Positions 1 to 64,000 of a stretch of 64,000 nucleotides of DNA are shown one piece after another. Position numbers and translations under genes: made by a program. Origin of the DNA: Paracoccaceae bacterium (lineage in GTDB: Bacteria; Pseudomonadota; Alphaproteobacteria; Rhodobacterales; Rhodobacteraceae). Each line of letters begins with the position of its first letter. The first letter of the stretch is position 1. The stretch spans positions 1 to 64,000 of the forward strand of contig JALSJM010000013.1 in the NCBI GenBank assembly GCA_026989355.1, read 5' to 3'. Under the pieces are notes generated by a model. That model was not told where the DNA came from. It saw nothing but the letters and a program-made list of their open reading frames with translations, and did no database searches.

Positions 1-973
1 CCACGGGCCGTCCGATACGGCGCAGGATCAGGTGGTAGAAGGGCGTGTAGGGCAGCATCACCCCCAGCCGGTCGAGCCCCGGGGCGACGGCCTCGGGCAG
101 GGCGCCCGGTTTCGCCTTCAGCAGCACGATGGGCGCCTGCGGGCTGCTCAGCGCCTCGGCCTCGGCGTCGGAAAGCTCGCAATAGCTTCGCACCACCTCC
201 AGGTCGCGGGCCATGAGCGCAAAGGGCCTGGTCGGGCGGCGCTTGCGCCGGCGCAGTTCGGCCACCGCCTCTGCATTGGTGGCATCGCAGGCCAGGTGCA
301 CCCCGCCCAGCCCGCGGATCGCCACGATATGGCCGTTCAGGATCATGCCGCCGGTGGCGTCCACCTCGTCGAGCATCGAAAAGGCTTCCGGATCGACCGC
401 ACCGCGGCCCAGTTTCTCGATCCAGATCTTCGGCCCGCAGCGCCCGCAGGCCACCGGCTGGGCGTGAAAACGGCGATCTTCTGGGTTGGTGTATTCTGCC
501 TCGCAGATTTCGCACAGATCGAACGGTGCCATGGTGGTGCTGGCCCGGTCGTAAGGGGCGGCGGTGACGATGGAAAACCGCGGCCCGCAGTTGGTGCAGT
601 TGGTGAAGGGGTAGCGGTAGCGGTGTTCGAAGGGGTTGCTGATCTCGGCCAGGCAATCGGCGCAGGTGGCTGCATCCGGGGTCACCGCGCCGCGCATCTC
701 GCCACCCTGCGAAGCCGCGATGCCGAAACTGTCTGGGGCGGGGGCGTCGATCAGCTCGACATTCACGGTCTCGATCCGCGCCAGCGGCGGCAGGGCCTTC
801 TGCAGCTTTTCGGAAAACACCTCGATGCGCTCGCCCCAGATGCGGATGACCACGCCCTCGCCGGTGTTCTTCACGTCTCCCGTCAGCCCCAGTTCCCGGG
901 CCAGCCGCCAGACCGTGGGGCGGAACCCCACCCCCTGCACCTGGCCGCGCACCGTCAGCTGTGCCCCGCTCAT
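1..973 (-). CDS. hypF: Carbamoyltransferase HypF, N-terminal part (runs off the window)
   Basis: HypF makes thiocarbamate on HypE from carbamoyl phosphate, the source of the CN ligands of the NiFe site. About 324 codons are visible. An acylphosphatase domain opens the protein (GQVQGVGFRPTVWRL near residue 10). Two CxxC-x18-CxxC zinc fingers follow (CADC...CTNC, CEIC...CGRC), then the start of the YrdC-like domain (VAIRGLGGVHLACDA). The ATG at 973 overlaps the stop of the NHL gene (ATGA), so it is the last visible gene of the hydrogenase operon. The missing C-terminus is an effect of the window edge, not a deletion. Confidence 0.95.
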   Translation of the reverse strand, partial: MSGAQLTVRGQVQGVGFRPTVWRLARELGLTGDVKNTGEGVVIRIWGERIEVFSEKLQKALPPLARIETVNVELIDAPAPDSFGIAASQGGEMRGAVTPDAATCADCLAEISNPFEHRYRYPFTNCTNCGPRFSIVTAAPYDRASTTMAPFDLCEICEAEYTNPEDRRFHAQPVACGRCGPKIWIEKLGRGAVDPEAFSMLDEVDATGGMILNGHIVAIRGLGGVHLACDATNAEAVAELRRRKRRPTRPFALMARDLEVVRSYCELSDAEAEALSSPQAPIVLLKAKPGALPEAVAPGLDRLGVMLPYTPFYHLILRRIGRPV

Positions 974-2148
974 GGCGCCGCCCCCCAGATCAGGATGCGG
1001 TTGTTGCCGCTGTCGGCCACCGCCAGCGTGCTGCCCCGCGCCGACAGCCCGTAGGGCCAGCACACCGTGTCGCGCCGGGCCACGCCCCAGCCGTTGTCGC
1101 CCTTGGCGGCAAAATCCGGCTGGCCGTTCAGCCGGTCGGCATGGGCAGCCATGGCGTTGTCATCCAGCCCGAGGATGCGCGAATTGGCGGTATCGCCCAC
1201 CACCAGGCGGCGGCCGAGAACCGCCAGCGCATAGGGCATGTTCACCGCCTGCGATGTCGGGTAGTAGGCGCCCAGGTTGGCATCGCAGCCCGCCATGTCG
1301 GTCTGGCCGAACAGGGCGTCGGCCGCAGCGCCGTTTTCGCGCGGCATTTCATGCCACAGCATCACCCGGTTGTTGCCGGCATCGGCCACCGCCAGCCCGC
1401 CGCGCCAGCCCACCGCCATATGCGGCCAGCGCATGGTGAAATCGCCGACCGGCCCTCCGGCGTTCTCGTCGCGGCAGTCGAAACCGCGCTGGCCCAGCAC
1501 CAGATCGGCGCCCTGGCCGCTTTCCCGCACATCGTCGAAGACCAGCACCCGCCGGTTGCCGCTGTCGCAGACCACCAGCCGTTCGCCGATGGCCGACACC
1601 CCGTAGGGCCAGTGCATGGTGTCGGCGCGCGGCGCATCGCGCCCGCGGTTGGCCAGCCCGCCGCCCATGTCGGCCTGGCCCAGCACGATGTCGGCCGCAT
1701 GCTCCGGGCCGGTGGGCAGTTCGCGCCAGATCAGCACCCGGTGGTTCCAGGCATCCGCCACCGCCAGCCCGCCGCGAAAGGCGCAGATGCCGGTGGGCAC
1801 GTTCAGCGTGTTGCCGGCCACCGGCCCCCTGGCGTTGCGCCCCTCGCGGCCGAACTCCGGCTGGCCCAGCAGGATGTCGGCCGGTGTGTCGTCGGCCTCG
1901 GGCACCCGCTTCCAGCCCAGCACCCGGTGATGCCCGGTATCCGACACCCAGAGCGAGCCGTCCGGGTGCAGACACACGCCGCGCGGCCCGAACATGCGGT
2001 GCGGCTCGGGCGAGATCGACGCCACCAGCGCCCCGCCATCGCTGCCCAGGATCACCCGCGCGCCCGCGGGCTCCAGCAGCGGCCGCCCCTGCGTGACGCT
2101 GCCGGGCGCCTTGATCGGGGCGAAGGATGGCGAAAGCGATACCCTCAT
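970..2148 (-). CDS. NHL-repeat beta-propeller protein of the hydrogenase operon
   Basis: This 392-residue protein has six clear NHL-type repeats with the pattern LxVxDxGNxRVLxW, for example LWVSDTGHHRVLGW, LAVADAWNHRVLIW and LAVADSGNNRILIWG. They are separated by linkers with a repeated GQ-P/A-DF/M element (LGQPEFG, LGQADMG, FGQTDMA, NGQPDFA). That fits a closed six-bladed propeller used for protein binding. No signal peptide is visible, so it should be cytoplasmic. The ATG at 2148 overlaps the stop of the NifU-Rieske gene and the 3' end overlaps hypF, so it is translationally coupled on both sides. NHL proteins are known companions of group 2a and 1h hydrogenase loci, but their role is not established. 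The frame stays open upstream of 2148; that stretch is only the shadow of the preceding gene. Confidence 0.85.
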   Translation of the reverse strand: MRVSLSPSFAPIKAPGSVTQGRPLLEPAGARVILGSDGGALVASISPEPHRMFGPRGVCLHPDGSLWVSDTGHHRVLGWKRVPEADDTPADILLGQPEFGREGRNARGPVAGNTLNVPTGICAFRGGLAVADAWNHRVLIWRELPTGPEHAADIVLGQADMGGGLANRGRDAPRADTMHWPYGVSAIGERLVVCDSGNRRVLVFDDVRESGQGADLVLGQRGFDCRDENAGGPVGDFTMRWPHMAVGWRGGLAVADAGNNRVMLWHEMPRENGAAADALFGQTDMAGCDANLGAYYPTSQAVNMPYALAVLGRRLVVGDTANSRILGLDDNAMAAHADRLNGQPDFAAKGDNGWGVARRDTVCWPYGLSARGSTLAVADSGNNRILIWGAAP

Positions 2149-3056
2149 TCGACGATCCTGATCTCGATATTGTGGCCCTTGACCCGCACCCCGTGGGGCT
2201 GCAGCTGCACCTCGGGCGCGGTCAGGCATTCGCCGCTTTCCAGCGCGTAGCGGAAGCCGTGATAGGGGCAGGTGATGATCGCATCCGCGATCTCGCCGCC
2301 GGTCAGCTCCAGCCCCATGTGGGCGCAGGCGTTCCTGAAGGCGCTGATCCGGTCGCCGAAGCGCGACAGGATCACCGAGTGCCCGTCCACCTCGACAAAG
2401 CGGGTTTCGCCATCCTGGAGATCGGCAAGCGTCGCCACCCGGCGCCATTCGTCGTCCTTGTAGTTGGCAAAGGGCGAGGTGAAGCTTACCGTCTCCGCTC
2501 CGCCGCCGCCCAGGCCCCTGGCCTGCCTGATTTTCGTGATTTCCGGCACATGCTCCTGGATCGCCTTCTTGACCCCGGCGTAAAAGGTCAGCTGCGAGGC
2601 CGGGCAGCCGTCGCAGGCGCCCAGAAAGCGGATCTCGGCGCTGTCGCCCGTAACCGAGACCACCTCGGCGTCGCCGCCGTGGCTGGCCAGCATCGGGCGC
2701 ACGGTTTCCAGCGCCGCCTCGACGCGCTCGAACAGCGATGGCTTGAGGATGCCGTGGCGGCGCAGCACCGCGTAGACCACCTCGTCGGCGGCGGCTTCGC
2801 GCAGGGCAGGGCCGAAGCCGGGCACCTCGCGCAAGTGGCGGATCAGCCGGCGGAAAGCCTCGGCGTTGAGCGCATCCACCGCCGCCACCAGCGCCTGCGC
2901 GCCGCTGCGGGCGGCCTCGTCCCACTGCTCGGGCAGCGCTTCGAGCGCCTTCAGATCGCCGAGCAGGCGGTCTAGATCCGGCGCGTCCTCGGCCGCCGCC
3001 CCTGCGGTTGCGGCATCGGGCGCTTCGGCGCGCTTGGCTGATCCTCCATCGGCCAT
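2145..3056 (-). CDS. NifU C-domain fused to a Rieske-type ferredoxin domain
   Basis: This 303-residue protein contains two Fe-S modules. Residues about 105-175 match the NifU C-terminal scaffold domain, with the CxxC pair C148/C151 in FLGACDGCPASQ. Residues about 195-300 match a Rieske [2Fe-2S] ferredoxin, with C244-A-H246 and C263-P-Y-H266. The first 100 residues are helical and unassigned. No signal peptide or membrane anchor is visible, so it should be cytoplasmic. A Rieske protein (HucE/HhyE) accompanies mycobacterial group 2a/1h hydrogenases and is thought to carry electrons away from the small subunit. The same role is likely here, with the NifU part possibly supplying or binding a second cluster. 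The start lies 4 nt after the stop of the preceding small gene. Confidence 0.88.
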   Translation of the reverse strand: MADGGSAKRAEAPDAATAGAAAEDAPDLDRLLGDLKALEALPEQWDEAARSGAQALVAAVDALNAEAFRRLIRHLREVPGFGPALREAAADEVVYAVLRRHGILKPSLFERVEAALETVRPMLASHGGDAEVVSVTGDSAEIRFLGACDGCPASQLTFYAGVKKAIQEHVPEITKIRQARGLGGGGAETVSFTSPFANYKDDEWRRVATLADLQDGETRFVEVDGHSVILSRFGDRISAFRNACAHMGLELTGGEIADAIITCPYHGFRYALESGECLTAPEVQLQPHGVRVKGHNIEIRIVE

Positions 3057-3060
3057 GGTC

Positions 3061-3282
3061 TCAGGCGTATTTCAGGTCTTTGAACAGGATCGGCTGGATG
3101 AACCCGGCCACCGCGCCGGCGGCGATCGCGCCCAGCCAGAGCGTCGTCAGCTTGCCGACGACGATCCCGGCCACGAGCCCGATGAACACCCCGAGGATCA
3201 TCTGGCGGATGACTTTCTTGTTTTCTTTGAAAAGCTTGCCCGCAAAGAAGAGTTTTGCGGAATTCATTGCCATGCCCAGCAT
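3061..3282 (-). CDS. Small membrane protein of the hydrogenase operon (73 aa)
   Basis: The family is not recognised. The basic N-terminus (KLFKENKKVIRQ) is followed by two hydrophobic segments, about residues 28-45 and 48-66, giving a two-helix hairpin. A good AGGAGG stands 5-6 nt before the ATG at 3282, which settles the start. It sits between the other small membrane protein and the NifU-Rieske gene, inside the hydrogenase operon. A membrane anchor for the otherwise soluble hydrogenase module is the obvious guess, but nothing in the sequence proves it. Confidence 0.7.
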   Translation of the reverse strand: MLGMAMNSAKLFFAGKLFKENKKVIRQMILGVFIGLVAGIVVGKLTTLWLGAIAAGAVAGFIQPILFKDLKYA

Positions 3283-3291
3283 GTGTTCCTC

Positions 3292-3522
3292 CTATGCAGT
3301 GCCGATACCGGCAAGGATGATGGTAGTGATCACGGCCGCCGCGCCACCGGCCAGCAGGCCGTAGAGCGCCCCCATGTAGGCGGCCAGTTCACCGCCCAGC
3401 GCTTCCTTTCCGATACGCAGCCCCGAAGCCGCGCCCGCGACCAGCGCCGCGAGGATGCCTCCAGTCAATGCAAGGATGATCGTCATGTATGTTTCCCCGT
3501 TCTGTTGGTGCCTGTTGTTCAT
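3292..3522 (-). CDS. Small glycine/alanine-rich membrane protein (76 or 64 aa)
   Basis: The protein has two hydrophobic, Gly/Ala-rich segments (ILALTGGILAALVAGAASG and LYGLLAGGAAAVITTIILAG), predicting a helical hairpin in the membrane. Two starts are possible. The ATG at 3522 overlaps the TPR stop codon (ATGA). The ATG at 3486 has GGGGA upstream and begins right at the first helix (MTIILAL); the 12 residues between are polar. The family is not recognised. Like the next gene it may anchor or scaffold the hydrogenase complex. Confidence 0.65.
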   Translation of the reverse strand: MNNRHQQNGETYMTIILALTGGILAALVAGAASGLRIGKEALGGELAAYMGALYGLLAGGAAAVITTIILAGIGTA

Positions 3523-4520
3523 TGCAGCCCGCTGCGTTCCAGGACGCTGGACGGGCCGAGCGCCTCGCGCAGTTCGCGGATCGCCTCCTCCACGGCTTCG
3601 GCCTTGTCCGTCACCTGCCGTTCACGAAAGATCTGGCGGGCCTCCTCCAGCAGCGCGATCGCCTTTTGCAGGTTGTCGCGGTTGCCGGCCTCGGGATTTT
3701 CCGGGTCGTCGGGCAGGTTGGCCAGGCAGTTGGCCTTGTTGGCGATGGTGTTGGCATATTCCTCGGGCATGTCATGCAGGGTGCGCACCTTCAGCGCCTC
3801 GTCATAGGCTTCCAGCGCGCGAAAGCCGTTTTCGATGCGGTGCGACGAGGAAACATACTGCAGCGCGTTGCCCAGGTTGTTTTGCAGCATCGCGTATTCC
3901 ACCGGGTGATCGACGATGTTGATCACGCTCAGCGCCTCCTGGAAGGACTGAACCGCCAGCGCCTCGCGCAGCTTGCCGGTCTGATCGGTGAAGGGGATCG
4001 ACAGGAAGGCTGTGGCGAGGTTGCTTTGCAGAATGGCGAATTCCTGCGGGTAGTTTTTCTTGTCGAAGGTGCGCAGGGCGCGCTGATAGGCGCTGATCGC
4101 CTTCTGGATCGGCATCAGCCCCAGCCCGGCCAGGCTCTGACAGATCAGGCCGAGGTTCATTTCGGCTTCGGCGATCTCGGCATCCGTGCCCTCGGCGGTG
4201 AGCGTCGCCAGCGCGGTCTCGATTTCCTCGCGGGCCTGTTTCAGGGGGGCGGCATCGTCTCCCGGCATGGTCATCAGCGCCGTGGCCATACGGGCCCGGA
4301 TGCGGGCCACCCCCAGGGCGTTTCCTTCCGGGGCCAGCGCGATGGCGCGGCGGTAGAGATCGACGGCGGCGCGCAGATCGTCGGGGCGCTCGGGCTTCTG
4401 CTGCAGGCCCATGGCGATTTCCATCAGCATCTCGGCCTTTTCGGCCGCGTCGCCGGCTTCGCCCTCGACCGCCCTGAGGGCCGCCTGAACCTGCTGATCT
4501 GCCCGGCTGCTGATGGTCAC
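3519..4520 (-). CDS. TPR-repeat protein of the hydrogenase operon
   Basis: This 333-residue soluble protein is built of helical repeats typical of tetratricopeptide domains, for example AVDLYRRAIALAPEGNALG, AISAYQRALRTFDKKNYPQ, NNLGNALQYV and ALEAYDEALKV. The start is a GTG at 4520 preceded by AGGGGG. A gap of 79 nt with no gene separates it from the unknown gene upstream. TPR proteins recur in group 2a/1h hydrogenase loci, where a scaffold or assembly role is assumed. No catalytic motif is visible. Confidence 0.8.
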   Translation of the reverse strand: MTISSRADQQVQAALRAVEGEAGDAAEKAEMLMEIAMGLQQKPERPDDLRAAVDLYRRAIALAPEGNALGVARIRARMATALMTMPGDDAAPLKQAREEIETALATLTAEGTDAEIAEAEMNLGLICQSLAGLGLMPIQKAISAYQRALRTFDKKNYPQEFAILQSNLATAFLSIPFTDQTGKLREALAVQSFQEALSVINIVDHPVEYAMLQNNLGNALQYVSSSHRIENGFRALEAYDEALKVRTLHDMPEEYANTIANKANCLANLPDDPENPEAGNRDNLQKAIALLEEARQIFRERQVTDKAEAVEEAIRELREALGPSSVLERSGLQ

Positions 4521-4599
4521 GATTTCCCCCTGCGTCAGATATGCCGAATCGGCTCGGCCTTTACCCTTTGACCCACTTAGAGCACCGGGGGGAATTTAG

Positions 4600-4935
4600 T
4601 CAACTTTCTTGTTGTTTTGTAAACTTTACTTGCAGCGCCGCGGGCAGGTCGGCGCAGAGCGCCCCGGCCTGGCTGTCCCACCGCGCGGCAAGGTTTTCTG
4701 CTTCCAGGTCAACCAGTTCCATGTCCTGAAACACGTCGTGCGCCTGTGCGACGCGGTCGCCTGCGGCGTTGCGGATCTTCAGCAGACAGCCGCCGGCGGT
4801 GGCCTGGTGCACCGGCAGGATCATCAGCCGGCCGTCGCGGATCAGCACTACCACCGCGTCGATGCCGCGAAAGTATTTGTCCACCAGCGCCGCCGGCAGA
4901 TAGACCGCACCGGCGCGCACCGAGATGCCGCTCAC
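4600..4935 (-). CDS. Unknown protein in the hydrogenase operon (111 aa)
   Basis: The family is not recognised. The GTG at 4935 overlaps the protease stop (GTGA) and is preferred because the neighbouring junctions overlap in the same way; an ATG at 4959 would add eight residues. The visible features are an SVRAGAVYLPAALVDKYF opening, a hydrophobic beta-rich core (AVVVLIRDGRLMILPV) and a C-terminal charged tail. There is no signal peptide. The two cysteines do not form a recognisable metal site. Position suggests an assembly or accessory role, but no function can be read from the sequence. Confidence 0.6.
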   Translation of the reverse strand: MSGISVRAGAVYLPAALVDKYFRGIDAVVVLIRDGRLMILPVHQATAGGCLLKIRNAAGDRVAQAHDVFQDMELVDLEAENLAARWDSQAGALCADLPAALQVKFTKQQES

Positions 4936-5438
4936 CGCGCCGCCTCCCCGCTCAGCCATTCGCCGGCCATCTCGCGGATGCGCGCGGCGACCGAGCGCGC
5001 GGCGGCCTCCACCGGCGGGCTCAGCGACAGGCCCAGCTCGAGGCTTTCGGCCTCGATCAGCAGCACCGAGACATGCGCCGGAAAATCGTCGCCATAGATC
5101 CGCCGCCCGGCGTAAAGCGCGTTGTCCCAGCGGAAATCATGCAGGTTCAGGCTGGGGGCGGGCGGGTTTTCAAGCACCGCGCCGGGCACCTCGTGGATGG
5201 CGCCGGGGCTGCCCTCGGGGATGCGGGCATCGACGATCACCAGGTGGGTGGCGCCGCGCGCCCGGTAGAGCACTGCCATGCCGTCGGTGCCGGCATCGAA
5301 CAGCCGCACCCCGGCGGGCAGGGGGGGATCGCGCAACAGCGAAATCACGTGCGGGCCCACCCCGTCGTCGGAGCGGTTCGCATTGCCGCAGCCGATCACC
5401 ACGATATCCGCGCCCCGGATGCCGGCGGGCGCGTTCAT
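4932..5438 (-). CDS. Hydrogenase maturation endopeptidase (HupD/HyaD/HupW type)
   Basis: This family removes the C-terminal tail of the large subunit once nickel is in place. The 168-residue protein carries the signature GCGNANRSDDGVGPHV near the N-terminus and DAGTDGMAVLY further on, matching the nickel-sensing acidic residues of the family. The ATG at 5438 overlaps the stop of the preceding gene (ATATGA) and is preferred over the in-frame GTG at 5447. The substrate is presumably HupL of this operon, which has 16 residues after its last metal-binding histidine. Confidence 0.93.
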   Translation of the reverse strand: MNAPAGIRGADIVVIGCGNANRSDDGVGPHVISLLRDPPLPAGVRLFDAGTDGMAVLYRARGATHLVIVDARIPEGSPGAIHEVPGAVLENPPAPSLNLHDFRWDNALYAGRRIYGDDFPAHVSVLLIEAESLELGLSLSPPVEAAARSVAARIREMAGEWLSGEAAR

Positions 5439-5746
5439 ATGCGCCACAGCCGGCAGGACCAGTCGGGTTCCACCGGCAGCATCAGTTCCGGCAGTTCGCA
5501 GAACCGGGCGTGCACCTTGTAATACATGCAGGTTTCGCAGGGCTGCTCGATGCCGTCCGCCTCGATCACGTGATCGGTGAAGCCGGCGATCACCAGCTTC
5601 TTCTCCAGGTTGTCGCCGGCCTCGCTCTGCAGCCTGGCGACGACCTCGTTCACCTGTTCGCTGGTCTCGGCGCGGGGCCAGACCTCGGTTTTCAGCCCGG
5701 ATTTCAGCTTTTCCGCAATTTCGCGGCGCAGCGCGTCGTCATCCAT
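5435..5746 (-). CDS. Four-cysteine HiPIP-like small protein, paralogue B
   Basis: This 103-residue protein ends in CETCMYYKVHARFC, then 14 residues, then CRLWRI. The four cysteines follow C-x2-C-x9-C-x14-C with a Trp three residues after the last. That resembles the HiPIP fold signature (CxxC...C...WCxxW) but with a shorter middle loop. Alternatives are a Zn site or another [4Fe-4S] or [2Fe-2S] site. It is homologous to the next gene upstream (shared GLKTEV, KLxIxG and DWxCRLWRI). No export signal is visible, whereas classical HiPIPs are periplasmic. The family is not recognised by name. Confidence 0.75.
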   Translation of the reverse strand: MDDDALRREIAEKLKSGLKTEVWPRAETSEQVNEVVARLQSEAGDNLEKKLVIAGFTDHVIEADGIEQPCETCMYYKVHARFCELPELMLPVEPDWSCRLWRI

Positions 5747-5755
5747 GTCGTCCCC

Positions 5756-6142
5756 TTAGATCCTCCAGAGCCGGCACCACCAGTCGGGTTTTGCCGGCAG
5801 GTCCAGTTCCGGCAGGTCGCACCAGCGCTTGTGCACCAGGTAATACATGCATTCCTGACAGCGCATCTGCTCTTCGCCGTAAGGTTCCAGAAGCCAGCCC
5901 GAAATGATCAGTTTCTCGCGCAGCTGGTCGGCAGAGAGCGGCCGAAGCTCGTCCAGCAGCCGCCCGAATTCGCGGTCGGTTTCCGGGAGGGGCTCGACCT
6001 CGGTTTTCAGGCCGTCGGCGAACATGTCCTCGATCATCCGGATCAGAATGTCATAGCTGGCCTCTGCCGGGGTCAGGCCGTATCTATCCAGATAGGCCTG
6101 CCGCTGCGCCTCGCTCAGGGGTTCTTTCCGCTTGTCAGCCAT
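5756..6142 (-). CDS. Four-cysteine HiPIP-like small protein, paralogue A
   Basis: This 128-residue protein directly follows hupL. Its C-terminus reads CQECMYYLVHKRWC, 14 residues, CRLWRI, the same C-x2-C-x9-C-x14-C-x2-W spacing as paralogue B. The body shares GLKTEV and KLIISGW with B, and A has about 35 extra N-terminal residues. GGGAGG lies 7-8 nt before the ATG at 6142. Its place next to the structural genes and its conserved cysteines and aromatics suggest a cytoplasmic electron carrier or docking subunit for the hydrogenase. Metal content cannot be read from the sequence. Confidence 0.78.
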   Translation of the reverse strand: MADKRKEPLSEAQRQAYLDRYGLTPAEASYDILIRMIEDMFADGLKTEVEPLPETDREFGRLLDELRPLSADQLREKLIISGWLLEPYGEEQMRCQECMYYLVHKRWCDLPELDLPAKPDWWCRLWRI

Positions 6143-6216
6143 CCTGCGACCTCCCAGTTGTTCCGGAAGCGATCCGATGGCGGAAAGGGTCGCCGCCGCC
6201 GGATGTTCGCAGATGC

Positions 6217-7815
6217 TCAGGCCGTGCGGAAGCGGGCCAGTTCTGTGCCGGTTTTCGCGTCATGTGCATGCACCGTGCACACCAGGCAGCTGTCGTAGGA
6301 GCGGCAGACATGGCCCACCTCGACCGGATCGGCGCTGTTCCTGATCGGGGTGCCGATCAGTGCTTCCTCAATCGGGCCGCGGGCACCGTCCGAGGTGCGC
6401 GGGCCGACGTTCCAGGTGGTTGGCGCGATGATCTGGTAGTTGGCGATCTTGCCGTCCCTGACGTCGATCCAGTGGCACAGCGCGCCGCGGATCGCCTCGG
6501 TGGCGCCCCAGCCCCGGCCGTCCTTTTCGGTGGGCTTGATATACCACTCGTCGTTCAGCCTGAACTCGCGCAGGATGCGCTCGGCCTCGCGGTAGAGGAT
6601 GCACAGTTCGTGCATCCGCGCGAAGTGGCGCAGCATGGTCGAGGCGCCGCCCATCTTGCGATACATGTCCAGCACCAGCCCGTCGGAATGCTGGAAGTCC
6701 TGGCCCATGCCGTTGCCGGCGATCAGCCGGCGCGCAAGCGGGCCGGCCTCCAGGCGGCCGCTTTCCGCATGCGCCACCGCCGTGGCCCAGGAATACTTGC
6801 CCGCCGGGTCGATGGCATTCCTGGCCACCGGATTGGTCACCCGGTCGAACGGGTGCACGGCGCCGGCTTCGTCATACCAGGCGTGTTGCGTGTCCTCGCG
6901 CACGAAGGACTGGTCCATCGGCCCGAAGGTATCGGTGGCACCGTCGTAGATGCCCGATTTCATGATCACCGCATCGGCGCGCCCCTCGATGGTCGGGTTC
7001 TGGTAGCGGTCCTCGTGCGGCAGGTAGCCCCAGGTCACGAAACGTCCGTGGCCCTTGCCGTAATTGTCCAGCCCGATGTCCTTGGACATGCGCCAGAACA
7101 TGCCCAGGTCGGAATTGGCGTGTTCGGGCTTTTCGTCGAGCCAGGCTTCGAAATCCTCCAGCGTCTGGATCTCCTCGTAGCGTTCCATCGAACAGCCCAG
7201 CCACAGCGGCTCGATCCAGTTCTGGCGGAAATGTTCGAGGATCGACCAGGCGCGGGTCACATCGGTGAGCGTGGGCGAGCACATCACGCCGCCGGGCACC
7301 ATGAAGGAGGAATGCGGCCACTGCCCGCCGAGCAGGGCATAGATTTCCACCGGCCGGCCGGAAATCGTCACCCCGGCCTCGTAGGAAGTGCCGGTGAACG
7401 GCGCATAGCGCTTGACCGCTTCCTCGTAGAAGGGGCTCGCGGCGTAGTTCTCGTTGGTGTAGTCGATCATGAACAGGCCGTAGTGGTGGCGCGGCAGCGA
7501 CTGCAGTGATTCCACCACCTGCCCGAGATTGCGGGCGAGAATCGCGTTGCGCGGCACCGTGGTGCCCCAGGCGGTATCCAGCGCCCAGGCGGCGCAGGTC
7601 AGGTGCGAGGCACCGCAGATGCCGCAGGCGCGCGGCGTCACCACCAGGCCGGCCTGCGGATCTTTGTCCTTCAGGATCACCTCGAAGCCGCGGAACATCT
7701 CCGCATGCGTCCAGGCGTTGGTGACTACGCCGTTTTCGATCTCGACACGCACGTCCAGGTCGCCTTCGACGCGCCCCACCGGTGAAATGTCGAGGGTTTC
7801 TACTGCTGCAGACAT
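6217..7815 (-). CDS. hupL: [NiFe] uptake hydrogenase large subunit (group 2a-like)
   Basis: This subunit holds the NiFe(CN)2CO centre that splits H2. The 532-residue protein contains the L1 motif RACGICGASH (C64, C67, H71) and the L2 motif SYDSCLVCTVH (C510, C513, H516). The usual DPC of L2 is DSC here. Sixteen residues follow H516 and should be cut off by the maturation protease in this operon. Cyanobacterial HupL is about 531 residues, so length supports group 2a; group 1h is the main alternative. AGGAG precedes the ATG at 7815. It lies 24 nt after hupS. Confidence 0.95.
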   Translation of the reverse strand: MSAAVETLDISPVGRVEGDLDVRVEIENGVVTNAWTHAEMFRGFEVILKDKDPQAGLVVTPRACGICGASHLTCAAWALDTAWGTTVPRNAILARNLGQVVESLQSLPRHHYGLFMIDYTNENYAASPFYEEAVKRYAPFTGTSYEAGVTISGRPVEIYALLGGQWPHSSFMVPGGVMCSPTLTDVTRAWSILEHFRQNWIEPLWLGCSMERYEEIQTLEDFEAWLDEKPEHANSDLGMFWRMSKDIGLDNYGKGHGRFVTWGYLPHEDRYQNPTIEGRADAVIMKSGIYDGATDTFGPMDQSFVREDTQHAWYDEAGAVHPFDRVTNPVARNAIDPAGKYSWATAVAHAESGRLEAGPLARRLIAGNGMGQDFQHSDGLVLDMYRKMGGASTMLRHFARMHELCILYREAERILREFRLNDEWYIKPTEKDGRGWGATEAIRGALCHWIDVRDGKIANYQIIAPTTWNVGPRTSDGARGPIEEALIGTPIRNSADPVEVGHVCRSYDSCLVCTVHAHDAKTGTELARFRTA

Positions 7816-7839
7816 GATGTTTTCTCCTGTTCGCGTTCG

Positions 7840-8802
7840 TCAGACGACGAAAATGTCTTCTTCGGCCCAGGCCGGGGCGGCGCCCTTGGCGGCGGCGGTA
7901 AGCTTGATGTAACCCTTCTTGTCCACGCCTTCGGGCATGTCCTTGGGCACGCCCATCATGGTCTGGGTCTTGAACACCGTTCCCGGCGCCAGATCGTAGA
8001 AGGGGAATTCCGGCTCGGTGCAGCCGAGGCAGGGCATTCCGGCGCGTGTCTTGGAGGAATGGCGGTTCCACAGGATCCGGTTGCAGGGGCTGTGGGTCAT
8101 CGGCCCGCGGCAGCCCAGGTCATAGAACAGGCAGCCCTTGCGCTGGCCGAAGGCCGTGGTTGACACCTTGTAGGCAAAGTGCATGTTGCGCGTGCAGCCG
8201 GTCTGGGTGAACGAGGAAAAGAAGGTTCTGGGGCGCTGGAATTCGTCCAGCGTCAGGTCGCCGGCACGGCCCGTGGCCACGGCGACCAGGATCTGCGTCA
8301 CCCAGTCGGGATGTGCGGGGCAGCCGGGAATGTTGATCACCGGCAGGCCGGATTTCGCGGTAAAGCCGGCGCCCAGCGCGCCGCCCTTTTCGCGCTTGAG
8401 GAACTGCAGCCCTTCGCTGTCGGACGGGTTCGGCGCTGTCGCCGGAATGCCGCCCCAGGTGGCGCAGTCGCCGATTGCGACCACGAAATCGGCTGCGGCC
8501 GACAGTTCCTTCACCCAGTCCTTCATCGGCCGGCCGCAGAAGCGGTTCCACTCGCCGGTGCCGTTGGGGGCATTGATCACTGTGCCTTCGAACACGAAGA
8601 TGTCGAGCTTGATTTCACCGGAGATGCATTTTTCGACGATGGCCTTCACCTCGTCGCCCAACTCCAGCCCGAGCGAGGGTTGCCACAGAACGTTGATGCC
8701 GAAATCCGTGACCAGGTCACAGGCGCTGGGTTCCTCGGCGTTCAGGAAGGACATGGTGTTGCCCGAGCAAGCCCCCCCCTGCAGCCACAATAGATTTGCC
8801 AT
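7840..8802 (-). CDS. hupS: [NiFe] uptake hydrogenase small subunit (group 2a-like)
   Basis: This subunit carries the Fe-S chain taking electrons from the NiFe centre. It has 320 residues, the length of cyanobacterial HupS, and opens with LLWLQGGACSGNTMSFLNAEEP. There is no twin-arginine signal, so the enzyme stays in the cytoplasm. The proximal-cluster motif is C12-S-G-N15 instead of CxxC, with C113 and C161 as the other ligands. Distal and medial ligands lie in TGC203, GC224/GC231, SPC240 and PC258-LGC261. The ATG at 8802 is chosen because GGGAGGA lies 7 nt upstream; the in-frame ATG at 8808 touches that Shine-Dalgarno sequence. Confidence 0.95.
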   Translation of the reverse strand: MANLLWLQGGACSGNTMSFLNAEEPSACDLVTDFGINVLWQPSLGLELGDEVKAIVEKCISGEIKLDIFVFEGTVINAPNGTGEWNRFCGRPMKDWVKELSAAADFVVAIGDCATWGGIPATAPNPSDSEGLQFLKREKGGALGAGFTAKSGLPVINIPGCPAHPDWVTQILVAVATGRAGDLTLDEFQRPRTFFSSFTQTGCTRNMHFAYKVSTTAFGQRKGCLFYDLGCRGPMTHSPCNRILWNRHSSKTRAGMPCLGCTEPEFPFYDLAPGTVFKTQTMMGVPKDMPEGVDKKGYIKLTAAAKGAAPAWAEEDIFVV

Positions 8803-8991
8803 GTTCATTCCTCCCGTGAATTGTTTCCCGGCCCCTGTAACAGGCTTCGCCTCTCGGTGGCCCGTCATCCGCCATCCGGATGTCTTTCTGGAAAACCTGT
8901 TTTGCGCATGGTTTCCATGCACATGTTCCGCGATTCCGGGTCATCGGGCCAATCACGTTTTGCCAGACTGCCCCGGATAATCTGCAACAAT

Positions 8992-9040
8992 GTGCAAACT
9001 GAAAACCAGGTTTGCACTCCGTTGCGAAACCATGTTTGCA
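8992..9040. promoter_or_regulatory. Inverted/direct GTTTGCA repeats upstream of hupS (candidate activator site)
   Basis: GTGCAAAC at 8992-8999 and GTTTGCAC at 9010-9017 form a perfect 8-bp inverted repeat with a 10-nt spacer. A third half-site, GTTTGCA, follows at 9034-9040. The cluster lies 190-240 bp upstream of the hupS start in a 255-bp non-coding gap, a suitable distance for an enhancer-type site of the HupR/HoxA-like regulator encoded just upstream. AATCACGTTTTG at 8951-8962 loosely resembles an IHF site. Binding is inferred, not shown. Confidence 0.45.
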
Positions 9041-9057
9041 GGTTGCGGCCGGTGCAC

Positions 9058-9294
9058 CTAGCCGCGACGGCCGCAAACCGGGCATTCGCATTCAAGGAAA
9101 TAGGAATACCAGATGCCCTTGCAGTTGGCACACCAATGTCCCTTGGCGCCGCGCCCGGACCTGTCCGCTTTTGCCGATAGCGCGGTCAATCCCAGGTTGC
9201 GCGCGGGGTTTTTCGTCCTGGCCAGGCCCGAGCGCGAGAACGGAAACGGCACCACCTTTTCGCTGCCCTTGCCCCTGTCGCCCCGCTCAGGCAT
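9058..9294 (-). CDS. Small cysteine-rich Zn-ribbon-like protein (78 aa)
   Basis: The family is not recognised. The N-terminal half is basic and low complexity. The C-terminal 26 residues contain HWCANCKGIWYSYF followed by CECPVCG, that is CxxC-x10-C-x-CxxC, a likely zinc ribbon or rubredoxin-like metal site. The ATG at 9294 overlaps the 3' end of the regulator gene by 8 nt; an ATG at 9303 is also possible. Its place between the regulator and the hydrogenase promoter suggests a regulatory or assembly role, but none is proven. Confidence 0.6.
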   Translation of the reverse strand: MPERGDRGKGSEKVVPFPFSRSGLARTKNPARNLGLTALSAKADRSGRGAKGHWCANCKGIWYSYFLECECPVCGRRG

Positions 9295-10741
9295 GGCTGG
9301 CATCCCGGCGCAGCCCGTAGCGCCTGATCTTGTTGGCCAGGCCAACCCGCGACAGGCCCAGTTTCTCGGCTACCCGGCTCTGGTTCCAGTGGTGTTCGGC
9401 CAGTTCCCGGCTCAGCAGCATCTTTTCCAGGCTTTCGACCTTTTCCTTCAGCGTGGCCCCTTCCGGCATCCAGCCCGCCTGCCGGTCTTCGGGGACCGTC
9501 ACCCGCCGGATCTTGTCCGACAGGTGCCGCAGGGCGATATAGCCGCCCTGTTCGGCCACCGCCACCATGCGCTGCACCTCGGTTTCCAGTTCGCGCACGT
9601 TGCCGGAGAAGGGGTAGCTCTCAAGTTGTTTCAACACCTCCGAGGTCACGCCCAGCACCCGGCGCCCGACCACGCCGGCGTATTTTTCCACGAAGAACTG
9701 GGTCAGCACCGGAATGTCCTCGGGCCGTTCGCGCAGGGGCGGGATTTCCAGCATGAACCCGCGTAGCCGGTAATACAGATCGCGGCGGAAGCGCCCTTGC
9801 TCGACCAGCTTTTCCAGGGACTTGTTGGAGGCGGAGATGATGCGCACATCGCTCGACAGCACCTTGTCCGATCCCAGCGGCTTGACCTCTCCCTCCTGCA
9901 GGAACCGCAGCAGGGCGATCTGGAACTGCGGCGAGATTTCCGACACCTCGTCCAGGAACACCGTGCCTTTGTCGGCAGCTCGAAACAGCCCCAGCCGGTC
10001 GGAAATGGCGCCGGGAAAGCCGCCACGCACATGGCCGAACAGTTCCGAATGCAGCGCGTCATCGGCCACGCCACCGCAGTTCTGGCTGTGCATCGGCGAA
10101 TTCATCCGGGCGGAATTGAAGTGGATCGCGCGCGCCAGCAGCTCCTTGCCGGTGCCGGTTTCCCCCTGGATCAGGATCGGCATGTTGGTGCGCGCGGCGA
10201 TCTTCGCCTCTTCCACCAGTTCGGCCATTTTCGGGCTGGCATAGACCAGGCGTTCGAACTGCGAAATGCCGCCGGCGACGGAGCCGCCTGGCTCGCGCTC
10301 GAAGATCTTGTCATCCAGCGACAGTTTCAGCTCACGGCTCAGGATACGGTGCCGGCGCGCCAGCTCGGTATGTTCCAGCGCTCGTTTCACCACGATCTTG
10401 ACCAGTTTCGCATCGAACGGCTTGACCAGATACATGAAAGACGCGGTGCGCTCGAACATGGCGATGCCTTCGTCCATTGCGTCACGCTCGAATGCGATGA
10501 TCCGGGCGCAAGAGGCATGGGTCAGCCGCGAGCGGATCAGCGCATTGTCCTTTTCCGAAACATTGGCGGCCAGATCGCAGAGGATCAGGTCAACATCCAC
10601 TTCGTTCAGCCGGCGCAGGGCGCTCTTGTCATCCTCGCAGAAGATTATCCTGAATCCCTCGACTTCGCTCAGGGCCTGGGAAACGGTGCTGAAAACCGCC
10701 GGGTCGTTGGATTTTACAAGAATCGTCTGAATGTTGCGCAT
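9287..10741 (-). CDS. hupR: NtrC-family response regulator, HupR/HoxA type
   Basis: This 484-residue hydrogenase regulator has a receiver domain (D36/D37 acidic pocket, phosphoacceptor D56 in LILCDL, K107 in VKPFD), an AAA+ domain (Walker A GETGTGKE near 193-200, Walker B GTVFLDE) and a Fis-type HTH (RVAEKLGLSRVGLANKIRRYG). The loop that normally reads GAFTGA is GGFPGA at 240-245. GAFTGA contacts sigma-54; HupR of Rhodobacter capsulatus is known to work with sigma-70 RNA polymerase and to be active unphosphorylated, and the changed loop fits that. No partner kinase gene is in the window. HoxA would be an equally valid name. Confidence 0.88.
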   Translation of the reverse strand: MRNIQTILVKSNDPAVFSTVSQALSEVEGFRIIFCEDDKSALRRLNEVDVDLILCDLAANVSEKDNALIRSRLTHASCARIIAFERDAMDEGIAMFERTASFMYLVKPFDAKLVKIVVKRALEHTELARRHRILSRELKLSLDDKIFEREPGGSVAGGISQFERLVYASPKMAELVEEAKIAARTNMPILIQGETGTGKELLARAIHFNSARMNSPMHSQNCGGVADDALHSELFGHVRGGFPGAISDRLGLFRAADKGTVFLDEVSEISPQFQIALLRFLQEGEVKPLGSDKVLSSDVRIISASNKSLEKLVEQGRFRRDLYYRLRGFMLEIPPLRERPEDIPVLTQFFVEKYAGVVGRRVLGVTSEVLKQLESYPFSGNVRELETEVQRMVAVAEQGGYIALRHLSDKIRRVTVPEDRQAGWMPEGATLKEKVESLEKMLLSRELAEHHWNQSRVAEKLGLSRVGLANKIRRYGLRRDASHA

Positions 10742-11370
10742 CTTGTTCTCAATAGTTCAGGCGGCACGCCCCCTGGGCGGCCCCGGATCTGCTAATCTAG
10801 TTTGCATTTTATAAATGCAGCTTTCAAGGCGTGTCTGTATTTTCTGCCCGGCCCCGCGTCTTGTGTCATCGAAGGAATGAAGGTTGTGCCCGGTTCGATG
10901 GGTGTGAACCGGCGTGCAAAACTGCCCCCTGTATCGGGGTAATCGACGCCCATTCGGCTGGAGTCACGAGATTGTTCTCCTCGACGGTGCGACCGAGCCG
11001 TCAAGGTTGTGCATGTTCGCCTTTGCCACAGCCGGATGCCATTCGTTCGGGCTTGTCCGCGCGAGACGCAAGGCAGATGGTGTTTGATGTTCCGGGCACC
11101 GTTCAAGGAATGGCGATCTGTCGATCGCCGACCGCCTCGCCCGCCACTGCCAGATCGTCGAGGCCGGAAACGAAAGCTGGCGTTTCAGGAAGCGGGCGTA
11201 ATGCCTGACCGCGATCCCGCAGGTCCGCCGCAGCTGCGTTGCATGAGGACTGCGCAGTGCCGTTCCGGCCGAAATCGGCGAATGCCGGCAAGGCCTGCAT
11301 CAAACGGAAATTCCGGGATTCCCGATTAACCCAGATCCGGATGTCCAGACGGCCGGTGCACAATCCCGGA
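10742..11370. other. 629-bp region without a recognisable gene
   Basis: This gap separates the regulator gene from the 3' end of the sugar transporter operon. Short open frames exist on both strands (for example 10831-11208) but show no known motif, no convincing ribosome site and no consistent codon pattern. The part next to the regulator is AT-richer and holds the dyad at 10803-10819. A GACGG...CCGTC inverted repeat lies near 10983-11002. Nothing else stands out. Confidence 0.5.
10803..10819. promoter_or_regulatory. TGCATTT-TAT-AAATGCA dyad upstream of the regulator gene
   Basis: A perfect 7-bp inverted repeat with a 3-nt centre lies 62-78 bp before the hupR start codon, inside the only AT-rich patch of the gap. 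It could be a regulator binding site or overlap the promoter. The sequence alone does not identify the protein that would bind. Confidence 0.35.
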
Positions 11371-12255
11371 TCAGCCTGAAGCCCCCTTGTTCTTGTGATC
11401 CGCCACAAGGCGCATGTAGAGCGCGGCAATCATGGACAGGGCGATGACCAGAAACACCGACATCATCGAGGCCCGCCCAAGATCGAAGAAGCTGAAGGCG
11501 AGCTTGAACAGGAACACACCGGCGACCACAGTCTGGTTTCCCGGACCGCCTTGGGTGATATAGAACGGAAGTTCGTAGAGGCGCACGATCTCGATGATCA
11601 TCAACAACCCGACAACCAGGAAGAACGGGCGCATCAGCGGCAGGACAATGTAGCGCAATCGCTGCCATGCGGTGGCACCGTCGATCCGGGCAGCATCCAG
11701 CGTATCCCTGGGAATGGTTGTCAGCCCGCCCAGCAGAATGACCGCAACAAACGGTGTCCATTGCCAGACAACGGCAACAACAATGGCGATATAGGCTGTC
11801 GGCATTTCAATCGTCCAATTGACAGGATCGATGCCAAACCACTGGAACAATACGGAGTTGATCGCCCCGAAGCGTGTATTGAAAAGCATCCACCACACGA
11901 TGCCGGCCACTATCGGGGCAATCGCCGTGGGAATCAGGATCAGGCTGACGACCAGGCCCCTGGCTCGTTTGATCGAATAAAGTGCCAATGCCAGAATGAA
12001 CCCGAGCACCAGTTGCAGGATCAGGGCAGCGATCAGGACAAGGATGGTGATCTTGAGCGAGCCGACAAACTGCGGATCGCCGACCAGATTGCCGAGGTTG
12101 TCGAGTCCGCTGAAGCGGGGGGGGATCCTCGGGTTTGGCGAAAACGACTGGAATGCCGTCCACACCATCCAGACAAGCGGCACGATGCCCAATGCCACCA
12201 TGGCAAGGATGCTGGGGGCCGCCATCAACCAGGCAAAACGTTTTTGTCCACGCAT
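11371..12255 (-). CDS. Sugar ABC transporter permease (MalF/UgpA type)
   Basis: This 294-residue inner-membrane permease has about six hydrophobic helices and the EAA loop as TLDAARIDGATAWQRLRYIVLPLM, the site that touches the ATPase. It is the last gene of the minus-strand apiose operon, 10 nt after the second permease. The substrate is inferred from context to be D-apiose or a compound releasing it. Family membership (CUT1) is clear; the substrate is not proven. Confidence 0.9.
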   Translation of the reverse strand: MRGQKRFAWLMAAPSILAMVALGIVPLVWMVWTAFQSFSPNPRIPPRFSGLDNLGNLVGDPQFVGSLKITILVLIAALILQLVLGFILALALYSIKRARGLVVSLILIPTAIAPIVAGIVWWMLFNTRFGAINSVLFQWFGIDPVNWTIEMPTAYIAIVVAVVWQWTPFVAVILLGGLTTIPRDTLDAARIDGATAWQRLRYIVLPLMRPFFLVVGLLMIIEIVRLYELPFYITQGGPGNQTVVAGVFLFKLAFSFFDLGRASMMSVFLVIALSMIAALYMRLVADHKNKGASG

Positions 12256-12265
12256 CTTGCATATC

Positions 12266-13126
12266 CTATTTCAGACCGCCAAAGGCGAGGCCGCGGACCA
12301 GAAAGCGCTGCATCACCCCGGCAAAGACGATCGCCGGAATGACCGACAGCAGTGAGGCCGCGGCAATTTCGCCATAGAGCTCGGCAACAGCGCTGCGAAG
12401 GCGCGGCAGGTAGACGGTGATGGTCGCCACATCGTCGCCGGCCAGCTGGAAGGCCAGCACATATTCGTTCCAGATGAATATGAAGGTGAAAACCGCGGCA
12501 ACCGACAGCCCGGGCTTCAGAACCGGCAGAGCGATGCGGGTGAACGCGGTCCAGTATCCGGCCCCATCGATATAGGCCGCTTCTTCCAGTTCTGGCGGCG
12601 AGCTTTCGACATAGCCCATCATCAGCCAGACCACGATCGGAATCGTAAAGGTGGCGTAAAGGATGACAAGGCCGAAATAGGTGTCGAGCAGGCCGAATTG
12701 CCGGTACATGAGATAGAGCGGAACCACCAATGCGATGGGGGGCAGAAAACGCTGAGACAGGATCCACATCGGCAAGAAACCGCCCCCGATACGGAAACGG
12801 CCCAGCGCATAGGCGCAGGCAACGCCAAGAGACAGGGCGATGAGGCTGGAGATGACGGAAATGAGCATGCTGTTGCCCAGAAACCCGATTATCGGTTCGC
12901 TGGTTTCGGTTCCGAACCAGATAAACCTGATGTTGTCCAGGCTGAGGTTGGTTGGCATCAATGCGGCAGGATACTGGAAAATGTCATCCCGCGGGCGAAA
13001 CGCGATCAGGACAATCCAGTAGACCGGAAAAAGGGCAAAGACCAGAAACGCCCCGACCACGGCCCACGCCCAGCTGTTGGCAACATGCCTGCGCAGTCTG
13101 CGCATGGTGGAGGATGCCCTTCTCAT
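12266..13126 (-). CDS. Sugar ABC transporter permease (MalG/UgpE type)
   Basis: The 286-residue permease has six predicted helices and an EAA loop ELEEAAYIDGAGYWTAFTRI followed by ALPVLKPG. The first helix begins after a basic N-terminus (RRLRRH). Its ATG overlaps the stop of the ATPase gene (13123-13126), so the two are coupled. With the other permease it should form the membrane channel of the importer. The substrate is inferred from the neighbouring catabolic genes. Confidence 0.9.
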   Translation of the reverse strand: MRRASSTMRRLRRHVANSWAWAVVGAFLVFALFPVYWIVLIAFRPRDDIFQYPAALMPTNLSLDNIRFIWFGTETSEPIIGFLGNSMLISVISSLIALSLGVACAYALGRFRIGGGFLPMWILSQRFLPPIALVVPLYLMYRQFGLLDTYFGLVILYATFTIPIVVWLMMGYVESSPPELEEAAYIDGAGYWTAFTRIALPVLKPGLSVAAVFTFIFIWNEYVLAFQLAGDDVATITVYLPRLRSAVAELYGEIAAASLLSVIPAIVFAGVMQRFLVRGLAFGGLK

Positions 13127-14220
13127 GACACCCGCTCCTGCCGGTTGCGAACGGAAAGGCCGTTCGCATCGAACAGATGGGCATGTGCGCTGTTGACGCC
13201 CAGGGTTGTCAGCGTAGCCGGTGTCACGGCCCCGCGTTCGCGATATTCGGCCACGATACTGTCAGCGCCGGACCTGCCGTAAAGATAGGATGTCGGCCCG
13301 AGGCGTTCGTGAATTTCCATCCTGAACGGAATGGAAAAATCACCGCCGGATGCAGACAGATCCTCGGGGCGCACGCCCAGCTTCATTTTTTCCCCCACGG
13401 ATGCGGTGCCGGCGGAAAACGGCGCCGTGACATGCGACCCATCCGCCAATAGCAGCTTGCAGGAGCTGGCGTCGCTGTCCAACAGTTCGACATTCAGGAA
13501 ATTGATCCTTGGGGAGCCCAGAAAACTGGCCACGAAGGTATTCACCGGATTTTCATACAGATCAAGCGGCGGGCCCATCTGTTCGACCGACCCATCGCGC
13601 AGAACGACGATCCTGTCGGCCAGTGTCATCGCCTCGACCTGATCATGGGTCACATAGATCATGGTTGCATCAAGCCGCTTGTGCAGTTTTTCGATTTCCA
13701 GGCGCATCTCGATCCTCAGATCCGCGTCAAGATTGGACAGAGGTTCGTCAAACAGGAAAATGCGCGGCGAGCGCACGATCGTGCGTCCCATGGCAACCCG
13801 CTGTTTCTGACCGCCGGAAAGCTGGTCGGGCTTGCGGTCCAGCAACGGGCCGAGCTGCAGGATGTCGGCGGCGGCTTTCACCTTTGCCGCGATCTCTTGC
13901 GGGTCTGCCTTGGCGAGCTTCAGGGGAAAGCCAAGGTTCTCGGCAACCGTCATATGCGGGTAGAGCGCATAGGACTGAAACACCATCGCCACCCCGCGCT
14001 CGAATGGCGTGTGGTCATTGACGACTTCTTCATCAAAGACCGTATCGCCCGATGTGGCCTGCTCCAGACCGGAAATGATCCGCAGAAGCGTCGATTTTCC
14101 GCAACCGGACGGGCCGACAAAGACCACGAATTCTCCGCTGTCTATATCAAGATCTATACCCTTGATAACTTCCACAGCACCAAAGCTTTTGCGGATACCG
14201 CGCAAAGACAGAGCCGTCAT
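13123..14220 (-). CDS. Sugar ABC transporter ATPase (MalK/UgpC type)
   Basis: This 365-residue ATPase powers the importer. It has Walker A GPSGCGKST, signature LSGGQKQR, Walker B IFLFDEP, the switch histidine in VTHD, and a C-terminal OB-type regulatory domain with the usual KLGVRPEDL element. It belongs to the CUT1 group. The gene follows the binding-protein gene after a 63-nt gap and overlaps the next permease. Confidence 0.93.
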   Translation of the reverse strand: MTALSLRGIRKSFGAVEVIKGIDLDIDSGEFVVFVGPSGCGKSTLLRIISGLEQATSGDTVFDEEVVNDHTPFERGVAMVFQSYALYPHMTVAENLGFPLKLAKADPQEIAAKVKAAADILQLGPLLDRKPDQLSGGQKQRVAMGRTIVRSPRIFLFDEPLSNLDADLRIEMRLEIEKLHKRLDATMIYVTHDQVEAMTLADRIVVLRDGSVEQMGPPLDLYENPVNTFVASFLGSPRINFLNVELLDSDASSCKLLLADGSHVTAPFSAGTASVGEKMKLGVRPEDLSASGGDFSIPFRMEIHERLGPTSYLYGRSGADSIVAEYRERGAVTPATLTTLGVNSAHAHLFDANGLSVRNRQERVS

Positions 14221-14283
14221 GTTTCACCCCAGCAAAATTCATGCCCCCGCCGACCGGATGCCGGCGCGGCGGGGGCAACAGGT

Positions 14284-15750
14284 TCAGCCGCCGATATTCA
14301 GGCCTGCGGCCTTGTAGGAGGCCCGCACCTTGGCCCAGGCTGCAATCTGGTTTTCACGACCATAGCGGTCCGTAATGGACTGCCAGCGGTCTGCCGCGCG
14401 GTCAAGCGCCGCCTCCGCCGAGTCGCCGTCGCCGGTCAGGAAACCATGCAATTCACCCTGAAGCGCGTCCATGTATTCTCCCGTGCCCGGCATGTTCATT
14501 TCCGGAAACCCGTTGCTGATCACGGCTTTTGCCGCATCCAGGAACTCTTGTGACGGGGTCAGAACCTTGAAGGCATCGGTTGTGTAGTCTGTTTTCAGGA
14601 ACATGTCAGACCCAGATTGGGCATCGTCCATCGACAAGACACGACGTTCCGGTGTCAGCAGCGTCTTGATGACCGCCATGCAGGCATCTTCATTCTCGGT
14701 GAAATTGGTCACGGCGGCAACGCGGCCATAGAACATCGAGTTGAAATTCCGGTATATCCCGTCAATTTCATAGCCCGGCCATTGCGCATAGCCGAACTTG
14801 GCCATGGTTTCCGGGCCGCCGGAGGATGCGAACCAGGAATTTTCGGCCCAGCCAAGGCGTCCAAGGTCCATATACCACAGCGACATCGCCACATCTTCGG
14901 CAAAGATGGTTTCCATCGTCTGGCCCCATGACAACGATGCCGATCCCGGCGGGGCCGTTGCAATCAGAGCCTTCAGATCATTCGCCGCGCGAACGCCGGC
15001 CGCATTGTTGAATGCAGGGTTGCATTCATCGTCAAACCAGTTGCCGCCGGCAGATGCCATCATCGGAGCCCATTGCTGTTCGATGAATGCACGATCCCAG
15101 GTCGAGGTCTGGAAACCATAGCCGTTCCTGCCGGATCCGGCCCAGTCCCAGCCCGTGAAGAAGGCCGCGATCTGCTTGAAATCGTCCCATGTGCGCGGCA
15201 GCTTCAGGTCGGTTCCGAACTGTTCCCGGTATCTGGCCTGCGCCTCGGGGTTGTCGAACGCATCCTTGCGATAATACATCATGGCAACGTCGCCATCGAC
15301 AGGTATGGCAATCGTATCCCCGCCCCATTCGCAATAGAGCTTGCGGTAGGCATCCGAGATGTTGTCGAACAGCGCCCCGGCATCATGCTTTTCTATCAGC
15401 TCGTCCAGCGGTTTCAGATAACCGGCCGATGTCAGATCGCCGTTGTAGCGCGGGAAATGCATGACCATGTCATATTTCCCGCCCCCGGCATTCAGGTCCT
15501 TGAGGGAGTCCTGATAGGATGTCGGGTCAGGGCTTTCCAGAAGGTTGAGCGTGATGCCGTAGGTTTCCTTCAGGAAATCGGTGTGATGGGTATAGATCGG
15601 CAGGATCTGTCCGGGGTGGGACATGATGTTCAATGTCACGTTATACATTTCCGCCCTTGCCGGCGCCGCAAAGCCCGCTGCCGCCAGAGCGCCCGTCGCA
15701 GCCGAGTATCGCAGAAAAGCCCTGCGGTTCATTTCTTTTCCTTGTGTCAT
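14284..15750 (-). CDS. Sugar ABC transporter solute-binding protein, Tat-exported
   Basis: This family 1 extracellular solute-binding protein (488 aa) captures the sugar in the periplasm. A twin-arginine signal is clear: NRRAFLRYSAATG, a hydrophobic stretch, and a likely cut after APARA. The ATG at 15750 is chosen because GGAGG lies 6 nt upstream; upstream in-frame ATGs (15762, 15771) lack a good site, and 15732 would give a shorter signal. It directly follows apnO after 76 nt. The most likely ligand, from context, is D-apiose or an apioside. Confidence 0.9.
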   Translation of the reverse strand: MTQGKEMNRRAFLRYSAATGALAAAGFAAPARAEMYNVTLNIMSHPGQILPIYTHHTDFLKETYGITLNLLESPDPTSYQDSLKDLNAGGGKYDMVMHFPRYNGDLTSAGYLKPLDELIEKHDAGALFDNISDAYRKLYCEWGGDTIAIPVDGDVAMMYYRKDAFDNPEAQARYREQFGTDLKLPRTWDDFKQIAAFFTGWDWAGSGRNGYGFQTSTWDRAFIEQQWAPMMASAGGNWFDDECNPAFNNAAGVRAANDLKALIATAPPGSASLSWGQTMETIFAEDVAMSLWYMDLGRLGWAENSWFASSGGPETMAKFGYAQWPGYEIDGIYRNFNSMFYGRVAAVTNFTENEDACMAVIKTLLTPERRVLSMDDAQSGSDMFLKTDYTTDAFKVLTPSQEFLDAAKAVISNGFPEMNMPGTGEYMDALQGELHGFLTGDGDSAEAALDRAADRWQSITDRYGRENQIAAWAKVRASYKAAGLNIGG

Positions 15751-15826
15751 CTTGACCTCCATGTTTGACATTTTGTGGCTTCGCCACGGGGTTTCCTGCG
15801 GATACAGGCATTCGGAATCCGGCGGT

Positions 15827-16675
15827 TCAGCTTTCTCGGGGGTTGCAGATGTCGATGACGGATTGTCTCACGGCCTCTGCACTGAAAATCCTGTCGAGCC
15901 AGCCATCCCTGAAAATCAATGGCCTGGCCTGTTCGATCGCATGAAGGGCTCCGTCTGAAAACCTGCCTTCGGGGAATGCCCCAAACGCGATGCCCAATTC
16001 GATTTTCAGATGGCCCAGCATGAAATCCATCGCTGCGTCTTCCGGCACGCCACGGCGAATGGCCTCATCCGTTGCCTCGCGCAATGCCAGGGCAAGGGTT
16101 GCGCCCACCGTCTCCGACATTGCGGGCTCCAGAATGGCGATATGTTCCAGTTCGCAGCGATGCGCCTTCGTGACGGGGCCGTAAATGACCCGCGCAACTT
16201 CTTCACACAGCGTATAATGCTCTTCCGGCCCCTGGATAAGCGCACAGACAATGGCTTGCGGCGCGGTAATGCCACCGAAGAAGTCCTTCTGTTCTTCCAC
16301 ACTGGGCGTGAAGGGAAAAAGCGTCGGATGACAGGGATGCGTGCAGAAGTAACTGACATCGGCCCGGTCGGGCATTTCGCCGGCAAAGGGTGCTGCGGCA
16401 TCCAGAACGATCAGCGCCGCCCCCGGCTTGAGCTGATCGATGATGTCATGGGAAATGGTTCCGATGAGGCGGTCCGGCACCGCAAGAATGATGATATCCG
16501 CATCGCGCAGCGCGTTTTCCTGCCCGACCGCCTCTACCCCGACTTCGGCCTCCAGGCGGGTGCGCCCCGCATCCGAAACCTCGACATGATCCACATCGAA
16601 GCGTGACCCCTTCAGGTTGGTGGCAAGCCGGACGCCCATCTTCCCGCCGGCCCCCATGAGTGCTACTTTCGTCAT
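15827..16675 (-). CDS. apnO: D-apionate oxidoisomerase (ApnO)
   Basis: The predicted reaction is NAD-dependent oxidation and rearrangement of D-apionate to 3-oxo-isoapionate. The 282-residue protein opens with a Rossmann motif, KVALMGAGGKMGVRLA, and continues as a phosphogluconate-dehydrogenase-like C-terminal domain (CTHPCHPTLFPF, KAHRCELEHIAILEPAMSE). The assignment rests on this fold plus adjacency to the RuBisCO-like protein, kinase, lactonase and sugar dehydrogenase genes of the described apiose pathway. The ATG at 16675 overlaps the oiaK stop. The frame is open further upstream, but that part is not this gene. Confidence 0.82.
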   Translation of the reverse strand: MTKVALMGAGGKMGVRLATNLKGSRFDVDHVEVSDAGRTRLEAEVGVEAVGQENALRDADIIILAVPDRLIGTISHDIIDQLKPGAALIVLDAAAPFAGEMPDRADVSYFCTHPCHPTLFPFTPSVEEQKDFFGGITAPQAIVCALIQGPEEHYTLCEEVARVIYGPVTKAHRCELEHIAILEPAMSETVGATLALALREATDEAIRRGVPEDAAMDFMLGHLKIELGIAFGAFPEGRFSDGALHAIEQARPLIFRDGWLDRIFSAEAVRQSVIDICNPRES

Positions 16676-18054
16676 GGTTCGATTCTCCTTTTTCCGGCGG
16701 TACCACCGCCATGTCTTATCCAGCCGAAATAATCGGGTGTGCCCATCTGCCCGCCCTTGAGCGCCAGTTGCAGACCCTGATATTGCGGGTCTTGCGAATG
16801 TGCGTGAAATAGTGCCGCCCCCGGCACGGTGGGCGCCAATGCGGTCAGGGCGAAAATTTCCATCTGGCGGGTGGCATGGCCCGAAGTATCGCCCCCTGAA
16901 ATCACCACGCGGCGCACCCCGCTCTGACGCAGCAGCCTGTCCAGAACGATGCCGAGCGTCCTGCCGATCAGATGGTTCGCCTGCCCTCTGGGGCAATCGG
17001 ATGCCTCAGCCGCAGCCCGGAATGCCGGGACGGCGGGATCATCTGGCCCTTTCGCTGAAAAGATCAGCGGATCGCGACCGGCCTTCACGATCTTCCGGGC
17101 AACATTCAGCACCCGGTCGATTTCGGATTCAGATCGGGTTTTGCCCGACAGCAGCGCGCAGGCATCAAGGCGAACGGCCTCGAACCCGTTTGCCAATGCC
17201 CAGTCGATCTGGGCTGCCGTCACAGACGAAACGGAACCTGAAACCACAATGGTCTGCTGACTGCCGGCAGCGTCTTCGGGCTGACACGGCGGTGCGACAA
17301 GGCCCGCGTCCAGCCAATGACCAACCAGCGCATATTCCAGCCCCTGCGAGCCGACAGCAAACAGCCCATCCCCCCGGTTTTCCCATATGAACCGGCCAAG
17401 CCGCGCAAGATCGCCCGTGGTGATGGCATCAAGCGCCGTAATCACGCCGCCGTGCACCAGATCAGGCATTTGCGCCGGATCCGCCGCCAGCATTTCCAGA
17501 TCAAGAAGCCTTATCGGCTTGTCGGTCTGCCTTGACAGATGCCGCGCCACATCGGATTCGGCCATGGGCGTTACCGGATGCCGGGACATGACGGGGTGGC
17601 GATCCAGCCGGTAAACCCCGTCGCCCGCCCCGGCAAACAGGTGACCAAAGGCCTGGTATCGCCTGATCGCGGGCGCCGCCAGCAGCAGCGGCACCCAGTC
17701 ACTTTCGAAAATCGGCTGGGCCAGGTCGATCGCCCGCCCGACCGAGCCGATTTCCGGGGAAGAATCCAGCGTCGAACATATCTTGTAGTGGGAAATCGGG
17801 GCACCGAGAGACCGCAGATACGCAAATATTCCGGGCAGGTTTTCCTGCATCCACTCGGGGGGTTGAGAGCGCGAGGTTCCGGCAATGCCGATGCCGCGCA
17901 TGTCGGGGAAACGGGCCAGTTGCGCGCTGGTCGGAACATCCAGAAACAAGACCGATGGCAACCCGGAAAAGCTCAGCACTTCCATGACGGCTGCCGCACC
18001 GGTGAAATCGTCACCATACCAGCCCACGAGAATGCCATCGGGAAGCGCGTTCAT
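16672..18054 (-). CDS. oiaK: 3-oxo-isoapionate kinase (OiaK), DUF1537 sugar-acid kinase
   Basis: The 460-residue protein belongs to the four-carbon acid sugar kinase (DUF1537) family. It has the N-terminal WYGDDFTGAAAVME, KICSTLDSSPEIGSVGRA, the mid-protein VVSGSVSSVTAAQI and the nucleotide-binding VVISGGDTSGHATRQ. The predicted role is phosphorylation of 3-oxo-isoapionate to its 4-phosphate, the substrate of OiaX. Specificity is taken from its tight coupling to oiaX (ATGA overlap at both ends of the gene). Other DUF1537 kinases act on threonate or erythronate, which is the main alternative. Confidence 0.82.
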   Translation of the reverse strand: MNALPDGILVGWYGDDFTGAAAVMEVLSFSGLPSVLFLDVPTSAQLARFPDMRGIGIAGTSRSQPPEWMQENLPGIFAYLRSLGAPISHYKICSTLDSSPEIGSVGRAIDLAQPIFESDWVPLLLAAPAIRRYQAFGHLFAGAGDGVYRLDRHPVMSRHPVTPMAESDVARHLSRQTDKPIRLLDLEMLAADPAQMPDLVHGGVITALDAITTGDLARLGRFIWENRGDGLFAVGSQGLEYALVGHWLDAGLVAPPCQPEDAAGSQQTIVVSGSVSSVTAAQIDWALANGFEAVRLDACALLSGKTRSESEIDRVLNVARKIVKAGRDPLIFSAKGPDDPAVPAFRAAAEASDCPRGQANHLIGRTLGIVLDRLLRQSGVRRVVISGGDTSGHATRQMEIFALTALAPTVPGAALFHAHSQDPQYQGLQLALKGGQMGTPDYFGWIRHGGGTAGKRRIEP

Positions 18055-19301
18055 GATTTCGCCCCCAATGCGCCGGCAAGTGCGGGGTGATCTACGGCAT
18101 GGGTTTCAAGCGGAATATCTCTCATGGCCGCATCCCATGCGTCGCGCAGGCTTTGCACACCGGCGGCAGGGCCATCGGGGTGGCCCATGATGCCGCCTCC
18201 GGCAGCATAGATCAGATCGGCCGTTCCCAGACGCTTCAGCGTTTCATGAGGCTGGCGAACGGTCTGGCCCGAAGAAAAAACCGGCATCGAGATGCAGGGC
18301 TTGTCCCTGAACATCGGCGTCAGGCATTCCCTGGCCGACGCGATCGAGCTTTCACCGGGTTCGCAAAACTTGTTTTGCAACCCGTTCACATGCATGTGGT
18401 CGGCCCCGGCCAGGCGCCAGAACTTCTGCCAGGCAATGTAGGACCAGCCCAGCATCGGTGCCCGCGACAGGTATCCCCAGCCGTTACGGTGGGCATGGAC
18501 CGGCAGCTGACTGTGGCGCCCGAGCGCGATCATGCCGGCAAGCCCTGCCGAATTCAGGCTGGCCATCACGCACGTTCCCCCGAGTTCGAGAACGAGGTCG
18601 TGCCGCCGCCGCATTTCGTCAATCTCGCCCGTGAGGTTGAAGGCAAACATCACCTTCTTGCCGGTCCTGTCCGCATGGGCCTCGATGACGCTCATGACCG
18701 CCCGGACGCGATCCTCGAACGGGCAGGCAGGGCCATCGGACTGCAATTCGTCATCCTTGATGAAATCGATGCCCGATTGTGCCAGCGTCCGCACCAGGGC
18801 AGCCGTTTCATCGGGCCCGAACCCCACGCTTGGCTTGATGATCGTGCCGATGACCGGCCCGGTTTCGACGCCACACAGCCACCGCGTTCCGGTGATGCCG
18901 AATTTCGGGCCGGGATAGGCATCGGCAAAGGCTGCGGGCAGACGGATATCTTCGATCCTCAGACCGGAAAACTGACGCAGTTCGAACAGGTTACCGGCAA
19001 CGGTTGCCATCAGGTTGGGCAAGGATGGCCCGATGTTGTCGAGCGGCCAGGACAGCGTGACCCTGGCCCGTGCATAGCCCTGGCCTCCGCCACTGTCCGC
19101 TCCGGGAAGAGACGGATGCGAACAGTATTCGACAACCTCCAGCGCCTCTGTCCGTGCCGCACTGCGAGCCTTCAGTTCGGCGGTTTCGCCGGGTATCTCG
19201 GTGAAGGTTCCGGAAGACTGTTCGCCCGCCATGATTTCGGCGGCGGCACGCGGGTCAAGTGCCGTTTCAATCAGATAGTCGGCTTCGATGCGCTGGCTCA
19301 T
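18051..19301 (-). CDS. oiaX: RuBisCO-like protein, 3-oxo-isoapionate-4-phosphate transcarboxylase/hydrolase (OiaX)
   Basis: This 416-residue form IV RuBisCO-like protein keeps the phosphate/active-site lysine in TIIKPSVG (K156) and the carbamylated-lysine motif GIDFIKDDE (K182, D184, E185). In the described apiose pathway such a protein splits 3-oxo-isoapionate 4-phosphate into glycolate and 3-phosphoglycerate. It lies between the sugar dehydrogenase and kinase genes with ATGA overlaps on both sides, which supports that role. It should not be taken as evidence of CO2 fixation. Another RLP function (for example in methionine salvage) is less likely because no partner genes for it are present. 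Confidence 0.85.
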   Translation of the reverse strand: MSQRIEADYLIETALDPRAAAEIMAGEQSSGTFTEIPGETAELKARSAARTEALEVVEYCSHPSLPGADSGGGQGYARARVTLSWPLDNIGPSLPNLMATVAGNLFELRQFSGLRIEDIRLPAAFADAYPGPKFGITGTRWLCGVETGPVIGTIIKPSVGFGPDETAALVRTLAQSGIDFIKDDELQSDGPACPFEDRVRAVMSVIEAHADRTGKKVMFAFNLTGEIDEMRRRHDLVLELGGTCVMASLNSAGLAGMIALGRHSQLPVHAHRNGWGYLSRAPMLGWSYIAWQKFWRLAGADHMHVNGLQNKFCEPGESSIASARECLTPMFRDKPCISMPVFSSGQTVRQPHETLKRLGTADLIYAAGGGIMGHPDGPAAGVQSLRDAWDAAMRDIPLETHAVDHPALAGALGAKS

Positions 19302-20347
19302 GCCCTTTCCTCCACCCAGCGGGGCATCTCAACCGTCTGCCCGCGCGCGGCGGAATCATAGGCGGCAAGGGCCAGGGCAAGCGTTTCGAGGTTGTCCCTG
19401 CCGGAAGGTCGGGGTTCGGCCTCGCCGGTCAGAATAGCTGCCACATGGGTCTGGAAGTTGATCACGCTGTCCTGCACATTGTGCCAGGGGCACCCCCCCC
19501 AGGGGGGCACGGCAGGTTCGACATCGAAGACTTCACGGCTTCCCTTTCTGTGCAGCGCAAGGCGGAAATCCGTTCCCAGTTCCAGCGTGCCCTCGCTGCC
19601 TTCGATCCAGGCCGCGGTCTGCGGAAACGGCTCGGGGTCGAGTTTCGCAAAGAACGAACAGTCGCAAACCGAGGTCGCGCCGCTTTCATGTGTCAGAAGC
19701 GCGGTGAAAACATCTTCGCCGCGAACGATCGGATTGACGCTCTGGGTGGCACAGGAAATTCGGGTGACATTGCCCATGAAATGGCGCGCCAGGTCAAACA
19801 GGTGCAACCCCACATCCATCAGGGAAAAGCGCTCGATTTCGGCCAGGTAGGGCTGATTCTTGTAGTTGTCATACCCGTGGCGGAACGAAAATCGCGCGAA
19901 ATGCGGTGTGCCGATCCGGTTGTTGTCAACCAGGTCTTTCATCACCATGAAGGCCTTCTGCCAGCGGAAATTTTCGTGAACCACCAACTTCGTGCCGGCG
20001 TTGTCGGCGGCGGCGACCATGGCCTGCGCGTCTTTCATGGTTTCGGCAAAGGGCTTTTGGCAAACGACCAGATCCACATGCTGGCAGGCCAGCTCCACAA
20101 TCGGGCGATGCGAAGGTGCCGTTGTTGCCACATCAAGGAAATCCAGATCGTTCGCGGCCAGCATCCGGGCAACATCCGTGTAAACCCGCGCTACATCGAA
20201 TTGCGCGGCCATTCGCCTGGATTTCTCATGGTCAAGGTCGCACAGCGCGACGATCTCGATCCCCTCGATTCCGGCCCAGGCATGCATGTGGTTTTCGGCA
20301 AAAAAACCGCATCCCACCAAAGCTCCGCGTCTCTGGGCAGCGCTCAT
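19298..20347 (-). CDS. apsD: D-apiose dehydrogenase (ApsD), Gfo/Idh/MocA family
   Basis: The 349-residue oxidoreductase has an N-terminal nucleotide-binding fold (GALVGCGFFAENHMHAW) and the family EKP-like motif as VVCQKPFAET, where the lysine is the expected catalytic residue; DVGLHLFDLARHF follows in the C-terminal domain. The predicted reaction is oxidation of D-apiose to D-apionolactone. The ATG at 20347 overlaps the apnL stop and the 3' end overlaps oiaX. Substrate assignment depends on the operon; the family itself covers many sugars. Confidence 0.82.
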   Translation of the reverse strand: MSAAQRRGALVGCGFFAENHMHAWAGIEGIEIVALCDLDHEKSRRMAAQFDVARVYTDVARMLAANDLDFLDVATTAPSHRPIVELACQHVDLVVCQKPFAETMKDAQAMVAAADNAGTKLVVHENFRWQKAFMVMKDLVDNNRIGTPHFARFSFRHGYDNYKNQPYLAEIERFSLMDVGLHLFDLARHFMGNVTRISCATQSVNPIVRGEDVFTALLTHESGATSVCDCSFFAKLDPEPFPQTAAWIEGSEGTLELGTDFRLALHRKGSREVFDVEPAVPPWGGCPWHNVQDSVINFQTHVAAILTGEAEPRPSGRDNLETLALALAAYDSAARGQTVEMPRWVEERA

Positions 20348-22206
20348 TGGTCTGCCTCCGTTCCCGCGAACACGCAGGCAAATGGTGTCAGGGCAAGGTT
20401 GGTGCCTTGCTGCCCGGCCGTATTTTCCAGCCAGTCCGGATCATGGGCTGCGGCCTCGAACTGCGCCGTGTCCAGTACGGCATATTCTGTCGGTATCCCG
20501 CTCAGGGAAACCGGGACCGGGCTGCAATTGGCCGCCACCAGACCACCCTTGAAGCGGAAACCGAACACACCGTCCGGCACGGCGGTCAGCGGCTCTGCCC
20601 TGCGGCCGGACAGGGCTGACAGGGCCTTGACAACATGAAAGACGGGGAACAGGGACTTGCGATCATGGGTGCCGAAAGGTCCGCCCAGACCGGCGAGGGT
20701 GATCGCTTCGACACCGGCTTCCAGAGCCTGCGTGACAACGCCTATGGCATAGGCTGCCGCAAACAGGCCCTTTTGCCGGGGGTCATCATCCGTCATGGTC
20801 TTGCGGATGTTCTCCGGGTTCTTCGCAAGGCTTTCCCCATATGGGTTGCCGCGCATCCCTATGGAAAAGAGCCCCAGGCGGCGGGCACGCCCGCCTGCAA
20901 TCACGCGCCCGCTTTCGAAGATCCACGGCAGCGCTTCAAGCGTTTCAAGAACGGAAAGATCATCGGCGGCATGTACGATCGCGGCATTGCCGTGGGTGAT
21001 GTAATCTCCGCTGCCGGGGGACGGACGGCACCGATTCAACTCGGTGAAATTCGTCAGGCTGCCGGTTCCGATTTCGGCATCCGGAAAGATATCCCCGGCG
21101 AGCGAGGCGCTTTCGTCCGGCGTCAACCCATCGGGCCAGGGGCCATCCGGCTGATGGCTCTTGAGATAGGCCCGGGGAAGGGCGGTGACATGTCGGGGCG
21201 CGATGCCCGCCTCCGTCAGCAGCGCGGCGATCCCTGCCATCTGTCGGGCAGCGCCCGGGCCGCTTTCGAGGATCAGTTCGGCGTCGATATAGGCTCCGAC
21301 CCGATGCGCGGTCATCGCCAGGGCATGCAGGAACTCCTTGCTGCATTCATGATCCTGGCCAATTCGCACGACATAGCCCGAGGCGGGCTGATCCCGGAAA
21401 CGGGGCCAGCCGGCCTGTGCCGCGATCAGGATATCAGGAAGCGTCCGAGCCCCGGAAGGCTTTGCGGCGTGGCGGTGATGTGTCCGGCTCGCATCAATCG
21501 GGTCACCGTCTGCATCGCTCATGCGCAGCCGCACGACCTGCCGGATCGTTTCGCCTTTGCAGAGCTTGAACGGGAACGGCTCTTTCAGGGGGCGGCAATA
21601 GGTCTTGAAAGATGCATCCGACCAGTTGCGCTGGTCTTCCATCTCGAAAACATCGCCCTCGAATTCGAACGACACCCTTGCCGGCCCGATCTGATGCGAA
21701 AGCCCTGCGATATAAAGTACGGGCTGAACCGGGCTGATCAGGTCGGGAAAGGTCAGCCTTTCGCACGTTCCGCTGGCGTGGCGCACATCAACATGATGAC
21801 CGGCAACGCCTTTCACCGGATGCAGGATCGTGAACCCGGCCCGGTTGAGCATGACATCCGCACGGGCCTTGAGATGAAAGGTGCAGTCGAGCCTGCCGCA
21901 TGAGCTCGCAGAAAACTCAAGGCGCGCGCCCAGTGCATTGTCCAGATAGGAATACTGGCGCTCAAGCTGGCAGGATGTCGGTGTTTGCTGCAGGTTCTCC
22001 GTGACTTGATCGGGCGAGATCGTCCCCCAGTTCTCATCCCGAAGAGGTGCGGAAATTCCGCGCAGGATTTCGACATCCTTCCAGATCACCTTCCGGATAC
22101 CTTCCTGCCCGTATGTCAGGGACAGGGGCCCCACGGACAGCCGGTTCATCCGGGCACGGCGCTCGAGCGTTCCGTATCGGTGCAGGATCTTGTCCGGTTC
22201 GTTCAT
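20344..22206 (-). CDS. apnL: D-apionolactonase (ApnL)
   Basis: This is the first gene of the operon, 620 residues. It is expected to hydrolyse D-apionolactone to D-apionate, between ApsD and ApnO. The protein has a beta-rich N-terminal half (GPLSLTYGQEGIRKVIW) and a barrel-like C-terminal half; it lacks a signal peptide. I recognise it by its size and neighbours and not by a short catalytic motif, so it is less certain than the kinase or RLP. The ATG at 22206 has only a weak GGGGGC before it. The promoter/operator region lies immediately upstream. Confidence 0.78.
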   Translation of the reverse strand: MNEPDKILHRYGTLERRARMNRLSVGPLSLTYGQEGIRKVIWKDVEILRGISAPLRDENWGTISPDQVTENLQQTPTSCQLERQYSYLDNALGARLEFSASSCGRLDCTFHLKARADVMLNRAGFTILHPVKGVAGHHVDVRHASGTCERLTFPDLISPVQPVLYIAGLSHQIGPARVSFEFEGDVFEMEDQRNWSDASFKTYCRPLKEPFPFKLCKGETIRQVVRLRMSDADGDPIDASRTHHRHAAKPSGARTLPDILIAAQAGWPRFRDQPASGYVVRIGQDHECSKEFLHALAMTAHRVGAYIDAELILESGPGAARQMAGIAALLTEAGIAPRHVTALPRAYLKSHQPDGPWPDGLTPDESASLAGDIFPDAEIGTGSLTNFTELNRCRPSPGSGDYITHGNAAIVHAADDLSVLETLEALPWIFESGRVIAGGRARRLGLFSIGMRGNPYGESLAKNPENIRKTMTDDDPRQKGLFAAAYAIGVVTQALEAGVEAITLAGLGGPFGTHDRKSLFPVFHVVKALSALSGRRAEPLTAVPDGVFGFRFKGGLVAANCSPVPVSLSGIPTEYAVLDTAQFEAAAHDPDWLENTAGQQGTNLALTPFACVFAGTEADQ

Positions 22207-22210
22207 GGCG

Positions 22211-22247
22211 CCCCCAAAGTATTATACTCATTATACCAGTTTGGGGG
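22211..22247. promoter_or_regulatory. Operator-like nested repeat before the apiose operon
   Basis: An 8-bp perfect inverted repeat, CCCCCAAA (22211-22218) and TTTGGGGG (22240-22247), encloses an AT-rich core. Read on the minus strand, the core holds two direct copies of GTATAAT, in CTGGTATAATGAGTATAAT. NanR-type GntR regulators bind GGTATA direct repeats, and a GntR/FCD gene lies next door. It sits 5-41 bp before the apnL start, where a bound repressor would block initiation. Confidence 0.6.
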
Positions 22248-22297
22248 AGAAATCAAGTTGCCGCAAAATCGTTGGAAAGTTGAGGAAATCCGGCCGC

Positions 22298-23056
22298 TCA
22301 GCCGTGGTGAGGTTTCTTGCTTGCGCTGTGATACAGGGCATTGGCGCGGGTCAGGTGATCACGCATCGCATCGCCGGCCGCATCGGGATCGCCTGCTTCA
22401 ATTGCCCGCAGGATTTCCGCATGTTCGGCCAGTGTAAGGTTCTCCAGCCCCGGTTTGCGCACCTGTTCCGTATGAAACTCGGCCAGCCAGCCGAAAATGG
22501 CTGAAGAAAGGGATTCGAATATCGGATTCCCGCTTGCCGCTGCGATTGCCTGATGGAATTCCCCGTCCAGGGTCATGAAACGTGCCGGATTGCCCTTGTT
22601 TTCCTGCTGCCATGCCAGTTTTCTGTGCATTTCATCCAGGCAGGCCGGATTCCGGTTTTCTGCGGCCATGCGAGCCATCTGGACTTCGAAAGTCACCCGG
22701 GCTTCCTTGAGGTGTTCCATGGTCGAGGCAGAGTTCTTCAGGACATGGCGCATGGTTTCGCCGAGCTGTCCCACCATCTGATTGAGGGATGGCTCGGCAA
22801 TTCTTGGTCGTCCACCGTGTCTGATGTTGATCAGCCCCATGCGTTCAAGGTTTTGCATGGCTTCCCGGATTGCAGGTCTGCCCACCCCGTAACGTGCCAT
22901 CAGTTCCCGTTCGGAAGGCAGCACATCCCCCGGCTTCATGTCTGCATTCTTGATCAGCTCCAGCAGCCGATCCTGTATTTCGTCGGACAGCTTGCGTCGC
23001 TGGATCGGTTTCGAGTCAGTCATCATACCAGATTGATAGACGAGTCCGGGATGCAT
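22298..23056 (-). CDS. GntR-family (FCD) regulator of the apiose operon
   Basis: This 252-residue repressor candidate has an N-terminal winged HTH (PSERELMARYGVGRPAIREAM, then NLERMGLINIRHGGRPRI) and a helical FCD effector domain with likely metal-binding histidines (D-x3-H in TLDGEFHQAIA, H in LAEHAEI, H in MRDHL). The ATG at 23056 follows AGGG at 8 nt; starts at 23026 or 23023 lack a ribosome site but are possible. It precedes apnL on the same strand, and operator-like sequences occur at both genes. The effector is unknown; a pathway intermediate is the natural guess. Confidence 0.85.
   Translation of the reverse strand: MHPGLVYQSGMMTDSKPIQRRKLSDEIQDRLLELIKNADMKPGDVLPSERELMARYGVGRPAIREAMQNLERMGLINIRHGGRPRIAEPSLNQMVGQLGETMRHVLKNSASTMEHLKEARVTFEVQMARMAAENRNPACLDEMHRKLAWQQENKGNPARFMTLDGEFHQAIAAASGNPIFESLSSAIFGWLAEFHTEQVRKPGLENLTLAEHAEILRAIEAGDPDAAGDAMRDHLTRANALYHSASKKPHHG
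23018..23031. promoter_or_regulatory. Second operator-like copy at the start of the GntR gene
   Basis: Read on the minus strand, CTGGTATGATGACT matches CTGGTATAATGAGT upstream of apnL at 12 of 14 positions. It overlaps the first codons of the regulator gene (or its start, if translation begins at 23026). This suggests autoregulation by the same protein. Confidence 0.45.
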
Positions 23057-23566
23057 TGAAACGCCCTAAATGGAAATCCGTGCGCATACCGGAAAGGGGC
23101 ACGGATTTTTGCGGCTGACGCTGTCTGCCGGGATTTGCAGTGAAATCACCTGGCGGTTCGATCCCTTCTGACACCGTGCAGACCACGACATTTCCGCCAC
23201 CATCGCAATCCGGTCGAAATCGTCGAAAAGCGCGAAAGGGCGTCGGTCGGGTTTCTGGCGGGGGCGTTCGAAAAGGTGGATGGCGCGCGCGGACGCGCCG
23301 GGCTCTGGAAGAGGGGATGTTACAGCAGCGCATGTCCGAAAACGCCGAGGCCAGGATGCGGATCGTGCGCCTTGTGGCGGGGCGTGGCAGACAAGCCTTT
23401 CGATACGGGACAGCGCACCTGACAGCCGGGTGAAACCCCGGATGCGCCTTTGCGACGGGATATGGACGCATGGCCGCTTCAGGTTTGCATCTTGCCATTC
23501 AGGAAACGGAATATTATCTGTGCCATGCGCGGCAGGGGACGTAATGGAACATGACAGGAATGCGTG
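23057..23566. other. 510-bp region without a recognised gene
   Basis: The gap lies between the GntR gene and the small membrane protein gene, which point away from each other. A plus-strand frame at 23140-23433 is rich in Arg, Gly and Ser, has no known domain and no good ribosome site. I see no tRNA or mobile element. Promoters for both flanking genes must lie here, but none can be named with confidence. Confidence 0.45.
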
Positions 23567-23992
23567 ATGACAGGAACGGTAGTCTTGCCCCCGCCCATCC
23601 CTCCTGCGTGGCTGAAGCTGCTTGCCGTGGTGGCCGGGCTGTTCGGCCTGCTGACCATCGTTTCGGGTGGCAAGGTGCTTTTCGGGCCGCCCGAAGCGCG
23701 GCTTGCGGCCGGTAACTACGTGCCTTTCGTGCTGTGGTTCAACTTTCTGGCCGGCTTTTTCTATGTGGGGGCGGCCGTGGCCATCTGGCGGGGGGCATCC
23801 GTGGCATTCCCGATGTCCGCCTTGCTGGCCGCCGCCACGCTGGCGGTTTTCGTGCTGTTCATCCTGCATGTGATGTCGGGTGCTCCCCATGAGGTGCGCA
23901 CCCTTGGCGCGATGATCCTTCGCAGCGGTTTCTGGGTTGGCGTCACTGCGGCGCTGTGGTGGTGGAAGGGGCGTGGGCAGGCAGAGTCCTGA
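23567..23992 (+). CDS. Small inner-membrane protein upstream of the RND genes
   Basis: The 141-residue protein has four predicted membrane helices: LLAVVAGLFGLLTIVSGG, VPFVLWFNFLAGFFYVGAAVA, FPMSALLAAATLAVFVLFI and SGFWVGVTAALWWW. The family is not named. The ATG at 23567 has AGGA 8 nt upstream; a GTG immediately before it is the alternative. It precedes the RND adaptor gene by 60 nt on the same strand and may be co-transcribed with it. Confidence 0.75.
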   Translation: MTGTVVLPPPIPPAWLKLLAVVAGLFGLLTIVSGGKVLFGPPEARLAAGNYVPFVLWFNFLAGFFYVGAAVAIWRGASVAFPMSALLAAATLAVFVLFILHVMSGAPHEVRTLGAMILRSGFWVGVTAALWWWKGRGQAES

Positions 23993-24052
23993 TCGCCTGT
24001 ATCCCTTCCCGTTTCCCGGCTGTCCGGGCGATGTTCTTTCGGAGTTCTCGGC

Positions 24053-25411
24053 ATGTGGCGCAAGTTTCTGTTCATTCCTCCCCTGGCCATCGGTATTGCG
24101 GTGGTCGTGCTCACCGTGGGCAACCGCCCGGCACCGGCCCGCAAGGCACCCGTGGAAGAGGCCCGCGTGGTGCGCGTCATGGAGGTCAGGCCGGTGGCGC
24201 TTCGGCCGCGCATCACCGGATACGGCACGGTGCGTCCGTCGCATGTGTGGAATGCCGTTGCCCAGGTCGGGGGCAAGGTGATTCATGTCCACCCGGAGTT
24301 GAAGAAGGGTGCCATCATTGCCGCCGGCACCGAGATCATCACCATTGCCCCTGACGATTATCGCCTTGCCATCGCCCAGGCCGAGGCCAACATCCGTGCC
24401 ACCGAAGCCAGGCTGGCCGAGATCGATGTCGGCGAAGAGAATACCCGCAGTCTGCTGGAACTGGAACGCGAGGCGCTGGAGGTTGCACGCAGGGATTACC
24501 AGCGCAAGAAGGAGCTGGAAGAACGCGGGGCGGTGCCCACCAGCGTTCTGGAGCAGGCCCTCAACCCGCTGATCGCCCAGCGCAAGCAGGTGCAGGCGCT
24601 GGAAAACACGCTCAGCCTGCTGCCGGCCCAGCGCAAGGCGCTGGAGGAACAGCTTTCGATCTATCGCAGCCAGCTGGCCACGGCGAATCTGAACCTCGAA
24701 CGCACCCATATCCGCATGCCGTTCGACGGGCGCATTTCGCTGGTGGCGATCGAGGTCGGGCAGTTCGCCCCTGCGGGAATGCAGCTTGCCGCGGCCGATG
24801 GCATCGCCCAGGCCGAGGTCGAGGCGCAGTATCCGCTGCAGCGGCTGCGTTCGATCATCCGGATGGCTGCCGACATTCCCGCCGAGATGACGCTTGATGC
24901 GCGCAGGATGCAGGAACTGATCCGCGAACTGGGCCTGTCGGTCGAGATCCTCATTGAAGAGGGCGAGGATCCCCTGATCCGGAAGGGGCGCTTCGACCGC
25001 ATGTCCGACAGCTTCGATCCGAAAACGCGGACCGTGGGCGTGATCGGGGTGATCGACGACCCCTACGCGCATGTTTCACCGGGGCGCGAACCGCCTCTGA
25101 CAAAGGGCATGTTCGTACGCATGGACATCCTTGCCCGCCCGGTGAAAAACGTCCTGGTCATTCCCCGTGCCGCGGTGCATGAGGGCAAGGTATTCGTGGT
25201 GGACGGCGACAGCCGGCTTGCCATCCGGCCGGTGCGGATCGTGGCGCGGATGCGCGATCTGGCGATCATCGGCGAAGGTCTGGAGGCGGGCGAACACATC
25301 GTCCTCAGCGACCTCGTGCCGGCGCTCGAGGGTCAGCTTCTGAGGCCGGTCCGCGATGAGGAAACGGCCGGGATGGTGACCCGCGAGGCGGCAGGGGGCA
25401 CGGCCAGATGA
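24053..25411 (+). CDS. RND efflux periplasmic adaptor (membrane fusion protein)
   Basis: This 452-residue adaptor links an inner-membrane RND pump to an outer-membrane channel. It has an N-terminal membrane anchor (FLFIPPLAIGIAVVVLTVG), a lipoyl-like beta domain (GYGTVRPSHVWNAVAQVGGKV), a long alpha-hairpin (about residues 100-220, Gln/Glu/Arg-rich) and the returning lipoyl half (THIRMPFDGRISLVAIEVG). Its stop overlaps the start of the pump gene (ATGA). No outer-membrane factor gene is adjacent. Confidence 0.92.
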   Translation: MWRKFLFIPPLAIGIAVVVLTVGNRPAPARKAPVEEARVVRVMEVRPVALRPRITGYGTVRPSHVWNAVAQVGGKVIHVHPELKKGAIIAAGTEIITIAPDDYRLAIAQAEANIRATEARLAEIDVGEENTRSLLELEREALEVARRDYQRKKELEERGAVPTSVLEQALNPLIAQRKQVQALENTLSLLPAQRKALEEQLSIYRSQLATANLNLERTHIRMPFDGRISLVAIEVGQFAPAGMQLAAADGIAQAEVEAQYPLQRLRSIIRMAADIPAEMTLDARRMQELIRELGLSVEILIEEGEDPLIRKGRFDRMSDSFDPKTRTVGVIGVIDDPYAHVSPGREPPLTKGMFVRMDILARPVKNVLVIPRAAVHEGKVFVVDGDSRLAIRPVRIVARMRDLAIIGEGLEAGEHIVLSDLVPALEGQLLRPVRDEETAGMVTREAAGGTAR

Positions 25412-28400
25412 AAACGGCCATACGCTATTTCGTCACCCATCCGACAATTGCCAACCTGCTGATGCTGGCGATCGTTGCGGCGGGGCTGATGGCGTTGCCG
25501 AAGATGCAGCGCGAAACCTTTCCCCGCATCGCGCCGCGCAATGTGGAAATCACGATAGCCTGGCCGGGCGCGCGCCCCGAAAATGTGGAGCAGGCGATCT
25601 GCCAGCGTGTCGAAGATGCCGTGCACAACGTGGACAACGTGCACGAAATCACCTGCGTGGCCATGGAAAACGTGGCGCGCACCACCGTGGAAATGGTGGA
25701 GGGCGCCGGTTTCGAGAAGTTCACCTCGGACATCAAGACGGAAGTGGAGGCGATCGACACCTTTCCCGATCTGGTGGAAAAGCCGGTCATCCGGCAGCTC
25801 GGCACGCGCGATTTCGTGACTTCGGTGGCGCTTTCGGCGCCGGTTGCCTCGCCGGTCGATCTGAAGATGCTGGCCGAGAACATCAAGGATCGCATGGAGC
25901 GCACCGGAAGGATTCCCAAGGTCACGGTGCGCGGCTTTTCCGGGCATCAGATCCGCATCGCCCTTGATTCGGCGCGCTTGCGGGCCTTCGGCCTTTCCGT
26001 GCAGGATGTGGCCGGTGCCCTCATGCGAACCAGTTTCGACCTGCCCGCCGGAGCCCTTCAGACGCGCCAGCGCGATATCCTGATCCGTTATGCCGACGAG
26101 GGCAGGAGGGCGCGCGATTACGAGACCATCCCGATCGCGGCCGGCGCTTCCGGCGGCGAGGTGCTGCTTGGCGATATCGCGCGGATCACCGACCGTTTCA
26201 GGCTGGACGAGGAAAAATTCCTTTTCAACGGCAGACGTGCGGCCATCCTTGACATAACCAAGACCCCGCGGGACGACGTGCTCGGGGTGGTGGATGCGGT
26301 GAAAGCCTTCATCGCCGATGAAAAGGCGCGCCTGCCTGCGGGGGTGGTTCTGGAAATCACCAATGATCAGGCTTCCCAGGTGCGCGACCGGCTGGATCTG
26401 ATCCTGAGCAACTCGGTGCAGGGCCTGCTGCTTGTCTTTGCCACGCTGTGGCTGTTCTTCGGCCTGCGCTATTCGTTCTGGGTGGCTCTGGGCCTGCCCA
26501 TTTCGTTTCTCGGGGGCGGGCTGCTGATGGTGTGGGGCGGCATGACCATCAACATGATGACCATGATCGGCCTGCTCATCGTGATCGGTCTGCTGATGGA
26601 CGATGCCATCGTGATATCCGAAAACATCGCCGCCCACAGGGCCAGGGGCAAGGCGCCGGTCCGGGCTGCGGTTGATGGCGTTACCCAGGTGCTGCCCTCG
26701 GTCTTTGCCTCGTTCATCACCACCGCCGTGATCTTCGGATCGCTCGCCTTCCTCAAGGGCGATCTCGGACAGATCCTGCGGGTGATCCCCATCGTCATGC
26801 TGTTCGTGCTGGCGGTATCGCTTGTCGAGGCCTTTCTCATCCTGCCTCATCACCTGCTGCACTCCATGGAAAAGGCGAAAACGGCAGAAATGGGCGGCCG
26901 CTTCCAGGCGTGGCTGAACGAAAGGCTTGAAACCTTCGGCCGCAGGGTGGTGGAGCCGGTGGCGCGCCTTGCCGTCAGCTGGCGCTATCTCACCTTCGGC
27001 CTTGCAGCGATGCTGTTCCTGCTGGCAGTGGCCATCATGGCCGGCGGCAAGGTCAAGTTCGAGGCCTTCCCCGATCTCGACGGCAATACCGTGGCGGCGC
27101 GGATCCTGTTGCCGGCCGGCTCTCCTCTGGAACTGACCGAGCGCACCGTGACCGGGGCCATTGCCGCCCTGCGCGAAATCAACCGGGAAGAAAGCCCCCG
27201 GCAGCCCGAAGGGCAGGATCTGGTGCGCAACATCTCGGTGGAATACAATCGCAACGATACGGCGGGTGAGGCGGGGGCGCATGTGGCCACCATCACCGCC
27301 GACCTGCTTGATGCCGAAATACGCACCATCCGCATCGAGGAAGTTCTTTCGAGATGGCGCAGGAAGGCGGCGGATCTGCCGGATGTCATGTGGATCCGCT
27401 TTTCCGAAACCCGGATCGGCCCGGCCGGTCTGGATATCGAGATCCGCATTCAGGGGGATGACCTGAACGCGATGAAAGCCGCTTCGGATGAACTGATGAC
27501 CTGGCTGAAGGGCTATGAGGGTGCGGTGGACATTTCCGACGATCTGCGCCCGGGCAAGCCGGAATTCCGCATCCGCCTGAAGCCGGGGGCGCGGATGCTG
27601 GGGCTCGACGGTCGGCTGGTGGCCGATCAGCTGAGGGCCGCCTTTCATTACATGACGGTGAACACCGTCCAGCGCGACGGCGCGAGCATCGACATCGACG
27701 TGCAGCTTTCCGATACCGGCCGCGATTCGGTGGGCGATCTGGACAATTTCGACATCGCGCTCCCCGACGGGCGTCTGGTTCCGCTGAAGGCCGTGGCGGA
27801 AGTCACGGCGGATCGCGGCTATTCGCGCATCACGCGGATCAACGGTCAGCGCGCCATCACCGTTACCGGCGACGTGGATACCCGGATCGCCAACGCCAAC
27901 GAGATCGTCACCAATGCGATGAGCGCTTTCGTGCCCGGGCTGCTGGAGAAATATCCGGGTGTGCGGATCTCGCTGGAAGGCGCCGACCGCAAGGCGCGCA
28001 AGACGCAGCAGTCCATCCTGTCGGGTTTCGTGATCGGGATCATCGGCATCTACCTGCTGCTGTCCTTCCAGTTTCGCAGCTATGTCGAACCGGTGGTGGT
28101 CATGTCGATCATTCCGTTCGCCTTCGTCGGAGCGATCGCGGGGCATCTCGTCATGGGGCTGAACTTCTCGATGCCTTCCCTGCTGGGGCTGGTGGCCCTT
28201 TCCGGGGTGGTGGTGAACAATTCCATCCTGCTGGTCAATTTCATCAAGCATTACCATGGCGAGACGGCAAGCGTTCAAGAGGCAGCGCCGCTGGCGGCGC
28301 GCGCCCGCTTCCGGGCCATCCTGCTCACCTCCATGACCACCTTTGTCGGCCTGCTGCCGATCCTCACGGAAAAGAGCCTGCAGGCGCAGATCCTCACGCC

Positions 28401-28563
28401 GCTGGTCAGTTCGCTGGCGTTCGGCCTGCTGGCGGCCACCTTTCTGGTGTTGCTGGTCGTGCCGTCGATCTATGCCATTCTCGACGATTTCGGCCTGGCC
28501 CGGATCGATGACAGCGGCGATCCCCCGGCGGCTGAGGGGCAGGGGGCGGCCGGCCCGGGCTGA
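25408..28563 (+). CDS. RND efflux transporter, AcrB-like
   Basis: This 1051-residue inner-membrane pump shows the typical RND layout: a first helix (IANLLMLAIVAAGLMALP), a large periplasmic loop, and helix 4 with the paired aspartates of the proton relay in GLLMDDAIVISENI. The pattern repeats in the second half (LVALSGVVVNNSILLVNFIK). Overlap with the adaptor gene shows co-expression. The substrate cannot be read; the sequence looks like the multidrug/hydrophobe group and not a heavy-metal pump. Confidence 0.94.
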   Translation: MKTAIRYFVTHPTIANLLMLAIVAAGLMALPKMQRETFPRIAPRNVEITIAWPGARPENVEQAICQRVEDAVHNVDNVHEITCVAMENVARTTVEMVEGAGFEKFTSDIKTEVEAIDTFPDLVEKPVIRQLGTRDFVTSVALSAPVASPVDLKMLAENIKDRMERTGRIPKVTVRGFSGHQIRIALDSARLRAFGLSVQDVAGALMRTSFDLPAGALQTRQRDILIRYADEGRRARDYETIPIAAGASGGEVLLGDIARITDRFRLDEEKFLFNGRRAAILDITKTPRDDVLGVVDAVKAFIADEKARLPAGVVLEITNDQASQVRDRLDLILSNSVQGLLLVFATLWLFFGLRYSFWVALGLPISFLGGGLLMVWGGMTINMMTMIGLLIVIGLLMDDAIVISENIAAHRARGKAPVRAAVDGVTQVLPSVFASFITTAVIFGSLAFLKGDLGQILRVIPIVMLFVLAVSLVEAFLILPHHLLHSMEKAKTAEMGGRFQAWLNERLETFGRRVVEPVARLAVSWRYLTFGLAAMLFLLAVAIMAGGKVKFEAFPDLDGNTVAARILLPAGSPLELTERTVTGAIAALREINREESPRQPEGQDLVRNISVEYNRNDTAGEAGAHVATITADLLDAEIRTIRIEEVLSRWRRKAADLPDVMWIRFSETRIGPAGLDIEIRIQGDDLNAMKAASDELMTWLKGYEGAVDISDDLRPGKPEFRIRLKPGARMLGLDGRLVADQLRAAFHYMTVNTVQRDGASIDIDVQLSDTGRDSVGDLDNFDIALPDGRLVPLKAVAEVTADRGYSRITRINGQRAITVTGDVDTRIANANEIVTNAMSAFVPGLLEKYPGVRISLEGADRKARKTQQSILSGFVIGIIGIYLLLSFQFRSYVEPVVVMSIIPFAFVGAIAGHLVMGLNFSMPSLLGLVALSGVVVNNSILLVNFIKHYHGETASVQEAAPLAARARFRAILLTSMTTFVGLLPILTEKSLQAQILTPLVSSLAFGLLAATFLVLLVVPSIYAILDDFGLARIDDSGDPPAAEGQGAAGPG

Positions 28564-28602
28564 GCGGTTTCCTTCCGGGGGGCGATCCGCAGGGGAAAGC
28601 TT

Positions 28603-29385
28603 CTATCCAGTGGCCCAGGCGGCCGTCAGGCCGACCAGGACAACGGTTTCGCCAACCTGCTGGATGGCCCCCAGAATATCGCCGGTCTGGCCGCCGATCC
28701 TGGCATTGGCCAGCGCCGCCACAGCCAGCGCCGCCAATGCCGCCAGCAGAAAGGCGATCAGCCCGGCAGCTCCGGACAGCAGCAGCGCAAGGGCCAGCGC
28801 AAGAGCCAGCGCGTGCAGCGCGGTGCGGCTGCGGGGGCGCCCCGCCAGGGCCGAAAGCCCCGTTGAGCGCGCATTCGCAAGCCCCGCCATTGCGGCCGCC
28901 ATCAGTGCCCGCGACACGGCACCCGCCACGACCATCGCCGCCGGCAGCGCACCGCCACCGGCGCCGGCCAGGGCCGCCAGGGCCGACCAGCGCAACAGCA
29001 CGACCAGCAGCAGCGCAAGCATGCCATAGGTGCCGATCCGGCTGTCCTTCATGATCTCGAGGCGCCGTTCGGGCGTGGCTCCCCCCCACAGCCCGTCGGC
29101 CGTATCGGCAAGCCCGTCTTCGTGGAGGGCGCCGGTAAGAAGCATCAGCGTGCTCAGCGCCACCGCCGCGGCCAGGGGTGCGGGCAGGTTCAGGGCCGTG
29201 GCCAGCAGGCCGGCAGCACCTGCCAGCGCCGCCAGCACCCCCCCCACCAGGGGCCAGGCCCAGGCACTGGCGGCCACCGTTTCGCCGGCCGAAGGCCGGC
29301 CTGTCCCGACCGGCAGCCGGCCCAGAAGACCGAAGGCCAGGCGGATTTCTTCGGCCAGCTTTCCGATCCTGTCGTTTTCGTGCAT
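28603..29385 (-). CDS. cobS: Adenosylcobinamide-GDP ribazoletransferase (cobalamin synthase)
   Basis: CobS joins adenosylcobinamide-GDP and alpha-ribazole in the last assembly step of cobalamin. The 260-residue membrane protein has the conserved acidic motif [15 protein letters not shown] and [11 protein letters not shown], with many Ala/Leu-rich helices. It is divergent from cobT, whose product makes alpha-ribazole phosphate, so the two act in sequence. The start is the ATG at 29385. Confidence 0.95.
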
Positions 29386-29472
29386 GCACCGGGCCTTTCC
29401 TTGCTGCAGGTTTCTTCACTATACCGTCATCGACGGCGCCGCCAGAAGCGACAGCCGGAAAACGGATCAGAC

Positions 29473-30561
29473 ATGAAACGGGCGATACCCATGACACAGA
29501 TGCCGGAAGGAACAGCAGCAGAACAGGCCGCAGGCAAGGGAAGGGAAGGCGGGCCGCCGGGCTTCACCGGCCTGGAGGCGATTCGCGCGAAGCTGTCGTC
29601 GCTGCCTGCGCCCGACGACAGGGCCCGTGCGATGGCGGCAGAGCGCAACGGAGAGCTCACCAAGCCCCCCGGCGCCCTTGGCCGGCTTGAGGATCTGGCG
29701 CTCTGGTATGCTTCCTGGCGGGGCGATCCGCGCCCCGATCTGACAGCGCCGCAGGTGATCGTGTTTGCCGGCAATCACGGTGTCTGCGCGCAGGGGGTTT
29801 CGGCCTTTCCGGCAGAGGTCACCGCACAGATGGTGGCCAATTTCAGGGCCGGCGGTGCCGCAATCAACCAGCTGGCGCAGGCCTTCGGGGCACGGCTCGA
29901 TGTGCATGCGCTTGATCTGGAACACCCCACGAATGATTTCACGACCGGACCGGCGATGGAGATGTCCGCATTTCTTGCAGCCTTCGAAACCGGCTGGTGT
30001 GCCGTCGATCCGGCGGCCGATCTTCTGGTAACGGGCGAAATGGGCATCGGCAATACCACCGCCGCAGCCGCCGTGGCGGCGGCGCTGTTCGGCGGTGCTC
30101 CGGCCGATTGGGCGGGCCGGGGCACGGGAGTGGATGGTGCGGGGCTGGCCCGCAAGATCGCGGCGATCGAGGCGGGGCTGATTGCCAATCCGGCCCGCGA
30201 TCCGCTTGAGGTGTTGCGCAGCCTGGGCGGACGCGAACTGGCGGCCATGGCCGGTGCCATCCTGCGCGCTCGCCACCTGCGCATACCGGTGATTCTCGAC
30301 GGTTTCATCTGTACCAGCGCTGCCGCCACGCTTGAGGCAGCCGCGCCGGGGGCGCTTGATCATGCGGTGGCAGGGCATGTCTCGGCCGAGGGCGCACACC
30401 GGCGGCTTCTCGAGGCGCTCGGCAAGGTGCCGCTTCTCGATCTCGGGATGCGGCTTGGCGAAGGTTCGGGCGCGGCGCTGGCGATCGCTGTTCTGAAAGG
30501 GGCGGTTGCCTGCCATTCGGGGATGCATACCTTTGCCGAGGCCGGGGTGGCCGAGGGCTGA
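29473..30561 (+). CDS. cobT: Nicotinate-nucleotide-dimethylbenzimidazole phosphoribosyltransferase
   Basis: CobT makes alpha-ribazole phosphate from dimethylbenzimidazole and nicotinate mononucleotide. The 362-residue protein shows [39 protein letters not shown] and the C-terminal [17 protein letters not shown], all typical of the family. The ATG at 29473 is used; ATGs at 29491 and 29500 are alternatives, since ribosome sites here are weak. The frame is open far upstream, but that is only the shadow of cobS. Confidence 0.95.
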
Positions 30562-30711
30562 TCTCCGGGGCCAGGAGGGCCGCCCGGCAAGCTGCAACAG
30601 CACACAGTCTCCGTTTTTCCCCGGATCCGGCCTGGTGCAGGGTTCCGTGGCGAACGGGCAGCGGCTGCCATGGTGGGCCGGTGTGCTCAGGCCCTGCCGC
30701 GCCTGTCGTTC

Positions 30712-33700
30712 TCAGGTTTTCGGCATCTGCAGCACGATGTTCCGCCCGCCCTTCACATAGCGCAGGCTGTTTTCGCCGATCGCCACAACCCTGCCGCCGT
30801 TCAACCGGTCGCCCACGGCCACCTTCACGTAGCGTCCGCTGCGCAGGCGCACCAGTGCGCGGCGCTTGGATGCAGAGCCGTAGATTCCGATCAGGTTGAT
30901 CCGGCGCAGGTTGATCGCATTGGCCACCGTGGCCTGTCTGGCAACCGAGGCCCGGGTGGGCAGACGCGGTGCCACGGTCTGGCTGCGGGGGACGGCGGCG
31001 GCGGGTGCGACGGCCCGGTTGCCATTCCTGTCCGCCACGACCGCCGGGGCAGACGGGGGCGGAGGCGCCGCGGCGCGGATGACCGCAACCGTCTTGGCGA
31101 AATCGCGCGGCCTGTGCGCGGGTTTCAGCGAGGCGGCCACCGCCTGGGCCGTGGGTGCTTCGTTCACACCCGGGGCATTCTGTGGCGCCGCGGGGCGCGG
31201 CCGCGGCCGGATGGCGGACAGTTCTGCGCGGGAGCGCCCGCCGAGGGCGGCCTTTTCAGAGATCTCGCGCAGATCGTCCGGGCGATGGCGCGGTCGCAGC
31301 CCGGCCAGGTCGGGGCCGGCGGCGGGGGCGGGCATGGCAGCGGCGGAGGCGGAACGGGCAGGGGGGCGGACCGGAGGCACACCGGCATAAACCCGGATTC
31401 CGTCCGGGGTTTCGGTGCCTTCGGGGCTTGGCGTTACCAGGCCGCGCCCGTCAAGCGTGAAGCGGCTGCCGGGGGAAACGGGCGGCGCAACGCGGGGCGG
31501 TGACAGATCCCCGGGCGTGGTGCCAAGCGGGGGCAGGGCCACGGCATCGGGTGTGGGGATTCCGGGATCGATCGCGGCGATATAGGCTTCGTCGGCCTGT
31601 TCGTCGGCGGGCTGTGGCAGGGGGGCAGGCCCGCGCAGCCAGATCCCGGTAGCCGCATACAGCCTTTCGGCTTCCCGGTCGGGCAGAGTTCGGGATTGGG
31701 GTGCAGCTGCGGACTCTGCCGCTTGCGCAGCCGTTTCGGAGGGGGCGGGCTCATGCTTCCGGACAGGAGGCAATGGCGCGTCGGGGCGCGGTGCCGTGCG
31801 GGGCGGCACGCTTGCCATGGCGGCGGTATCGCCGGGGCCGATCCCGTTCGGGGGGGCGGTTTCGGCAGTCCGGGGGCGGCCGGCCAGTTCGGGGCTTGTG
31901 GTCATGGCAGCGGGCGGGGCATCGTCGGGGCGCGCAGCTGCCATGCGGCTTTCCGGCCGGGGGATGCGTCCGGTTGCCCGCCCGGCTGCCCGGTTGCCGG
32001 CCTGCGTACCCGGGGCGGATGCCGGAGGGGGGCCTTCCTGCCGCACTGTCTGGCGAAACCCGCCTTCTGCATCCGGCGCGGCAAATATCGTCAGCCAGAG
32101 CGCGCCGGCAAAGGTGCCGATGGCCAGCAGCAGCACGAGCATCAGCCCGGGAGGAACATCCTTGCGCCTGTGGCGGGGGGCAAGGCCCCGGACCAGGGCA
32201 ATGATGGTTGCGGCAGTGCCGCTTGCCGCGGCTGCCGGGGCGGGAGAATGCGCAGGAACCCGTTCCGCGGCAGGCTGGACGACAGGCACGGGCCGGGCGG
32301 GAAGGCTGTCCATCGTTTCATCTGCCGTCCGCGCCGGGCCGAGGCGCGTAACGGCATGCGCCGTTTCGGAACCGGAAGCGGCCGGGTCGGGGACAGCAGG
32401 CGCAGAAGGGGGGCTTTCGGCCGGGGCTTCCCGAAGAGCCGTGGATGTGGGCGCCGGATTTTCCGGATCTTCCGCTGCCATGAGCGTGTCCGCATCTGCC
32501 GGGCCACCGGGGGATGGCGCTTGATCCGTGGGGGGGCAAACGGCTTCGGGTGTGCGTTCCTGCAAGGGGACGGCGTGTGTGTTGCCGGAATCTTCGGGGG
32601 CGCGGAGGGATGTTTCCGTCAGATCTTCTTCCGCTGCCTCTTCCGCTGTTTCGGGGCTGCTGCCGGGCGGCGCATCCGGCGCGGTCTGATGATCTTGCGT
32701 TTCGGAAGCACCCTCAGCCCCGGCAATGCTGTCAATCGCGTCGGCCCTGTCAGCCCTGAAAGGCAGGGTGCCGGGCGGCGGGTTGTCCGCGGGCGGGTTG
32801 TCCACGGCCTCGGGGGCATCCTCCGTGCCGGGGGGCGCCAGCGTCGGAGCCTCCTGCGGGGCGGGAAGGGGCCGGGGAACGGCCCCGGGGCCGTTGTCCC
32901 CGTCTGCGGCGCCTGCCGCCGTGTTGCCGGGGGGCGCGTTGCCCTGCATCTCTGCGGGTCCGGTTGCCGCAAGAGGATCGGAGATGCTGCCGGCGGTGAT
33001 GCCGGCTGCCGGCACGGCGGAGCGGGGCAGCGGCATCCCGTGCTTCGTTGCTGCGCTGGCCGGGTCGGTTTCCGCTTCGGCCCCGTCCCTGTTGCGAACC
33101 GGCATGAGGGGTGGGCCGGTTTTGCCCGGAATGTTCCTCTGTGCCTGATCCTGTGTCTCGTCCTGCGCGCTGCGTGCGTGCAGCCGTTCGCTGAGTGCCA
33201 GAAGCGTATCGAGCGAGCCCGGCGGCTGATCGCGCGGTGGCACGGCATGGGGAACGACGCGGGGGGGCGGGGTTTCGCGGGTCGGTTCCGTGTCGCGCTC
33301 AAGCGTTTCGTCCTCGGGTATCAATGTGCGGGCCATGGCGGTGGTGCCGAAGAAAGGTTCGCCGGGGAACTTTTCTTCGGACGGGCGGGCCGCGAAATAC
33401 AGGGGGTTGAAACCGCGCTGGCGGGCGAAGGTTTCGGCCTCGTCCAGGGTTTCGCGGGCAACCGCCGCAACCCGGACCACGCCCGGTTCGCTGCTGTCGC
33501 ACCAGTCGAATACCAGTTCGTCGATCCGATAGGGGGTAAGCCCGTCAAGGGCTTCGGCGATGCGGGCCCGGCGGGCGGCAGGCTCGGGGCCGGGGGCGGT
33601 TACGCTGGTATAGAGAATCTGCGAATCGGGCAGCAGCAGCTTGGTGGTGATTCCGTTCGGCGCCAGCGCGGATGCGGTCTTTTGCAGAAAACCCAGCTTT

Positions 33701-33816
33701 TCGCTCCAGTCGGGATCGTCGAACGAGATTTCCCCTGTCCGATGCCAGCCCTGATTGGTGCGGTGCAGCAGGGTGATCCCTTTCGGATCAAGGTGCAGGG
33801 CGAAGTTCGGCTTCAT
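30712..33816 (-). CDS. Large single-span protein with GspL/PilM-like and GspC/PilP-like ends
   Basis: This 1034-residue protein has three parts. Residues 1-145 (FALHLDPKGITLLHRT, ALDGLTPYRIDELVFDW) look like the actin-like cytoplasmic domain of GspL/PilM. A long Pro/Ala/Glu-rich linker follows, with one membrane helix at about 557-579 (GLMLVLLLAIGTFAGALWL). The last 70 residues (INLIGIYGSASKRRALVRLR, VGDRLNGGRVVAIGENSLRY) resemble the GspC/PilP homology region. This type of protein occurs in Rhodobacterales and has no established function. No secretion genes are adjacent. The domain reading is inference from sequence pattern. Confidence 0.75.
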   Translation of the reverse strand: MKPNFALHLDPKGITLLHRTNQGWHRTGEISFDDPDWSEKLGFLQKTASALAPNGITTKLLLPDSQILYTSVTAPGPEPAARRARIAEALDGLTPYRIDELVFDWCDSSEPGVVRVAAVARETLDEAETFARQRGFNPLYFAARPSEEKFPGEPFFGTTAMARTLIPEDETLERDTEPTRETPPPRVVPHAVPPRDQPPGSLDTLLALSERLHARSAQDETQDQAQRNIPGKTGPPLMPVRNRDGAEAETDPASAATKHGMPLPRSAVPAAGITAGSISDPLAATGPAEMQGNAPPGNTAAGAADGDNGPGAVPRPLPAPQEAPTLAPPGTEDAPEAVDNPPADNPPPGTLPFRADRADAIDSIAGAEGASETQDHQTAPDAPPGSSPETAEEAAEEDLTETSLRAPEDSGNTHAVPLQERTPEAVCPPTDQAPSPGGPADADTLMAAEDPENPAPTSTALREAPAESPPSAPAVPDPAASGSETAHAVTRLGPARTADETMDSLPARPVPVVQPAAERVPAHSPAPAAAASGTAATIIALVRGLAPRHRRKDVPPGLMLVLLLAIGTFAGALWLTIFAAPDAEGGFRQTVRQEGPPPASAPGTQAGNRAAGRATGRIPRPESRMAAARPDDAPPAAMTTSPELAGRPRTAETAPPNGIGPGDTAAMASVPPRTAPRPDAPLPPVRKHEPAPSETAAQAAESAAAPQSRTLPDREAERLYAATGIWLRGPAPLPQPADEQADEAYIAAIDPGIPTPDAVALPPLGTTPGDLSPPRVAPPVSPGSRFTLDGRGLVTPSPEGTETPDGIRVYAGVPPVRPPARSASAAAMPAPAAGPDLAGLRPRHRPDDLREISEKAALGGRSRAELSAIRPRPRPAAPQNAPGVNEAPTAQAVAASLKPAHRPRDFAKTVAVIRAAAPPPPSAPAVVADRNGNRAVAPAAAVPRSQTVAPRLPTRASVARQATVANAINLRRINLIGIYGSASKRRALVRLRSGRYVKVAVGDRLNGGRVVAIGENSLRYVKGGRNIVLQMPKT

Positions 33817-33976
33817 CCGGTTGATCCCGCAGAGAAAACGGCTGCGCCGGGACAGGCCCCGGCCCTTTCGCGGCGACTATAGCAGGAAACCGGGGGCAGA
33901 TTGAAGCGCGTCCAAGGATTTCCTTGCGTCCTGCGTCAAAAGGGCTGAGCCTGAGCGAAAATCCCGAAGGAAAATC

Positions 33977-34723
33977 ATGGAGGAAACCATGCCCATTGTC
34001 AGAACGATTGCCGCACCGATGCTGGCACTGCTGCTGGTGGTGCTGGCGCCTGTCGCCCCGGCCCCGGCCGGCACGCCCGGCTCGCCGCCCCCCCGGATCA
34101 CCGTGACGGGCACGGGTACCGTCAAGGCCCGGCCCGACATGGCTGTCATCACCCTTGGCGTGGCCAGCCGGGGCCAGACGGCGGCCGCAGCGCTTCAGGC
34201 CAACAGCAGGGCTGTGGCGGCGGTGCTGTCGCGGCTGAAGGCGGCGGGCATCGCGCCCGGCGATCTGCAGACATCGGGGCTTTCGCTTGCGCCGGTGTGG
34301 GATCAGCGCATGAACGCAACCCCTTCCGAGGCGCCGCGGATCATCGGTTATCAGGTGCGCAACACGATCACCGTTCGGGTGCGCGCGCTTCAATCCCTGG
34401 GGCAGATCCTTGACGCGGTGGTGCAGGAGGGCGCCAACACTTTCAGCGGGTTGCGCCTTTCGGTTTCCGACCCGGCCCCGCTGGCCGACGCGGCGCGCGA
34501 AAGCGCGGTGCGGGATGCGATCCGCAAGGCGCGGGGAATGGCCGCGGCCGCAGGGTTGCGCCTCGGCCCGGTGATCGCGATCCGCGAGGCCGCCGCCGCG
34601 GTTCCCCGTCCGGTGGCGATGCGCAGCATGGAGGCCGCGGCCGATGCGGTTCCGGTGGAGGCCGGCGAGGTTTCGGTCCGGGCCTCGGTGACGGTAGAAT
34701 TCGCGCTGCTTGCAGCCGAATAG
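33977..34723 (+). CDS. SIMPL-domain (DUF541) periplasmic protein
   Basis: The 248-residue protein has a signal peptide ([24 protein letters not shown]) followed by a SIMPL domain opening with ITVTGTGTVKARPDMAVITLGV, and YQVRNTITVRVR further on. Such proteins are periplasmic and often linked to stress tolerance; the mechanism is unknown. Starts at 33977 and 33989 both have good ribosome sites (AAGGA and GGAGG), so the N-terminus may differ by four residues. It is convergent with metY across a hairpin. Confidence 0.85.
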   Translation: MEETMPIVRTIAAPMLALLLVVLAPVAPAPAGTPGSPPPRITVTGTGTVKARPDMAVITLGVASRGQTAAAALQANSRAVAAVLSRLKAAGIAPGDLQTSGLSLAPVWDQRMNATPSEAPRIIGYQVRNTITVRVRALQSLGQILDAVVQEGANTFSGLRLSVSDPAPLADAARESAVRDAIRKARGMAAAAGLRLGPVIAIREAAAAVPRPVAMRSMEAAADAVPVEAGEVSVRASVTVEFALLAAE

Positions 34724-34749
34724 GCCGCAGCATCCTGCCCTACGAAGGG

Positions 34750-34802
34750 AAGGGCGCGCGCAGAGCCCGCCTTCGCGGGGGCCTTCCCCTGTGCGCGCCC
34801 TT
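34750..34802. terminator. Bidirectional terminator hairpin between convergent genes
   Basis: AAGGGCGCGC (34750-34759) pairs with GCGCGCCCTT (34793-34802), and an inner CCCGCCTTCGCGGG hairpin fills the loop. It stands 26 nt after the SIMPL stop and 37 nt from the metY stop, so it can serve both. There is no long T run. Confidence 0.6.
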
Positions 34803-34839
34803 GTCCTGTCTCTCTGCCCTCTTGCCCTGTCGCCGGTCT

Positions 34840-36147
34840 TCAGCCGGTGGCGGTTTTGCCGTCGGCCTTCGTCAGCGCCTGATCAAGATCGCCGATCAGA
34901 TCTTCGGCATCCTCGATGCCGATCGACAGGCGCAGGGTATCGGGGGCGGCCCCGGCGGCTTCCTGCTGTTCGGGGGTCAGCTGACGGTGCGTGGTCGAGG
35001 CCGGGTGGATCACCAGCGATCGGGTGTCGCCCAGGTTGGCCACATGGCTGAAGATTTCGAGCGCTTCCACCATTCTTACGCAGGCATCATAGCCCCCCTC
35101 GAGCGAAACCGTGAACAACGCCCCCGCGCCCCTGGGGCAGATCCTTTCGGCCACGGCATGCCAGGGCGAAGAGGGCAGCCCGGCCCATGTCACGGCCTTC
35201 ACGCGCGGATCCCGTTCCAGCCATTGGGCAATGCGGCGGGTGTTTTCCACGTGTTTCTGCATCCTGAGGCTGAGGGTCTCGATTCCCAGCAGCGTGTAAT
35301 GGGCGGCCTGCGGGTTCATCGTCATGCCGAGGTCGCGAAGGCCCACGGCGATACCGTGCAGGGTGAAGGCCAGGGGGCCGAAGGTTTCATGGAACTTCAG
35401 GCCGTGATAGGCGGGCTCGGGCTCGCTGAGCGAGGGAAACCTGTGGCTGGCAGACCAGTCGAAGGTGCCGCTGTCCACCACCGCGCCACCCGTTACCGTG
35501 CCGTTGCCGGTCAGATACTTGGTGGTCGAATGCACCACCAGCGTGGCGCCATGTTCGATCGGGCGGCACAGCCAGGGGGTGGCGGTGGTGTTGTCAACGA
35601 TCAGCGGCAGGCCGGCCTCTTCGGCCACCCGCGCCAGCGCGTCAAGATCGCTGACCGCTCCGCCCGGGTTGGCAATGCTTTCGCAGAAGATGGCGCGGGT
35701 GTCTTCGTCGATCGCGCCGCGCACGGCGTCGGGATCATCGAAATCGACGAATTCAGCCTGCCAGCCGAAGCGGCGGATGGTATGGGAAAACTGGGTGACG
35801 GTGCCGCCGTAAAGGCGGTTCGAAGCCACCAGGTTGCGCCCCGGGGCCATCAGCGGAAACAGCGCCAGGATCTGCGCCGCATGCCCCGACGAACAGCACA
35901 CGGCACCCTGACCGCCCTCGAGGGTGGCGATACGTTCCTGCAGGACGGCAACGGTGGGGTTGGTGAGGCGCGAGTAGATATAGCCGAACTCCTGAAGGTT
36001 GAACAACGCGGCGGCGTGATCCGCATCGCGAAACACATAGGCAGTGGTCTGGTAGATCGGCGTCTGGCGGGCGCCGGTGGCCGGGTCGGGTCGGGCGCCG
36101 GCGTGAACCTGAAGGGTATCGAAACCATAACCTGAGGGGTGTGTCAT
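34840..36147 (-). CDS. metY: O-acetylhomoserine aminocarboxypropyltransferase (sulfhydrylase)
   Basis: This PLP enzyme makes homocysteine from O-acetylhomoserine and sulfide. The 435-residue protein has the family opening GFDTLQVHAGARPDPATGAR, the PLP-lysine motif VHSTTKYLTGNG and the C-terminal RLSIGIEDAEDLIGDL. The ATG at 36147 has GGGAG at 8 nt and matches the usual N-terminus; the frame continues 27 codons upstream without a plausible start. O-succinylhomoserine use is possible, but the length fits MetY. Confidence 0.92.
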   Translation of the reverse strand: MTHPSGYGFDTLQVHAGARPDPATGARQTPIYQTTAYVFRDADHAAALFNLQEFGYIYSRLTNPTVAVLQERIATLEGGQGAVCCSSGHAAQILALFPLMAPGRNLVASNRLYGGTVTQFSHTIRRFGWQAEFVDFDDPDAVRGAIDEDTRAIFCESIANPGGAVSDLDALARVAEEAGLPLIVDNTTATPWLCRPIEHGATLVVHSTTKYLTGNGTVTGGAVVDSGTFDWSASHRFPSLSEPEPAYHGLKFHETFGPLAFTLHGIAVGLRDLGMTMNPQAAHYTLLGIETLSLRMQKHVENTRRIAQWLERDPRVKAVTWAGLPSSPWHAVAERICPRGAGALFTVSLEGGYDACVRMVEALEIFSHVANLGDTRSLVIHPASTTHRQLTPEQQEAAGAAPDTLRLSIGIEDAEDLIGDLDQALTKADGKTATG

Positions 36148-36190
36148 GTGATGTGCTCCCGGTTGTTCCTGATGGTGGCAAGGGTGTGGG

Positions 36191-36817
36191 CTAGGGGGTG
36201 CCGCTGTCCTTGCCCGAGGCCTTGTCATGGGCGTATTTCTGCATCAGACCACCTTGGAACATGAAGAAGGCGAAGATCGCCAGCGGCAGGCCGAATGTCT
36301 TGAAATTCACCCAGGCATCGGTGCTGAAGCCCCGCCAGACCGCCTCGTTGGCGGCGGCCAGTGCGAAGAAGAACAGCATCAGGCGGCGGGTCAGGATCAT
36401 CCATCCCTCGTGGCGCAGGGGCATGACCTCTCCCATCACGTATTGCAGATAGCTCTGCCCGCGCAGCAGGCCGAATCCCAGAAGGCCGCCGAACAGAAGG
36501 TAGATCATCGTCGGCTTCATCTTGAAGAAGCGCTCGTCGTTCAGCCAGATGCTGAGGCCGCCGAACAGCACCACCAGCACCACGGTGGCCACCTGCATCC
36601 GCGACAGCCGCCCCGTCAGCCGCCACAACAGTCCGGTAGCGATCAGGAACAGGGGGATGAACCCGGCCGTGACGGCGATGAAGCCGCTGTATTCGGTGCC
36701 GCCGAACACGAAGGTTTCGTTCTTCAGCTGCGTATAGGCGATGAAGAAGGCGATGACCGGCCCGTATTCCAGTGCGAATTTCAGGCCGGAGCCGATCTTG
36801 CGCTTTTCCGTTTCCAC
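36191..36817 (-). CDS. yciB: Inner-membrane septation protein A (YciB/IspZ)
   Basis: The 208-residue protein has five hydrophobic helices and family motifs FALEYGPVIAFFIAY, KMKPTMIYLLFG and NEAVWR. YciB affects cell-envelope integrity and septation in other proteobacteria. It lies 43 nt from metY and near ftsY, a neighbourhood common in Rhodobacterales. Confidence 0.93.
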   Translation of the reverse strand: METEKRKIGSGLKFALEYGPVIAFFIAYTQLKNETFVFGGTEYSGFIAVTAGFIPLFLIATGLLWRLTGRLSRMQVATVVLVVLFGGLSIWLNDERFFKMKPTMIYLLFGGLLGFGLLRGQSYLQYVMGEVMPLRHEGWMILTRRLMLFFFALAAANEAVWRGFSTDAWVNFKTFGLPLAIFAFFMFQGGLMQKYAHDKASGKDSGTP

Positions 36818-36938
36818 TGTCTGCCTCGCTTGCCTTTCGCTCCGTCAGTCTGAACTAACACAGCCCGGGGCATGATCAATGCCGTATTTTCGCAGCAGGC
36901 CGGGGCGGCCGCGTGGCGAGGGTGTGTGGCGGGGGTGT

Positions 36939-37865
36939 TCAGTTCCCGTAGCGGAAGGTGAACTCCAGATCGGCGAACAGCGATTCCGGGGGGGCATTGC
37001 CGGCCAGCCCCAACAATCTGACCGGAGCAAGGGCTTCGGTTGCGCCAACGGCAAGGTGCAGCGGCTGCATGGGGCGGGGCAGGTCGTCGATCAGCGCCAG
37101 TGCCTGGCTCAGGCCGTCAGAGTCAAGCAGGCCGGCCAGCCTGGCCCTGATGAAATCACGCGCAATCGCCTGCAGGGCCGGGGTGTCGTGTGCAGGGTTG
37201 TTTGCCTGCACTGCCGCCATGATCGCCCCGAGAACGGGATTGGGCTGGCGGTGGCCGGGGGCAAGGTGCAGTTCCAGCGCCTTCAGCCCGCCCGGCGCCT
37301 GCGGGCCGGCAGCTGCCATTTCCAGCCGCAGCGAAACCCTTGCCCCGTTCCTGAAGGAAAGCCGGAGACTTCCGGTGCGGGGCGTGCCGCTGGCGCTGCC
37401 GGGTGTCAGGGCGAGGGTGCCGTTGAACGGATTGCCGAGAACGCCGGCGTCGGCCAGCATCGTCTGCAGCCGGCTGTCCTGCGGGGGCGGAAGCAGAACC
37501 GCATCGTCCAGCCTCAGGCGCAGGTGCTGCGGCATCTGTCCGCGGGCCAGGGATCCGAGCGCGCCGGGGGTCCATTCAAGCCGTCCTATCCGGATGGCGG
37601 GGATCGCCCGCGGCGTGATGGTCAGTTCGCGTGCAACGCATCTGCCGGCCAGCCGGCGTATGTCACTTTCGGGCACTGTCGCCCCGCCGGTCAGACGGCC
37701 GAGTGCCGCCAGATCGCCCTGGCAGGGTGCACCGTCCATGCGCAGGATCTTCTGGGCCGGGGCGGATTGCGGAAACAGCGCCAACGCTGCGGCAAGCAGA
37801 AACGCCGGCAGGGCGGGGGCAGAGAAGGCAGATGGGCTGCGGGGGCTGTTCGGTGGCATGAGCAA
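36939..37865 (-). CDS. Unknown secreted protein (308 aa)
   Basis: The family is not recognised. An N-terminal signal peptide (ALPAFLLAAALALFPQSAPAQ) is followed by a beta-rich body with a cysteine pair (GAPCQGDL and RLAGRCVAREL) that could form a disulfide in the periplasm. The start could be the ATG at 37865 or 37859. It lies between yciB and ftsY in the same direction; co-transcription with ftsY is possible. No function can be assigned. Confidence 0.75.
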   Translation of the reverse strand: MLMPPNSPRSPSAFSAPALPAFLLAAALALFPQSAPAQKILRMDGAPCQGDLAALGRLTGGATVPESDIRRLAGRCVARELTITPRAIPAIRIGRLEWTPGALGSLARGQMPQHLRLRLDDAVLLPPPQDSRLQTMLADAGVLGNPFNGTLALTPGSASGTPRTGSLRLSFRNGARVSLRLEMAAAGPQAPGGLKALELHLAPGHRQPNPVLGAIMAAVQANNPAHDTPALQAIARDFIRARLAGLLDSDGLSQALALIDDLPRPMQPLHLAVGATEALAPVRLLGLAGNAPPESLFADLEFTFRYGN

Positions 37866-37908
37866 GCTCGTTCAACGGCGCCCCCACCGTTTCGTCGGTC
37901 CTTTTCGC

Positions 37909-39198
37909 CTATTCTTCAAGCCCGGTCAAGGCTGCGGCGAATTCCTCCGGATCGAAGGGGGCAAGATCATCGATCTGCTCGCCCACGCCGATGGCATGGA
38001 TCGGCAGGCCGAAGCGATCGGCGAGCGCCACCAGAACGCCGCCGCGCGCGGTGCCGTCGAGCTTGGTCATGATCAGGCCGGAAACATCTGAAATGTCGCG
38101 GAAAACCTCAACCTGGGAAAGCGCATTCTGACCGGTGGTGGCATCAAGCACCAGCAGCGTGTTATGCGGTGCTTCGGGATCCTTCTTGCGAATGACGCGC
38201 ACGATCTTGGCCAGTTCCTCCATCAGGTCCCTGCGGTTCTGTAGGCGCCCGGCGGTATCGATCAGCAACAGATCGGCCCCCTCTTCCTGGGCCTGCGCCA
38301 TCGCGTCGAAGGCCAGGCTTGCCGGATCCGATCCCTCGGGGGCGGTCAGAACCGGCACCCCGGCGCGGTTTCCCCAGATCTGAAGCTGTTCGACCGCCGC
38401 CGCGCGGAAGGTATCCCCGGCCGCGATGATCACCTTCTTGCCCGCTTCGCGGAACTGGGCGGCCAGCTTGCCGATGGTGGTGGTCTTTCCCGAACCGTTC
38501 ACCCCCACCACCAGCACCACCTGCGGTTTTCTGCCGTAAACGGGCAGGGGGCGGGCAACCGGCGCCATGATGCGGGCGATCTCGGCGGCCAGCAGGCGCT
38601 TGATCTCTTCCACCGAGAGCTTCCTGCCGAAGCGTCCCTCGGCCATGCTGGCCGTGACACGCATGGCCGTTTCAACGCCCATGTCGGCCGAGATCAGCAG
38701 TTCTTCGAGCTGTTCGAGCATCTCGTCATCAAGCGCCCGACGGCGGGCAGTTCCGGGCGTGGCGCGGCGCAGCAGGCGGCCAAGAAAACCGGGTTTGCCG
38801 GCCGAAGGGTCTGCCGAAGAGCCCCCGGGCGAGGAAGCATCCGGTGTAACGGTTGTCTGGCGCGGCCCGGGGGCTGGTTCGGGCGCTGGTTCGGGGGGGC
38901 TGGTCCGGGCCGCCGGGGCCGGGGCTTCGGCCGTGGAAGGTTCGGGTTCAGGTTCGGGTTCAGGTTCGGGTTCCGGCGCCGGGGGGGGCAGGTCGTCGGC
39001 CAGCTGCGGGTCTGCCGGCGGCGGCGCCTTGACGCTTTCCCTGCCGCCGGCGGTTTCTTCCGGCCCTGAATCCCCGGGCAGAAGATCTTCTTCCGGCGGG
39101 GTCGCCTCGGAGCCTTCGTCAACGATCGCTTCCAGCCCCTCCTCGATCTTCTTCGAGGATTTGAACAGCCGGTTTTTCAGTTTCTTGAAGAATGACAT
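37909..39198 (-). CDS. ftsY: Signal recognition particle receptor FtsY
   Basis: FtsY docks SRP-ribosome complexes at the membrane. The 429-residue protein has a short basic N-terminal helix (FFKKLKNRLFK), an acidic A domain of about 120 residues rich in Glu and Pro, and the NG GTPase domain (GVNGSGKTTTIGKLAAQ, LLIDTAGRLQN, LIMTKLDGTARGG). A stretch of Glu-Pro dipeptides comes from the hexanucleotide repeat at 38939-38974. Confidence 0.96.
   Translation of the reverse strand: MSFFKKLKNRLFKSSKKIEEGLEAIVDEGSEATPPEEDLLPGDSGPEETAGGRESVKAPPPADPQLADDLPPPAPEPEPEPEPEPEPSTAEAPAPAARTSPPEPAPEPAPGPRQTTVTPDASSPGGSSADPSAGKPGFLGRLLRRATPGTARRRALDDEMLEQLEELLISADMGVETAMRVTASMAEGRFGRKLSVEEIKRLLAAEIARIMAPVARPLPVYGRKPQVVLVVGVNGSGKTTTIGKLAAQFREAGKKVIIAAGDTFRAAAVEQLQIWGNRAGVPVLTAPEGSDPASLAFDAMAQAQEEGADLLLIDTAGRLQNRRDLMEELAKIVRVIRKKDPEAPHNTLLVLDATTGQNALSQVEVFRDISDVSGLIMTKLDGTARGGVLVALADRFGLPIHAIGVGEQIDDLAPFDPEEFAAALTGLEE
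38939..38974. repeat. Six tandem GGTTC[G/A/C] hexamers in ftsY
   Basis: Six 6-bp units encode an uninterrupted Glu-Pro run in the A domain of FtsY. Such a repeat could change length by slippage without breaking the frame. The A domain is variable between species, so the effect is probably slight. Confidence 0.8.
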
Positions 39199-39368
39199 CG
39201 CCGCCCTTCCGCTGATCCGTTGTCAAACACCTAGTGCAGAGCGGCCCGGGATGGAAGGGGCAGCGTTTCATGCGTCTGATATGCGCGGAGCGGTGCGGCA
39301 ACGGCAGGCGCCCGACGGGAAAGGACGCCGGGCACACGCGGGGTGTCATTGTGGCGGTTCATCCGGCG

Positions 39369-40385
39369 TCAGCCGTCGAAATCGACTTCCTCGATCAGCC
39401 TCACTGCTGCGGGGCGCAGCCTGGCCAGTTCTTCAAGGTTCACCGTGTCGGGGATGAGACGGCCCCAGGATTTCACCAATTCATCGGCTTCCACACCGGG
39501 GGCGACGGGATATTCGTAATTCACTTCGGCATAGATCTTCTGGGCCTCGGGCGAAGCAAGGAATTCCATCAGCTTGAGCGCCGCGTCCCTGTGGGGCGCG
39601 CTCCGCGTCATTGCCATGCCGGAAACATTCACATGTGTGGTGCCCGTATCCCTGAATTTCGGGAAGACGATATCCACCGCCTCGGCCCAGGGTCTTTGCT
39701 CGGGGTTGGCCAGCATCTTGCCATGGTAATAGGTGTTGCCGATGGCCAGATCGCATTCGCCGGCCCAGACGGCCTTGACCTGGGCGCGGTCATTGCCCTG
39801 GGGCTTGCGCGCCAGATTGGCCTTCAGCCCCTTCAGCCATGCACGGGCAGCTTCGGGGCCGTGATGATAGAGATAGCCCGACACCAGCGCCACGTTATAG
39901 GGATGCAGCCCCGAGCGGATGCAGATGCGGCCCTTCCACCCGGGATCGGCCAGATCTTCATAGGTTGTGATCTCGCCGGGTTTCACGCGCTCTTTCGCGG
40001 CAAAGACAACCCGGGCACGGGTGGTAAGCCCGATCCAGCGGCCTTCCGGGTCGCGATAGGCAGCGGGCACATGCGCCGCGATCGCTTCCGAGGCAACGGG
40101 CTGTGTCAGACCGGCTTCGGACAGTGCGTGCAGGCGTGAAATGTCAACCGTCAGCACCACATCGGCGGGGGTGCGGGTGCCTTCGGCCTTCAGCCTTTCC
40201 TGCAATCCCTTCTTCAGGAAGGAGACATTCGTCCTGATGCCGGTCTTTTCGGTGAAGGCGTCAAGCAGCGGCGCGATCAGCTCGGGCTGGCGGGTGGAAT
40301 AGATGTTGACCACCTCTTCGGCACTGGTCGCCGTGGCCGGCGCAAGCAGCGCCGCAGAAAGGGCGACATGGCGTAAGATCTTCAT
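39369..40385 (-). CDS. Fe(III) ABC transporter solute-binding protein (FbpA/FutA type)
   Basis: The 338-residue protein has a signal peptide (LRHVALSAALLAPATATSA) and opens as VVNIYSTRQPELIAPLLDAF, typical of class II-like ferric-binding proteins; GNTYYHGKM holds the paired tyrosines expected to bind iron. The ATG at 40385 has GGAGAGA upstream. No permease or ATPase gene is adjacent, which is unusual for this type of importer. A readable promoter lies just upstream. Confidence 0.88.
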   Translation of the reverse strand: MKILRHVALSAALLAPATATSAEEVVNIYSTRQPELIAPLLDAFTEKTGIRTNVSFLKKGLQERLKAEGTRTPADVVLTVDISRLHALSEAGLTQPVASEAIAAHVPAAYRDPEGRWIGLTTRARVVFAAKERVKPGEITTYEDLADPGWKGRICIRSGLHPYNVALVSGYLYHHGPEAARAWLKGLKANLARKPQGNDRAQVKAVWAGECDLAIGNTYYHGKMLANPEQRPWAEAVDIVFPKFRDTGTTHVNVSGMAMTRSAPHRDAALKLMEFLASPEAQKIYAEVNYEYPVAPGVEADELVKSWGRLIPDTVNLEELARLRPAAVRLIEEVDFDG

Positions 40386-40419
40386 CGAATCTCTCCATCT
40401 TGATGCGACAGACGGCACC

Positions 40420-40448
40420 CATAAAGACGACAAAATTACTCAGGTCAA
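40420..40448 (-). promoter_or_regulatory. Sigma-70-like promoter before the iron-binding protein gene
   Basis: Read on the minus strand, TTGACC (40448-40443) and TTTATG (40425-40420) are 17 nt apart, 35 nt before the start codon. The region is AT-rich for this genome. No convincing iron-regulator box was identified. Confidence 0.5.
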
Positions 40449-40463
40449 TAACTGATTTTTTTA

Positions 40464-41330
40464 CTAAGTCTTTTTGTCGCGCGCCCGCACTTCATTCCAG
40501 ATGGCGTCCATTTCATCCAGCGTGGCCGTTTTCACCGATTTCCCGGATGCTTCAAGTTTATTCTCTATCTCTCTGAATCTGCGTTCGAATTTTTCGTTTG
40601 ACCTGCGCAGCGCCTGCTCCGGATCCACCTTCATGTGGCGGGCGAGATTGGCCATCACGAAAAGCAGATCGCCCATTTCCTCTTCCATCTGCTCGGGGCT
40701 GTGACTTTCGCGGGCTTCCACAAGCTCGGCTGCTTCTTCGGCCAGCTTCTCCAGCACGGCTTTCGGTTCGTTCCAGTCGAATCCCACCCGTGCGGCGCGT
40801 TTCTGAAGCTTCTCGGCCCGGGTCAGGGCCGGCAGGTTCTTCGCCACGCCGTCAAGCACGCCCCTTTCGGCTCGTGCCGCGCGTTCGGCGGCCTTTACCG
40901 CTTCCCAGTCACGGGTCTGCTGTTCGGCGGTCTTGTTGCGGCTTTCATTGCCGAACACATGCGGATGGCGTGCCACCATCTTTTCGGCGATCGCATCGGC
41001 GATCACGTGAAAATCGAACAGCCCCCGCTCTTCGCCGATCCGGGCATGGAACACCACCTGCAACAGCAGATCGCCCAGTTCGCCCTTCAGATCCTGCCAG
41101 TCTTCCCGCTCGATCGCATCGGCCACCTCATAGGCCTCTTCGATCGTGCAGGGGGCGATCGAGGCGAAATCCTGTTCGATGTCCCAGGGGCACCCCGTTT
41201 CGGGGTCGCGCAGCCGTTGCATGATTGCCAGCAGCCGGGGCAGGCCGCCGCCGGGGGTGCGGATCAGGGCGTCGTCGTCCTGCGGATGGCTGCCAGGGGT
41301 CTTGCCGGGGGGGGCGTCGGGCTTGAGCAT
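40464..41330 (-). CDS. mazG: Nucleoside triphosphate pyrophosphohydrolase MazG
   Basis: MazG hydrolyses NTPs and dNTPs to monophosphates, acting as a house-cleaning enzyme. The 288-residue protein shows LRDPETGCPWDIEQDFASI, the first EExxE/ExxD metal site (TIEEAYEVADAI with ELGDLLLQVVFHA) and a second one (KLAEEAAELVEA with EMGDLLFVMANLA). Length and layout are normal for a two-domain MazG. Confidence 0.95.
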   Translation of the reverse strand: MLKPDAPPGKTPGSHPQDDDALIRTPGGGLPRLLAIMQRLRDPETGCPWDIEQDFASIAPCTIEEAYEVADAIEREDWQDLKGELGDLLLQVVFHARIGEERGLFDFHVIADAIAEKMVARHPHVFGNESRNKTAEQQTRDWEAVKAAERAARAERGVLDGVAKNLPALTRAEKLQKRAARVGFDWNEPKAVLEKLAEEAAELVEARESHSPEQMEEEMGDLLFVMANLARHMKVDPEQALRRSNEKFERRFREIENKLEASGKSVKTATLDEMDAIWNEVRARDKKT

Positions 41331-41398
41331 TGCGTTTGCCTCCTTTCTGCGGAAGGGTGACTTCGGTTACACAACAGTCATGGCAGGGAGTCCAGAAC

Positions 41399-42700
41399 AT
41401 GGCGCTTGAGGATGCGAAACATCAGGTGGACAGCGCGATCACCCGCAAGGGGCTGAAAGGGCTTTCCTTCGAAAACACCTTCGGCGGCGTGACCTCCTTC
41501 CTGCGGCGCCGCCTGACCAAGGATCTGGAGGGTGTCGATCTGGCGGTGACCGGCATCCCCTTCGACTGCGCGGTGACAAACCGTCCGGGTGCCCGCCTCG
41601 GTCCGCGCGCGATCCGCGAGGCAAGCGCTCTGCTGGCCCCGGATCCGCCCTATGGCTGGCAGGTGGATCCGATGAGCGAACTGAACATTGTCGATTACGG
41701 CGATCTGGCCTTCGATTATGCCCGCGTTGCCGATTTTCCCGGCGTGCTTCAGGCCCATGTGGCAAAAATTGTCGGGGCCGGTGCGGCGGCGCTGTGCCTT
41801 GGGGGGGATCATTACATCACCTTCCCCGTCCTGCGGGCCCATGCGGCGAAATACGGCCCCCTTTCGCTGATCCAGTTCGATGCCCACACCGATACCTGGC
41901 CCGATGACGACATGGGCAGGATCGATCACGGCACCATGTTCTACAAGGCGGTGAAGGAGGGGCTGGTAGAGCCGGCGCGTTCGGTTCAGATCGGCATTCG
42001 CACCACCAATCCCGATCCGCTTGGCGTGCACATCATCGACGCACCCGCGGTGCATGCGGCGGGGCCGGCCGCGGTGGCCGAGCAGGTGCGCAGGATCGTG
42101 GGCGATGCGCGCTGTTATCTCAGCTTCGATATCGACTGCCTCGATCCGGCCTTCGCGCCCGGCACCGGCACGCCCGTGGCCGGCGGGCTTTCCAGCGCGC
42201 AGGCCTTCGCGATCCTGCGCGGGCTTGCCGGGATCGATCTGGTGGGGATGGATGTGGTCGAGGTGGCGCCGCCCTACGATCCGGGCGGTGCCACGGCGAT
42301 TGCGGGGGCTCATGTGGCGGTCGAGCTGATGTGCCTGTGGGCCTCGGGGGGGGCGGGGAGGCGGCTGACATGCCTTCCCGGGGGCTGCGGTCTCGGGCGG
42401 GGGGCAGAAACGGAGAATTCAGGAAGAACCTGCAGGAGAAACGATGCGTATCTTCGTGATCAATACGCTGGTGCTGGTGCTGCTGGCGCTGGTTTCGGTG
42501 CTGGTCTATATCCGAATCGCGCCCGATCCGGTGGCGATGGTGCATCGGCCGGTGCCCGAGGGGGCCGCGCCGGGGCGGCCGGTCATGCTGCCCGGCGGCT
42601 ATCTGATGGAAGAGCGCTTCGCCCTGCCGCCCCCGGATCTTGCGGCACGGCTTCATCCGATCATCACCGCAACACCGCGCACCCGGCTGCTGGCGGGTGA
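41399..42700 (+). CDS. speB: Agmatinase, 3' end probably frameshifted
   Basis: Agmatinase makes putrescine and urea from agmatine. The protein has the binuclear manganese motifs GGDHYITFP, QFDAHTDTW and SFDIDCLDPAFAPGTGTP. Normal homology ends near VELMCLWAS, about residue 315. The frame then runs on to 433 residues, 257 nt into the next gene, with a Cys/Arg/Gly-rich nonsense-like tail. A run of eight G at 42346-42353 lies exactly at this point. One G fewer would end the protein at 42366 (about 322 aa, the usual length); one G more would end it at 42457. The core call is firm and the 3' end is not. Confidence 0.85.
   Translation: MALEDAKHQVDSAITRKGLKGLSFENTFGGVTSFLRRRLTKDLEGVDLAVTGIPFDCAVTNRPGARLGPRAIREASALLAPDPPYGWQVDPMSELNIVDYGDLAFDYARVADFPGVLQAHVAKIVGAGAAALCLGGDHYITFPVLRAHAAKYGPLSLIQFDAHTDTWPDDDMGRIDHGTMFYKAVKEGLVEPARSVQIGIRTTNPDPLGVHIIDAPAVHAAGPAAVAEQVRRIVGDARCYLSFDIDCLDPAFAPGTGTPVAGGLSSAQAFAILRGLAGIDLVGMDVVEVAPPYDPGGATAIAGAHVAVELMCLWASGGAGRRLTCLPGGCGLGRGAETENSGRTCRRNDAYLRDQYAGAGAAGAGFGAGLYPNRARSGGDGASAGARGGRAGAAGHAARRLSDGRALRPAAPGSCGTASSDHHRNTAHPAAGG
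42346..42353. other. G8 homopolymer at the agmatinase 3' end
   Basis: Eight consecutive G mark the point where agmatinase homology stops and the reading frame begins to overlap the DUF1499 gene. An assembly indel or a true slippery tract would both explain the pattern. Confidence 0.7.
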
Positions 42701-42950
42701 TCTGCCGGCTTCCGGCGGTGCGGGGCACGGGCTGTCAGGCGTTTCCGGGCGGGCCACCTATGTCACCCGTTCCCTGGTGTTCGGATTTCCCGATTACACT
42801 ACGGTCGAGGTGCTGCCCGATGGTGCGGGGGGCAGCCGGCTGCGGCTGTTTGCCCGCCTGCGTTACGGGCAAGGGGATTTCGGCGTGAATCGCAAGCGCG
42901 TGCAGGGCTGGCTGGCGCGCCTCGGTCCGGCGCTGCCGGCGCGGGAGTAG
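42444..42950 (+). CDS. DUF1499 family protein
   Basis: The 168-residue protein has one N-terminal hydrophobic segment (FVINTLVLVLLALVSVLVYI) and a DUF1499 body with the conserved ATYVTRSLVFGFPDYTTVEVL and the RLRYGQGDFGVNRKRV end. AGGAGAAACG precedes the ATG at 42444. The domain has no known function. The open agmatinase frame overlaps its first half, but this gene has the better claim to that DNA. Confidence 0.85.
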   Translation: MRIFVINTLVLVLLALVSVLVYIRIAPDPVAMVHRPVPEGAAPGRPVMLPGGYLMEERFALPPPDLAARLHPIITATPRTRLLAGDLPASGGAGHGLSGVSGRATYVTRSLVFGFPDYTTVEVLPDGAGGSRLRLFARLRYGQGDFGVNRKRVQGWLARLGPALPARE

Positions 42951-43025
42951 GCCGGAAGAGGGCGCGGCGCTGTCTCGGGCGGAACCGCAGCATCGCAGCG
43001 GCATCAGTGCCGGCAGGTTCGCCAC

Positions 43026-43349
43026 TCAGCCCCGGCTGCCGGGGGGGACGGGAATGACGGGATGCGGTGCCGCCGGGCGCCGCATCTGCGAGGATACGCA
43101 ACGCCGCCCGGTATCGCGCCAGATCGGCACATTCAGAGACATGTGGCATTTCGCCATGAAGGCGCGCCCGTCAACCACCAGGCAGATTTCCTGCCCCAGT
43201 TCCACCCGCGCGCCGGAGGTATCGGTGCAGTAGCAGTCGATCACCTTGCCGCCGGGTGTGGCGACATCTGCCGGCACCGGCCCCGCAACGCCGCCCGCAG
43301 CGGCACCGGCAATGACAACCGCCATGTGCAGGGGGTGTTTCATGGCCAT
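43026..43349 (-). CDS. Small secreted cysteine-containing protein
   Basis: The 107-residue protein has a signal-like N-terminus ([17 protein letters not shown]) and a conserved-looking core with [34 protein letters not shown] and a further Cys. Similar proteins of unknown function are common in Rhodobacterales as I recall. ATGs at 43349 and 43343 are both possible. The gene is convergent with the DUF1499 gene. Confidence 0.65.
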
Positions 43350-43405
43350 ATCCTATCACAGCGGCCGCCCTTGACCAAACCGCCCCCTGCGGGCAAGAGA
43401 AGCGC

Positions 43406-44464
43406 ATGGTTCCGGCAGAAAGATTGCAGCAGATCGCCGAGCGTTTCCAGTATCTGGAGGCGCGGATGGCCGAAGGGGGCGGGAAGGCGGATTTCGCCGC
43501 GCTGTCGCGCGAATATTCCGAGCTGAAGCCGGTGGTCGAGCAGATTGCCGCCTGGCGCCGGATCACCGCAGGCATAGCCGAGGCCGAGGCCATGCTGGCC
43601 GATCCCGAGATGAAGGCCCTGGCCGAAGAGGAACTGGCCGTCCTGCGTGCCCGCCTGCCCGAGGCCGAAAAGGCGCTGCGCCTTGCGCTTCTGCCGAAGG
43701 ATGCCGCCGATCAGCGTTCGGCAATCCTGGAAATCCGCCCCGGCACCGGCGGCGAAGAGGCCGCCCTTTTCGCGGCCGATCTGCTGCGCATGTATCAGCG
43801 CCATGCCGAAAACCGCGGCTGGCGGTTCGAGGTGCTTTCCCATAATGTCACCGAGCTTGGCGGTATCCGCGAGGCGGTAGCCCATGTGAAGGGCGAAGGC
43901 GTGTTTGCCCGTCTCAAGTTCGAAAGCGGCGTGCACCGGGTGCAGCGGGTGCCAAGCACCGAATCGGGCGGGCGCATCCATACTTCGGCGGCCACCGTGG
44001 CGGTGCTGCCCGAGGCCGAGGATGTGGATGTGCGAATCGCGCCCGAAGACATCCGAATCGACACGATGCGTGCTTCGGGGGCGGGGGGGCAGCATGTGAA
44101 TACCACCGATTCCGCAGTGCGCATCACCCACATTCCCACCGGAATCGTGGTGACCAGCAGCGAAAAGTCCCAGCATCGCAACCGCGAGATCGCCATGAAT
44201 GTGCTGAAGGCACGGCTTTTCGATCTGGAGCGTCAGCGCGCCGCCGATGCGCGTTCGGCCGACCGGCGCAGTCAGGTTGGCTCGGGCGATCGCTCCGAGC
44301 GTATCCGCACCTACAATTTTCCGCAGGGGCGGGTAACTGATCACCGCATCAATCTCACATTGTATCGCCTTGATTCCGTTATGGAAGGCGATCTTGACGA
44401 GCTGATCGACGCGCTTGTTGCCGACGAGCAGGCCCGCCGCCTGGCGGAGATGGAAGAAGGATGA
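43406..44464 (+). CDS. prfA: Peptide chain release factor 1
   Basis: RF1 ends translation at UAA and UAG. The 352-residue protein has the tripeptide anticodon region [18 protein letters not shown] (PST) and the GGQ motif in [20 protein letters not shown]. Length is normal. Its stop overlaps the start of prmC, whose product methylates the GGQ glutamine. Confidence 0.97.
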
Positions 44465-45327
44465 GCAGCCCCGCCAGTGTGGGCATGGCCATGCGGCGGG
44501 CCGTGGCGCGGCTGAAGGCGGCTGGCATTGCTGGCGCGCAAAATGATGTGCGGGTGCTGATGGCCGCCGCCCTCGGGGTGGACCGGGGGCGCCTCGTTTT
44601 TCTGGCTGAAGAGCCGCTTTGCCCGGAGACTGCGGGAAGATTCGCCGATTTCGTCATGGCCCGTCTGGCCCGTCGTCCGGTTTCCCAGATCATCGGCCGG
44701 CGCGAATTCTTCGGGCGGCGCTTCCGGGTCACGGCGGATGTGCTCGATCCCCGCCCGGAAACCGAAACCCTGGTAGAGGCCGCGCTGTCCGGGCCCTTTG
44801 AGCGGGTGCTCGATCTTGGCACCGGATCGGGGGCGATCCTGCTGACACTGCTGGCCGAGAACCCCACGGCCGAGGGGCTGGGCACCGACATTTCGCCGGC
44901 CGCGCTGTCCGTTGCGCGGGAAAACTCATCCATCATGGGTATCGACAGGGCGAAGTTCATCCTGTCGGACTGGTATGAGGCGGTCCGCGGGCGCTTTGAT
45001 CTGATCGTTTCCAATCCACCCTATATCCCCGCAAGCGAACTGGCGGCGTTGCCCCCCGAGGTGCGCGATCACGAACCCCGCATGGCGCTTTCGCCCGGGA
45101 ATGACAGCCGGGGCGACGGGCTGGCGGCCTTTCGCGTGATCGCTGCCGGAGCCGCGGCGCATCTGCGCCCGGGCGGCCGGGTGATCGTTGAACATGGCGC
45201 CGGTCAGGGCGCGGCGGTTGCGCAAATCTTCCGTGATGCGGGTTTTTGCGGGATTGTCTCTGTCCGTGATCTTGATGGTCGCGCACGGGTGCTTGGTGCC
45301 CGGACTTCTGCCGCCGGCCGGCCGTGA
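44461..45327 (+). CDS. prmC: Release factor glutamine methyltransferase
   Basis: PrmC methylates the GGQ glutamine of release factors. The 288-residue protein shows [12 protein letters not shown], the SAM site [16 protein letters not shown] and the catalytic NPPYIP. Overlap with prfA (ATGA) fits the functional link. Confidence 0.96.
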
Positions 45328-45668
45328 GGGCAGGCCGGAGCCTTGCGCGGCTGCGGGCCGGCAGCCGGCAAATCTGCCATGCAGGCCGGAAAATGCTGCG
45401 AATCGGGCCTTGAACGGCAGATTTCTCTTGTTTCGGCGGCAATGTCGTGCATATTCATCAGACATGCGGGGCCGAGGACGCTGTGGCGTCCCCCCTCGAC
45501 GGTAAGCCTGAACATGATCTTCTTGGGGACAGGAACGACCCGGCACGACATTATCTGCTGCCAGATCTGCCGCAACGCAAGGGCCGGGCGGGCAAAAGCC
45601 GAACAGACATCATCAATCATAACGGACCGGGTCGGAACATGCGGCCCTGGACAGAAAAACAAGCAGCC
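45328..45668. other. 341-bp region without a recognised gene
   Basis: It lies between prmC and the DUF4167 gene on the same strand. Short frames cross it (45343-45672 plus strand, 45204-45662 minus strand), but they have no known motif or good ribosome site. I take it as leader and promoter sequence of the DUF4167 gene. Confidence 0.45.
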
Positions 45669-46316
45669 ATGAGATCATCAAAATCACGCTCGCGCAACAA
45701 GTCGAACCGCAACCGTTCGATGGGCAATATCACCAATCGGGTTTTTGAAAGCTCGGGCCCCGAGGGCAAGGTGCGGGGCACGCCTGCCCAGATCATCGAC
45801 AAATACAACCAGCTGGCGCGCGATGCGCAGCTGGCCAATGATCGCGTGGCGGCCGAGAACTTCCGCCAGCATGCCGAACATTACACCCGCCTTCTGGGCG
45901 AAGCGCAGCGCGAGATCGAAGCCCGGCGCGAGCAGCAGGAAGCACAGCAGCGCCAGCAACGCGAAAACACCCGCGCCGCGCGCGAGCCCCGGGGCGATGC
46001 CCGCGCCGCCGATCAGCGCAGCCGTCCCGACCAGCAGCAGCCTGCTGCCGCAGATCCGCTGGCAGTGGCCGATCCGGCCGCCCAGCCCCAGCCGGATGTG
46101 ATCGGTGTATCGCCTCTGGTTGACGATGACGCCCTGGTGGTGGATACACCCGAAGCCCGCCCCAAGCGCGGCCGCAAGCCGCGCAGCCGCAAACCGGCCG
46201 CCCCTTCGCAGGAAGAGGCCGCGGCCGGCCCGCTTGAGGGCGACGCCGAAAGGCCGGTCGGCAGGGATGCCGGGAAGCCGGCCGGAAAGCCCGAAGCACC
46301 GGAGGCTGCCGAATAG
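45669..46316 (+). CDS. DUF4167 protein
   Basis: This 215-residue protein is very basic and Gln/Arg-rich. It opens with SSKSRSRNKSNRNRSMGNI and carries the domain RVFESSGPEGKVRGTPAQII with KYNQLARDAQLANDRVAAEN. The rest is a Pro/Ala/Arg low-complexity tail. The family is restricted to alphaproteobacteria and often found after prfA-prmC. An RNA- or DNA-binding role is plausible from composition but unproven. The frame is open upstream of the chosen ATG without a better start. Confidence 0.85.
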   Translation: MRSSKSRSRNKSNRNRSMGNITNRVFESSGPEGKVRGTPAQIIDKYNQLARDAQLANDRVAAENFRQHAEHYTRLLGEAQREIEARREQQEAQQRQQRENTRAAREPRGDARAADQRSRPDQQQPAAADPLAVADPAAQPQPDVIGVSPLVDDDALVVDTPEARPKRGRKPRSRKPAAPSQEEAAAGPLEGDAERPVGRDAGKPAGKPEAPEAAE

Positions 46317-46459
46317 GCCCGCCGCCGGTCTGTTCCGCGCCGGGCGGAGGAGTACCGGCACGCTGTCCGAGCGGGGCCGGACGCCCTTTGTGGGCAGGCC
46401 CTTTGTGGCGCAGACTGTGTTGCGCGGATGGCCGGATCTGACCGTGACCGGCTGGCCCT

Positions 46460-47305
46460 TCAGATCTGCCCTTCAAGGCGGCGGGCAAGGGCGCAGAAGG
46501 CTTCGAGCGGCAGCTGTTCGGCGCGCGCGTCTGTCGGGATCTTCGCCGCCTTCAGATGATCTTCGATATCGGGCGAAAGCCCCTTCAGGGCCGAGCGCAG
46601 CATCTTGCGCCGCTGGTTGAAGGCCGCCGCGACCACCCTCTGCAACACCGCTGCATCGGCCGGATGGCGGGCTGTGGGCAGGGCTTCGAAATGCACCACC
46701 GCGGAATGCACCCTGGGGGGCGGGGTAAAGGCCTGCGGCGAGAGCGTCATCACGATTCGTGCGCTGCTGCGCCACTGGGCCAGGATCGACAACCGGCCAT
46801 AGGCCTTCGTGCCCGGCGCGGCCACGATCCGCTCTGCCACCTCGCGCTGGAACATCAGCGTGAGCGACTGCCAGAACGGCGGCCAGTCGGGCGGCGTCAG
46901 CCAGCGCAGCAGCAGTTCCGTTCCCACGTTATAGGGCAGGTTGGCCACCACCCGCACCGGCGGTGCCAGATGCCCTGCGGGATCGAAGGCAAGCGCGTCT
47001 GCGGCCACCACCTCAAGCCGGCCGGGGCAGGTGGCGGCGATTTCTTCGAGGGCGGGCAGGCAGCGCCTGTCCTTTTCCACGGCCACCACCCGCCGCGCCC
47101 CCTCGGCCAGAAGACCGCGGGTAAGGGCGCCGGGGCCGGGGCCGATTTCAAGCACGTCGCAGGCGCCAAGATCCCCTGCCTGACGAGCGATCCTGGCGGT
47201 CAGGTTCAGATCGAGCAGAAAGTTCTGTCCCAGCGATCTGCGCGCGCGCAGGCCATGCCTGCGGATCACCTCGCGCAGCGGTGGCAGGGTATCGAGCGCC
47301 GTCAT
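46460..47305 (-). CDS. rsmA: 16S rRNA dimethyladenosine transferase RsmA/KsgA
   Basis: RsmA dimethylates two adenosines near the 3' end of 16S rRNA. The 281-residue protein has [17 protein letters not shown], the SAM motif [16 protein letters not shown] and [11 protein letters not shown]. Its start overlaps the pdxA stop (47302-47305). Gene order pdxA-rsmA is conserved in many proteobacteria. Confidence 0.96.
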
Positions 47306-48411
47306 CCCTGCGGGCTCCGGTCCGGTGCGGCGGGCGGGGGTGGCGTGCCGGCCTGCTGCCGCCGCATGCCCATGGCCCGTGCCATCTTCAGCGCTTCGAT
47401 CAGGCTTGCGGGGCTGGCGATGCCCCGCCCGGCAATATCGAAGGCAGTACCGTGATCGGGCGAGGTGCGCACGAAGGGCAACCCCAGCGTGATGTTCACG
47501 CCGCGGTCGAAATCAAGTGTCTTGATCGGTATCAGGGCCTGGTCGTGATACATGCACAGGGCGGCGTCATGGCGGGCGCGGGCCGCCGGATGGAACAGGG
47601 TATCGGCAGGCAGGGGGCCGCTGACGGCCATGCCTTCGCGGCACAGGCGCTCGATCACCGGTGCGATCAGCTGCTGTTCTTCATCGCCCATGGCGCCCTG
47701 TTCGCCGGCGTGCGGGTTGAGGCCGGCTACCGCAAGGCGTGGGGCCTCGATGCCGAAATCGGCCTGCAGGGCGGCATGGGTGATGCGCAGGGTGGTTTCC
47801 AGAAGATCCGGGGAAAGCGTGGCGGGCACCGCGCGCAGCGGGATGTGGATGGTAACCGGCACCACCCGCAGCAGCGGCGAGGCCAGCATCATCACCACCC
47901 GTTTCACGCCGGCCAGATACGCCAGAAATTCGGTATGTCCGGGAAAGGCGAAACCGGCGCCCTCCTGCAGGGCCTTCTTGTGAATCGGTGCCGTGCACAG
48001 GGCCAGGGCCTGTTCGCTCTGCACCAGTTTCACCGCGCGCTCGATCACCTCGATCACGCCGCGGGCGTTCTCCGCACGCGGACGCCCCGGTGGGGCAGGG
48101 GCGGCGAATTCATGGCTCAGAACCGGCAGCCCATGTCGTGCGGCCCCGGCTGTTTCTGCCGGATCGCAGATCGGCACCGTCGGGATGTCGGCAGACAGGT
48201 GGCGGGGATCGGCGATCAGGAAGAAGGGCAGATCGGTTCCGAGCGCCTGCCATGCCCTGGCGGCGATCTCGGGTCCGATGCCCGAGGGTTCGCCGCAGGT
48301 CAGAACCACGGGACGGGTGTGCGGCCGGGCAGATGCCCTATGCGGCCTGTCCGATGCGGAAGACCCTGTTCCGGCGGCTCCGACCGCGGGGCCGGAGGCT
48401 GCGGGCTTCAT
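47302..48411 (-). CDS. pdxA: 4-hydroxythreonine-4-phosphate dehydrogenase
   Basis: PdxA acts in pyridoxal phosphate synthesis. The 369-residue protein has [17 protein letters not shown], metal ligands in [21 protein letters not shown] and [13 protein letters not shown]. The first 35 residues are an Ala/Gly/Pro-rich extension, so a later start is possible, though the ATG at 48411 overlaps the surA stop. Confidence 0.95.
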
Positions 48412-49664
48412 TGGCCGAACACCTCGATCACCGCATCGGCGCGCAGCTGTGCCAGATAGCCGTCGGCATACTGGGCCAGAGCCTGATTCAGCAGCTGATT
48501 GCGGATGTCGTCGCGCGAGATCTCTTCCGGCAGTTCGGGCACGCGGGCGCAGAGCATCAGCAGCACCCCGCCGCCCCTGTGCTGCAGGGGTGGCGAAAAC
48601 TCGTTCTCGTCCAGTTTTGCCAGTTCCATGGCGATGTCTTCGGGCACCTGGGAAAGCGGTTGTGCGATACGCTCCAGAGCCGCTTCCGGGCGGCCCTTGT
48701 TGAGGCCGTAGAGATCGTCGCAGCTATCGGCCCGCGCGGCAACGCGGGCCGCTTCGCGGCGCAGGGCTTCGGGGGTGTTGCCGCTCAGCAGATAGCGCGC
48801 GTATTCCACGGTGACATTGGTGGGCTCGGGCAGTTCGGTTTCCTCGATGGCGCGCAGCTGGAACAGGGCAATCCCGTTGGGAATCGGGATCGGTGCGGTC
48901 ACCTCGCCGGGGGAAAGGGCAAGGATCTGGCCGCGGATCCGGGGGGGCAGGTTGGCCAGGGGCATCCAGGGCAGCCGCCCGCCGGTGGCGCGCGAGGCCG
49001 AGGCGGAATACTGCCGCGCGGCGGCTGCGAAGGTGCCGAAGGCGGTGATACGGCTCAGGCGTTCGGCCAGGCGCTGTGCTTCGGCGGCCTGCTGTGGCGG
49101 GGCCGGCAGGATGATTTCGCTCAGCAGCACCCGCAGCCCGCCCGTGCGGCTGGCAGACAGGGCCAGCGCGCGGTCCACCTCGGCATCGCTCACCTGCACC
49201 CGCGGCCCGAATCGGGTGCGCACCACCTCGCGCCACAGGATCCCGGCCCTGACGAAATCGCGGAAGGTTTCGCGTGCCACCCCGCCGGCGGCCAGCGCTT
49301 GCGTGAACTGATCGGCCGTCAGGTTGGCGCGGGCCGCGAATTCCTCCATGCCGGTCTGGATCATCTCGTCGCTGGCGGTGATACCCATGCTTTCGGCGGC
49401 CTGCATCTGCAGGCGCTCGTTGATCAGGGCCTTCAGGGATTCCTTGCGGGGATCGCCCGGCGCGCGCAGCAGCTGTGCGAAGCGGATGCGCTGATCCAGT
49501 TCGTATTGGCTGATCACACGGTCGTTGACCCGGGCGGCCGGGCTGAACAGGTTCTGGGCCGGCGCCGGAGCCGGCGGCAGCAGGAAGGCCAGAACGGCAA
49601 GGGCTGCAAGCAGGACGCTCGGCAGCATCGGGCGGGCCGGGAACAGGATATGCGATGCAATCAT
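48408..49664 (-). CDS. surA: Periplasmic peptidyl-prolyl isomerase/chaperone SurA
   Basis: SurA helps outer-membrane proteins fold. The 418-residue protein has a signal peptide (LPSVLLAALAVLAFLLPPAPAPA), the SurA N-terminal domain (RVNDRVISQYELDQRIRFA) and a parvulin-like region (LRVLLSEIIL...AERLSRITAFGTFAAAARQYS). Position after lptD fits, since LptD is a SurA client in other bacteria. Confidence 0.92.
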   Translation of the reverse strand: MIASHILFPARPMLPSVLLAALAVLAFLLPPAPAPAQNLFSPAARVNDRVISQYELDQRIRFAQLLRAPGDPRKESLKALINERLQMQAAESMGITASDEMIQTGMEEFAARANLTADQFTQALAAGGVARETFRDFVRAGILWREVVRTRFGPRVQVSDAEVDRALALSASRTGGLRVLLSEIILPAPPQQAAEAQRLAERLSRITAFGTFAAAARQYSASASRATGGRLPWMPLANLPPRIRGQILALSPGEVTAPIPIPNGIALFQLRAIEETELPEPTNVTVEYARYLLSGNTPEALRREAARVAARADSCDDLYGLNKGRPEAALERIAQPLSQVPEDIAMELAKLDENEFSPPLQHRGGGVLLMLCARVPELPEEISRDDIRNQLLNQALAQYADGYLAQLRADAVIEVFGQ

Positions 49665-49769
49665 TCGTGAAGCTCTTTTCCGTTCTGTCGGTTCATTTTC
49701 CTCTCGCTTCCTTTCCTTTGCGCCGGTCCGCTCCGGCCCGTTTCCCCCGTGGCGGGGCTTTTCCGGCGC

Positions 49770-51980
49770 CTATCTGCGGCAGGCGCGCGATACCGGCCCA
49801 GGGGTGCGCCCGGTGCCGAATCCGGTCAGCGCGACGGTCAGGTCGAAGCTTGTCGTCGGCCCTACACTAGACGAGGACGTGAAGTGACGCGAGACCGAAA
49901 AATCGATGGCGATGCACTCGTTGCGATACTCCAGCCCGGCCGCCGCCCGTGCCGCCCGGCCGAGATCGAAATCGTAGCGCCAGCTGCCCCGCGCGGTCCA
50001 GTAGTCCGAAAGCTTCACGGTGCCGTCCATCGTCCATTCCGAGGTGTTGTCCTGGGCTACCCAGATATAGCTTGAGGCCAGCTTCCAGCGCGTGTTGCGC
50101 CAGGTGACCCGGGTTTCGTTAAGGGTGAACCCGAAACTGTCGTCGAACAGTGCGCGGTTGGCGAGCGAAAGATCGTCTGCAAGATCGAGCTCGGCCATCA
50201 GCAGCCAGTCCGACGCGCTGCCGGAAAGGCCGCTTTCGGCCGGAAACTGGCCAAGGTCGCGCTGGCGCAGGATACGCCCCGCCGTCAGCCCCAGCGACCA
50301 GCCCGCCGGATCGTCGTGCTGCCAGCGCATGCCGATATTGGCCCGCAGGCCCTGTTCGCGCCTGTCGTGGCCGGGAAAGCGCGAGAGCGCAAACAGGTTG
50401 CCCTCGTCGAATTCGACAAAGGTGCTGTCTTCATTGGGGTGGTCGGGGCTTTCCTCGCGGCTCCACAGCAACTGGACCACCGGTTCGAACAGCTGGGTGG
50501 CCCCCCGCGCGGTGATGCGGCGCATCGGCCAGCGCAGTTCTGCCCCCAGATAGGGTGTGAAGCTGCTGCTTTGCCCGGGATAGGCCGGATCCTGGCGGAC
50601 GGTGAACAGATCGCTGCCGGCTCCGGCCAGGGCACGGACAAGCATTCCGTTGCGCAGGATCCAGCTGCGTTCCCAGTCGGCCGCCACCGTCAGCCGCGAC
50701 ATGTCGCGCCCGTCGTCGCCCGGGGTGTCGGATCTGCGAAACAGCCCGTGGCTGGCAATGCGGAAATCGAGCGCCCCCCCGATCAGGGCCGGGGTGTAGC
50801 GGCGCCAGTAGAGGCTGTCGCTGACCAGCGATGGCAGGGTATCGTTGTCTTCGCCCGGTCGCAGCGACCGGAACCGGCTGAACGATCCCTTGATCAGGCT
50901 GTCGCGCTTGGCGCGATGGATGACAACGCCGCTCTGCAGGCGGTCCTTGTCGGAATAGAGATATTCCAGCAGATAGGCCGGATCCGAGACGGTTTCGATG
51001 CTGAAATTCAGCCGGAATCCGCGCGGCAGATCGAAACCGCCTGTTCCGAACAGATAGGCCCGGGTGTTTCCGGGGCGCAGGTCATCGCGTGAAACCGCAC
51101 CCCGGAACGTCAGTTCGCCATGCGCGAATTTCCTGCGCAGGCGGTATTCCAGGGTTCGGGTGGCGGGCGAGACATACGGGGTCAGCAGCAGATCGGCATG
51201 GGGGCCGAGGGTGATGAAATAGGGGGCCTTGAGGCCGAATCCAAGCTCTGAGGTGCTGTTGAACTTGGGCACCAGAAAGCCGGTGGCGCGTTTCAGCGTG
51301 GGATCGGGCAGGCGCAGGCGTGGCAGGTAAAATACCGGGATGTCGAGCAGACGCAGCTGGGCGCCCTCGAAATACAGCTGCCGGCGCAGGCGATCGTGGA
51401 TCACCCGCCGCGCCCGGATCTGCCACAGCGGCACCGGGTTCCTTGCACAGACCCGGCATGACGAGGCAACGGTCTTGTACAGCTGGATATAGCGCCCGCC
51501 CACGCGGTTGATCTCGACGGCAGCCAGCTGCAGCTGCTGCGCAAGCACCACACGGGCGCTTTTCAGCACCCCCTCGCGCAGGTCGGGCGACAGTTCGGCC
51601 GCACTGGCCAGAAGCACCGTGCCCCTGCCGTCGTCCAGAACGATCGGGCCGCCGATCAGCAGGCGTTCCTCACGCTTGTCGTAGATCACCCGTTCCGCCT
51701 TGAGGCGCAGCTTGCCGAACAGGATCTCGACATGCCCCTCGGCGATCAGGCGGGTCTTTCCCTCGATGCGGATGCGGTCGGCCAGAAGGGTGGTAAAGCC
51801 GGTTTCAGCCACGGCGGTGGCCGCAGGGGGCGAAGAGGCGGGCAAGGAGGAGGGCGCGCCTTGGGCCCTTGCCGCACCGCCGCCGCCGCCGGCCGGCATC
51901 TGGCCAAGGCCCATAACCGCCCCCGCCAGCAGGCCGGTCAGAGTCTTGCGTAATGGCGGTATTGCCTGTCGCCGCGTCAT
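49770..51980 (-). CDS. lptD: LPS-assembly protein LptD
   Basis: LptD inserts lipopolysaccharide into the outer leaflet. The 736-residue protein has a signal region, an N-terminal OstA jelly-roll domain (LLADRIRIEGKTRLIAEGHV) and a large C-terminal beta-barrel. A SSCRVC pair in the jelly roll and NECI near the end give candidate disulfide cysteines, fewer and differently placed than in E. coli. The ATG at 51980 overlaps the lptG stop. Confidence 0.94.
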   Translation of the reverse strand: MTRRQAIPPLRKTLTGLLAGAVMGLGQMPAGGGGGAARAQGAPSSLPASSPPAATAVAETGFTTLLADRIRIEGKTRLIAEGHVEILFGKLRLKAERVIYDKREERLLIGGPIVLDDGRGTVLLASAAELSPDLREGVLKSARVVLAQQLQLAAVEINRVGGRYIQLYKTVASSCRVCARNPVPLWQIRARRVIHDRLRRQLYFEGAQLRLLDIPVFYLPRLRLPDPTLKRATGFLVPKFNSTSELGFGLKAPYFITLGPHADLLLTPYVSPATRTLEYRLRRKFAHGELTFRGAVSRDDLRPGNTRAYLFGTGGFDLPRGFRLNFSIETVSDPAYLLEYLYSDKDRLQSGVVIHRAKRDSLIKGSFSRFRSLRPGEDNDTLPSLVSDSLYWRRYTPALIGGALDFRIASHGLFRRSDTPGDDGRDMSRLTVAADWERSWILRNGMLVRALAGAGSDLFTVRQDPAYPGQSSSFTPYLGAELRWPMRRITARGATQLFEPVVQLLWSREESPDHPNEDSTFVEFDEGNLFALSRFPGHDRREQGLRANIGMRWQHDDPAGWSLGLTAGRILRQRDLGQFPAESGLSGSASDWLLMAELDLADDLSLANRALFDDSFGFTLNETRVTWRNTRWKLASSYIWVAQDNTSEWTMDGTVKLSDYWTARGSWRYDFDLGRAARAAAGLEYRNECIAIDFSVSRHFTSSSSVGPTTSFDLTVALTGFGTGRTPGPVSRACRR

Positions 51981-53074
51981 CCGTCCTCCAGGTGCAACAG
52001 CAGGGCCAGTGCAAGGCTGATCGCCGCCACCGGCGGCGCCCAGGCCGCAAGCAGCAGAGGGATCTGCCCGTTTTCGCCAAGGATCTGCATGAAGTTGCGC
52101 ACGAAATAAAGGGCAAAACCGCTGATCACCGCCAGCAGCACCATCAGCCCCGTATGCCCGAAGCGGGCCGGGCGCAGGGTGAATACCGCGCCGACAAGCA
52201 CCATCGCGGCAAACAGCAGCGGCTTGGCCAGCTCCATCTGATACCAGACCTTGTGCGCACGCGCCGAAAAGCCGGCGTTTTCCAGGCGGGCGATGAAGCC
52301 CGGAAGCTCCCAGAACGGAATGGCGCGGGGGGTGCCGAAACTGTCGCGAATCTGATCGGGGGTCAGATCCGAGGGCACGCCGAAGCTTTGCCAGATCTGG
52401 GCGTCGCGCTCGGGATTGTCGCTGTTCTTCAGAGGCCAGAGCTTGGCCCCGGTCAGGATCCAGGCCCCGTCGCGCAGCACTGCCGATTCGGCCTCGATGC
52501 GGCGCGCCGGGTTTCCTTCGGGATCGAAGCCGAAGAAGCTGACCCCGACAAGCCGGGTGGCATCGAAATTGGCGCCGCTGGCCCGGATCACCGTTTGCCC
52601 CTCCGCGCTGCCCTGACGCAGCCACAGCCCCTCGTTCGAGACCGAAAGCACGCTGGCGGTGCCCTGGGTGTGGCGGGCGGCCTTTACCTCGTATTGCTTG
52701 ACGGTGGCGGCAACCAGGGGGTTGAGAACGCTGATTGCGAACAGCCCGACCAGCACCGCCACCGAGATCGGCGCCAGCAGGATCCTGAGTGCCGAAACCC
52801 CGGCCGCGCGCGCCGCCACCAGTTCCGAACTGCGCGAGAGGCTGATGAACAGGGTGATGACGGCAAGCACCACGATCAGCGGCAGGATCCGGTACAGGCT
52901 GTCCGGTGCATTCAGAACGGTAAGTTCTAGGATTTCCCCGAAGCTGGCCCCGGTGCCCGAAAAGCGTCTGATCTGCTCTACCATGTCGATCAGTATCAGG
53001 ATCACCAGGAACAGTCCGGCAACCGAAAGAAAGGTGAACAGGAACCGGCGGGCGAAATAGAGGAACAGGGTCAT
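51977..53074 (-). CDS. lptG: LPS export ABC transporter permease LptG
   Basis: LptG and LptF form the membrane part of LptB2FG, which pulls LPS out of the inner membrane. The 365-residue protein has an N-terminal helix (FLYFARRFLFTFLSVAGLF), the coupling region ITLFISLSRSSELVAARAAG, a periplasmic jelly roll and three C-terminal helices. The ATG at 53074 overlaps the lptF stop. Confidence 0.94.
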   Translation of the reverse strand: MTLFLYFARRFLFTFLSVAGLFLVILILIDMVEQIRRFSGTGASFGEILELTVLNAPDSLYRILPLIVVLAVITLFISLSRSSELVAARAAGVSALRILLAPISVAVLVGLFAISVLNPLVAATVKQYEVKAARHTQGTASVLSVSNEGLWLRQGSAEGQTVIRASGANFDATRLVGVSFFGFDPEGNPARRIEAESAVLRDGAWILTGAKLWPLKNSDNPERDAQIWQSFGVPSDLTPDQIRDSFGTPRAIPFWELPGFIARLENAGFSARAHKVWYQMELAKPLLFAAMVLVGAVFTLRPARFGHTGLMVLLAVISGFALYFVRNFMQILGENGQIPLLLAAWAPPVAAISLALALLLHLEDG

Positions 53075-54198
53075 GCCGGAACGCGCCTCCGCAAATGGCG
53101 CAGCAGGGCCGGGTTCTGCCCCAGGAACAGGAATGCGCCCGCGCTTGCCAGCCCCAGCAGCGGTGCCGCATAGGCCAGAGGCCACAGCCGGGCGTTCTGC
53201 CGGATTGCCCCCATTGCCGCATTGTCGAGCGATTTCAGCAGGATGACGATCGCCACCGCCAGCATGATCTGGCGCCAGACGCCGAACCGGCTGAAACCGC
53301 CAAGCAGCAATGCGGCGAAACCCAGCAGCGGTGCCATCAGGGCGAACAGCGGCAGCGAGAAACGCTCATGCGCCTTGGCCAGGAAAGCGGCTTCGCTGGC
53401 CCGCGTTTCGCGCAGCAGTTCGGGTGTGGGGAACAGGAGTTTGCCGGTTGCAAGTTCGCTGACGTTGCGCCCGGCGGTTGGCTGCGGGCCGATCAGGGCA
53501 CCGATGTCGAAGGTGAAATCTCCGAAGCGTGTAACGAACAGGCGCCGGCTTCCCGCTTCCAGCGTCTGGGCCATGCCGTTGAACATCAGCAGCCTCGGGC
53601 CGCCTTCTTCGCGCAGCAGAAGCGCGCGCTGTGCGGTATAGGTGGTGGTCAGCTGCGGGTTGCGGGCATCGGAAAAGAAGATGTTCTTCAGTTCGCCCTC
53701 GGGGCTGATCTCGCGGATGTAGAAGGTGATGCCGGGCGCGGGGTGCAGAAAACGCCCCTCGACAAGGAACCGGCCGGCAATGTTTTCGGCGATCTCGCTG
53801 CGCCGGTCGGCCATGCGGCTGGCGGCCAGCGGCACCAGGAAATGACCCAGCAGCGAAACCAGCAGCGCCACGATCAGCCCGAATACCAGAACCGGGCGGG
53901 CAAGCCGGAAGTTGCTGAAGCCGGTGGACTGCACGACCACCAGTTCGCTTTCGGTGCTGAGCCGGTTGCAGGCATAGATCGCCGCCACGAAGGCCGATAC
54001 CGGCAGCACGAGGCGGATCACGTTGGGCAGGGTAAGCGCGGTGAATTCCAGGAATACCAGCGCCGACTGGCCGTCGGCGATCAGCTGGTCGAAAAGCAGA
54101 ACCGCACGGTTGATCCAGTAGATCATCACCAGGATCAGCGAAAACAGCCCGAACAGGACCATCAGCTGCGACAGGAAGTATCTGTCGAACGTGGCCAT
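53071..54198 (-). CDS. lptF: LPS export ABC transporter permease LptF
   Basis: The 375-residue partner of LptG has the same layout: FDRYFLSQLMVLFGLFSLIL, then AAIYACNRLSTESELVVVQSTG as coupling helix, a periplasmic domain and C-terminal helices. It is the first gene of lptF-lptG-lptD-surA-pdxA-rsmA. The 233-bp gap to divergent pepA should hold the promoter. Confidence 0.94.
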   Translation of the reverse strand: MATFDRYFLSQLMVLFGLFSLILVMIYWINRAVLLFDQLIADGQSALVFLEFTALTLPNVIRLVLPVSAFVAAIYACNRLSTESELVVVQSTGFSNFRLARPVLVFGLIVALLVSLLGHFLVPLAASRMADRRSEIAENIAGRFLVEGRFLHPAPGITFYIREISPEGELKNIFFSDARNPQLTTTYTAQRALLLREEGGPRLLMFNGMAQTLEAGSRRLFVTRFGDFTFDIGALIGPQPTAGRNVSELATGKLLFPTPELLRETRASEAAFLAKAHERFSLPLFALMAPLLGFAALLLGGFSRFGVWRQIMLAVAIVILLKSLDNAAMGAIRQNARLWPLAYAAPLLGLASAGAFLFLGQNPALLRHLRRRVPA

Positions 54199-54431
54199 GT
54201 GGTTGCTTCCTCCGCGGCGGGTTGATCCTGCCGGAACCTAGCCCATTCCGCGGGCTGGTAAAACTGCTATCTGGCCAAAACCGGAGGCAGCGGATAGACA
54301 GGTGCGGACAGACGGATACCGGCCTTGCGGACCGCGGGTTGCCGCCGCCCGGACGGGGCAGTCGGACTGCCGCCGGCGCAGCGCGCGGGAATGCCGGGCA
54401 AGGCAAGGCCATCAGCAACCGGAGGACAGCA

Positions 54432-55982
54432 ATGACCCAGCCCAGAGCCGTGGATTTCAGGGAAACGGATCTTGACGCAATCGCCGCAGCACGGGGGCGG
54501 ATCGTGGTGATCAGCGGCGCCGAGGGCAGAATGGACAAGGCGGCGCGGCGGGTGAACCGGCTGACCAGGGGTGCGCTGGCGCGCTACCTGGAAAGTGATG
54601 CCTTCCGTCGGCAGAAAGAGGGCACGGTGCATGAGCTGAGCTATCCGGCCGGGCTTGCGGCCGAGGGGATTCTGGTGCTGCGGCTCGAACGGCGCGCCGA
54701 TTCGCTGACGGCGCGCCGGGCCGGTGCCGCGGTGGCCCGGGCCGCGGGCCGCGGCGGGCTGCTGGTGCTGGCAGGCAATCTGGCGCGGGCGGCCGATCTT
54801 TCATTCGGGATCGTGCTGGCCTCCTACCGGTTCGATGTTCACAGGACCCGCAGGGACGATGAAGAAGACGCGCCGGCGGAAATTTCCGGTACCGGGAAGG
54901 ATGCGGCATCGGAAAAGGGCGCCGGAAGCGGTGCGAAAGAAGATCCCGGCCCTGTCACCATCATGGTTTCGAAGCCCGAAGCGGTGGCGGCAGCGGCCAC
55001 GCCGCTGGCGGCGCTTGCCGAGGGGATATTCTTTACCCGCGATCTGGTGAACGAGCCCGCCAACATCCTGACCACCACCGAATTCGCCGCCCGGCTTGCC
55101 GCGATGCAGGAACTGGGGCTGGCGGTGGAGATCCTCGAGGAAGACGAGCTTGAAAAGCTTGGCATGGGCGCCCTTCTGGCCGTGGGACAGGGCTCGCAAA
55201 GCCCTTCCAGGCTTGTGGTGATGCAGTGGCGCGGCAGGGCAGGGGGCGATGCGCCGCTGGCGCTGGTGGGCAAGGGTGTGGTGTTCGATACCGGGGGCAT
55301 TTCCCTGAAGCCCGCCCGGGGCATGGAAGACATGACCATGGACATGGGCGGCGCGGCGGTGGTTGCCGGGGTGATGCGCACGCTGGCGCTGAGGCGGGCA
55401 CGGGCCGATGTGGTGGGGATCGTCGGGCTTGTCGAGAACATGCCCGACGGGCGTGCCACCCGCCCCGGCGACATCGTGCGCGCAATGAAGGGCGACACGA
55501 TCGAGGTGATCAACACCGATGCCGAAGGCCGCCTGGTGCTGGCCGATGCGCTCTGGTATGCCCAGAAGCGTTTCAACCCCTGCGGAGTGATCGATCTGGC
55601 CACCCTGACCGGGGCCATCATCATTGCGCTCGGTCATGAAAAGACCGGCGTGTTCAGCAATGACGACAGCTTCTGCGAGGCCCTTCTGAAGGCTGCGGAA
55701 GCCGAAGGCGAAGGCGCCTGGCGGATGCCGCTCGGCGAAGCCTGGGACAGGGCGCTGAAGAGCGACAAGGCCGACATGAAGAATGTCGGCGGGCGTGATG
55801 CGGGCGCCATCACCGCAGCCCAGTTCCTGCAACGGTTCATACGCAGGGGCACCCCCTGGGCGCATCTCGACATCGCCGGCACCGCCCAGCTGAAGAAACC
55901 TGCCGACCTGGCTCCGAAAGGGGCCACGGGTTGGGGGGTCATGGCGCTTGATCGGCTGATCCGCGACCACTACGAGGGCTGA
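54432..55982 (+). CDS. pepA: Leucyl aminopeptidase (M17)
   Basis: PepA removes N-terminal residues from peptides using two metal ions. The 516-residue protein has the catalytic domain motifs VGKGVVFDTGGISLKPA, NTDAEGRLVLADAL and DLATLTGA. GGAGG lies 6 nt before the ATG at 54432. About 40 Asp/Glu/Lys/Gly-rich residues between the domains (near residues 140-180) look like an insertion. Confidence 0.95.
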   Translation: MTQPRAVDFRETDLDAIAAARGRIVVISGAEGRMDKAARRVNRLTRGALARYLESDAFRRQKEGTVHELSYPAGLAAEGILVLRLERRADSLTARRAGAAVARAAGRGGLLVLAGNLARAADLSFGIVLASYRFDVHRTRRDDEEDAPAEISGTGKDAASEKGAGSGAKEDPGPVTIMVSKPEAVAAAATPLAALAEGIFFTRDLVNEPANILTTTEFAARLAAMQELGLAVEILEEDELEKLGMGALLAVGQGSQSPSRLVVMQWRGRAGGDAPLALVGKGVVFDTGGISLKPARGMEDMTMDMGGAAVVAGVMRTLALRRARADVVGIVGLVENMPDGRATRPGDIVRAMKGDTIEVINTDAEGRLVLADALWYAQKRFNPCGVIDLATLTGAIIIALGHEKTGVFSNDDSFCEALLKAAEAEGEGAWRMPLGEAWDRALKSDKADMKNVGGRDAGAITAAQFLQRFIRRGTPWAHLDIAGTAQLKKPADLAPKGATGWGVMALDRLIRDHYEG

Positions 55983-56025
55983 GACGCAAGGGGCAGAGCA
56001 GAGGCAGGGCAGGGGCATCGGAAGA

Positions 56026-56481
56026 ATGGGCGAGGCCTATTTCTATCACCTGATTCGCCAGCCGCTCGAGGCGGCCCTGCCGGTGCTTCTGGAAAAGGCG
56101 CTGGCAGCGGGCTGGCGGGTGGCGGTGCGGGGCCGCGATGCGGAGCAGATGGAATGGCTCGACCGCAAGCTGTGGCTGGGCCCTGAAGAAAGCTTTCTGC
56201 CGCATGGGCTGGCCGGGGGGGCGCAGGACGCCGATCAGCCCGTTCTGCTGACCTGCGAAAGTGGCCCGGCCGCGAATGATCCGGCCTGCCTGATGGTGCT
56301 TTCCGGGGCGCCGCTCGGCCCTGACGAGGTAAAGCGGATGCAGAGGGTCTGTGTCCTGTTCGACGGAGCCGATCCGGCGGCGATGGAGCAGGCCCGAGCC
56401 TGCTGGAAGGCGCTGACCGCAGCAGGCTGCGCCGCGCAATACTGGTCGGACGAAAGCGGCCGGTGGGAAAAGAAGGCCTGA
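56026..56481 (+). CDS. holC: DNA polymerase III chi subunit
   Basis: Chi links the clamp loader to SSB. The 151-residue protein has AYFYHLIRQPLEAALPVLL, EQMEWLDRKLWLGPEESFLPHG and RVCVLFDGADPAAMEQARACW, matching the family. It follows pepA, as in many proteobacteria. Confidence 0.93.
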   Translation: MGEAYFYHLIRQPLEAALPVLLEKALAAGWRVAVRGRDAEQMEWLDRKLWLGPEESFLPHGLAGGAQDADQPVLLTCESGPAANDPACLMVLSGAPLGPDEVKRMQRVCVLFDGADPAAMEQARACWKALTAAGCAAQYWSDESGRWEKKA

Positions 56482-56503
56482 GGCGGCCGGCACCGGATGG
56501 GCT

Positions 56504-57067
56504 TCAGGCCGGGATGTCGCGGTGCGCAGCGGCCGACGGGATGCCTGATGCATGAGAAGGGGGCGGGATCGTGTCGAGCAATGCCGTAACCGCCCGTCCC
56601 CGGGGCAGGTTCAGTTCCCGGCACAGTCGCGCCCGGGCGCGCGAGATGCGCGACATCACCGTGCCCGGCGGCAGATCGAATCTTTCGGCCAGTTCCTGAT
56701 AGGTGGCGCCCTCGTTGCAGAGCGGGCGCAGCAGTTCGGCCTGGGGTTCGGGCAGACGTTCGATGGCTGCGCGCACCTCCTTGCAGGCCAGACGGATCAT
56801 CTGATCTTCGGGCGCGATGCCGGCATTGCTTTCGGTCAGCTCCTCACCCTCGGGGCGGGTACGGTGCGAGGCATGGCGCAGCACCGTCATCAGATAGGGT
56901 CTCAGATCCTCGATCTCGGCCCCCGCCTCAAGCCGCGCCCAGACCCTGAGCAGCGCTTCCTGGGCCAGGTCCTCGGCCCTGTCGGGGGTGGGGGCCATGA
57001 TCCGCGCCAGCTTTTCCAGCTGGGGAATGAGCTTGATCAGTTCGGTTTCTGCCCTGGCAGGTGTCAT
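56504..57067 (-). CDS. ECF-type RNA polymerase sigma factor
   Basis: The 187-residue sigma factor has region 2 (ARIMAPTPDRAEDLAQEALLRVW) and region 4 (LRPLCNEGATYQELAERFDLPPGTVMSRISRARARL). It has a C-terminal tail of about 25 residues. No clear anti-sigma gene is adjacent; a 60-codon frame upstream starts only at TTG and is doubtful. It faces a calcium-binding EF-hand protein gene across 309 bp. Confidence 0.9.
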   Translation of the reverse strand: MTPARAETELIKLIPQLEKLARIMAPTPDRAEDLAQEALLRVWARLEAGAEIEDLRPYLMTVLRHASHRTRPEGEELTESNAGIAPEDQMIRLACKEVRAAIERLPEPQAELLRPLCNEGATYQELAERFDLPPGTVMSRISRARARLCRELNLPRGRAVTALLDTIPPPSHASGIPSAAAHRDIPA

Positions 57068-57376
57068 CGTGTTCCCTCGCTACTGTTACCGGCCGTGATT
57101 GCGATCCCGGTGGCGATCGCAGCCGTGGCGCCCAGCCAAGGATGCCTTTGCCGATGGCGGCGCGGCAAGGCGGGGTTTCTTGCCGAAACTGCCGCGCCGG
57201 GCTTTTTCGGCTGATCCTTGCCTTTTTGCGCCGCGCCTCTCGGCAACGGCTTGCCCGTTTGCGGATGGCGCGGGGAAAGGTGTGCAACGGCGGGAATAAC
57301 CCCTGCGCCGGGGACTCTTGTCTGGTGAAGGCCGCAGAGAGCCTTCGCAACAGGAACACATCAGGAGATATCCAGG
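57068..57376. other. Divergent gap between the sigma factor and EF-hand genes
   Basis: This 309-bp gap holds GGGAATAAC at 57292-57300, which looks like the -35 element of some ECF promoters and points toward the EF-hand gene, with GTCT at 57320. The spacing is not ideal. A TTG-initiated 60-codon frame on the minus strand has one hydrophobic stretch, but I do not accept it as a gene. Confidence 0.35.
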
Positions 57377-57625
57377 ATGACCATCAAGACCAGAATGACC
57401 GCGACCATGGCCGCAGTGCTTCTTGCCGGCGCGGCAACCGCAGTCAGCGCCGCCGAAATCGATACCGATGGCGATGGTGTCTATTCGCTTGCGGAAATGC
57501 AGGCGGCCTTCCCGGAAATCACGGAAGAAACCTTCACCGCCATCGATGCCAACGGAGACGGCATGGTGGATCCGGACGAACTGAAGGCCGCACAGGACGC
57601 CGGCGTTCTGCCGAGCGGCGGCTGA
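57377..57625 (+). CDS. Small secreted EF-hand calcium-binding protein
   Basis: The 82-residue protein has a signal peptide (MAAVLLAGAATAVSA) and two EF-hand loops, DTDGDGVYSLAE and DANGDGMVDPDE. It should bind calcium in the periplasm. AGGAGATATCCAGG precedes the ATG. Pairing with an ECF sigma factor suggests that it is a target of that factor. Confidence 0.88.
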   Translation: MTIKTRMTATMAAVLLAGAATAVSAAEIDTDGDGVYSLAEMQAAFPEITEETFTAIDANGDGMVDPDELKAAQDAGVLPSGG

Positions 57626-57641
57626 TACTGCCACGCGAGAT

Positions 57642-57676
57642 CCTGCCGGGCAGGCCTTTCCGGCTTTCCCGGCAGG
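57642..57676. terminator. Hairpin after the EF-hand gene
   Basis: CCTGCCGGG (57642-57650) and CCCGGCAGG (57668-57676) form a perfect 9-bp inverted repeat 17 nt after the stop codon. No T run follows, so termination is likely but not certain. The following 230 bp to the next gene show nothing recognisable. Confidence 0.5.
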
Positions 57677-57907
57677 TTGCTCCGCGCGCCCGTCTCCGGA
57701 TGGCACGGTGCGCGTGCCGGGCCCTCTCCCGATCCCGACACTCACTCACACGATCCCGAGGGGCTCCCCGCCCTCCCGCGCATGTTTCACCGGTCCTGTT
57801 TCCAACCGGGCGCGGGGGGGGTCGTGTTGCACCCGCTGGCCGCGGGGCGCATACCCGGGCCGCCTGCGCGCCCCGAGCGAAGCAAGTGCGATCTGACGCG
57901 ACATGCC

Positions 57908-58357
57908 CTAGGCGGCCATCCAGGCACCAGACAGCGTGGCGGGAAGGGTTGAAAGGGTTGCGCCGATCCGCAGGAACGACGGCAGGCGGCGCAGTTCCTC
58001 CTGCCCCGAGACCATCCCGATGATCGTGCCCGTTCCCCCGACAACAGCGGCATTGAGCAGCGGCGATTGCGGTGCGAGCCAGCCCGTTACCGCGCCCGAA
58101 AGGGCCGAAACCGTCAGGCTGATGGCCAGCATCTGCCAGCCGAGCAGCGGGTCATCCGAGGCCTTCTCGAAGGCTTCTTCCAGCTGTGCGTCGATTTCAT
58201 CGGGATCGTATTCATCAAGATCAAGGCCGTTCTTGCGGGCCGCGCTGATCGCATCGCTGGCGATACCCATCCCGAGTGCCGCGCCGGCCAGCAGGGCGGT
58301 GACAAGCGCAGTGGCAATGCCCGCGGCGATGGCCACAATATCGAAGGCTTCAAGCAT
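57908..58357 (-). CDS. Unknown membrane protein (149 aa)
   Basis: The protein has an N-terminal hydrophobic stretch (FDIVAIAAGIATALVTALLAGAALGMGI), an acidic cytoplasmic-looking loop (LDLDEYDPDEIDAQLEEAFE) and further helices (AISLTVSALSGAVTGWLA, LLNAAVVGGTGTIIGMV). The family is not recognised. It lies 15 nt after the ilvN stop on the same strand and may be transcribed with it. Confidence 0.75.
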   Translation of the reverse strand: MLEAFDIVAIAAGIATALVTALLAGAALGMGIASDAISAARKNGLDLDEYDPDEIDAQLEEAFEKASDDPLLGWQMLAISLTVSALSGAVTGWLAPQSPLLNAAVVGGTGTIIGMVSGQEELRRLPSFLRIGATLSTLPATLSGAWMAA

Positions 58358-58372
58358 GGCGCCGGTCTGCCG

Positions 58373-58945
58373 TCAGCGCGGCTCGACGCGCGAACGCGCC
58401 AGTGCCGCCACCCCGGTGCGCGCCACCTCGTTCAGCCCCAGCGGGCGCATCAGATCGGCAAAGGCATCGATCTTTTCGGGCGTGCCGGTGATCTCGAAGG
58501 TGAAGCTTTCAAGGGTGCTGTCCACCACATTGGCGCGGAAGATGTCGGCCAGGCGCAGCGCTTCGACGCGCTTGTCGCCGGTGCCGGCCACCTTGAACAG
58601 GCCCAGTTCGCGTTCGACAGTCGGGCCTTCGACCGTCAGGTCATGCACGTCATGCACCGGGATGATGCGACCAAGCTGCGCCTTGATCTGCTCGATGACC
58701 GCCGGCGTGCCGGTGGTGACGATGGTGATGCGCGAGGTGTGCCCCTGATGATCGACCTCGGCCACGGTAAGGCTTTCGATATTGTAGCCACGCCCCGAAA
58801 ACAACCCGATGACACGCGCCAGCACGCCCGCCTCGTTATCCACCACGATCGCCAGGGTATGGCGCTCTTCGCCGTCGGCATTTGGATTTCGCAGGTCGTA
58901 TGCCGAGCGCCTCGACGCTCCTTTCTTTATTTGCAGAACAGGCAT
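58373..58945 (-). CDS. ilvN: Acetolactate synthase small (regulatory) subunit
   Basis: The 190-residue regulatory subunit has an N-terminal ACT domain (TLAIVVDNEAGVLARVIGLFSGRGYNIESL) that binds the feedback inhibitor valine, and a C-terminal ALS_ss domain. The ATG at 58945 is chosen because AAAGGAG lies 5 nt upstream; the frame continues 21 codons further without a good start. It follows the large subunit gene by 13 nt. The name ilvH is equally used. Confidence 0.95.
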   Translation of the reverse strand: MPVLQIKKGASRRSAYDLRNPNADGEERHTLAIVVDNEAGVLARVIGLFSGRGYNIESLTVAEVDHQGHTSRITIVTTGTPAVIEQIKAQLGRIIPVHDVHDLTVEGPTVERELGLFKVAGTGDKRVEALRLADIFRANVVDSTLESFTFEITGTPEKIDAFADLMRPLGLNEVARTGVAALARSRVEPR

Positions 58946-58958
58946 TTGCACTCCTTTC

Positions 58959-60713
58959 CTAAACCAATACCGCACCTTTGGCGCCGATGGCGTCGGTTGC
59001 TGCGGCATCGCCCATGAGCATCTCGTTGTGCGGGGCGCCCGAGGGAATCATCGGAAAGCAGTTTTCGTGCTTTTCGACAAGGCAGTCAAACACCACCGGG
59101 CCGTCATGACCGATCATTTCCGCGATTGCATCGTCCAGATCGGCAGGGTCCGAGCACTGGATGCCTTTCGCGCCGAAGGCCTCGGCCAGCTTCACGAAAT
59201 CGGGCAGGGATTCGCTCCAGCTGTGCGAATAGCGTTCGCCATGCAGCAACTGCTGCCACTGGCGCACCATGCCGAGGCGCTCGTTGTTCAGGATGAACTG
59301 CTTGACCGGCAGGCAGTATTGTGCGGCGGTGCCGAGTTCCTGCATGTTCATCAGCCAGCTGGCTTCGCCCGCGACATTGATCACCAGCGCATCGGGGCGG
59401 GCGATCTGCACGCCGATCGAGGCGGGGAAGCCATAGCCCATGGTGCCCAGCCCGCCGGATGTCATGAAGCGGTTGGGCGCCTCGAAGCCCATGAACTGGG
59501 CCGCCCACATCTGATGCTGGCCCACCTCGGTGGTGATGTAGCGGTCATGCTCTCTGGTCAGCGCCTCAAGGCGCTGCAGTGCATATTGCGGCTTGATCAC
59601 TTTGTCGGAAGGTGCATAGGCAAGGCAGTTGCGCTTGCGCCATTTCCCGATCTGCTCCCACCATTTCTTCAGGGCGTCCTTCTTCACCTTGCGGCCGCGC
59701 GACTTCCAGATCTTCAGCAGATCTTCCAGCACATGGCCCACATCGCCCAGAACCGGCAGATCCACCTGGATCACCTTGTTGAGTGAACTCGGATCGATGT
59801 CGATATGGGCCTTTTGCGAGCCGGGGCTGAAACTGTCGATCCGGCCGGTGATGCGATCATCGAAGCGGGCGCCGACAGCGATCATCAGGTCGCAGTCGTG
59901 CATGGCCATGTTTGCCTCGTAGAGCCCGTGCATGCCCAGCATGCCGATCCAGTTCCTTCCCGAGGCCGGATAGGCGCCGAGGCCCATCAGGGTAGAGGTG
60001 ATCGGAAAGCCGGTGGCATCGACCAGTTCGCGCAGCAGCTGGCTGGCCGCAGGCCCCGAATTGATGACCCCGCCGCCGGTGTAGAACACCGGGCGTTCGG
60101 CCTGTTCGATCATCACGGCCAGGGCCTCGATCTCGGATCTGGAAGCCTTGAGACGGGGCCGGTAATGGCCGGTATCCGCCTTTCGGGGGGGCACGTAATC
60201 GCCGGTGGCGAACTGCACGTCTTTCGGGATGTCGATCAGCACCGGGCCGGGGCGGCCGGTCGTGGCCACATGAAAGGCCTGGTGCAGCTTGTGGGGCAGG
60301 TCGTCAGTGTCCTTCACAAGCCAGTTGTGCTTTGTGCAGGGGCGGGTGATGCCCACGGTATCGGCCTCCTGGAAGGCATCGGTACCGATCATGAAGGTGG
60401 GCACCTGGCCGGTGATGACGACGATCGGGATCGAATCCATCAGCGCGTCGGTGATACCGGTCACCGCGTTGGTGGCGCCGGGCCCCGAAGTGACAAGCAC
60501 CACGCCGGGCTTGCCGGTGGCGCGGGCATAGCCTTCGGCAGCATGCACGGCGCCCTGTTCGTGGCGCACCAGGATGTGGCGAATGTCGTTCTGCTGGAAG
60601 ATTTCGTCATAGATCGGAAGCACGGCGCCGCCCGGATAGCCGAATACAACATCCACACCCTGATCCTTCAGGGCCTGGACCACCATTTTCGCTCCGGTCA
60701 TCTGACGTGTCAT
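58959..60713 (-). CDS. ilvB: Acetolactate synthase large (catalytic) subunit
   Basis: This thiamine-diphosphate enzyme begins valine, leucine and isoleucine synthesis. The 584-residue protein has GYPGGAVLPIYDEIF, the catalytic glutamate in RHEQGAVHAAEGYARATG, the FAD-domain region and the ThDP site (VGQHQMWAAQFM, INVAGEASWLMNMQEL). In that last motif the usual GDGSF is GEASW, a variant worth noting. The ATG at 60713 is the natural N-terminus. The 17 codons upstream are encoded by the attenuator/repeat region and should not be translated. Alternative symbol: ilvI. Confidence 0.95.
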   Translation of the reverse strand: MTRQMTGAKMVVQALKDQGVDVVFGYPGGAVLPIYDEIFQQNDIRHILVRHEQGAVHAAEGYARATGKPGVVLVTSGPGATNAVTGITDALMDSIPIVVITGQVPTFMIGTDAFQEADTVGITRPCTKHNWLVKDTDDLPHKLHQAFHVATTGRPGPVLIDIPKDVQFATGDYVPPRKADTGHYRPRLKASRSEIEALAVMIEQAERPVFYTGGGVINSGPAASQLLRELVDATGFPITSTLMGLGAYPASGRNWIGMLGMHGLYEANMAMHDCDLMIAVGARFDDRITGRIDSFSPGSQKAHIDIDPSSLNKVIQVDLPVLGDVGHVLEDLLKIWKSRGRKVKKDALKKWWEQIGKWRKRNCLAYAPSDKVIKPQYALQRLEALTREHDRYITTEVGQHQMWAAQFMGFEAPNRFMTSGGLGTMGYGFPASIGVQIARPDALVINVAGEASWLMNMQELGTAAQYCLPVKQFILNNERLGMVRQWQQLLHGERYSHSWSESLPDFVKLAEAFGAKGIQCSDPADLDDAIAEMIGHDGPVVFDCLVEKHENCFPMIPSGAPHNEMLMGDAAATDAIGAKGAVLV

Positions 60714-60727
60714 CTTCCTTGTGCTCC

Positions 60728-60757
60728 GTTCACATCGTTCGCGTTCACATCGTTCGC
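60728..60757. repeat. Perfect 15-bp tandem duplication before ilvB
   Basis: GTTCACATCGTTCGC occurs twice in direct succession (60728-60742 and 60743-60757). It separates the attenuator terminator from the ilvB ribosome site. It may simply be a slippage duplication in the leader. Confidence 0.85.
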
Positions 60758-60762
60758 GCAAC

Positions 60763-60787
60763 AAAAAACCCCCGGTCGGGGCGGGGG
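60763..60787 (-). terminator. Attenuator terminator of the ilvBN leader
   Basis: Read on the minus strand, CCCCCG, a 7-nt loop and CGGGGG are followed by six T. This is a textbook Rho-independent terminator 26 nt after the leader peptide stop and 50 nt before ilvB. It should stop transcription unless the ribosome stalls in the leader peptide. Confidence 0.85.
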
Positions 60788-60813
60788 CGCATCGGGTCCG
60801 TCATGGAAAGCCG

Positions 60814-60861
60814 TTACCGACCCATGCGCCAGTTCTCCATAATCACGACAAGAGCGTTCAT
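60814..60861 (-). CDS. ilvBN leader peptide (15 aa)
   Basis: A short frame reads MNALVVIMENWRMGR and stops. It holds four consecutive branched-chain codons, Leu-Val-Val-Ile, the amino acids made by the downstream pathway. AGGAG lies 9 nt before the ATG. A terminator hairpin follows. Together they form a classic translation-coupled attenuator, a regulation type reported for alphaproteobacterial ilv operons. The same frame is open upstream, but the internal ATG with its ribosome site is the meaningful start. Confidence 0.85.
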   Translation of the reverse strand: MNALVVIMENWRMGR

Positions 60862-61002
60862 CCCGGGGACTCCTTCATGCGTGAGCGGAACCTTAAAAGC
60901 GGCGTTGCCGGGCGTCAACAGGGAAATCGGCAAGGAAACTGTCGTGAATGCCGCAGCAAGGCACGTTTTGTTGCGCCAGGCGGGCAGAGTGAGCAACTTT
61001 TC

Positions 61003-61707
61003 TCAAGATGTGTCGCGCAGGCCTCTGCGGCCGGTGCCCTGCAATACGCCATGTTCAAGCGCATAGCGGGTAAGGCCGGCGGTGGATGAAATGCCGAGCT
61101 TGCTCTTGATGTTGCGGCGATGCGTTTCCACGGTGCGCACCGAGATGTCGAGTTCCTGTGCCACCATCCTGTTGGTCTTGCCCTGGGCCAGCAGCAGCAG
61201 GATCGTCTGCTCGCGCGAGGTGAGGGGCTCGCGCCCGTCCTTGGTGGTCAGGCGCGAAGGGGTGGATTCGAGCACGGCGCGGGTGCCGGGGCAGAGATGG
61301 CGCCGCCCCTGCATCACCGTGTCGATGGCATGCTTGATCTCGTCGGTGGGCACGTCCTTCAGGATATAGCCCACGGCACCGTGGGAAAGCGCGGTGTTCA
61401 CGTATTCGGCGCTGTCGTGCATGGTCAGCACGATGATCCGGGTTTCGGGGCGGCGTTCGAGCAGCAGTTCGGTTGCGGCAAGCCCGTTCATTCCCGGCAT
61501 GTTGAGATCGAGCAGCACCACATCGGGGGCAAGCTCTTCGATCCTTTCGATGACCTTCTCGCCGCTGCTCAGGGTGGCAAGCACGCGGATGTCGTCATGG
61601 ATTTCCAGGATCGCCTCGATACCCTCGGCCACCATCGGGTGGTCATCGACGATGACGATGGTAACGGGAGCGGCGGCGGAAGGGGGCGGGGGGCCGGCCC
61701 TTTTCAT
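61003..61707 (-). CDS. NarL/FixJ-family response regulator
   Basis: The 234-residue regulator has a receiver domain (IVDDHPMVAEGIEA, phosphoacceptor Asp in DVVLLDLNMPGMNG, Lys in GYILKDV) and a LuxR-type HTH (PLTSREQTILLLLAQGKTNRMVAQELDISVRTVETHRRNI). Its ATG overlaps the kinase stop. With the kinase it likely controls the divergent TRAP transporter genes. Confidence 0.93.
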   Translation of the reverse strand: MKRAGPPPPSAAAPVTIVIVDDHPMVAEGIEAILEIHDDIRVLATLSSGEKVIERIEELAPDVVLLDLNMPGMNGLAATELLLERRPETRIIVLTMHDSAEYVNTALSHGAVGYILKDVPTDEIKHAIDTVMQGRRHLCPGTRAVLESTPSRLTTKDGREPLTSREQTILLLLAQGKTNRMVAQELDISVRTVETHRRNIKSKLGISSTAGLTRYALEHGVLQGTGRRGLRDTS

Positions 61708-63185
61708 GCGCTTTCCTTTCCGATTTCTTCGGGCGGCAGGATGTGGCTGAGCGGCACGGTGGCCTCGATCACCAGCCCCGAACTGCTGGCAAGGATGCGC
61801 AGGGTGCCGCCGATCTGTTCGATACGTTCCTGCATGTTGCGCAGGCCCAGGCCGCCGCCGCCTTCTTCGCCCGCGCCGCCCGCCATGCCGCAGCCGTTGT
61901 CGCTGATCCGCAGGGTGGCGCCGCGCTTGTGGCCGTAAAGCTCGATGCGCACCTGGCTGGCGCCGGCGTGGCGCTCGACATTGGTCAGCGCTTCCTGGGC
62001 GATGCGGTAAAGCGCGATGCGGGCTTCCTCGTCAAGGCGGTTTCGGAAGACAACCGTTTCGAGCTTGCAGTCGATCCCGGTGCGGTGCGCGAAATCTTCG
62101 GTGAGCGACTGCAGCGCCGGCCCGAGGCCCAGATCGTCAAGCGCGCCGGGGCGCAGGGCGTGGCTGATGCGGCGCACCTCGCGGATGGCACCCTTCAGGT
62201 GTTCGATGCCTCTGGAAAGGCTTTCGCCGGCTCGTGCATCCCCGGCCCTGAGGCGCCGCTGCGCAAGCTCGAGCGCATAGCGCACGCCCACCAGGATCTG
62301 GCTGATGCCGTCATGCAGTTCGCGCGCGACCCGCGAGCGCTCCTCTTCCTGGGTATCGACGATCCGCTGTGTCAGGGCCATCAGCTTGGCATCGGCCAGG
62401 CGGCGTTCGCGCAGGGTGATGAACAGCCCCGACAGGAATACCAGCAGCAGCGCCCCCATGGTGATGGCGCCGATATAGACGAAGGTGCGCCGCACCCGGG
62501 CCTCTACCTCGGCGCGTTCGGCGGCGATGGTTTCCAGGACGTCGTCGATGAAAACGCCGGTGCCTACCACCCAGCGCCAGTCCTGCAGGCCGATCACGTA
62601 ACTGACCATCCTTTCCGTCCTGCCGCTGGAGGGCCTGGGCCATTCATAGGAAAGGTAGCCTCCGCCCTTGCGGGCGATGGCGATCATCTTGTCCACCACC
62701 TTCTGTCCATCGGGGCCGGCCACGCCCAGCCAGTTGCGGCCGATCAGTTCGGTGCGCCGGGGGCTGACAAGGTTGTTGCCGTCGTAATCATAGACGAAGA
62801 AATACCCGTCCTGCCCGTAGAGCATGGCCGAAAGCGTCTGGGTGACGGCAAGCTTGGCGCTGTCGTCATCGGGCAGGGCACGGCCATAGATGTTGATGAA
62901 GGCGGTGCGCGCCAGCGACAGGTAGTTCCTCAGCTCGGCCTTCTTGGCGGCGATAAGCTCGTTTTCGAGAAAGGCGATTTCCTCGCGCGCGGTCTGGCGC
63001 GACTGGGCGGCCACCAGAAGCGCGATGGCAAGGGCCGAGAGCAGCAGCGGGACGGTGGCCAGCAGGAAGATCTTCTGCCCATAGCTCAGCCTGCCGTCCC
63101 GACGGGGCGACAGGGGAAGCTGGTGGGGCCTCGCGGCTGTCCGGGGGCGGGCTGGCGTGCCGGGGTGCGGTCTTTTGCGGAACAT
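61704..63185 (-). CDS. NarX-type sensor histidine kinase with periplasmic Cache domain
   Basis: The 493-residue kinase has a membrane helix (FLLATVPLLLSALAIALLVA), a periplasmic single-Cache domain (GQDGYFFVYDYDGNNLVSPRR, WRWVVGTGVFIDDV), a second helix (YIGAITMGALLLVFLSGLF), a HisKA_3 domain with the phosphorylated histidine in ARELHDGISQILVGVRYAL, and the ATPase domain (SDNGCGM, GGGLGLRNMQERI). Cache domains of this type often sense small organic acids. The ATG at 63185 gives a normal N-terminus; the open frame upstream lacks one. Confidence 0.92.
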   Translation of the reverse strand: MFRKRPHPGTPARPRTAARPHQLPLSPRRDGRLSYGQKIFLLATVPLLLSALAIALLVAAQSRQTAREEIAFLENELIAAKKAELRNYLSLARTAFINIYGRALPDDDSAKLAVTQTLSAMLYGQDGYFFVYDYDGNNLVSPRRTELIGRNWLGVAGPDGQKVVDKMIAIARKGGGYLSYEWPRPSSGRTERMVSYVIGLQDWRWVVGTGVFIDDVLETIAAERAEVEARVRRTFVYIGAITMGALLLVFLSGLFITLRERRLADAKLMALTQRIVDTQEEERSRVARELHDGISQILVGVRYALELAQRRLRAGDARAGESLSRGIEHLKGAIREVRRISHALRPGALDDLGLGPALQSLTEDFAHRTGIDCKLETVVFRNRLDEEARIALYRIAQEALTNVERHAGASQVRIELYGHKRGATLRISDNGCGMAGGAGEEGGGGLGLRNMQERIEQIGGTLRILASSSGLVIEATVPLSHILPPEEIGKESA

Positions 63186-63297
63186 GCCCCGAATCAGACA
63201 TCTGCGGTTGCGATGCGCAAGGAAAAAACCGGATCGTCGGTGCCGGATGCGCAAAAAAGGCACCGGAGGGGCCGGAATATACCGAAAAACGATCGTC

Positions 63298-63317
63298 TTT
63301 TCCGCATCTGCGTAAAA
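63298..63317. promoter_or_regulatory. Inverted repeat between the two-component genes and the TRAP gene
   Basis: TTTTCCGCA (63298-63306), a TC centre and TGCGTAAAA (63309-63317) match as a dyad at 8 of 9 positions. A second AT-rich dyad around CGATCG lies just before it, near 63285-63301. NarL-type regulators bind such inverted heptamers, so this is a candidate site for the adjacent regulator. Confidence 0.4.
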
Positions 63318-63397
63318 GTTGGTATTTTCTGACGGGTGCGGTTGTTCTAACTTCGGCCCCACCTGAAACGATCGGCCCGCTGCCGAAGCGCGGGCGC

Positions 63398-63424
63398 AAC
63401 TCTATGGGAGGAGTAACTCTATGG
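63398..63424. repeat. 10-bp direct repeat spanning the TRAP gene start codon
   Basis: AACTCTATGG occurs at 63398-63407 and 63415-63424; the second copy contains the start codon and the GGGAGGAG ribosome site lies between them. The first copy also holds an ATG, which is out of use because no ribosome site precedes it. The meaning is unclear; it may be chance. Confidence 0.5.
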
Positions 63425-64000
63425 ATCGTCGCTCATTTCTGAAGAATGCCGCTGTTGGCGGTGCCGCCGCCGCGGCTGCCGGCACGCTGGCCGCCCCGGC
63501 CTATGCCCAGGGCAAGCGCAAGCTGACCATGGTCACGTCCTGGGGGCGTGGCCTGGCGGGCGTGTTCGATGCCGCCCAGCATGTGGCCGACACGATCAAC
63601 ACCATGTCCGACGGCACGCTCGAGGTGGAAATCAAGGCCGCAGGTGAACTTGTGGGCGCCTTCGAGGTGTTCGATGCCGTGACTTCGGGCCAGGCCGACA
63701 TGTATCATGCCGCCGATTACTATTTCATCAGCCAGCATCCGGGCTTTGCCTTCTTCACCTCGGTGCCGATGGGGATGACCGCGCAGGAGCTGTTCAACTG
63801 GTATTACCACGGCAACGGCCGCAAGTATCACGACGCCCTGGGCGAGATCTTCGGTCTGAAATCCTTCCTGGCGGGCAACACCGGCGCCCAGGCCGGCGGC
63901 TGGTTCCGCAAGGAAATCAAGGGCCCCGAAGACTTCAACGGCCTGAAGTTCCGCATGCCCGGCCTCGGCGGCAAGGCGCTTGGCTACCTGGGCGCCAGCG
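63421..64000 (+). CDS. TRAP transporter solute-binding protein (DctP family), N-terminal part
   Basis: About 193 residues are visible before the window ends. A twin-arginine signal is clear (DRRSFLKNAAVGG, then AAAAAAGTLAAPAYAQ). The mature part begins KLTMVTSWGRGLAGVFDAAQ and continues in the pattern of TRAP binding proteins of the mannitol/chloroaromatic-acid group, including the ligand-region GLKFRMPG. Substrate cannot be read. GGAGGAG precedes the ATG at 63421. Membrane subunits should follow outside the window. Confidence 0.92.
   Translation, partial: MDRRSFLKNAAVGGAAAAAAGTLAAPAYAQGKRKLTMVTSWGRGLAGVFDAAQHVADTINTMSDGTLEVEIKAAGELVGAFEVFDAVTSGQADMYHAADYYFISQHPGFAFFTSVPMGMTAQELFNWYYHGNGRKYHDALGEIFGLKSFLAGNTGAQAGGWFRKEIKGPEDFNGLKFRMPGLGGKALGYLGAS

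Follow-up and report, generated by a model that had tools for sequence, protein, structure and literature searches.

The closest solved relative of the hydrogenase considered here is the Huc enzyme of Mycobacterium smegmatis (HucS, HucL, and HucM; 7uus), in which HucM holds the complex together and links it to the membrane and which reportedly passes electrons to menaquinone inside the complex (PMC10017518). In the same organism, deletion of hucE lowered H2 oxidation, and deletion of both hucE and hhyE abolished it (PMC6883350). The electron acceptors of cyanobacterial group 2a enzymes have been called enigmatic (PMC6883350), and PMC7735108 describes a missing link. It was in the latter study that DN052_04130, encoded near hupLS of Acidithiobacillus ferrooxidans, was named a putative high-potential iron-sulfur protein (HiPIP) in 2020; this HiPIP-like neighbor, a Rieske protein, or both were proposed to form the link to ubiquinone. 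A HiPIP-like protein as partner of a group 2a hydrogenase is thus not a wholly new idea, and we found no other paper making this connection in the literature searched, which was mostly free of subscription papers. The KYG cluster of Methylocapsa aurea has been described with HucS, HucL, HucE, and HycI (PMC12319191), and the term HiPIP is absent from the main text of that paper.

The window, by which we mean the whole stretch of 64,000 nucleotides that was analyzed, carries two adjacent paralogous genes, A and B, beside a hydrogenase of this kind. We lean towards the view that their products are cytoplasmic HiPIP-fold electron-transfer partners of the proteobacterial group 2a Huc.

The hydrogenase operon and its paired genes

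A and B lie on the minus strand in an operon with the following features. Locus counts refer to the 80 loci of the relatives search described below, and the 68 loci used for the small hydrophobic proteins are those with both TPR and NifU-Rieske matches.

970..2250, minus strand, NHL-repeat protein (PF01436), homologue in 68/80 loci
2145..3056, minus strand, HucE-like protein with NifU and Rieske [2Fe-2S] domains (PF01106, PF00355), homologue in 68/80 loci
3061..3282, minus strand, small hydrophobic protein that by eye has two membrane helices, homologue in 68/68 loci
3292..3522, minus strand, second small hydrophobic protein, by eye also with two membrane helices, homologue in 67/68 loci
3519..4520, minus strand, TPR-like protein (sub-threshold TPR matches), homologues in 72/80 loci
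4600..4959, minus strand, conserved hypothetical protein of the operon, homologues in the loci
4932..5447, minus strand, hydrogenase maturation protease of the HycI type (PF01750, TIGR00072)
5435..5746, minus strand, paralogue B, 103 aa, with the domain and Cys pattern of A
5756..6142, minus strand, paralogue A, 128 aa, putative HiPIP-like domain preceded by an N-terminal extension
6217..7815, minus strand, hucL, hydrogenase large subunit
7840..8802, minus strand, hucS, hydrogenase small subunit

The large subunit has M. smegmatis Huc (7uus/7utd) as its best solved relative (603 bits, versus 211 bits for the next-best solved molecule), and the small subunit, the start of which was placed at MANLLWLQ by alignment, matches that of Huc with 528 bits. 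Given these scores, and with NifU-Rieske and NHL genes in the operon, the enzyme beside A and B is read from its sequence as a [NiFe]-hydrogenase of group 2a (Huc type), whose members scavenge atmospheric H2. The NHL-repeat protein corresponds to the 3' part of an open frame at 970-2925. The two small hydrophobic proteins, encoded between the TPR-like and NifU-Rieske genes (3061-3282 and 3292-3522), are candidates for a membrane anchor or a quinone site.

A starts 74 nt after the end of hucL, and a gap of 9 nt separates A from B, the end of which shares 13 nt with the protease ORF. The two products are 48% identical and have in common the pattern C-x2-C-x9-C-x14-C-x2-W followed by R-I (Cys95, Cys98, Cys108, Cys123, and Trp126 in A), the last six residues being CRLWRI in both. 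A preliminary description of this DNA had reported adjacent paralogues with this identical terminus, and both ORFs are confirmed on the minus strand. Like A and B, HucE is a putative iron-sulfur relay encoded in the same operon, but its NifU and Rieske domains are not those of the pair.

The position of the two genes, with hucL on one side and the maturation protease on the other, is conserved and is one that would be expected of a maturation factor. Conceivably, the pair serves in assembly or protection, for instance by holding an iron-sulfur cluster, delivering it to HucS, or shielding it from oxygen, and stands outside the electron path. The authors of PMC6883350 leave a maturation role open even for HucE. 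Moreover, HucL of huc operons lacking the pair is 54 to 56% identical, so related enzymes do without A and B. The same operons also speak against an assembly function, since their enzymes must mature without the pair, and the predicted fold of A and B resembles that of an electron carrier. We therefore consider an assembly or protection role rather unlikely, and transfer of electrons by the pair remains our preferred reading.

Two further features are found on the hucS side of the operon. An open frame at 9058-9345 (minus strand), between a sigma-54-dependent regulator and hucS, ends in a CxxC...CPxCG knuckle that looks rubredoxin-like by eye and belongs to no Pfam family; of the 74 loci with a HucS match, 61 have a homologue in the 1.5 kb that precede hucS. 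The sigma-54-dependent regulator itself adjoins the huc operon at 9287-10741 (minus strand), and the group 2 cluster of A. ferrooxidans likewise has a sigma-54 regulator, hupR, alongside (PMC2621215). With a regulator encoded next door, A and B might be thought of as redox sensors controlling expression or activity of the hydrogenase. However, Pfam and NCBIfam scans detected no DNA-binding or signaling domain in either protein, and the genes are placed inside the structural operon, which makes such a function very improbable in our view.

Distribution and the two lineages

Relatives were searched with a six-member alignment against one genome per species (84,980 species). Of the 149 relatives found, the best 80, all with proteobacterial titles, were kept; all locus counts rest on these best 80 of 149, a set that leaves out cyanobacterial huc operons. 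In 79 of the 80 loci the family is preceded by a hucL gene of the same orientation. The distance is at most 400 nt in 78 of them and 582 nt, measured to the best hucL piece, in L052; the 80th locus, L075, begins at a contig end. Likewise, the protease follows within 1 kb in all 78 loci with a protease match.

The link to this hydrogenase was also apparent in whole genomes. HucL was detected at E <= 1e-100 in 4 of 385 alphaproteobacterial genomes, 3 of 195 genomes of relatives, and 10 of 398 genomes of the phylum, the genome of the window being included in each of these three samples. Six of the 10 matches in the phylum sample are hydrogenases at 39 to 42% identity, in genomes that are all without the family. 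At a HucL identity of at least 79%, the three samples contain nine distinct genomes, and all nine have two copies. In the reverse direction, a search with the joint A+B profile, in which at most 12 candidates were scored per genome, returned the same 4 of the 385 alphaproteobacterial genomes plus two marginal matches. A two-sequence profile returned the same 3 of the 195 relatives and, in a 200-genome phylum sample, the window's own genome alone. These findings bear out, for every set examined, the earlier proposal that the pair is dedicated to a hydrogenase. The converse possibility raised in the preliminary description, a family that also occurs outside hydrogenase genomes, yielded no convincing member in the sets searched. 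The two marginal matches of the joint profile, both in genomes without HucL at E <= 1e-100, were judged to be chance and set aside: G316 (E 0.0015) contains two internal stops, and G568 (E 0.0036) overlaps another ORF, presumably one for a hydroxyacylglutathione hydrolase. That either of them is a true but weak relative is improbable. Among viral contigs, 42 pattern matches were obtained, none of which was confirmed as a family member.

Twelve plasmid records carry the family, including a plasmid of Sphingopyxis alaskensis RB2256 with two copies, SALA_RS16235 (A) and SALA_RS16240 (B), beside hucL. RefSeq labels the copies in L141 and L142 as hypothetical proteins. By gene position only, DN052_04130 of A. 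ferrooxidans would belong to A; it too is found near the hupLS genes of a group 2a hydrogenase and is adjacent to DN052_04125, a gene to which PMC7735108 assigns no function.

The 80 loci contain 153 copies of the family, of which 150 keep the strict Cys spacing and have no residue beyond the final R/K-I/V; because of this near-strict conservation of spacing and end point, the Cys pattern is not a matter of chance. Two strict-motif copies are present in 70 loci. The three nonstrict copies are the B copies of L010 and L011 and the A copy of L053, in which one Cys position is an unreadable residue. In two metagenome-derived genomes, the second cluster Cys of B is replaced by Arg (L010:8397-8705) or is unreadable (L011:6435-6743); either errors or a decaying B may account for these copies. 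L037 and L041 end shortly after A.

A occurs without B in five loci (L074, L075, L079, L083, and L087, the first of which is the Methylocapsa aurea KYG cluster), and in all five cases the genome as a whole has exactly one match. B is thus dispensable in the genomes concerned, which are those of two Methylocapsa, two Rhodocyclaceae, and Sinimarinibacterium. For the phylogeny, 131 distinct rows were analyzed by maximum likelihood on 92 columns, a number that leaves many inner forks unresolved. One branch, with support of 100/99, nevertheless separates the 61 B rows from all A rows and the single copies. From this split, we infer one old duplication, after which the A-then-B order was kept.

The tree is also a better ground for assigning separate roles to A and B than the N-terminal extension of A, which had been taken earlier as a hint at different roles or a heterodimer. 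In loci L008-L055, 43 of 47 A copies do have an extension of approximately 25 aa, but in L056-L087 the length of A is only 103 to 110 aa in 26 of 29 cases (start codons were chosen by rule for this count, and A of L053, L071, L072, and L086 was left out). Hence, the extension is a property of only part of the A lineage, and the argument built on it falls away.

Sequence features and predicted fold

HiPIPs are generally known as periplasmic proteins. In agreement with the preliminary description, no export leader was recognized in A or B when hydrophobic residues near the N terminus were counted: any 14-residue stretch contains at most 7 in A and at most 6 in B. Of 150 copies, 19 contain an RR-x-hydrophobic string; the window's B is one of these but has no hydrophobic stretch. 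Three copies have 10 to 11 hydrophobic residues of 14 near an N terminus that was chosen by rule.

Pfam and NCBIfam scans identified no family that spans the window's A or B. For the HiPIP family PF01355, neither protein reached the cutoff, and only 1 of the 84 members of the joint alignment gave a match, at an E value of 0.039, as one of 31 families at noise level. DUF2284 (PF10050) was rejected, as B scored 14.7 bits against a cutoff of 25 and 3 of the 84 members matched with a best E value of 0.027. A canonical HiPIP (PF01355) was absent from the window's own genome and present in 3 of the 101 genomes searched.

The structures of A and B were predicted with AlphaFold2. The model of A, for which 46 A rows and 38 B rows were aligned together, reached a pLDDT of 93.3 and a pTM of 0.86, and that of B, based on 55 B rows, a pLDDT of 96.6 and a pTM of 0.88. 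A Foldseek search of the PDB returned nothing significant for A, the rows being unrelated proteins with TM-scores of 0.14 to 0.22 by query length. For B, the first three rows were HiPIPs, at E values of 0.28 to 2.0 that are not significant, followed by unrelated proteins. Foldseek's candidates (45 chains for A and 64 for B) were then realigned, with the comparison restricted to them (VIA-align). For A, 9 of the 45 chains (8 entries) scored a Z of at least 2, and for B, 14 of the 64 chains (11 entries); all are HiPIPs, one of the eight entries matching A being titled PioC, which we take to be a HiPIP as well. The best matches were 3h31 for A (Z 5.8, 60 residues, 2.5 Å) and 3hip_B for B (Z 5.8, 63 residues, 2.6 Å). 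Over all HiPIP matches Z ranged from 3.7 to 5.8, and as values below 8 may reflect a mere common arrangement, they are not decisive in themselves. What carries weight in these model comparisons is that no listed non-HiPIP entry reached a Z of 2. A structure prediction with a fold search against HiPIPs had been named beforehand as a way to check the resemblance, and the predicted fold of both models resembles that of HiPIPs and is not an unrelated one.

Profile comparisons pointed in the same direction. Aligned by hhalign with 13 HiPIPs, the joint profile gave a P value of 0.0025 (probability, only 11.9%) and placed the four Cys as well as the C-terminal Trp in register, and the B profile gave a P value of 0.0041 (probability, 8.4%) over 18 columns in which the first two Cys alone were aligned. 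The real score was reached by 1 of 100 Cys-keeping column shuffles for the joint profile and by 0 of 100 for the B profile, and the same numbers were obtained with free shuffles; non-Cys residues therefore contribute to the HiPIP match. Searches of PDB sequences with A and with the B profile detected no HiPIP. Three B-profile matches below 0.01 were set aside; they contain designed helical repeats, and in their best stretches only profile positions 25-58 are matched.

Likeness to HiPIPs thus extends to the predicted fold and to the order C-x2-C...C...C, the cysteines of which are putative cluster ligands in A and B. Many of the 13 aligned HiPIPs also have a Trp three places after the last Cys, the rest having Tyr or Phe. 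In the preliminary description, the middle loop was considered shorter than in HiPIPs. A spacing of 9 is indeed short, as 12 of the 13 aligned HiPIPs have 12 to 14 residues here, but the Pfam-positive HiPIP L096 has spacings of 8 and 12. Since the second and third spacings of the 13 range from 8 to 14 and from 12 to 15, respectively, the values of 9 and 14 in the family are unusual yet not out of range. In contrast, the Gly-Trp-Cys sequence that is invariant in the 13 HiPIPs is not conserved in A and B, which have Trp at the place of Gly; at this position, two residues ahead of the last Cys, Trp is itself invariant in the joint A+B and B alignments. A and B further differ from HiPIPs in lacking a leader and a significant sequence match, in having extra N-terminal helices, and in being encoded beside one kind of hydrogenase, usually as a pair. 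The resemblance noted earlier therefore holds for the predicted fold and the register of the four cysteines and does not extend to PF01355 membership by sequence. The most fitting label for A and B is HiPIP-like, with regard to predicted fold; because they lack Gly-Trp-Cys and a leader and score below the Pfam cutoff, they are not filed as HiPIPs.

Pairless operons and a proposed role for the pair

M. smegmatis Huc shares HucS and HucL with the present enzyme but differs in having HucM. DUF1641, the HucM domain, was found in three of five pairless plasmid records (Mycobacterium, Thermus, and Sulfobacillus plasmids) versus none of 10 family-bearing genomes, two of which are A-only. The DUF1641 protein of M. 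intracellulare matches HucM (7uus_Q) at 2.9e-34 and is thus HucM by sequence; the plasmid locus in question, L088, has neither A and B nor homologues of the two small hydrophobic proteins. Homologues of the latter were absent from all five pairless huc loci, of approximately 19.6 kb each. The pairless loci L088, L089, and L090 each have an annotated NifU-family protein as well.

The distribution of DUF1641 and the match to HucM are what one would expect if A and B were structural subunits, stabilized by zinc or by a cluster that is not redox active, which replace HucM as scaffold or membrane adapter. Against this stand the contribution of non-Cys residues to the HiPIP match and two Bacteroidota records, in which a search of the plasmids found neither DUF1641 nor the pair, suggesting that a scaffold may not always be needed. 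We regard a purely structural function as improbable. The electron-transfer reading, in contrast, might be extended to a replacement in which the proteobacterial Huc swapped the HucM quinone channel for a soluble HiPIP pair and two small membrane proteins. We put this forward tentatively and with some doubt, as the Bacteroidota records are a poor fit to a simple exchange of HucM for the pair.

As partners in electron transfer, A and B would each carry one [4Fe-4S] cluster on their four cysteines in the cytoplasm, the presence and potential of which are presumed. H2 would be split on HucL, and the electrons would pass via the HucS clusters to A, usually together with B, and from there to the quinone pool, perhaps assisted by HucE, with its Rieske domain, and by the two small hydrophobic proteins. 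This path and its direction, the quinone that is reduced, a complex with the hydrogenase, and any A-B dimer are likewise putative. Counting against a relay are the low hhalign probabilities, the nonsignificant Foldseek matches, the position of the genes ahead of the protease, the change from Gly to Trp, the five genomes in which B is missing, and the one B that is short of a Cys.

For group 2a hydrogenases outside the mycobacteria, A and B are named candidate genes for the hand-off of electrons to the respiratory chain. Sphingopyxis alaskensis RB2256, which takes H2 to below the atmospheric level (PMC10305171), is a cultured H2 oxidizer that has two copies beside hucL. If the proposed role is correct, it would extend the HiPIP fold to the cytoplasm, and the pair may set the proteobacterial Huc branch apart from the HucM branch. 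Should the exchange for HucM also hold, there would be a second route by which trace H2 supplies the (ubi)quinone pool with electrons, in the form of a cytoplasmic HiPIP relay of two long-separated, jointly conserved subunits.
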